From positions 1-23,960 of IMG/VR virus record IMGVR_UViG_3300036770_005159: a stretch of 23,960 nt of DNA, one strand, 5' to 3'. The first letter of the stretch is position 1. Each line of letters starts with the position of its first letter. The stretch is from a virus. The translations under genes were made by a program, and so were the position numbers. A model generated the notes under the pieces. It ran no database searches. It saw only the letters and a list, made by a program, of their open reading frames with translations, and was not told the origin of the DNA. Positions 1 to 23,960 of this stretch are shown one piece after another.

Positions 1-11
1 ATGTTTTCTCC

Positions 12-734
12 TTAGAGACGTGCCACAGAAACCTGGGCGGTGAATGAGGGGTCCGTGCCCGTGATCGTCCACGTCGCACGGACGTAGCGGTTCACGGTGC
101 CGGTCGAGTAGACGACTTCCGAGGTGGTCGTCGACACGCTGGTGAACGAGAGAAGCGTGCTCCAGTCGCTTCCGTTCGTTGAATGCTGAACCACCACATC
201 AAGGTCAAGATCGGACCCATCGACGGCGGTGACGTGAAGATGTGCGAGCGCACCATTGCTGGTGGCGGCGCTCTGGTCGATCGTGGTGCCGTTACCGGTG
301 GTGGTGAGGGCCGCCAAGTCGATCAGGCTGACGCCAGTGTTGGCGGGCGTGCCGGAACCGAGCGCCATGTTGAACGAGACGACATCGGCGACCTGTGACG
401 TCGGCTCGAAGGAAAGTGTGCGGGCTGGAACCAGCCACACCGACTGACCGGCGGCGAACCCGCTGGGAGCGACCGAGGTGGGCACTGTGGAGCCGGTGGC
501 GATCGGGGCGGTCAACGCCTCAACCACCGATCCGGCGGTGCCGTCGTCGTCCAAGAACCCGTCGAGATTCAGGGAGAAGTCTCGAAGCGATGACGTGAAT
601 TGGCGAGAGGTGTCGCAGAGCGTGGTGATGTCGAGCATGTCGATGCTCGCCTGCGGGGCGACACTCTTCAGATAGCAGGAGAGCGCCACGTTGCCGTAGA
701 GGACTCGGGTGTTCTGAGCGTTGATGAAGGCCAC
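12..734 (-). CDS. Major tail (tube) protein, probable
   Basis: This 240-aa protein probably forms the tail tube. It lies last in the order terminase, portal, protease, capsid, connector, tail-completion protein, which is where the tube protein sits in siphoviruses. The N-terminal half (about residues 5-65) has the short beta-strand pattern of tail tube proteins. The C-terminal half (about 135-240) is Ser/Thr-rich and reads like an added Ig-like or carbohydrate-binding domain, a common decoration of tube subunits. The start is GTG at 734, placed by an AAGGAG sequence six bases upstream. Just after its stop, the minus strand shows TAAGGAG and then the first two bases of a probable ATG at the window edge, so another tail gene follows directly outside. 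The assignment rests on position more than on sequence motifs. Confidence 0.7.
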   Translation of the reverse strand: MAFINAQNTRVLYGNVALSCYLKSVAPQASIDMLDITTLCDTSRQFTSSLRDFSLNLDGFLDDDGTAGSVVEALTAPIATGSTVPTSVAPSGFAAGQSVWLVPARTLSFEPTSQVADVVSFNMALGSGTPANTGVSLIDLAALTTTGNGTTIDQSAATSNGALAHLHVTAVDGSDLDLDVVVQHSTNGSDWSTLLSFTSVSTTTSEVVYSTGTVNRYVRATWTITGTDPSFTAQVSVARL

Positions 735-744
735 GAGAGGCTCC

Positions 745-1155
745 TTAGGAGTGGATGGTGACGATGAAGTCGACGAGCATCAGCGACGTCCCGTCGGCGC
801 GGTCTTGGGTGCCGAGGTTGCGGGCCTCGGAGACCCGCACCGTCTGGGCGGCACCACCGAGCGTCGGGTCGGCCTCGATCACCGCCTTGATTGACGCAGG
901 GCCGTTCCCGGCGATGTAGTCCTCGATCCGAACTTGCGCGGAGCGGTCGTCACCACGAGCGACGAACAGATGGACGGTGAACTCGTATTCGTCGCATCCG
1001 CGAGCGAACACCGAGTCGTACACCACCCGGTCCAGCGAGATCGCCACACCCGGCGGGTTCGGGTTGTCGGGCAGTAACTCGTACACCCGCAACGACGGGA
1101 TCGTGCGCAGGGCTTCGGCGAGACCTTGACGAAGATCGGACATCGAGGAGGGCAT
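745..1155 (-). CDS. Tail-completion/tail-terminator-like protein
   Basis: A 136-aa protein between the head-tail connector and the tail tube, where the neck and tail-terminator genes of HK97-like phages lie. It begins with an amphipathic helix followed by alternating beta segments, and it has the usual size of gp10- or gpU-like neck proteins. No catalytic motif is visible. Its ATG at 1155 overlaps the TGA of the connector gene (TGATG). No good ribosome binding site precedes either ATG (1155 or 1143), so translation is probably coupled to the gene upstream. The function is inferred from position and size. Confidence 0.6.
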   Translation of the reverse strand: MPSSMSDLRQGLAEALRTIPSLRVYELLPDNPNPPGVAISLDRVVYDSVFARGCDEYEFTVHLFVARGDDRSAQVRIEDYIAGNGPASIKAVIEADPTLGGAAQTVRVSEARNLGTQDRADGTSLMLVDFIVTIHS

Positions 1156-1757
1156 CAGGCCACCGGGATCTTGCGGTAGGGGGCGATCAAGGCTTCGACG
1201 TCGGGGTCGGTGCGACGCACCATGACGACACCCAAGTCACCGAATCCGGCGACACCGAGCGGGCTGTCGGCTCGTCGGAAATGGCGGGCGGCCAACAGCA
1301 CAGCGACTTCGCGGATCGCGTCAGGGATAGCGGGCCATCCCCAACGGGCGGTGACTTGGATGGTTGCTCGACGGCGAGATGAGACGGGAAACCCGGTGTC
1401 GAGCGCCGTGAGCATGGTCACTGGTTCGCCTTTGGCGAACGAGTTAAACGGCTCCACCTGGAAGTCCACACCTGCAGTGAGAGTGGTGCCGTAAACACCG
1501 GTTCCGGTGTTATCGACTTTCACAACTATTCCGGTGGCGGAACCGATGTCGTCCACCTCCACCCGATCGGATCGGGCAGGTGAAAACGTGCGGTTCGAAG
1601 TGGTGCCATCGAGATAGAAGCGGCGGGAACACATCCCGTCGATCCGACGTGACGCCGCTTCGATAGAAGTCTCCAGGAGACGGTCGTCGAGAGTGTCGGT
1701 GATTCGGAGTGCCGTCTTGAGGTCGTCAAGTGTGCAGTAGCCGTTCGTGATGGTCAC
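1155..1757 (-). CDS. Head-tail connector protein (gp6-like adaptor)
   Basis: A 200-aa protein whose first 45 residues have the helical connector signature: a short Thr-rich start, 'LDDLKTALRI', an acidic turn, then 'LLETSIEAASRRID' leading to Cys and Arg-Arg-Phe. This matches the gp6/gp15-type adaptors that form the ring under the portal. The middle is beta-rich, and the C-terminal helix (about 150-175) contains 'AIREVAVLLAARHF', typical of the family. The start is GTG at 1757, one base after the stop of the small gene upstream. It acts in the virion neck between portal and tail. The family call is fairly secure; copy number and partners are inferred. Confidence 0.8.
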   Translation of the reverse strand: MTITNGYCTLDDLKTALRITDTLDDRLLETSIEAASRRIDGMCSRRFYLDGTTSNRTFSPARSDRVEVDDIGSATGIVVKVDNTGTGVYGTTLTAGVDFQVEPFNSFAKGEPVTMLTALDTGFPVSSRRRATIQVTARWGWPAIPDAIREVAVLLAARHFRRADSPLGVAGFGDLGVVMVRRTDPDVEALIAPYRKIPVA

Positions 1758-1758
1758 G

Positions 1759-2001
1759 TCAGGACTCGGGGGTCTTTCGGATCTTCACGGTCGGCTTGAC
1801 CGCCTTCTCCACCACCGGATCAGCGGCGGCGGTTTCAGTCACCTCGACCTTGCGAGGCTGGGGCGGATCGACGAACTCGGCGTACCGGTTGATCACCAAA
1901 TGGTCAGCCACCGGCCCTGGGACGTCGCCCACCTCGCCTTTGCGCGGGTAGGGGCGACCGTTCAGGGTGCCGGAGATGTCGACGAGCATGCGAACTTTCA
2001 T
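1759..2001 (-). CDS. Small structural-module protein, hypothetical
   Basis: An 80-aa protein directly downstream of the capsid gene. The first 55 residues (MKVRMLVDISGTLNGRPYP and on) look like a small SH3-like beta-barrel, and the last 25 are Lys/Pro/Val-rich and probably flexible. Proteins of this kind between capsid and connector are common in actinophages, often annotated as hypothetical or head-fibre-like. The ATG at 2001 is preferred over an upstream in-frame start because AAGGA lies six bases before it and because the upstream extension would run into the strong hairpin at 2024-2060. No function can be read from the sequence. Confidence 0.6.
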   Translation of the reverse strand: MKVRMLVDISGTLNGRPYPRKGEVGDVPGPVADHLVINRYAEFVDPPQPRKVEVTETAAADPVVEKAVKPTVKIRKTPES

Positions 2002-2023
2002 GGGAGTTCCTTTGCGGAGGGGT

Positions 2024-2060
2024 GAGTCGGGTAGCGGCGGAGGCAACCGCTACCCGACTC
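2024..2060 (-). terminator. Perfect 14-bp stem-loop after capsid gene
   Basis: GAGTCGGGTAGCGG (2024-2037) is the exact reverse complement of 2047-2060, with a 9-base loop. It lies between the capsid stop codon and the next ribosome binding site. There is no U-tract after it on the minus strand, so it is more likely a partial terminator or an mRNA 3'-end stabiliser than a full intrinsic terminator. The stem is seen directly; the role is inferred. Confidence 0.6.
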
Positions 2061-2069
2061 GAAGATGGG

Positions 2070-3263
2070 TCAGGAGACGTCGCCGCCCAAGAAGTGCTTG
2101 ACAGCACCGGTCTGGTCAACGAGGTCACCGTCGGTGCGGAGCGTCACACGGAAGGTGCGCACCGAGTAGTCGAAGGCGAAGTCGTCCGACACCGCGACCT
2201 CGATGCCGTTGACTTCACGGATGAAGTACGACGGCACGTGGCCGAAGAGAACCGACTTGGCATTCGCGGCGGGGACAGCGACCGAGTCGTTGATCCACAC
2301 GGGGTAGCCGAGAAGCGAGTCCGGGTCGCCAGCAAGACCAGGGGCGAACAGATACTGGTCGTCCTGGTCCTTCAGTTTGCGGGCGGCGGCCATCGCGGCC
2401 GACGACATCATCCAGCCAACACCGGGCTGGCTCGTGTAGACCGAGTTCACGCTGTAGCGCAGGTCGATCAGGTCGTCAGCGGTGAACGCACCAGCGACAG
2501 CGTTCGCGCCGGTCTTGCCGGTGCTGGAACGGGTCACGATGCCGAACGGCAGTGTGGTGCCCGCGCCGACAGTCATGTCAGCACGGGTCTTGATGCCGAT
2601 GGCGAGACCGGCCTGGCGGGCCAGGAAGGCTCCGACGTCGATGGACGAGTCGTTCGCGAGTTCGTTCGACATCTGTACGAGCACGACGTACTTGAACGCA
2701 CCGAGGGTGGTGGTTCCCAACGTCGGGTCGGCCGGTGATGCCTGAGCGCCTTCACCGACGATCGCGGCGGTCGAGAACGCCGTGGACTTCGGGATGGCGA
2801 GCGACTCGCCCGTGGCGGTCGTCAACACGGTGGCGTACTGGCGAACGACGTTCGCCTGCTCCAGATGCTCGACGATGCGGCTGTAGACCGACGACGGCAC
2901 CATCGTGGCGTCGCCCTTGGTGATCGCACGCTTCTCGAAACGGTGGTTGCGGATCTCGCCACGCAGAAGCGAACGGACGATCTCGTCGTCGCTGTTGATG
3001 GTGGTCGACTGATCGTCGGCGAGGTGCGGTTGAACACCGAGACGAGCACGAGACTCTTCGATAGTGCGGTTGCGCTCCTCGGTTTCGAGGATCGACTTGA
3101 TGCGAGCGTCCTTGGCGTCGAGGTCCGCGTTGATGCGGTCGAACTGCTCGGACTCTTCTGCGGTGAGGTCGCGCTTCTCGTTGGCGGCCACGTCGAGGAG
3201 GCTCTTGGCCTGCTCCCATGCGCGTGCTCGCTCTTCCGAGAGCACGTCGATGAACTTGCTCAT
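2070..3263 (-). CDS. HK97-fold major capsid protein
   Basis: A 397-aa major head subunit. The first 75 residues are charged and helical, like the delta (scaffold) domain that the prohead protease removes in HK97-like phages. The remainder has the HK97 capsid pattern: an N-arm, then an E-loop region around 'TTATGESLAIPKST', 'AIVGEGAQ', and the spine helix and P-domain around 'VLVQMSNELANDSSIDVGAF' and 'AIGIKTRADMTVGAG'. The length is normal. AAGGAG lies before the ATG at 3263. The adjacent protease gene supports maturation by cleavage, though the cleavage site cannot be fixed from sequence alone. It builds the icosahedral head. Confidence 0.95.
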   Translation of the reverse strand: MSKFIDVLSEERARAWEQAKSLLDVAANEKRDLTAEESEQFDRINADLDAKDARIKSILETEERNRTIEESRARLGVQPHLADDQSTTINSDDEIVRSLLRGEIRNHRFEKRAITKGDATMVPSSVYSRIVEHLEQANVVRQYATVLTTATGESLAIPKSTAFSTAAIVGEGAQASPADPTLGTTTLGAFKYVVLVQMSNELANDSSIDVGAFLARQAGLAIGIKTRADMTVGAGTTLPFGIVTRSSTGKTGANAVAGAFTADDLIDLRYSVNSVYTSQPGVGWMMSSAAMAAARKLKDQDDQYLFAPGLAGDPDSLLGYPVWINDSVAVPAANAKSVLFGHVPSYFIREVNGIEVAVSDDFAFDYSVRTFRVTLRTDGDLVDQTGAVKHFLGGDVS

Positions 3264-3362
3264 GGTTTCTCCTTGTGGAGTAGAGGGTGGATGGGGGTGC
3301 AGGTGGTGGCGTCAACCGTGGTTCCCGCCGTCGCGGGTCCGAGGGGGCGCTCCGGACTGCGT

Positions 3363-4022
3363 CTACGCCTTCTTGGCGTAGAGATCGTTGAGACGTCGCA
3401 GAACCGAAATCGGAACTGCGACTGGTGCCTCCGGTGTGTCGTCAATCGGTTCTGGATCGCTTTCGTCCGAGGATCGCACCGTCGCCGATGTGTCGGGATA
3501 GGCCGGGAATCCGGTCACCACCGAGACTTCGTGGAGGACGACTTCTTGAAGTTCGCGAGTCTGTCCGTCACCGGACCAGGCGTCGCCGCCTTTAGGGACG
3601 GAGAACCCGAACGACATCGAGTGGACGTCACCTCGACGCATGAGTATCGACAGGTCACGCCCGTAAGTGGTGTCCGGCAAGGTGCCTTCGACCAGTAGCC
3701 CCCGCTCGTCTTCGGTGAGAGTGATCGTTCCCGACCGCGTCGATCCGAGCACCATGTCCGAGTTGTGATTCACGAACATTCGGATCTCGCGACCCGAGTT
3801 CAGCGACCGGCGAAATGCTCCAGGGCGGATCGTTTCGATGAACGGCAACGGCTCGGACTCGGCATTGAACACCGCCGCATACCCGCGAAAGGTTCGAGGC
3901 ATGTCCTCGTCATCGGTGACGTCGAGGTTGCCGAGGGTGACACTGCGGAACTCGACATCTCGTCCATGAATCGGTGCGGTGGTGATGTCAAGTCGCGTGT
4001 AGCGGACTTCAGAGTCGGACAT
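3363..4022 (-). CDS. HK97-family prohead maturation protease
   Basis: A 219-aa serine protease that cleaves the capsid delta domain, and itself, during head maturation. Family landmarks are present: 'FRGYAAVFN' near residue 45, 'FIETIRPGAF' near 61, catalytic His86 in 'FVNHN', the serine motif 'HSMSFGF' at 134-140, and the acidic 'LHEVSVV' strand near 165. The C-terminal 45 residues are acidic and Pro-rich and are probably removed or disordered. The ATG at 4022 follows an AGGAG that overlaps the portal stop codon. It sits between portal and capsid as in HK97. Confidence 0.92.
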   Translation of the reverse strand: MSDSEVRYTRLDITTAPIHGRDVEFRSVTLGNLDVTDDEDMPRTFRGYAAVFNAESEPLPFIETIRPGAFRRSLNSGREIRMFVNHNSDMVLGSTRSGTITLTEDERGLLVEGTLPDTTYGRDLSILMRRGDVHSMSFGFSVPKGGDAWSGDGQTRELQEVVLHEVSVVTGFPAYPDTSATVRSSDESDPEPIDDTPEAPVAVPISVLRRLNDLYAKKA

Positions 4023-4030
4023 GGCTTCTC

Positions 4031-5200
4031 CTAAAGAGGTGGGTCTGCGTCGATGCCTGCGGGTGGCAGTTCGGTTCCTGGTCCGGCCATCGGAGCGCCA
4101 GGAAGTGCCATCACAAAGTTGTCGCCGCCTTCATACGGTTCGAGTCCCTCAGAAGCACGGCACTCGTTCGGGGTTCGAATCCCTGTCATTACAGCGATTT
4201 GATACGCCTGCAAACGTGAGAGGGTGTTCGCTCGAAGGAAGGCGTCTACATCGAAACGAACGAACTGGCCTCGTGGCACGAGCGACGAGAACGCATCTTC
4301 GATGCGTCGAAGCCACGGCATGAGGGTGTAGGTGACGAAATGCTGACCAGACATTTCGGCGTTCTCGTAGGTTTGCGAATCGCCCTTCGCATTGATCAGG
4401 TACGACGGGATGCGGTAGATGCGTGCAATCTGGGCGATCTGCTGTTCGCGGGTTGCGTTGAGTTCCATGTCAGCCGCCGACGCGGTGACCGGACGGTACT
4501 TCAGACCACCCGCCAACACCGCAGGCTTACGGCGACGATTGTGCTGATTGAACCAGGTCTCTTGCAGGACTCGAGCCTGGTCAATTGTTAGCTCTGAGTC
4601 CGTTTCGAGGACGCTGGACGGGGTTGCACCATCTCCGTAGAACTGAGCGAGGTGGCGTTCCATCGCCAGGGCGAGACCGATCGTGGTCTTTTGCTCCTCG
4701 ATTGGTGACAGTCCCTTCAGCGCCTGGGGTGGAGTCCACCAACGCAGATGAAGGATGGCGTCGTTCGGAAGAGTGGTCCCGTTGACGATGTAGCGGCGAC
4801 CTCCGTTGCTGTTGCTCTCGACGACCACGTTTTTCGGATGCATCGGAGTAAGGGCGATCGGCTCTCCGTTGTCCCCTCGGTCGACCAGCACGTAAGCGTT
4901 TCCGTGCAATGCCAACGAGGTGACGGTCTGGTGGACCAACTCGTATCGGGTGACGGCATCGGACGGTTCGGTGAAGATGCGGGCAGTGCTCAGCGGGACG
5001 TCACGGTCGCTGGTGCGGCGGAAGGTTCGAAGGGGCAAAGAGGCCGTCGAATCGGCTATGAGGCCCACACAGGCCATCACAGCGGCCACCTGGAGGGCCG
5101 TGGTCTCATTCACCGGCTCCCCGGACCAGTTGGTCGAATATCCGGCGAAGTCGCCAATTGGCACGAAGGCACGTTGCTGAGGGCGTCGAAAGAAACTCAT
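4031..5200 (-). CDS. Portal protein, HK97 family
   Basis: A 389-aa portal subunit that forms the dodecameric DNA channel at one capsid vertex. Recognisable family segments are 'NAYVLVDRGDNGEPIAL' near residue 100, 'ILHLRWWTP' near 150, the stem and wing region with 'GLSPIEEQKTTIGLALAMERH', and 'NATREQQIAQIARIYRIPSYLI' near 250. The C-terminus is Pro-rich. The start is ATG at 5200, which overlaps the TGA of the small membrane-protein gene (ATGA). A TTG five codons upstream is possible but less likely. No separate ribosome site is obvious, so coupling is likely. Confidence 0.93.
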   Translation of the reverse strand: MSFFRRPQQRAFVPIGDFAGYSTNWSGEPVNETTALQVAAVMACVGLIADSTASLPLRTFRRTSDRDVPLSTARIFTEPSDAVTRYELVHQTVTSLALHGNAYVLVDRGDNGEPIALTPMHPKNVVVESNSNGGRRYIVNGTTLPNDAILHLRWWTPPQALKGLSPIEEQKTTIGLALAMERHLAQFYGDGATPSSVLETDSELTIDQARVLQETWFNQHNRRRKPAVLAGGLKYRPVTASAADMELNATREQQIAQIARIYRIPSYLINAKGDSQTYENAEMSGQHFVTYTLMPWLRRIEDAFSSLVPRGQFVRFDVDAFLRANTLSRLQAYQIAVMTGIRTPNECRASEGLEPYEGGDNFVMALPGAPMAGPGTELPPAGIDADPPL

Positions 5201-5340
5201 CGGGACGAATACCAACTAAGGCCAAGGATGCTGAGACCGGCCGCGATCCATCCGGCCGGAAGGTAGATCGAACTGATCCCGTAGATCACACAGCCTGTAG
5301 CGATGCTCTCGATGAGGGTGGTGACAGTTTCACGCTTCAT
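5197..5340 (-). CDS. 47-aa membrane protein between TerL and portal
   Basis: A tiny protein of 47 residues starting at ATG 5340. It overlaps the end of the terminase gene by 11 bases, and its TGA overlaps the portal ATG. It is almost wholly hydrophobic after a charged MKRETVTTLIES start: two helices at about residues 13-26 and 31-43, separated by a Leu-Pro-Ala-Gly turn, so a hairpin membrane protein is likely. The precise overlaps on both sides support real coding. Small membrane proteins at this place are known in other actinophages, but no role is established here. A holin-like or packaging-site membrane tether role would be speculation. Confidence 0.7.
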   Translation of the reverse strand: MKRETVTTLIESIATGCVIYGISSIYLPAGWIAAGLSILGLSWYSSR

Positions 5341-6784
5341 GAAGGCTCCAAGGATCAACAACAGCAGGACTGGACTTCGCAGGTGTGTTCAGCCCACCGA
5401 ACGCCAAAGTGACTGCGACAAGTGGCGTAATGTCGACCGCCGACGACTGTCGTGCCCACGCCCACACATCTCCGACGGTTCGCTTCTTCGCTCCCGACAC
5501 TGCATTCGACAAAGAGGCTTGATCCAAATGACGGAGTCGGTGGTTGGTAACCGCATCCAACAACGCGCCACACGAGCGAGCCATCTCTTTGAGGTGCACC
5601 TCAGCCACATCGACACCTCGGGCACGAAGTTCGTCAATGAGCGATGCGGCAGGAGATGCGGAGTCGATGCGCACCACCGCCTTCCAGCGGAGCGCCACCT
5701 CAACCATGCGTTCGACAAGCCAACCGGTGCCAGGTTGACGATCAATCACCTCAATATGGGCCAGTCCGTCAGGCCGTCGACCAGCGACGGCGATGCTCGC
5801 CCAACTTCGCTCCGGGTTCATGTCGAGACCCATCACCAACGAGCCAGAGGCCACCGAGTCTCGGTCGACCAACTGGTTGAAGGCGTCCAACGGGATCACA
5901 TTCGCCGCACCGTCTTGACCGTCAGGTATTCCGAGTCTTTCACGGGCGAATTCCCGCAAATTCTCTCCCATCACCGCCAACTCCGAAGCGACGAACTCCT
6001 CCGAGATCCGAATACCCAGCGCCGGGTTGGCTTTACGCCACACAGCCGGGTCCGAGATGTCGTCTTCTGGAACGGCTGACCACTCCAAGTAGGCGAGACG
6101 ACCCGACGTGTCGTTCTCTTTGATCGCAGTCATAGCTCTTGCACGCACCGAATGAAGAAACGTCGATGTCGCCATCGGAGCGGACGATGCGTACACCAAC
6201 TGCGGGTTCGGTCGAGCGGACAAAGTCGGCAGCAGAGCAGCCATCGCTGGCGCATCAAGTTCATAGGCCTCGTCGAGAACGATCTTGTCTCCCGTAAAGC
6301 CACGACCAGATCCACGAGACCTCGCAACGAACTTCAGCCGGCGACCGTCGCGTAGTTCAATTCCCTGCTCACCGTTCGCATAACGGATATGTCGCACCTT
6401 GCTTCTCAACTGTGGCGCACCATCAATCACCCCAGCCAGACGAAGAAACGCCTCGTTGGCCGTTTTGAATTCGTGAGCGCTGTGGAGGATCAAGCGTTCC
6501 TTGGTGATAAAGAGCCAAGCCAACTCAAGCGCCTCGAGGATCGTGCCCTTACCGTTCTGACGAGGACACAGGATGCAGGCTTCGAAGGCCGCAGGAGTGC
6601 CATCAAAGCGCTCGCTGAGAACAATCTCGACAGCAAGTCTCTGCCACGGGTCAAGGACCAGGCCGACTGCGTCAGCCAGTTCCACCGCTTCCGCGCCTGC
6701 GCTGTTGACTGCGCCGTCCGGGCGAAGAAGAAGCCGTGGCTCCTGAGATCCGATCGGAACGGCGACGAGCGAGTTCATCGACAA
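5330..6784 (-). CDS. Terminase large subunit
   Basis: A 484-aa packaging motor with ATPase and nuclease domains. It has the Q-motif-like 'LDPWQ' at 44-48, Walker A CPRQNGKGT at 73-81 and Walker B 'KIVLDEAYEL' at 167-176 with the catalytic Glu, then 'YASSAP' near 198 as the coupling motif. The nuclease domain shows acidic residues at Asp321 ('GLDMNPE'), Asp374 ('RIDSAS') and Asp439 ('GDVWAWAR'), as expected for an RNase H-like fold. The start is TTG at 6784, placed by AGGAGG six bases upstream. That start lies inside the small-subunit gene (113-base overlap). An in-frame ATG at 6778 is the alternative. Confidence 0.95.
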   Translation of the reverse strand: MSMNSLVAVPIGSQEPRLLLRPDGAVNSAGAEAVELADAVGLVLDPWQRLAVEIVLSERFDGTPAAFEACILCPRQNGKGTILEALELAWLFITKERLILHSAHEFKTANEAFLRLAGVIDGAPQLRSKVRHIRYANGEQGIELRDGRRLKFVARSRGSGRGFTGDKIVLDEAYELDAPAMAALLPTLSARPNPQLVYASSAPMATSTFLHSVRARAMTAIKENDTSGRLAYLEWSAVPEDDISDPAVWRKANPALGIRISEEFVASELAVMGENLREFARERLGIPDGQDGAANVIPLDAFNQLVDRDSVASGSLVMGLDMNPERSWASIAVAGRRPDGLAHIEVIDRQPGTGWLVERMVEVALRWKAVVRIDSASPAASLIDELRARGVDVAEVHLKEMARSCGALLDAVTNHRLRHLDQASLSNAVSGAKKRTVGDVWAWARQSSAVDITPLVAVTLAFGGLNTPAKSSPAVVDPWSLHEA

Positions 6785-7088
6785 GTGTTTCCTCCTCGGT
6801 CGCCGACACCCGTTGTGTCTCAGACATCAACCAGGTCAACCCGTCAGCAATCTGCGCGTCCAGATGCCGAAGTGCACGACGATCCGTCGGAAGGCCGCTC
6901 CGAAGAACACTGATCCGAAGGGCAACCCTCTCGTCAACCTGTTCGCACAGAACCTGCAGGATCTCCCGAGCGGCTCGAGACAAGTGATCCGGATACGACG
7001 ACACCCACAGATCGGTGCCAGCCTGACCTAACGGACGAAGAGGCTCAATCGGCGTGTCCCGAGATTTAGTCTTCGGAAGTGAAGTCAT
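6672..7088 (-). CDS. Terminase small subunit, probable
   Basis: A 138-aa protein just upstream of TerL. It contains 'PLRPLGQAGTDLWVSSYPDHLSRAAREILQVLCEQVDER', split here as a Gly-x-x-Gly-x-x-Leu-Trp segment and a helix. This resembles the P27-like small terminase family, which recognises phage DNA for packaging. The last 30 residues are Arg/Ser/Gly-rich and lie entirely in the region that overlaps TerL in another frame, so they are probably a flexible tail. The start at 7088 overlaps the methyltransferase gene by 23 bases, and the ribosome site is weak, so translation is likely coupled. Confidence 0.7.
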   Translation of the reverse strand: MTSLPKTKSRDTPIEPLRPLGQAGTDLWVSSYPDHLSRAAREILQVLCEQVDERVALRISVLRSGLPTDRRALRHLDAQIADGLTWLMSETQRVSATEEETLVDELARRRSDRISGATASSSPGRRSQQRRRGSGGTG

Positions 7089-8313
7089 GTTCGTTCCCTG
7101 TCGCGGCGGAGACCGGTTTGATGCCGGTTGCTTCTTGGAACCTTCGACAGATCACGTCGCAGTAGCGAGGGTCAAGTTCCATGACACGCGCCACCCGACC
7201 AGCCTTTTCGGCAGCGACCATTGTTGAACCCGACCCTCCAAATAGGTCCAGGATCACACCACCGGCCTTAGATGAGTTCCGGATGCAGTAGAGGATCAAC
7301 TCAACCGGCTTCATCGTCGGATGATCAGACGAGCGGCTCGGCTTTGGAAACTCCAACACCGACGTCTGAGCGTTGTCGCCGTACCAGCCAGCACCACCGC
7401 GACCTCGTCGACCCTTCGCACCGGGGACATAACCGAAGTAGATGTCCTCGTGCCGATAGTGATAGTCGGAATGCCCCAGGACAAGAGAGTCCTTCACCCA
7501 CACCAGCCGCTGCCGGTACAGGCCAAGTTCAGACAACTTGGTGGCGAACACAACCGCTTGTTGACCAGCAGGGGCGGCCACATAGACCGCCGCTCCGGCT
7601 TTGCATCCTGCGATCAGATTCGCAAACGCACCGGTCAGTAGTTGATCAAGGTCGGACTCCGAGTCGTTCTTGATCGTGAGCGAGTCCTTGGTCTTTCCCA
7701 CATAGGACACGCCGTAAGGAGGATCAGTCCACACCATGTCGGCGAGAGCACCGTCGAGGAGTCGATCCAGGTCAGATGCCGACGTCGCATCACCACACAT
7801 CAGCCGATGCTCACCAAGAATCCAGACGTCACCAGGAACCGTCTTGGCCGGAGCCGAATCAGGTACGTTGTCCGGATCGTCAACCTGAAGCGTCCGATCC
7901 GAATCAACGATCCGATCGAGCAACTCGGCGACTTCATCATCCGACCAGCCCGACGCCACCAGGAGATCGGCGTCGATGGCCTGAACTGAAGCGATCAAAT
8001 CGGCGAGCGCTTGCTCGTCGTAGCCGCCCAACTCGGCGGTGCGGTTGTCCGCCAACGCATAGGCGTTCGCAGTGACATCGTCATCGTCAACCCACACCAC
8101 AGCGATCTCGGACCACCCCAACGACTGGGCCGCCTGAAGAGTGTGGTTGCCTGCGATCACCGTGCCATCTCGACGAGCGACAATCGGCTTTCGTTGACCG
8201 AACGCATCAAGACTTCGGGCCACGGCCTCAACGTCGCCACGTCGAGGATTGTCCGGGAGAAGATGCAGGTCAGCGACCGGCGTTGAGAGCGGAACAAGGT
8301 CGGCGTGAATCAT
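7066..8313 (-). CDS. ParB-domain DNA methyltransferase fusion
   Basis: A 415-aa two-domain protein. Residues 1-110 resemble a ParB/Srx-like domain, with 'LLPDNPRRGD' and the Gly-Asn-His-Thr-Leu-Gln-Ala-Ala motif at 55-62 (the GxxR-like nucleotide-binding segment, with His in place of Arg). The C-terminal part is an adenine-N6 or cytosine-N4 methyltransferase: catalytic TDPPYG at 196-201 comes before the AdoMet motif 'DLFGGSGST' at 356-364, the beta-class order, with 'HPTMKPVEL' at 331-339. ParB-methylase fusions are known in phages and islands. The ATG at 8313 is chosen because GGAG lies four bases upstream. It may protect phage DNA from host restriction. No partner nuclease is adjacent. Confidence 0.88.
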   Translation of the reverse strand: MIHADLVPLSTPVADLHLLPDNPRRGDVEAVARSLDAFGQRKPIVARRDGTVIAGNHTLQAAQSLGWSEIAVVWVDDDDVTANAYALADNRTAELGGYDEQALADLIASVQAIDADLLVASGWSDDEVAELLDRIVDSDRTLQVDDPDNVPDSAPAKTVPGDVWILGEHRLMCGDATSASDLDRLLDGALADMVWTDPPYGVSYVGKTKDSLTIKNDSESDLDQLLTGAFANLIAGCKAGAAVYVAAPAGQQAVVFATKLSELGLYRQRLVWVKDSLVLGHSDYHYRHEDIYFGYVPGAKGRRGRGGAGWYGDNAQTSVLEFPKPSRSSDHPTMKPVELILYCIRNSSKAGGVILDLFGGSGSTMVAAEKAGRVARVMELDPRYCDVICRRFQEATGIKPVSAATGNEHDFTSED

Positions 8314-8414
8314 CAGGCTCCAACTAGAGAGAAACGACTGCGACGGGGTACTGCCAGCACCTGTCACGACAGAAAACTGAAGGGGGGCGGCGGGCCATCC
8401 CCATCACGAGTCGT

Positions 8415-8675
8415 TCACCAATCCCGTGACCGTGGTTCACGGTTTCCGTTGACCAGCGCCGCACCAGCCCTCGCATTGCAGGAGCGGTGTTCGGGTGCCA
8501 ACGGGGAAGTTGGATCTCCATCTCGGACGTGTCCTGCTTGCCACGGGTCGCTGGGGTTCGCCGCCCCGCCGCATCTCCAGCAGGTTGTCGTGGGATCGGA
8601 GATCGCCGCCTCTCGTACCGCTCTGGCTCGAGCGGGATAGTCGCCTCGATAGTGCTGTCTGTTCTTGGCAGGCAT
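8415..8675 (-). CDS. HNH endonuclease near the terminase genes
   Basis: An 86-aa HNH nuclease. Cys32/Cys35 (CWRC) and Cys66 ('PEHRSCN') with its neighbours make the zinc-binding frame, and 'DPWQAGHV' supplies His49 next to the active site. His63 and Asn67 complete the HNH motif. Small HNH proteins beside terminase are known partners of cos-type packaging in HK97-like phages, where they are needed for cutting by TerL. Here the gene is one step removed, because the methyltransferase lies between it and TerS. The ATG at 8675 is chosen over an upstream in-frame start because GAGGTG lies six bases before it. Packaging is inferred from context. Confidence 0.8.
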   Translation of the reverse strand: MPAKNRQHYRGDYPARARAVREAAISDPTTTCWRCGGAANPSDPWQAGHVRDGDPTSPLAPEHRSCNARAGAALVNGNREPRSRDW

Positions 8676-9035
8676 AGCGATCACCTCGTGCGGTCTGGTG
8701 GGACTGCAGGTTGGTGAGTGGAACTCTGACAACTCGTTGTCTCAGGTCGTCCAATGGACTGCGTGTTCGCGGTCCTATGTCGGGTCGAGGGGGGGTGGGC
8801 CACCGGGGTTGGCGGCTCACTCGGGGTGCTTGGTGGAGCACCGTTTCCGAGGGACATTTGTTCTGGCGGTGAGTGACGTTTGTTTTGTCAGGGTTCCACT
8901 CCGGATTTGATACCGGGCTGGGGGTGGGGGTTCTTTTGGCGGGCCGGGGTGGCCTGCGAATTTTGAACGCCTCGGTGACGCGAAGGAGGACCGCCCGTAG
9001 GCAGTCCTCATCAGTTACCTACGGTAACACATGCG
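8676..9035. other. 360-bp stretch with little clear content
   Basis: Between the HNH start and the next gene lies a G-rich stretch on the plus strand (G-runs near 8787-8815 and 8919-8955). A short 6-bp hairpin sits at 8825-8842, and a palindrome cluster lies at its edge (9014-9039). One doubtful ORF (8817-9011, minus) crosses it. The region may carry the promoter for the packaging and head operon on the minus strand, but no convincing -35/-10 pair was found. Confidence 0.5.
8817..9011 (-). CDS. Doubtful 64-aa ORF, basic and proline-rich
   Basis: A 64-codon ORF in the gap between the zinc-ribbon protein (9036-9491) and the HNH gene. The product would be Arg/Lys/Pro-rich, with a run 'PGPPKEPPPPARYQIRSG', and no recognisable domain. 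Only a weak AGGT precedes its ATG. It fills an otherwise empty stretch on the same strand as its neighbours, which is the main argument for it. The 5' end touches the palindrome at 9014-9028. It could equally be an untranslated leader. Confidence 0.3.
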   Translation of the reverse strand: MRTAYGRSSFASPRRSKFAGHPGPPKEPPPPARYQIRSGTLTKQTSLTARTNVPRKRCSTKHPE

Positions 9036-9039
9036 TTAC
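9014..9039. promoter_or_regulatory. Overlapping GTTAC palindromes
   Basis: GTTACC (9014-9019) and GGTAAC (9023-9028) form a perfect dyad with a 3-base centre. The second arm pairs again with GTTAC at 9035-9039 across six bases. Three half-sites in 26 bp look like a binding site for a dimeric regulator. The site lies at the 3' end of the gene ending at 9036, ahead of the HNH and packaging genes. The protein that binds it is unknown. Confidence 0.4.
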
Positions 9040-9491
9040 TGCGTTGTTGAGGTGTCGCCTGTTTCGGAGCGGTAGCGCACCATCCAACAGCGATCGCAGA
9101 GTCCTGTTTTGTGCCGTCGTCCGTCAGCGATGTTGGTGCAGGTGGCGTCGACTGCTCCGGAGCATCGTGCGGATCGTTTCACGTCGGTTAGGTCTACACG
9201 TTTTGGTCCGGAGTGGAGGATGTCGTCGAGTCGTTTGACGTCTTGGTAAAGACGATCGATGATGCGTTCGGATTCGTTGATGAGGTGCGCGTACTTCTGG
9301 CGGTTGATTGCGGTGCGTCCGGTGGGGTCGTTGATGTTGCCGCCGCCGACACCGTTGCTTTCAGAGCTAGTGGGGTATCCGTCTGGGATGAGGCCGCTGA
9401 TCCATCGATGCCACGTTTCGAACTCTTTGGAGAGATGTTCGAGGTGGCTCCGCGTGTTGCGCAGTTGGAGGGCTGCTCGACGTCTTCTCAT
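9036..9491 (-). CDS. Hypothetical protein with C-terminal zinc ribbon
   Basis: A 151-aa basic protein of unknown function. Residues 1-35 are helical and strongly basic. A Gly/Ser-rich loop lies near 40-60, and a long helix spans about 62-95. The C-terminus has Cys110, Cys118, Cys132 and Cys135 ('CSGAVDATC' and 'CDRC'), a pattern fit for one zinc ion. A very good AAGGAG lies four to five bases before the ATG at 9491. The gene starts in the stop codon of the small repeat-bearing ORF upstream (ATGA). Nucleic-acid binding is a reasonable guess from charge and zinc motif, not more. Confidence 0.65.
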   Translation of the reverse strand: MRRRRAALQLRNTRSHLEHLSKEFETWHRWISGLIPDGYPTSSESNGVGGGNINDPTGRTAINRQKYAHLINESERIIDRLYQDVKRLDDILHSGPKRVDLTDVKRSARCSGAVDATCTNIADGRRHKTGLCDRCWMVRYRSETGDTSTTQ

Positions 9492-9727
9492 CTGTTCTCC
9501 TTGTCTTGAAAGTTGGTGGGTCGTGGGCGGTCTATTTCATAGACCGCCACAACGGACCCCACTGGTCCCCAACTTCTGTTGAGGTGGTCCCCGCCGTTTT
9601 GGCTGGTCAGGTGTGTCTTGTTGAGGTGGTCCCCGGTGGTCCCCACAGCGCTCGGGACCACGTTTTGGGTGGTCCCCAGAGTGGTCCCCAACTTTCTGGG
9701 GGTGTTTTCGCGCCTATTGCGGATCAT
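9488..9727 (-). CDS. 79-aa repeat-bearing ORF over iterons
   Basis: A 79-codon ORF joining the primase-helicase gene (14-base overlap) to the next gene (ATGA overlap). Its middle encodes repeated Gly-Thr-Thr and Gly-Asp-His-Leu-Asn units, because the DNA holds repeated GGGGACC elements. No domain is recognisable. The exact overlaps on both sides argue for translation. The repeats and the perfect hairpin near its end suggest that the DNA itself has a job, so the reading frame may be secondary. The ribosome site of the following gene lies inside its last codons. Confidence 0.45.
   Translation of the reverse strand: MIRNRRENTPRKLGTTLGTTQNVVPSAVGTTGDHLNKTHLTSQNGGDHLNRSWGPVGSVVAVYEIDRPRPTNFQDKENR
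9526..9548. repeat. Perfect 10-bp hairpin beside the iterons
   Basis: GGCGGTCTAT (9526-9535) is the reverse complement of ATAGACCGCC (9539-9548), with a 3-base loop. It lies in the coding end of the 79-aa ORF, 16 bp from the first GGTCCCC repeat. A role in replication initiation or in mRNA control is possible. Nothing like a U-tract follows on either strand. Confidence 0.6.
9564..9689. repeat. Iteron-like GGTCCCC repeats, candidate origin
   Basis: Six direct copies of GGTCCCC start at 9564, 9586, 9628, 9638, 9671 and 9683, with an inverted GGGACCAC copy at 9654-9661. The spacings between starts (22, 42, 10, 33, 12) are close to whole turns of the helix. Longer identities exist: TGTTGAGGTGGTCCCC at 9577 and 9619, and GGTCCCCAACTT at 9564 and 9683. 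The cluster lies directly downstream of the primase-helicase gene. This is what an initiator-binding iteron array would look like, though binding is not shown. Confidence 0.55.
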
Positions 9728-11540
9728 TCATGCTCTCCAGGAGCCGTCTGATGTCGCCGTCGTTGACCTTGCGGGATCGCATCTTCTGTGCGGCAGTTAC
9801 GACGTCGTGTCGGAACGATGGCAGTCCCTTTTCTCGCAGGAACTTTTGGATGCGACGTCGTGACCATTCGAGCGGGATGTTGAGTCGGTCGAATTCGTCA
9901 GCGGCTTTGACGGTGCCAACTGGCCACGAGTCGCCAACTTTTCGGAACCGGACGGGGGTGTCTCCTTCGAGGCCGTCGATGAGGTAGTCCTCTTCTCGGA
10001 TGAAGGTGGCGGATCGTGCGACGACGGCGGAGATGCGGACTCCGTTGTCGGTGCGTGCCAGTTTGAGAACGGCGTCGGGTTTGTCGAGTTTCACCGAGGT
10101 GCCTCGTGGACCTTTGGTGACGTCTTTGCCGGTGTTGTCGCCGGTGACGATGGCGATGCCTTGTTCCTTGAGGGGTTGGACGGTGTAGTGGAAGAAGTGT
10201 CGAAGTGCCGTGCTGTCGTTCTCTTCGCCTTGGAGGCCGCCGTTGAGGCCGTCGATCACCACGATCTGGCATCGGTAGTGGATGGCGGTGGTCACCACTC
10301 TGCGTGCACCTTCGGGGGTGTCCATGAGGGGGACGATGTCGACGGCGTAGAACCGGGTGAGGTCGGTGGCTTCGAAGCCGAGGTCGAAGATGCGTTCTTC
10401 GAGGTCGATGCGTCCCATTTCGCAGTCGAGGTAGAGCACGGTGACTGGTGTTTGGGTTGCTCCGGTGAACGGGTCGATGCCAACGGAGCAGTTGACCGCC
10501 ATGTTCATGATGAAGGTCGTCTTGCCTTGTTTGGCGGGTGCGACGATCGCTGTCCATCGTCCGGGTGAGATCACTCCTGGGACGATGTCGTTGGAAGGTT
10601 CGTGGAGTCGGGAGAAGTCGATGACGTCGAGGATGTAGTCGTCGACGGGTGGGGCGGTTTCTTGGGGAAGCCAGGTGAGGTCGTCTTCGGTGACGAGTTG
10701 GTCGCCGGAGACGATGTAGCGGCCGTCGGCGTGGAAGGGCGGCCAGTTGCCGGTGAACACCTTGACGACGCCTGGTCCGACGTGGCCGACGGTGGCGGAC
10801 ACTCCGTCGGCTTTTCCTGGTCGGGTGACGTAGATGGTGTCGCCTCGTAGTTGTGGGTTGTGTGCGCCGTGTTTGTCGATGAGGACGGTGAGTGCGTCGA
10901 GGTCTTGGTGGCGTCCCAGATTGGTGAGGTGGCGGACGATGCGGTCAAGTCCGGTGACCTGGTGTGTGTCTCCGTTTTCAGGGATGGGGGTGGGGGTCTT
11001 CTTTTCGATCTGATTCCAAAGCTCTTGTGGGGCGTCGGTGACGTCGCTGGTCAGGTCGTCGAAGGTGTGCCAGTCGCCGTGTTCGCTGGTGGTTCCGGGC
11101 ATGATCACGAATCCGTTGTCGGAGCGGATGCAGTCAACTCCGGCGAGGTTGGTGGTGTTGCCGACGGTCTGGTTGTCGAGTTTGCGATACCAGATGTGGA
11201 CGCCACCACTCGGGGTGGTGACGGTGTAGGTGCTCGGGTAGTCGTATTGCTGAAAGAGCGCGAGGTCGTCGGTGCTGTCGATGTCAATGACGACGTAACC
11301 GGCGGTGCCGGGGAGTCCGCCGACGGCCCATGCGCCCGTCCAGGTGGGGGTGGCGAACAGGGTGCGTAGGTCGTCGAGGTTGGTGGTGAAGTCTCTGAAG
11401 CCGTTACGGCACAGGGGTCGCTTGTTGATCTTCTGTTTGTCGGGGTCGTAGGTGAGGCCGCAGGGTCCGACGGGGATGCCGTGGGCGACGTGCTCGAGGG
11501 CGACGGCGAGGGCTTGTTCGCGTGTCAGGTTGCGTGTCAT
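9714..11540 (-). CDS. Primase-polymerase/RepA-like helicase
   Basis: A 608-aa replication protein with two enzymatic domains. The N-terminal 180 residues are an archaeo-eukaryotic primase (prim-pol) domain: catalytic 'VVIDIDS' with Asp86/Asp88, then SGGVHIWYR at 111-119, and 'SDNGFVIMPG' near 140-149. The second part is a RecA/RepA-like ATPase with Walker A 'APAKQGKTT' at 334-342, 'LYLDCEMG' near 369 and Walker B IVVIDG at 426-431. The C-terminal 100 residues are basic and may bind DNA. GGAGG lies five bases before the ATG at 11540. It likely primes and unwinds phage DNA, probably at the repeat cluster just downstream. Confidence 0.93.
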   Translation of the reverse strand: MTRNLTREQALAVALEHVAHGIPVGPCGLTYDPDKQKINKRPLCRNGFRDFTTNLDDLRTLFATPTWTGAWAVGGLPGTAGYVVIDIDSTDDLALFQQYDYPSTYTVTTPSGGVHIWYRKLDNQTVGNTTNLAGVDCIRSDNGFVIMPGTTSEHGDWHTFDDLTSDVTDAPQELWNQIEKKTPTPIPENGDTHQVTGLDRIVRHLTNLGRHQDLDALTVLIDKHGAHNPQLRGDTIYVTRPGKADGVSATVGHVGPGVVKVFTGNWPPFHADGRYIVSGDQLVTEDDLTWLPQETAPPVDDYILDVIDFSRLHEPSNDIVPGVISPGRWTAIVAPAKQGKTTFIMNMAVNCSVGIDPFTGATQTPVTVLYLDCEMGRIDLEERIFDLGFEATDLTRFYAVDIVPLMDTPEGARRVVTTAIHYRCQIVVIDGLNGGLQGEENDSTALRHFFHYTVQPLKEQGIAIVTGDNTGKDVTKGPRGTSVKLDKPDAVLKLARTDNGVRISAVVARSATFIREEDYLIDGLEGDTPVRFRKVGDSWPVGTVKAADEFDRLNIPLEWSRRRIQKFLREKGLPSFRHDVVTAAQKMRSRKVNDGDIRRLLESMNDPQ

Positions 11541-11557
11541 CGGTGCCTCCGTCGGTT

Positions 11558-11830
11558 TCAGGTGCGTGCTTGTTGGCGGCGTTCGTAGGCGATCAGTGCG
11601 TTGGTGACGGCGGGTGGGGTTGGGTCGGGGTGCTGGCGGAGTTGTTGGTAGAGGTCGTCCGCGATGGTGCGCCAGTGGGTTTCGTCGAGGTCGTGGTCGA
11701 CGAGGTGTCGGAGGTACTCGCCGAGGTTCATGCCGTGTTCGCGGGCTTGCTGGTGGGCGGCTTCACGCCACGCTCGGGTGGTCTTGAAGTTCACGAGGCA
11801 CGGCTTGTTGTGTTCGTAGTGGGTGGTCAC
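11558..11830 (-). CDS. Ribbon-helix-helix-like small protein
   Basis: A 90-aa protein. Residues 10-45 fit a ribbon-helix-helix unit: the strand 'CLVNFKTT', helix 'RAWREAAHQQAREHG', then 'NLGEYLRHLVDHDL'. Such proteins bind DNA as dimers and often regulate their own operons. The start is GTG at 11830, which overlaps the stop of the nuclease gene (GTGA) and has GGGAG five bases upstream. An in-frame ATG further upstream would lie deep in that gene and is rejected. It may regulate the replication genes, but there is no direct evidence. Confidence 0.6.
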   Translation of the reverse strand: MTTHYEHNKPCLVNFKTTRAWREAAHQQAREHGMNLGEYLRHLVDHDLDETHWRTIADDLYQQLRQHPDPTPPAVTNALIAYERRQQART

Positions 11831-12159
11831 AGTGTCTCCCGGTAGGTGGTCGCCCATTGGGCGAGGGTTTGGATGGCGATCCACTGGCCGCCTCTGCGAC
11901 GCACGAACAGGACGCCGTGGGTGGTTGCGGCGTTGGCTTGTTGTTGTTCGACGGCGGGGAGGCCTTCTCGGATGGCTCGTAGCACGTCGCTGTAGTTCTT
12001 CGCTTGGCCGGTGCAGTCCGGTAGGCCGTCGAGGTCACCTTCGTCGTCTTGGCGTCCGGCTCCGAGTTTGCGGCGGACGGTGAAGCCGAGAAGGTTGCTG
12101 AGTTGTTTGGCGAGTTCTCGTTCGGCAGCGTCGCCTTTGCGTTTCTGCGGGTTGGTCAT
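11827..12159 (-). CDS. Hjc-like PD-(D/E)XK nuclease
   Basis: A 110-aa protein resembling archaeal-type Holliday junction resolvases and related small nucleases. An early helix carries 'KRKGDAAERELAKQL' with Glu13. This is followed by the strand 'FTVRRKLGAGRQDDEGDLDG' with Asp42/Asp44, then 'GQAKNY' with Gln52 and Lys54. Gln stands where Glu usually is in the (D/E)XK motif, a known variation in some families. The fold is completed by 'THGVLFVRRRGGQW'. The ATG at 12159 overlaps the TGA of the WhiB gene. The longer in-frame extension upstream lies inside the WhiB gene and is rejected. A role in resolving branched DNA is inferred. Confidence 0.75.
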   Translation of the reverse strand: MTNPQKRKGDAAERELAKQLSNLLGFTVRRKLGAGRQDDEGDLDGLPDCTGQAKNYSDVLRAIREGLPAVEQQQANAATTHGVLFVRRRGGQWIAIQTLAQWATTYRETL

Positions 12160-12638
12160 GCGTTGTGTCCTCGTCTTGCCTTCTTGCGTTCTCGGTAGTC
12201 CCGTTGACGTTCCGCTTTCCAGGCTCGGCACTGCTTGCACGGTGCTTCGTTGAGGCGTTCGTGGCGGTGGTAACCGGACGCCGATCCGCACTTCCGGATT
12301 GGCGCACCGTCGGGGCGGTATTCAGAGATCCGTCCGAGAAGGTGGTGGCGTTCCTCCATCGTCAGTCCGCCGTACACGCCGTGGTCCTCAACGTGTGCTG
12401 AGATCGCTAGTCCGTAGTCGCGGCAGAGGTTCGCAACGACGCAGATGTCGCATCGCTTCTTTGCTTCGGCGACTTTGGCGAGGTAGGTGGATTCGGCGAG
12501 TGGACGTCCAAGCGAGTCGAAGCGTGCTGGAACCATCACGTCCACCGGTGTGTGTCGGCATGCACCTTGGTGCTGCCAGCCGCCGGCAGTTTCGAGGTGA
12601 GGGATAGTCCAATCGGTGTGGAGATTTCGTTTCACCAC
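12156..12638 (-). CDS. WhiB-family regulator with extra C-terminal domain
   Basis: A 160-aa WhiB-like protein. Cys27, Cys63, Cys66 and Cys72 give the C...CxxCxxxxxC pattern that holds a [4Fe-4S] cluster, followed by the GVYGG turn at 87-91 that contacts the host sigma factor. WhiB proteins act with the primary sigma factor of Actinobacteria. Unlike short phage copies, it has a tail with Cys117, His124, His126, Cys134 and Cys137 and a very basic end, which looks like a second metal site with DNA binding. Start: GTG 12638, or GTG 12635, which overlaps the stop of the preceding gene. It is likely to redirect host or phage transcription. Confidence 0.9.
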   Translation of the reverse strand: MVKRNLHTDWTIPHLETAGGWQHQGACRHTPVDVMVPARFDSLGRPLAESTYLAKVAEAKKRCDICVVANLCRDYGLAISAHVEDHGVYGGLTMEERHHLLGRISEYRPDGAPIRKCGSASGYHRHERLNEAPCKQCRAWKAERQRDYRERKKARRGHNA

Positions 12639-12868
12639 TCCGGGTCGTTCGTATTGGCGAGAACGATCTGCCAGAACTCTTCGTCGGTGCTGGTGTCGCG
12701 AGATAGCTCTTGGCAGAAGTCGACGAGGATTGCCGAGTAGTAGCGGAGCAGAATTTGTGCATCGAGGGTGCTCGGGTGTGAAAGTCGGCTGACGACTTTA
12801 GCGTCGTTGAGGAGTTCGCTGATCACGTTGATCTGGTGTGAGATGCGGTTCAGGTCGTCTTGGTGCAT
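12632..12868 (-). CDS. Hypothetical 78-aa helical protein
   Basis: A small protein predicted to be almost entirely helical and acidic, ending 'NTNDPEW'. No domain is recognised. The ATG at 12868 has AAAGGA seven bases upstream and overlaps the preceding gene by 19 bases. Its stop overlaps the WhiB start. The tight packing argues that it is a real early gene co-expressed with WhiB. Confidence 0.6.
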   Translation of the reverse strand: MHQDDLNRISHQINVISELLNDAKVVSRLSHPSTLDAQILLRYYSAILVDFCQELSRDTSTDEEFWQIVLANTNDPEW

Positions 12869-13116
12869 GACCCGTTCCTTTCCATCTGGTGAAAGGTGAG
12901 GATGGTGCGGTCGAGGTGCGCGAGCAGGTCGGCGGGGTCGATTTCGTTGAGGCCGTTTCGTGCCTCGATGTAGAGGCTGGCGATGTTCACGGCCTTGAGA
13001 AGTACCTCTCGTTCGTCGCGCATCGCACGAAGCATCTCGAGGGTGCCTTCGTGAGCGACGCGCAGGTCGTCAATGAGGTCTCGGAGGTAGTCCTCCTCGG
13101 CTTTGGTGAGCGGCAT
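12850..13116 (-). CDS. Hypothetical 88-aa coiled-coil protein
   Basis: A small charged protein with two long helices (about residues 3-45 and 60-78) that fit a coiled-coil hairpin. No known domain is recognised. A consensus AGGAGG lies four bases before the ATG at 13116, the best ribosome site in this cluster, and follows directly on the stop of the 49-aa ORF. It is the third small protein upstream of WhiB in the same operon. Confidence 0.6.
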   Translation of the reverse strand: MPLTKAEEDYLRDLIDDLRVAHEGTLEMLRAMRDEREVLLKAVNIASLYIEARNGLNEIDPADLLAHLDRTILTFHQMERNGSCTKTT

Positions 13117-13124
13117 GTGTCCTC

Positions 13125-13274
13125 CTACGGTTTGGGGTGGTCAAGGTGCTTTTCGATCTTGCGGACAAGACGAAAAGCCTCGTGCTGGATGTCGGTGTCG
13201 GCTGTGTTGACGTACCGCAGAACGCGCACAACGGCACGAAGATCACGGATGGTCAGGAATGATGGATTTGGCAT
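13125..13274 (-). CDS. Possible 49-aa protein
   Basis: A 49-codon ORF, too short for most gene finders, on the operon strand. It starts MPNPSFLTIRDLRAVVRVLR and continues as a likely helical basic peptide ending 'DHPKP'. Its TAG is directly followed by the ribosome site of the next gene, and codon use resembles that of the neighbours. No good ribosome site precedes its ATG, which lies only a few bases after the tRNA-like element. It may be real but leaderless or poorly expressed, or chance. Confidence 0.4.
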   Translation of the reverse strand: MPNPSFLTIRDLRAVVRVLRYVNTADTDIQHEAFRLVRKIEKHLDHPKP

Positions 13275-13278
13275 GTAT

Positions 13279-13347
13279 TGGTGCCCGGTGAGGAGTTGAA
13301 CCTCACGACGCCGCCGGGGGGAGGTTGCGTCGACACCGTGTCCGGGC
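13279..13347 (-). ncRNA. tRNA-like element ending in CCA
   Basis: Read on the minus strand, the element opens with GCCCGG and closes with CCGGGC-A-CCA, so a 6-bp acceptor-like stem is followed by a discriminator A and CCA. Before it lies a perfect T-arm: TGAGG, loop TTCAACT, CCTCA. Two further hairpins (GACAC/GTGTC with a 1-base loop, and CGACGC/GCGTCG with a 15-base loop) lie where the D and anticodon arms would be, but there is no normal anticodon loop. It is about 66 nt without CCA, too short for a complete tRNA. It could be a degenerate Leu-like tRNA or a mimic. Confidence 0.4.
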
Positions 13348-13353
13348 GGGACG

Positions 13354-13701
13354 TCAGACGAGGGGGCGTTCTTGGCCCTTGGTGACGTCGATGGTGAACT
13401 TCTTGCCGGTATATCCGTTCGACATCCGGTAGTCGTCGACGTAGGTGATCTTGATCGTGTCGCCGACTTTCGGTGCGAGGGTGACGAGTTGCCGCTTGGC
13501 GTCTGCCTGCGACACGGTGACCACTCGCATGGTGCCGTTCGAACACCGAATTTCGAGTTGTGGGACGGGCTTGTCTGTTCCGGGGAACGTGTACGCCTGA
13601 GCGTTCACGATCACGCCTTCGACCGAGTCGCCTCGGTTCGTGAACTTCACAAACTCGCCGGACAACCCGCCGGTCTCGAAGTCTGACCAATTCACTGTCA
13701 T
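13354..13701 (-). CDS. OB-fold-like protein, possible ssDNA-binding
   Basis: A 115-aa protein of short beta strands: 'GEFVKFTNRGDSVEGVIV', 'QLEIRCSNGTMRVVTVS', 'KVGDTIKITYVDD' and 'GKKFTIDV'. This order fits a small OB-fold. Proteins of this type are common in early regions of actinophages and sit beside replication genes, and single-stranded DNA binding is a plausible role. The ATG at 13701 is chosen because AAGGAGG lies eight bases upstream. An open frame continues upstream to 13908, but it lies on top of another gene and is rejected. Confidence 0.55.
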   Translation of the reverse strand: MTVNWSDFETGGLSGEFVKFTNRGDSVEGVIVNAQAYTFPGTDKPVPQLEIRCSNGTMRVVTVSQADAKRQLVTLAPKVGDTIKITYVDDYRMSNGYTGKKFTIDVTKGQERPLV

Positions 13702-13786
13702 TGTTTCTGCCTCCTTGGTATTGGCATTGTTTGTGTTTCTGCGACGGTTGCCGCAGATCGGGTGCCGACGTTGTCGGCGAGACTGT

Positions 13787-14071
13787 TCAGAACGGGACTC
13801 CGTATTCGGCTTCAACCATGCCGACGATGTCGGCGATGCGATCAAGTTCGTGGTGGGTGTGTTCGCCGACTTCGGCGAACGTGGCGACGCCGTCGGGCCA
13901 CAGGGCACCCAGGGTCTGGGAGGCGCTCGGGTGGTGGGCGATGGCGGTGCGGATGCGGATCACCAGATCGGCTCGGCGTGCCTGCTCGCTGTCGGGGGTG
14001 CGGTCGATCAGGTTTCGCCATCCGAAGACGACGCGAAGAATGCCGGTGGCTTCGTTCATCGTCTCGGCCAT
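13787..14071 (-). CDS. Hypothetical 94-aa protein
   Basis: A helical 94-aa protein, rich in Ala and His in the middle, with no recognised domain. It begins at ATG 14071, which overlaps the TGA of the HTH gene upstream by one base, and has GAGGAG five bases before it. A GTG three bases earlier is an alternative. It belongs to the early minus-strand operon that starts with the HTH gene. Function unknown. Confidence 0.55.
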   Translation of the reverse strand: MAETMNEATGILRVVFGWRNLIDRTPDSEQARRADLVIRIRTAIAHHPSASQTLGALWPDGVATFAEVGEHTHHELDRIADIVGMVEAEYGVPF

Positions 14072-14307
14072 CACGACTCCTCGACCGGGGCGAAGAGGTC
14101 GTCGATGGAGACCCGGAAGTAGCGAGCCAGCGATGGCAGGTAGCCCGAGTCAATCTTTCGTGATCCGGCTCGCCAGCGGGCGACGGTGGCCCGTTCAACG
14201 CCAAGGCCGTGGGCGACCGCTTGGAGTTTCCGGGTGGCGAGCAGGCGGGCGACGTTGGCCCGCAGGTTTTCGGCGTCCTGCTCGATGTGGGGGATCGTGG
14301 ATTTCAT
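14071..14307 (-). CDS. Helix-turn-helix regulator, Cro-like candidate
   Basis: A 78-aa protein with an XRE-type HTH: helices around 'LRANVARLLATRKLQAVAHGLGVERATVARWRAGSRKI', recognition helix 'RATVARWR', then 'LPSLARYFRVSIDDLF'. It is small enough to be Cro- or excision-control-like. It is the first gene of the minus-strand early operon and diverges from the plus-strand regulator at 14504, the arrangement of a lysis-lysogeny switch. ATG 14307 has GAGG five bases upstream; GTG 14313 is an alternative. DNA binding is well supported, the Cro role inferred. Confidence 0.7.
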   Translation of the reverse strand: MKSTIPHIEQDAENLRANVARLLATRKLQAVAHGLGVERATVARWRAGSRKIDSGYLPSLARYFRVSIDDLFAPVEES

Positions 14308-14361
14308 GCTCACCTCTGGTCGCTGACGAATTTCGAGAAGGCGAAAGTAACAGAGGGATGT

Positions 14362-14370
14362 TGTGGATAA
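14362..14370 (-). promoter_or_regulatory. Consensus DnaA box
   Basis: TTATCCACA on the minus strand matches the DnaA-box consensus exactly, between the divergent regulators. It is a single copy, so it may be chance or a site by which host DnaA affects the switch. Confidence 0.35.
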
Positions 14371-14410
14371 CCGGTGCGCTTGTCATTTCACCTGCTCAAC
14401 TTGGTTCCAG

Positions 14411-14489
14411 TTGGCTCGCTTAGTTCCGCCGTATTAGTATTCGGCGCATTAGGCGATACGAGGGGCGCTATTACGCTCTCGGGGCGATA
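14411..14489 (+). promoter_or_regulatory. Plus-strand promoter and GGCGATA repeats
   Basis: A possible promoter for the plus-strand regulator is TTGGCT (14411-14416), an 18-bp gap, then TAGTAT (14435-14440). Downstream, GGCGATA occurs twice (14452-14458 and 14483-14489), 31 bp apart, close to three helical turns. It may form an operator for the regulators on both sides. The AGGAGG for the gene lies at 14489-14494. Confidence 0.4.
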
Positions 14490-14503
14490 GGAGGACATTC
14501 ACG

Positions 14504-15430
14504 ATGGGGCTTTTCGCCAGCGAAATAACGCGACTTCGAAGCCAGCGGGGTTGGACCCCGACGGAACTCGCCGAGAAATCAGGGGTCACCCACGCCGCCG
14601 TCTGGCAATGGGAGGAGAGCCGCACGCTCCCCTCGCGACCACGGGTCGCCGCCCTCGAAGCCGCCTTTCAGATCGAAAGCGGATCGTTACAAGCGCTCGT
14701 CGACACCGACCGTGGACACCGTCGTCGCGGCCCCAACGACACCCCGAACCCGCGTACTCCTCTCCAGCCGCGAACTGCTCCTGCGGTTCATCGACGGACA
14801 GCGGGGTCGAAGTCCGCATCGGAGGAGGCCGACGATGTCGACGACTTCATCTTCGCCATGAGTGACTACGTCGTGGAACGTCTTGCCATGATCGAGGCGA
14901 ACAACAGACGGGTCGAGGAATTGAACGACGAGGCACGCGTCCTGATGAATCAGGCGTTGGAGAACCTCGGGAAGCCGGAGGCTCAAGCACTCATCGAACG
15001 CGGCGGTGCGTTGCTCGCTCTCGCCAAACGAATCGTCGATGAAAGCAAGGTTCTACATCGTGAAGCCGATCAGCGACGGTCCGTGGCTGTTCGGCTCATT
15101 CAACGCACACGACACATCGTCAACGCCGACAACGATTCGGACGAGGTGGCACCGGAAAAGATCAGCGACGTCGCCAGACGTCGTATGGCGCGCAGGAATT
15201 CGAAACGCCGCTCAGAGCTCTTCGGTCTCTACAAGGAACTCGAGAGCGCTACGAACCAGTGGTTCACACCGGACGCTTCACCAGGCGACGTAGTCCCGCT
15301 TCTCACTTTGCTTCTCTCGTTAATGAACCGGGTCAACGACTTGGAGAGCAACGTCTCCGATCTGAAAATGGCGCTGGATTCGGAGAGGTTGAAGCGTCAG
15401 GGCAAACCGGCGACCGGCTTGGTCGAGTAG
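14504..15430 (+). CDS. XRE-family regulator, immunity repressor candidate
   Basis: The only plus-strand gene of the window: a 308-aa protein. Residues 5-58 are an XRE HTH ('ITRLRSQRGWTPTELAEKSGVTHAAVWQWEESRTLPSRPR', split here, recognition helix 'THAAVWQWE'). A Pro/Arg-rich linker follows (70-105), then long charged helices (115-250) and a coiled-coil-like C-terminus (275-300), probably for oligomerisation. No protease motif of LexA/CI type is seen. AGGAGG lies nine bases before the ATG. Its place opposite an HTH gene and near integrase makes it the best candidate for the lysogeny repressor. The plus and minus stops at 15430 and 15436 are only 5 bp apart. Confidence 0.75.
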   Translation: MGLFASEITRLRSQRGWTPTELAEKSGVTHAAVWQWEESRTLPSRPRVAALEAAFQIESGSLQALVDTDRGHRRRGPNDTPNPRTPLQPRTAPAVHRRTAGSKSASEEADDVDDFIFAMSDYVVERLAMIEANNRRVEELNDEARVLMNQALENLGKPEAQALIERGGALLALAKRIVDESKVLHREADQRRSVAVRLIQRTRHIVNADNDSDEVAPEKISDVARRRMARRNSKRRSELFGLYKELESATNQWFTPDASPGDVVPLLTLLLSLMNRVNDLESNVSDLKMALDSERLKRQGKPATGLVE

Positions 15431-15435
15431 GACTT

Positions 15436-16215
15436 CTAGACGACGAGAGGCTTCAGCAGTTTCTCTTTGCGGGCGTCACGCACCTGGATCGCCAACCTGC
15501 ACAGTTCGTACCCTCGTTCGGTGTCGACCCGCCACAGCGTGCACGAATCGCCGCTGGCGGGAAGATGGATCACGATTGCGGCGTCGGTGCGCAGACCGTC
15601 AATCGGGGTTCTGGTGGCCGTTGCCGGGTCATAGAACACCGAGTGGGCGTAGGCGGCCAACTGGCAGGCGATCCCTTTGGAGGGTGGATAGACGGCCTTG
15701 CCGGTCTTGATGTCGGCGACCACCACGTCGCCGTGACGGGTTCGCAACAGCCGATCAAGCGTTCCGGCCACCTTGATCTCGTCAGCCACCACAATCCGTT
15801 CCACTTCGATCGGGGTCAACCCGTGTTCGTCGAGCGCCCGCCGATAGGCGGTTAGCGACGGTCGGAACCGGTCGTCGACGTCGTCCATAGTGATCTCACC
15901 GAGGTCGAGACGTTCAGTGAGCCGGTGAATGGCAGTGCCGAGATCCGAAGCGGTCCACGCTCCGGCGGCGTCTTTGGCTTTGCGGGCGATCGCTCCGAGC
16001 GCTTTATCGTCGGTGACGTCGGCGAGCGATACCAGCGTGCGAACGTGATCGGACGAGGCGATTCCCTTCACAACCATTCGTTCGCCCCACACTTGGATGG
16101 CGGACTTGTCGTCGAGGGCGTCACCGACATTCGACGCACGAACGTAGGTCTCGGTCGTGCCATCGGGAAGGGTGATGAGAGGGTTGCCATACCGGTCGCG
16201 CGGCAGTTCGATCAC
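15436..16215 (-). CDS. RecB-like PD-(D/E)XK exonuclease
   Basis: A 259-aa nuclease of the RecB/Cas4-type PD-(D/E)XK family. Its motifs are 'LGTAIHRLTE' with His97, 'IKVAGTLDRLL' with Asp154, 'VVVADIKTGK' with Asp168 and Lys170, and 'CQLAAYAHS' with the Gln185/Tyr189 motif. These make the complete metal site. No helicase domain is present. The GTG start at 16215 overlaps the stop of the excisionase-like gene (GTGA) and has AGGAGG seven bases upstream. It may work in phage recombination or DNA processing, like other phage-encoded RecB-family exonucleases. No single-strand annealing partner is found nearby. Confidence 0.85.
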   Translation of the reverse strand: MIELPRDRYGNPLITLPDGTTETYVRASNVGDALDDKSAIQVWGERMVVKGIASSDHVRTLVSLADVTDDKALGAIARKAKDAAGAWTASDLGTAIHRLTERLDLGEITMDDVDDRFRPSLTAYRRALDEHGLTPIEVERIVVADEIKVAGTLDRLLRTRHGDVVVADIKTGKAVYPPSKGIACQLAAYAHSVFYDPATATRTPIDGLRTDAAIVIHLPASGDSCTLWRVDTERGYELCRLAIQVRDARKEKLLKPLVV

Positions 16216-16391
16216 GACTGCGCCTCCTCGATGACCGAGCCAACGAGCCGTTCGACTTCGGTCTTCGGGATGATGCGACGACGCCCGAGAGAGAGCGCGT
16301 AGATCGTGCCTCGCTGGATCTCGTCGTAGATCAACTTCGGTGAGACGCCGAGCATGGCGGCGACTTCGTGCACGGTGTACGTCAAACGCAT
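16212..16391 (-). CDS. Excisionase-like MerR-type HTH protein
   Basis: A 59-aa winged-helix protein of the excisionase / HTH_17 type: 'TYTVHEVAAMLGVSPKLIYDEIQRG' then 'YALSLGRRRIIPKTEVERLV'. Such proteins bend DNA at att sites or act as small regulators. The ATG at 16391 is chosen because GGAGG lies five bases upstream; an upstream ATG would have no such site. Its stop overlaps the nuclease gene. It lies 0.9 kb from the integrase, with the zinc-ribbon gene between, and excision control is the natural guess. Confidence 0.75.
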   Translation of the reverse strand: MRLTYTVHEVAAMLGVSPKLIYDEIQRGTIYALSLGRRRIIPKTEVERLVGSVIEEAQS

Positions 16392-16523
16392 GAGAACCTC
16401 CGAATCTCTGTGGAGGCTCGGTTCTAACCCTTCATCGGTAAAGATTGTCGGACAACAGGACATCCGTTGTTGCCAACTGGAACAGAAATGACGTCCCTAC
16501 TGCTTTGCAGTCGACGTGGAGAA

Positions 16524-17174
16524 CTACTCGGTGGACCGACGTGCCGCCGCTTCATCGGCGAGATACCTGCGGACGGCCTCACGCGCCTTTGCCGCCATCT
16601 TCGGCATGCCAAGAACTCGGTACACCTCGTGCAACGGAATCTCGAACGGGTCGTCGTCGGACTGGAAGGCAAGCGAAGCGCTCAGCGACACCGTGCCGCA
16701 CCGGTCACGAAATGTGAGATCCACAAAGCCGGGAGCGGTGCCGAGAATGTCGGCGACCTCCTCGCGGGAGTACCAGAACTTCGGGTCGGCCAGTTCGCAT
16801 TCGACCACAGCGGGCAGGCGGTCGTCGTACTGGTGAGCAACCGCATGCGAGATGCGCTTCGGGCCGAACATCCGCACGCATCGAATCCGCCCCTCCTCGA
16901 TCGTCGCCCAGATTTCGTCCACTTCGTCGTCGACGTAATCGGCGAATTCAGCGACGGTGTAGGTGGCACGATTTGGCGAAGAGAGGCGCACCTCCCAGAA
17001 CCGCTCATTGCGATTTGAGAGGCGACGCTTCCAGTCGTTGAGGGCTTCTTCCAATCCGCAGTCGGAGCAGATTTCCGTTTCGTTGTCGGTACGGCTGAGC
17101 GCACCGGGGTAGAGACCCCGATCTCGGTTGTTCGGGATGCCTTCCCCGCATCGGGGGCAAGTGTGTGGTTCCAT
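16524..17174 (-). CDS. Zinc-ribbon protein with HTH-like segments
   Basis: A 216-aa protein. Residues 6-39 form a zinc ribbon (Cys6, Cys9, Cys36, Cys39) whose spacer 'YPGALSRTDNETEICSDCG' is shared by a family widely seen in phages of Gram-positive bacteria. Two segments that look like HTH units follow: 'TYTVAEFADYVDDEVDEIW' near 70-88 and 'WYSREEVADILGTAPGFV' near 133-150. The C-terminus is an Ala/Arg-rich helix. ATG 17174 is preferred because the zinc ribbon then begins six residues in; the ribosome site is weak. Function unknown; nucleic-acid binding likely. Confidence 0.65.
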   Translation of the reverse strand: MEPHTCPRCGEGIPNNRDRGLYPGALSRTDNETEICSDCGLEEALNDWKRRLSNRNERFWEVRLSSPNRATYTVAEFADYVDDEVDEIWATIEEGRIRCVRMFGPKRISHAVAHQYDDRLPAVVECELADPKFWYSREEVADILGTAPGFVDLTFRDRCGTVSLSASLAFQSDDDPFEIPLHEVYRVLGMPKMAAKAREAVRRYLADEAAARRSTE

Positions 17175-17289
17175 GCGTTCACCATACGGACGGCGTTTTC
17201 GGGACAATCTCAACATTTGCCTTTTTCAGACTGTTGGAAATGGGAATCCCTCGCTGATGTCGCCAGGAGGGGGGCTTCTCGCTCTGCGG

Positions 17290-18402
17290 CTACGACCCGA
17301 AGATGTCGCCAATCTTGTCGGCGAGCCGCGTGTCCGACTCCTTCACCCAGTGGCCGTACACACGGAGCGTCGTTGCACCACCGCCACCGTGACCAAGTCG
17401 CCGCCCCAACGTAGGAAGATCAGCGCCACGAGACAGCAGATACGTCGCATGGAAATGGCGCAGATTGTGAAACCGCGTTTCTTGAATCCCTGCGTCCCGC
17501 TTTGCCTTTCGCCAGAGGTAGTCGCCCCTCTTGGTCTTCCAATGCCCGCCCGACTCGTTCACGAAAACGAACGGACTCGGGTCCGCACCAGCGGACTCCC
17601 GATACGCACGCAACCGGGCCATCGTGGCGGCGTCCAACGTGAGCGTGCGCGAGTTTCCGGTCTTGGTGCCCTTCACGTGTTCCGAGTGATCGAAGGCCCG
17701 ACCGATGGCCTTGTCGATCGTCAACGTTGAGTTCGCGAAGTCGATGTCAGACCACTGAATTGCCAGCAATTCACCGCGTCGCGCGCCGGTCGCCACCGCC
17801 AAGTGAATGAACATTCCCGCGTCCTCGGACTGCTGATCAGCGGCCTCTAGCAACCGGGCGATCTCCTCCTCGGTTGGCGGTGTGATCTCCGGCGACTTGG
17901 GGCTTGCCTTCCATGCCGCATCCACCGGGTTCTCTCGGATGTAGTTCCATCGGACGGCTTGGGACAGCGCCTGCGAGATCACACGGGTATTGCGACAGAT
18001 CGTTACCTCGGCAAGCCCGCGCTCAACCATCCCGGCGGTCCACTGGTCGATGTCTCGGGTCGCGAGTTTCGGCAGCGGCACGTCTCCGTACTGGTCAATG
18101 AACTGCTTGACGATGTCCCAGTGGAGCCGTTGAGTCGACCCCTGCCACTTCCTCTGCACCTTGGCGAAGTCAAACCACTCGGGAAGGTACGCCCCAACGG
18201 TCGTGGACACCGCCTCGGTCACGTTCACTCCGTATTTGACCAAGTTCTCCTGCCGCCATCGTTTAGCGGCTCCCTCGGTGTCGAAGGTGCGGGTTTTCTG
18301 CACCCACTGGCCGGTCCGGGTGTCCTTGACCTTGAAATCTGCTCGCCATCGTTTTCCGTTGGCGCTACTGCGAATGCCGGTTGTCTTTCGTTTGGTTGCC
18401 AT
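17290..18402 (-). CDS. int: Tyrosine recombinase / phage integrase
   Basis: A 370-aa integrase that joins attP to the host attB. The N-terminal arm-type DNA-binding strands cover about residues 8-55 and the SAM-like core-binding domain about 65-165. The catalytic domain carries Arg208 ('TGARRGE'), Lys247 ('TKTGNSR'), His312 and Arg315 ('HNLRHF'), His338 ('LGHGG') and the nucleophile Tyr349 ('RVYGH'). All catalytic residues are present, so it should be active. The ATG at 18402 gives the usual family N-terminus; the open frame extends 71 codons further upstream but has no sign of coding. The ribosome site is weak. Confidence 0.95.
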   Translation of the reverse strand: MATKRKTTGIRSSANGKRWRADFKVKDTRTGQWVQKTRTFDTEGAAKRWRQENLVKYGVNVTEAVSTTVGAYLPEWFDFAKVQRKWQGSTQRLHWDIVKQFIDQYGDVPLPKLATRDIDQWTAGMVERGLAEVTICRNTRVISQALSQAVRWNYIRENPVDAAWKASPKSPEITPPTEEEIARLLEAADQQSEDAGMFIHLAVATGARRGELLAIQWSDIDFANSTLTIDKAIGRAFDHSEHVKGTKTGNSRTLTLDAATMARLRAYRESAGADPSPFVFVNESGGHWKTKRGDYLWRKAKRDAGIQETRFHNLRHFHATYLLSRGADLPTLGRRLGHGGGGATTLRVYGHWVKESDTRLADKIGDIFGS

Positions 18403-18445
18403 GCGACCGACCGTAGAGGGGGGGTTCCCGACGACTTCCCGGCTG

Positions 18446-18692
18446 TTGGTGCGCAAAGTTGCACCATCGTTCGGGCAGAGCACGACTCCCGGAAGTTTCG
18501 AGGCCTTTGACCTGCGGTTATTCGGTGTTTCCAGACGGCACCGGAATTTGTCGCACACCCTGAAGCGGTAATCTCGCCGACTTGACAGGAATCCCGAGTG
18601 CCCCTGAAACGCCACTACCTGGCGTTTCGTGTGGGGCGTGGTTTCTAGCCACCCCGAGTTTCTCCCCGGTTGGTGCGCGCTTGTTGCACATC
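18446..18692. repeat. Paired TTGGTGCGC-TTGCAC elements by int
   Basis: TTGGTGCGC, 4 bases, TTGCAC at 18446-18464 is matched by TTGGTGCGC, 5 bases, TTGCAC at 18670-18689, both followed shortly by ATC. The first copy also forms a 6-bp dyad (TGGTGC/GCACCA). Two direct copies 224 bp apart flanking the hairpin could be integrase arm sites or operators. Confidence 0.5.
18606..18628. repeat. 9-bp inverted repeat near integrase
   Basis: GAAACGCCA (18606-18614) pairs perfectly with TGGCGTTTC (18620-18628) across five bases. No U-tract follows on either strand. Lying midway between the two TTGGTGCGC elements, it could be a recombination core site or a regulator site. Confidence 0.45.
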
Positions 18693-18694
18693 AA

Positions 18695-18730
18695 AACGGG
18701 AAAACGCCCTCGACCCGAAGGCCGAGGGCG
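18695..18730 (-). terminator. Intrinsic terminator with UUCG loop
   Basis: On the minus strand an 11-bp stem (one G-U pair), closed by a UUCG tetraloop, spans 18730-18705, followed by TTTTCCCGTTTT. It lies 17 bp after the stop of the last gene of the operon (18747), so it ends that transcript and isolates the integrase region. Confidence 0.8.
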
Positions 18731-18746
18731 ACAGTAGCGGACATCA

Positions 18747-19019
18747 TCAAGACGGTTCGACCGGTAGAAGCGGCAACGGGTGGAGGGAGTCGATCCGTTT
18801 CACCATCGCTGTCGGGATCGCCAGCACCCCGTCAACTTCGTCCTGATCGGCGATCAAGGACTGCGCCAGGAGGATGTGGCCGGGCTTGATCTCGTGGAGG
18901 AGGTAGCCGACCGACTCGACGATGCAAGGCCCGTCGTCGATCTCCTCGATGGCGCACCAGGTGTCGGTGACGGCGTGGGCGTCATGCCAGGTGACTCGCA
19001 CCAGTTGTTCAGTCGTCAT
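18747..19019 (-). CDS. Small conserved-type phage protein
   Basis: A 90-aa protein with the 'VRVTWHDAHAVTDTW' start, 'IVESVGYLLHE' and 'GHILLAQSLI' segments. I recognise this as a type of short protein that recurs in many phages near the late genes, with no known role. It looks beta-rich. It starts at ATG 19019, with AGGAGG nine bases upstream inside the preceding gene, and overlaps that gene by 11 bases. It is the last gene before the terminator. A longer upstream reading is rejected because it lies in the preceding gene. Confidence 0.65.
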   Translation of the reverse strand: MTTEQLVRVTWHDAHAVTDTWCAIEEIDDGPCIVESVGYLLHEIKPGHILLAQSLIADQDEVDGVLAIPTAMVKRIDSLHPLPLLPVEPS

Positions 19020-19275
19020 CGTTCTCGTCCTCCTCGTCGTCGGTGACCCATGCTTCGTTGATCCAGCGGGATTCAAGGTCGACCAGGATTGAGCGAAGCA
19101 TCCCGATCAATACCCACGGTGGCGACGCCTCATCGTGGACGGCGTGGAGTCCGTGGGAGCCGTCGGGCCGGATGGCGTCCACGATCAAGAAGGCGTGGAC
19201 CGGGATCGAGTCCTTCCAGTGCTCCTGGACAATCTGGGGAATGATGTCGGCGGCGTTCAAAGGTTCACTCACCAT
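19009..19275 (-). CDS. Small hypothetical protein with acidic tail
   Basis: An 88-aa protein: a beta-rich body with 'VHAFLIVDAIRPDGSHGLHAV', a helix 'LIGMLRSILVDLES', and an acidic end of about 12 Asp/Glu-rich residues. Function unknown. AAGGAG lies two bases before ATG 19275; GTG 19272 would give better spacing. It overlaps the metallophosphoesterase gene by seven bases and the next gene by 11, so it is part of the same coupled operon. Confidence 0.6.
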   Translation of the reverse strand: MVSEPLNAADIIPQIVQEHWKDSIPVHAFLIVDAIRPDGSHGLHAVHDEASPPWVLIGMLRSILVDLESRWINEAWVTDDEEDENDDD

Positions 19276-20420
19276 TTCTCCTTACGACGGTCGGTCACGA
19301 AGATCGGGCATTGCCAGGTGACGTTGTGTTCCGGGGTGACGATGGCGAGCGCCTGCTGTGCTGGCTCGTAACCGAAGTTCCCGATAAAGGAGTATTCGTC
19401 GACGGACTTGAGCGAGCCGTTGACGACGAGGCCGGGGGTCATGATCAGTTGATGCCAGTGCCCCATCCAGAGGGTGTCGAACGGCTGGTCGACCGCCATC
19501 GCTCGTTGGGCCTTCCTGGCGCGCAGTCGCATGATCGGCGGCCAGATGCCACCGATGCCGCCACCGCCGTGGGCTTGGTCACCGTGGGTGAGGAGATGTC
19601 CCCACTGGTAGATGCCGACGAGGGTGTCGGCTCCGTCCCCGATCTGGAAGGTCACCCGTTTGTCTTTGGCGTAGTGCCGTTCGAGCATCTTTGCGAGAAG
19701 CCAGTCGAGGTTCGTCTTGGCACGCAGTTTCGCTCGGGGTTTGCGGGTGAGCCGTCCGTGGTTGCCGGGGACGGCGGCGACGTGAACCTTGCCGAACTCG
19801 TCGGCCAAGACGGTGAGGGCGGCAGCCATCTGTTCGGACCAGTGCAGGAGCGATCCGAGGATGGTGTCCTCGTTCGTTTCCTTGAGTTCTTCGTGGATGT
19901 CGCCGGAGAAGATGTCGCCACCGAGGAGCACCACGACGCCGTCGTAGGTGACTCCGGAGAGGTAGTGGCGGGCCATCTTGATCACGTTCTCGCACCAGGT
20001 CTTGAGGCGTAGTTCGGCGATGGTGCGGTTGTAGGCGTTGAGGCCACCGACTTCGGATGGTCGGACGACCTCATCGAAGTGGGTGTCGGACAGCATCACC
20101 ACCAAGGTCGCCCGCTTGCTTGATCGGGTGTTCTTCGGTGCGAGCCAAGCCGGCGGCTCGAGAACGACGTCGTCGACGGACTCGATGATGTTGACCACTC
20201 GGCGTAGTTCGACGAGTTCGGCTTCGAGTTGGGCGGCTTCATGGCGTGCCCGGTCTCGTTCCCGACGCACACGGATCAACGCCGTCGCGTCGGTGTCGAC
20301 ACGAAATGCCTGGTGAAGTCCCCGCACCTCTACCCCATCGGTGTCGAGATCGGGGCTGAGACGGCCACCTAGAGGGGCTTTTCTGGCGGGTCGAGGGGTC
20401 AGATCGTCATCGAGCGCCAC
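19269..20420 (-). CDS. Calcineurin-like metallophosphoesterase
   Basis: A 383-aa protein with a complete metallophosphoesterase site: Asp112-x-His114 ('SDTHFD'), Asp169 ('LLGGDIFSGD'), Asn220-His221 ('VPGNHGR'), 'THGDQ' with His279, and 'GHWHQ' with His321/His323. These bind two metals and hydrolyse phosphodiesters or monoesters. Residues 50-80 form a coiled coil rich in Arg/Glu, probably for oligomerisation. GTG 20420 is preceded by GGGAG at seven bases. Phage enzymes of this type may act on nucleotides or DNA ends; the substrate cannot be read from the sequence. It lies between the lysis region and the integration region. Confidence 0.88.
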   Translation of the reverse strand: MALDDDLTPRPARKAPLGGRLSPDLDTDGVEVRGLHQAFRVDTDATALIRVRRERDRARHEAAQLEAELVELRRVVNIIESVDDVVLEPPAWLAPKNTRSSKRATLVVMLSDTHFDEVVRPSEVGGLNAYNRTIAELRLKTWCENVIKMARHYLSGVTYDGVVVLLGGDIFSGDIHEELKETNEDTILGSLLHWSEQMAAALTVLADEFGKVHVAAVPGNHGRLTRKPRAKLRAKTNLDWLLAKMLERHYAKDKRVTFQIGDGADTLVGIYQWGHLLTHGDQAHGGGGIGGIWPPIMRLRARKAQRAMAVDQPFDTLWMGHWHQLIMTPGLVVNGSLKSVDEYSFIGNFGYEPAQQALAIVTPEHNVTWQCPIFVTDRRKEKW

Positions 20421-20652
20421 AGAGACACTCCCCTCGACGATGCCGCTGAACCGTGTTGAGGTTCACCCGAAACCCGTTGTCGGTCAGCACACGAAAGATC
20501 GTGGTGTGCGCCACCAGCGGGTCGGTGAGAGCGTCAACCAGTGCGGTGCGATCATCTTTGTCGAGTTCGGCCAAGATCACCGAGATCGTGCACGGTGGAC
20601 CTTTTCGACGGCCTGCCTGACCAGAGAGTTGCGTGCCAAGGTTCAGTTTCAA
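20407..20652 (-). CDS. Small HTH-like protein upstream of the phosphoesterase
   Basis: An 81-aa protein starting at TTG 20652, chosen because AGGAGG lies four bases upstream; the open frame continues to a GTG at 20709 without such a site. Its core, 'ISVILAELDKDDRTALVDALTDPLVAHTTIFRVLTDNGFRVNLNTVQRHRRGEC', read in parts, is helical and looks like a small DNA-binding unit ending in CxC. It overlaps the metallophosphoesterase start by 14 bases, so the two are probably co-translated. I know of no assigned function. Confidence 0.6.
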   Translation of the reverse strand: MKLNLGTQLSGQAGRRKGPPCTISVILAELDKDDRTALVDALTDPLVAHTTIFRVLTDNGFRVNLNTVQRHRRGECLCGAR

Positions 20653-20739
20653 GCGTCCTCCTGAACTATGAGTGCCGGTGGGGATGCCATAGGACAACCC
20701 CACCGACACATGGGTGGTCAGCGAGCGCGATGAATCGCG
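20641..20739 (-). promoter_or_regulatory. Hairpins around the TTG start
   Basis: Three inverted repeats lie together: GTTCAG/CTGAAC (20641-20646, 20661-20666), whose loop holds the TTG start and most of the AGGAGG; CGGTGGGG/CCCCACCG (20676-20683, 20698-20705); and CGCGAT/ATCGCG (20726-20731, 20734-20739). On the minus strand the first could hide the ribosome site. The second could be a terminator or attenuator for the upstream genes, though no U-tract follows. Confidence 0.4.
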
Positions 20740-20769
20740 ACCGCTGTTGACGGCGTGAAGGTCACGACG

Positions 20770-21165
20770 TCAGGGGAACAAGACGACACGAACCGTGTCG
20801 AAGTCGAACGTCCAGACGTTCGTCGCAACGCTCATCGCGTTCGACGTCACGGTGCCGCTGTAGTTGTCGACCAACGTCTGACCGTTGAGGAAGTAGACCT
20901 CGCCGGTGGTGCAGTCACCGGCGATGCCGGTCACGTTGACGGCGGCGACCTTGATGCCATTGTTCGAGGCGTTGCCGTAGGTGTAGGCGATGTCGACCCC
21001 GTCTTCGTCGCAGGCGTTCACGCCTTGGTCGCCGACTGCGGGAAACAGTGGGGTGTTGATGCCGAGGGCGGTGAGGGCGTAGGTGACGCCGCCACCGATC
21101 AGGGCCGCACCGAACACGAGGGCGGCGATCTTGCGACGGTGAGCGGGCTTCTTCGTGGTTGTCAT
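20770..21165 (-). CDS. Secreted or membrane-anchored protein
   Basis: A 131-aa protein with a basic N-terminus (MTTTKKPAHRRK) followed by a hydrophobic helix 'IAALVFGAALIGGGVTYAL' at about 13-31, a signal peptide or anchor of the type seen in SipW-dependent secreted proteins. The rest is beta-rich, with two Cys (CDEDG near 52 and DCTTG near 84) that could form a disulfide, and many Val/Thr strands to the end. AAAGG lies six bases before ATG 21165. No enzyme motif is seen. It lies next to the LPXTG protein, so both may reach the host surface. Confidence 0.65.
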   Translation of the reverse strand: MTTTKKPAHRRKIAALVFGAALIGGGVTYALTALGINTPLFPAVGDQGVNACDEDGVDIAYTYGNASNNGIKVAAVNVTGIAGDCTTGEVYFLNGQTLVDNYSGTVTSNAMSVATNVWTFDFDTVRVVLFP

Positions 21166-21214
21166 GTCTGACCTTTCGGGTGTGTGGTGGGTGCCTCCGA
21201 GAGTTCAGGTGGTG

Positions 21215-21967
21215 TCAGGGCGACGTCGAGAGACGTCGACGGGCGGCGAGGATCGCGCCGCCGAGACCGGCGATCCACAGAGCTACGAATCCGAGTGACC
21301 TGTCGCCACCGGTGGTGGGAAGTTTCGGTGTGTCAGGCGGCGGTGTCGTTGTGGTGGGCGGTGCTGTCGTTTCAGGCACGGTCGTTGTGGTCGACGTCGT
21401 CCCAGGTGGCCGCGTGGGAGGCGGTGGCGGTGTCGTGGGTGGTGTTGTCGTCGTCGGTGAGACGGTCGTCTCGGGAACAGTCGTCGGAGGGACGGTCGTC
21501 GTCGGAGGGACGGTCGTCGTCGGAGGGACGGTCGTCGGTGGTGTTGGTGCTTCGCAAACGTGCGAGAGAACGAACTTGACCTTCGACCCACCCGGCTCGT
21601 ACACGGCGGCCGACCCCTCCTTCGTCAGGTCGGTGATGGTGAATCCGTCCGGCACCGCGACGAACACGTTGTCAAGTTGCCCAGCGTTGAGAACCATGTC
21701 CCGTAGGAGCACAGTCACGGTGGTGCCATCAAGGTTCAAGTCCATCGAGACGAACTGATAATCCCCGCCGTTCGGAGTGAGAACGAAATGCCACCAGTCG
21801 CCCTCCGGTGGACAATCCGAGTCCGTTTCTGCTCGATCGTTGTGCAGTTCGACCTGACCCGTGCTGAGTTCGATCTCGTTGTCGTTGGACGCTGACGCTT
21901 CCGTTGTCGAGTGGTGGAGCGAGTACGTGAGCAGGCCGACGAGCAGGAACTTGACGGTGGTTTTCAT
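21215..21967 (-). CDS. LPXTG wall-anchored Thr/Pro-rich surface protein
   Basis: A 250-aa exported protein. A signal peptide covers about residues 1-25 (MKTTVKFLLVGLLTYSLHHS). The body (30-138) is a beta-rich domain with Cys52 and Cys138. A Thr/Pro linker follows (140-212, Val-Pro-Pro-Thr-Thr units encoded partly by an 18-bp tandem repeat), then the sorting signal LPTTG at 216-220, a hydrophobic helix (225-240) and an Arg-rich tail. Sortase should attach it to the cell wall. AAGGA lies six bases before the ATG. In a phage this could alter the lysogen's surface; a virion role is possible but less natural. Confidence 0.85.
   Translation of the reverse strand: MKTTVKFLLVGLLTYSLHHSTTEASASNDNEIELSTGQVELHNDRAETDSDCPPEGDWWHFVLTPNGGDYQFVSMDLNLDGTTVTVLLRDMVLNAGQLDNVFVAVPDGFTITDLTKEGSAAVYEPGGSKVKFVLSHVCEAPTPPTTVPPTTTVPPTTTVPPTTVPETTVSPTTTTPPTTPPPPPTRPPGTTSTTTTVPETTAPPTTTTPPPDTPKLPTTGGDRSLGFVALWIAGLGGAILAARRRLSTSP
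21484..21535. repeat. 18-bp tandem repeat in Thr/Pro linker
   Basis: About three copies of the unit GGAGGGACGGTCGTCGTC on the plus strand. In the coding sense they give Val-Pro-Pro-Thr-Thr-Thr repeats of the LPXTG protein. Copy number may vary by slippage. Confidence 0.75.
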
Positions 21968-21983
21968 GGGTGGTCCTTGGGGG

Positions 21984-22190
21984 CTAGAGGACTAGGTCCG
22001 ACTGGTCTTCCGTTGCGGTTGCCTCCAAGTAGTTGCGCGCCTCTTTCACGATGAGTTCGATCGCGGCGGCGACACCGGAGGTGATCGCCGCTTTCCACAC
22101 CGGCCAGCCACCAAGAAGTGAGGCCGCTGGAACGATGCCGAGTGCGTGATAAACGAACGTGACGAGAATGCGATGAATGAGACGCCACAT
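21984..22190 (-). CDS. Small membrane protein, holin candidate
   Basis: A 68-aa protein with two probable membrane helices: 'ILVTFVYHALGIVPAASLLG' near 8-27 and 'AAITSGVAAAIELIV' near 34-48. It then has a charged helix with 'KEARNYLEA' and an acidic end. Size, topology and position directly after the endolysin fit a holin, which opens the membrane for the lytic enzyme. AAAGGA lies six bases before the ATG. The call rests on topology and neighbourhood; no family motif is certain. Confidence 0.65.
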   Translation of the reverse strand: MWRLIHRILVTFVYHALGIVPAASLLGGWPVWKAAITSGVAAAIELIVKEARNYLEATATEDQSDLVL

Positions 22191-22205
22191 GGCGAGTCCT
22201 TTCGG

Positions 22206-22775
22206 TTACGCCCGCAGGCTTGGAAACACTTTCAATGCCTCCTCGACTGCTGGCGGGAACTCGTCCCCGCAGACGTAGCGGATGTGCCACGGCTCTGCGT
22301 TCGCCCCTGACTCCACCTCCCAGGTGAAGCCGTACTTCACGACCGGTGACAACAGCGGGTGCGGGCCGAGCATCCACGCCAACCGATCACCAGACGCTCC
22401 GGCGATGTCGATGGCGAGACCCCATCCGTGGTTCGAGGTGCCAGGAACCGCCGACGGTGCCTTCCCCCGTTTCAGCCAATACGTCTTCCCGTTCCATCTT
22501 CGAGTGACGACCGGAACCCGCAGAGTCGGATACGGGGAGTACCGGTCGTTGAACATGACCAGTTGTGTGCCATAGGGGCGATAGGTGCCGACCGATTGCA
22601 GGTTGACCCCGGAGAAGAACGCTTCGAGTTGCAGACAGTTGAAGGCGGTGGCGGCCAGATGATGCATCTGACCTCGGGTGCCGTTGAGTGAGCGAAGCAG
22701 AGTCGACGGGATGTATCCGTTGGCGTGGCCGTCGAGGTCGGTGGGCATGATGATTGGAAGCACGGGATAGGTCAT
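22206..22775 (-). CDS. M15-family peptidase, endolysin candidate
   Basis: A 189-aa D,D-/L,D-carboxypeptidase-like enzyme (VanY/M15). Zinc ligands and catalytic residues are visible: 'TSNHGWGLAIDI' at 113-124 (His116, Asp123), and 'EPWHIRY' at 161-167 (Glu161, His164). 'GTYRPYGTQ' at 63-71 is the substrate-side motif. It should cut peptide cross-links in peptidoglycan. No cell-wall-binding domain or signal peptide is present, so release through the neighbouring holin candidate is likely. The ATG overlaps the stop of the upstream gene (ATGA). It could also be a virion-associated lysin. Confidence 0.88.
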   Translation of the reverse strand: MTYPVLPIIMPTDLDGHANGYIPSTLLRSLNGTRGQMHHLAATAFNCLQLEAFFSGVNLQSVGTYRPYGTQLVMFNDRYSPYPTLRVPVVTRRWNGKTYWLKRGKAPSAVPGTSNHGWGLAIDIAGASGDRLAWMLGPHPLLSPVVKYGFTWEVESGANAEPWHIRYVCGDEFPPAVEEALKVFPSLRA

Positions 22776-23110
22776 GTCGGGTCCGTTGGTGCGGCCACGA
22801 TGCGGATCAGTGGCGGGTCGTTGGGTCGGAATACTCGATCTCGATCACCACCGTCTCGGGCGTAGAGCCACATCTGGTAGACGCCGGGAGTGAGGTCAAG
22901 TTCGTCGACATCCCATGAGATCCGAATGTTCGGTTCGGTGGCTGAACCCACGATGTTCGTGCTTTTCGTCAATACGGTGGCACCGTCTTGGGTGAGTTTC
23001 ACCGTGAACGTGAACCCGGTCGAGAAGTCGATCACGGCTCCCGTTGAGTCTTTCCAGATGATGTCGGTGCCGGGGTTCTCGGTGTCGGCGACGTAGGTGA
23101 GTTCGCTCAT
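22772..23110 (-). CDS. Small Ig-like tail/baseplate protein
   Basis: A 112-aa all-beta protein with 'TVKLTQDGATVLTKSTNIVG', 'NIRISWDVDELDLTPGVYQMWLYARDGGD', read in parts, and a final strand 'PLIRIVAAP'. This pattern matches the N-terminal domains of baseplate/BppU-type proteins that appear in tails of Gram-positive phages. ATG 23110 follows GAAAGG at five bases; another ATG is three bases upstream. It lies between the repeat fibre and the lysin, so a tail-tip or fibre accessory role is likely. Confidence 0.65.
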   Translation of the reverse strand: MSELTYVADTENPGTDIIWKDSTGAVIDFSTGFTFTVKLTQDGATVLTKSTNIVGSATEPNIRISWDVDELDLTPGVYQMWLYARDGGDRDRVFRPNDPPLIRIVAAPTDPT

Positions 23111-23119
23111 CATGACCTT

Positions 23120-23960
23120 TCAGTCGTGCGACTTGATTGGTGATTCCACGCCGACGATCGCGGCGGGTTCTTTCCAGGAGACACGTCGAGCCACCCCGAC
23201 CGGAGTGCGGCGAGGTTCTCGATACGACACGACGGACGTTTCACGCCATGGAGGCAGACGCAGAAACGCCGGTCGAGTGGCACCACCGACGGCGACAGCG
23301 GTGGAGATGCCGACGCCTGTTGCGACTCGTCGACGTACCAACGTGACGATCGTGTCTTGGGTTCCTTGACCGGTTGCGGCGGCTGAACGCACCACGACCA
23401 ACTCGAAGGTGGCGGTGCTTGTCCCGGTCGCCGATCCGGTCGCGGCTCGCGGGGCAACATGCAGACCCGAGACACTCTCGGTGCTTGTACCGGTCGCTAA
23501 CGCGGTACGAGGCCGAACCGTCTGACCGTTCGCTGTTTCCGCACCCACACCGGAACTGCTCGCAGTCCGTGGGGCCACATGGGCACCGCTCGCGGCTTGG
23601 GTGCCGGCCCCCGTCGATGTTGCGGTAGTGGCGGTGATGCGTTGACCGGTGGCTGTCTCGGTGCTGGTGCCGCTGGCGGTGGCAGACCTCGGGGCCACAT
23701 GAACGCCGACCGCTTGCTCGGTGCCGACACCAACCCCGGAAGCAGTACGCGAGACACCGTTCGAGCCGATGGCGGATTGCGATCCGACACCCACCCCGCT
23801 AGCGGTTCTCGGAACAGTGTGAGCACCGGTGGAGGACTCGGTGCCGACACCGATGCCGGTTGCCGTCCGTCGGACTGCCAGCAGGCCGCTGGCCGTCTCG
23901 GTACTGGTGCCGGAGGCGGTGGCGGTGCGGAACACCCCGGCCACACCAGTCGCCGTCTCG
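23120..23960 (-). CDS. Repeat-built tail fibre protein (partial at 5' end)
   Basis: The open frame runs off the right edge, so the true start is outside; the GTG at 23944 lies inside a repeat and is not the start. The visible 279 codons contain at least 11 tandem units of exactly 20 residues, with the consensus x-hydrophobic-x-x-x-Arg-Thr-Ala-(T/S)-x-x-Gly-x-(G/S)-(T/S)-(E/Q)-x-x-x-Gly. The last ~60 residues are non-repeat, Pro/Arg-rich. Such Gly/Ser/Thr repeats suit a beta-solenoid or fibrous shaft. It lies just upstream of the tail accessory and lysis genes, where fibre genes sit. The adhesin end cannot be told from this piece. Confidence 0.75.
   Translation of the reverse strand, partial: ETATGVAGVFRTATASGTSTETASGLLAVRRTATGIGVGTESSTGAHTVPRTASGVGVGSQSAIGSNGVSRTASGVGVGTEQAVGVHVAPRSATASGTSTETATGQRITATTATSTGAGTQAASGAHVAPRTASSSGVGAETANGQTVRPRTALATGTSTESVSGLHVAPRAATGSATGTSTATFELVVVRSAAATGQGTQDTIVTLVRRRVATGVGISTAVAVGGATRPAFLRLPPWRETSVVSYREPRRTPVGVARRVSWKEPAAIVGVESPIKSHD

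Follow-up and report, generated by a model that had tools for sequence, protein, structure and literature searches.

A short array of direct repeats lying immediately 3′ of a fused primase-helicase gene is, as far as sequence comparison can tell, very probably a phage replication origin, in which the repeats (iterons) would be bound by the C-terminal domain of the replicase itself, a helicase ring loaded, a hairpin exposed and synthesis by the prim-pol started there or nearby. The array lies in the 23,960-base IMG/VR virus record IMGVR_UViG_3300036770_005159, the whole of which was analysed and is referred to here as the window. Genes for an integrase, an excisionase and a repressor, together with terminase, portal, head and tail genes, indicate a temperate tailed phage, and the record is probably a fragment of a phage genome. 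Megablast of the window against INPHARED revealed no similar sequence, and Rfam and tRNA searches of the window were empty. The features in question are the following.

7066–8367, minus strand: ParB-N/DNA methyltransferase fusion, between the small genes and the terminase
9036–9491, minus strand: 151-aa Zn-ribbon protein, encoded downstream of the array and conserved as a neighbour in many relatives
9488–9727, minus strand: ORF79, an unconserved 79-aa reading frame that spans the array
9526–9548, minus strand: perfect 10-bp hairpin GGCGGTCTATGAAATAGACCGCC with a 3-nt loop, beyond the last iteron
9554–9560, plus strand: possible degenerate inverted copy, GGACCCC
9564–9689, minus strand: iteron array with six copies of GGGGACC on the strand that codes for the replicase (p = 0.001 against shuffles)
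9654–9661, plus strand: inverted iteron GGGACCAC, 8 bp
9714–11540, minus strand: 608-aa replicase with an N-terminal Prim-Pol domain, an RSF1010-RepA-type helicase and a C-terminal three-helix domain
9771–9920, minus strand: the C-terminal three-helix domain (aa 541–590), proposed as iteron reader from AlphaFold and co-variation
9855–9863, minus strand: SRR triplet (aa 560–562) at the start of the second helix of that domain
14504–15430: repressor gene

The replicase gene is followed by a gap of 222 bp and then by the gene of the 151-aa protein. All six copies of GGTCCCC given in a preliminary description of this DNA, with plus-strand starts at 9564, 9586, 9628, 9638, 9671 and 9683 and spacings of 22, 42, 10, 33 and 12 bp, were confirmed at their coordinates, and the heptamer is absent elsewhere in the window. 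Five of the six GGGGACC copies extend to GGGGACCAC. Six copies are what chance alone would give across the entire window (6.06), and the depletion outside the array is not significant, with 5.7% of composition-matched heptamers likewise absent from there; the non-random part is that all six fall within 126 bp. The top 8-mer occurs six times in the 420 nt from the gene end, compared with a mean of 2.0 and a maximum of 4 in dinucleotide shuffles (p = 0.001), and the highest count of a top 8-mer among 217 control windows is 5. Several short direct repeats in one short region are one mark of an iteron origin, and this is the arrangement seen in the window.

The inverted copy and the perfect 10-bp hairpin described behind the prim-pol/helicase gene are also both present. 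The inverted GGGACCAC and the copy at 9669 form an inverted repeat of 8 bp with a 7-nt loop, and the hairpin may be an origin structure or a priming site. That the copies are spaced by nearly whole helical turns, as was suggested, is only loosely true of the window taken by itself (best period 10.5, R = 0.89, p = 0.055, n = 5) but is clear in the pooled GGGGACC group (period 11.5, R = 0.74, p = 0.0002). GC skew, which had been proposed as a check, shows no switch at the array in the window or in Streptomyces phage mu1/6 and hence gives no support for an origin; such a switch is not a defining feature of phage origins. A further repeat-rich stretch is found at 21126–21860, with five copies each of CCGACGAC and ACGACCGT, in or near the ORF at 21215–21967.

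The replicase matches the Pfam families Prim-Pol (PF09250, 1.5e-15) and AAA_25 (PF13481, 1.5e-17). Its helicase profile matches RSF1010 RepA (PDB 1g8y, 3.1e-7), as does the replicase model (PDB 1olo, 1.7e-9), and the helicase domain belongs to the RSF1010 RepA family by sequence and by fold. The C-terminal block is modelled by AlphaFold with a pLDDT of 82–93 as three helices (residues 543–552, 561–570 and 578–604), and a fold search with this model against the PDB gave no significant match.

The first relatives came from a contig search with the downstream 151-aa Zn-ribbon protein; replicase scans that were narrow or used a single protein yielded no new ones, and P0003 had one partial match in genome contigs and none in phages. 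In L002 and L003 a homologous gene pair (proteins 42% and about 45% identical) encloses GTGGTCCCGGGACCAC and more copies of the GTGGTCC type, while L001 and L008, which have DUF3987-type replicases, carry other repeats at that place (GTGGTGTCC; GTGTACACAAC). In a scan of viral contigs for three GTGGTCCC, most hits were collagen-like coding repeats with a period of 9 and were set aside; the others included L013, L032 and L047, in which the helicase homology stops at the array. A scan with a helicase alignment, independent of any motif, provided 25 loci, and 23 sequences (window included, duplicates left out) were tested. An over-represented 8-mer at the replicase 3′ end was significant in 22 of these (p ≤ 0.041), the sole exception being L153 with three palindromic copies. 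In a second helicase scan significant arrays were found in 20/27 loci (p ≤ 0.03), of which L158 and L163 repeat earlier lineages; L161, L167, L168, L172, L174, L175 and L181 had no significant array. An array of the kind that the preliminary description proposed to look for beside prim-pol/RepA genes in related phages is present at the replicase 3′ end in most loci of both sets.

The position is shared, and the repeat itself is lineage-specific: GGGGACCAC, GGGGAACAC, GGGAACCG, GGCGCGGT, GGGCAGGT and others. In mu1/6 the iteron is GGGCAGGT, with copies of ACCTGCCC within the 3′ end of gp21. The N-terminus of the replicase varies as well, and arrays remain whether it is Prim-Pol, DnaB-N (mu1/6, L152) or neither, L132, L135 and L136 having no prim-pol domain; the parts shared are the helicase and the short C-terminal domain.

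Perfect hairpins (stem of at least 8, loop of at most 8) no more than 300 nt away from the end of the replicase domain were detected in 16/17 loci, compared with 24/299 control windows (p = 3e-15); for a further set of loci the counts are 11/19 against 17/197 (p = 9e-7). Some of these hairpins are palindromic iterons, and most lineages have a non-iteron hairpin too, with a tip that holds TA (CTAAAG, CCTAAGG, CTATAG, CGTAG).

Several other observations were made around the arrays. DnaA-box-like TTATCCACA sites lie by the array in two relatives only (L137 and L146), and DnaA boxes were rejected as a general feature. In L041 (7300–7400) copies of GGGACCAC in both orientations stand just downstream of another prim-pol/AAA_25 replicase without the SRR domain, and in L030 (6500–6950) GGGACCAC arrays in both orientations follow a DUF927 helicase gene in a SaPI-like layout, flanking a CT-repeat/AT-rich tract. 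L014 offers a different setting for the octamer, with three GGGACCAC at 10230–10310 that have a ParA-like gene on one side and a tRNA-like sequence on the other. After the array, a small Zn-ribbon protein with a GLCxxCW-like C-terminus is encoded in many lineages, including those with DUF3987-type replicases (L001, L008); the gene lies at 3549–3983 in L153, 1645–2178 in L145, 3685–4173 in L141 and 2353–2877 in L146. Its counterpart in the window has a good Shine-Dalgarno sequence. The protein is a conserved partner at these loci.

The iteron changes together with the C-terminal domain of the replicase rather than with its core. The identities of the two parts are decoupled: the window and L131 share 30% of the core and 51% of the C-terminal domain, and have an identical iteron; L132 and L131 are 74% identical in the core and their iterons differ; L147 and L146 are 72% identical in the core and 27% in the C-terminal domain, and again the iterons differ. 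With the iteron consensus picked by hand, the partial Spearman correlation between iteron and C-terminal domain given the core is 0.56 (p = 0.0002), and that between iteron and core given the C-terminal domain is about 0. Since the motif itself had led to three of the loci that share the identical iteron, the figure without motif-found loci is also given (0.34, p = 0.0036). With the consensus picked automatically and more loci included, the value is 0.32 (p = 0.006), all these statistics coming from about 17–26 lineages with phylogeny only partly corrected for. Within the second-scan loci alone the co-variation is weak (p = 0.03 for the triplet, p = 0.13 for the domain).

The first residues of the second helix follow the same trend. 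Among loci not found by motif, SRR goes with GGACCA in 3/4 versus 0/16 (p = 0.0035). By eye, SRR pairs with GGACCAC in the window, L131, L136, L137, L153, L177 and L180, and with AGTACCAC in L174; SVR pairs with GGGGAACA and GGGAAACA (GGAACA or GAAACA), TVK/TVV/TLA with GGGAACCG, GRD/GRP with GGACAGGT, GGGCAGGT and GGGGACAG, ERR with GGGAAGCA and TTR with GGGACCCAC. The pairing is not one to one, because the GGGACCAC arrays of L041 (prim-pol/AAA_25) and L030 (DUF927 helicase) occur without the SRR domain, and other C-terminal domains may be able to read the same octamer. The joint change of repeat and replicase tail hints at a readable protein-DNA recognition code. A bolder proposal, which we consider plausible though somewhat doubtful, is that the three-helix domain and the adjacent array are inherited together as a single ‘address cassette’, passing from one phage replicase to another irrespective of the helicase core, with a handful of residues where the second helix begins (SRR, SVR, GRD, TVx, ERR) specifying the central iteron bases and the TA-tipped hairpin being the start point. 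If this were true, nature would have provided a code for origin recognition that can be read, and by which each phage replicates only its own DNA.

Binding, ring loading, priming and origin activity are what we infer from these observations. The replicase would use its C-terminal three-helix domain to bind the GGGGACCAC iterons 3′ of its own gene. Because neighbouring copies are separated by roughly one, two, three or four turns of the helix, helicase subunits would collect on the same side of the DNA. A ring of the RecA-fold hexameric type could then be loaded, unwinding would make the adjoining hairpin single-stranded, and prim-pol synthesis would begin at or near the hairpin.

It is necessary to ask whether the array could do something else. 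NrS-1 PrimPol and pRN1 ORF904 prime at 5′-GTG, the best sites for NrS-1 being GTGA and GTGG (PMC8718748), and the complement of the window iteron is GTGGTCCCC; the repeats might accordingly be priming sites, with the prim-pol reading GTG/GTGG on a single-stranded template and starting there in the absence of any duplex-binding initiator. This reading is ranked low, and we hold it to be quite unlikely, because iterons that lack GTG on both strands are found at the same position (GGGAACCG, GGCGCGGT, GGGCAGGT); the arrays that remain beside replicases with DnaB-N or without a prim-pol domain, and the tracking of the C-terminal domain by the iteron, speak against it too. The same tracking, along with a position that stays fixed at the 3′ end of the replicase gene in diverse phages, within an operon and often within coding sequence, makes it unlikely that the array is an operator or a partition-like site at which a phage regulator or a ParB-like protein would control the operon or segregation, even though short arrays are typical of both and the window encodes the repressor and the ParB-N/methyltransferase fusion. 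That hairpins recur and some repeats are inverted would suit an RNA element of the replicase operon, either a terminator or a regulatory RNA. However, most copies are direct and helically phased, Rfam gave no match, and the hairpins of the relatives that were read lack a following T-run, which speaks against an intrinsic terminator; an element acting at the RNA level is thus very improbable.

The preliminary description also took the DNA to encode a repeat peptide, and so to be at once an origin and a small gene. The frame does overlap both neighbours, the prim-pol gene by 14 nt and the next gene by 4 nt, and since it is open with a coding-like GC3 pattern (0.54/0.49/0.72), ORF79 may be translated. 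The label ‘repeat peptide’ is nevertheless misleading: the six copies are spread over three frames (LGTT twice and VGTT; GDH twice; WGP), so that the repetition is conserved at the DNA level. ORF79 has no Pfam or PHROG match, relatives of it were sought and none found, and it shows no similarity to the unrelated 53-aa ORF that fills the gap in L003. In relatives the equivalent DNA is untranslated, part of another ORF or, in most of them, the tail of the replicase, whose stop codon lies before the array in the window, L153 and L150, within it in L131 and L136, and after it in L132, L137, L141, L145 and mu1/6; where arrays are translated, the copies of one array are mostly in two or three frames. 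A small repeat-peptide gene as the functional unit is hardly credible on these grounds. The array is best read as a DNA element, its surrounding reading frame being incidental. A peptide conserved in place of the array spacing would have counted against an origin, and the opposite was seen: the array is kept as architecture, and in one group as sequence, and the peptide is not kept. Of the dual role, the origin half is supported by the recurring arrays, the phasing, the hairpin and the co-variation with the C-terminal domain, and the small-gene half is not supported, given the lack of relatives of ORF79 and the varied coding state of the equivalent DNA. An ORF of ~27 codons with a strong Shine-Dalgarno sequence, ORF79-like by eye, was noticed in the second half of the L136 array (about 3428–3530).

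The proposed arrangement resembles several known systems. SaPI Rep and SCCmec Cch2 bind, through a C-terminal domain, iterons just downstream of their own gene (PMC7581432). As in those elements, the array here is directly 3′ of the helicase gene, the C-terminal reader being demonstrated there and proposed here. Their helicases are of the DUF927 or D5/Primase_Cterm type, whereas the present one is an RSF1010-RepA-like AAA_25 with a small three-helix domain, so the replicase may work like SaPI Rep and yet is no member of that family; unlike in SaPI Rep and Cch2, the array is often inside the replicase coding sequence. RSF1010 combines iterons, unwinding by RepA and priming by RepB′ beside stem-loops (PMC4234260). 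The window shares with this IncQ oriV a RepA-type helicase, an AEP primase, iterons and stem-loops, but the primase, helicase and putative reader are one polypeptide, in contrast to the three proteins RepA, RepB′ and RepC of RSF1010, where RepC reads the iterons. The plasmid pRN1 requires a stem-loop downstream of its prim-pol gene (PMC4234260). Its ORF904 is likewise a prim-pol replication protein with an origin element (putative here) immediately 3′ of the gene, although it has an SF3-type helicase and one 100-nt stem-loop with no iteron array, instead of a short hairpin and an array. In phage lambda, too, the iterons are inside the initiator gene and the types of initiator and iteron are matched between phages, but lambda O is neither helicase nor primase and reads the iterons with its N-terminal domain.

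As far as we are aware, neither origin nor initiator is known for most environmental phages. Here dozens of lineages have array, hairpin and putative reader packed into a few hundred bases, and both origin and initiator could become readable from sequence. The paired changes, SRR with GGACCAC and SVR with GGAACA, would offer direct tests of protein-DNA recognition, and replicons with a fused prim-pol/helicase could be developed into minimal, orthogonal systems for replication in actinobacteria used in the laboratory.
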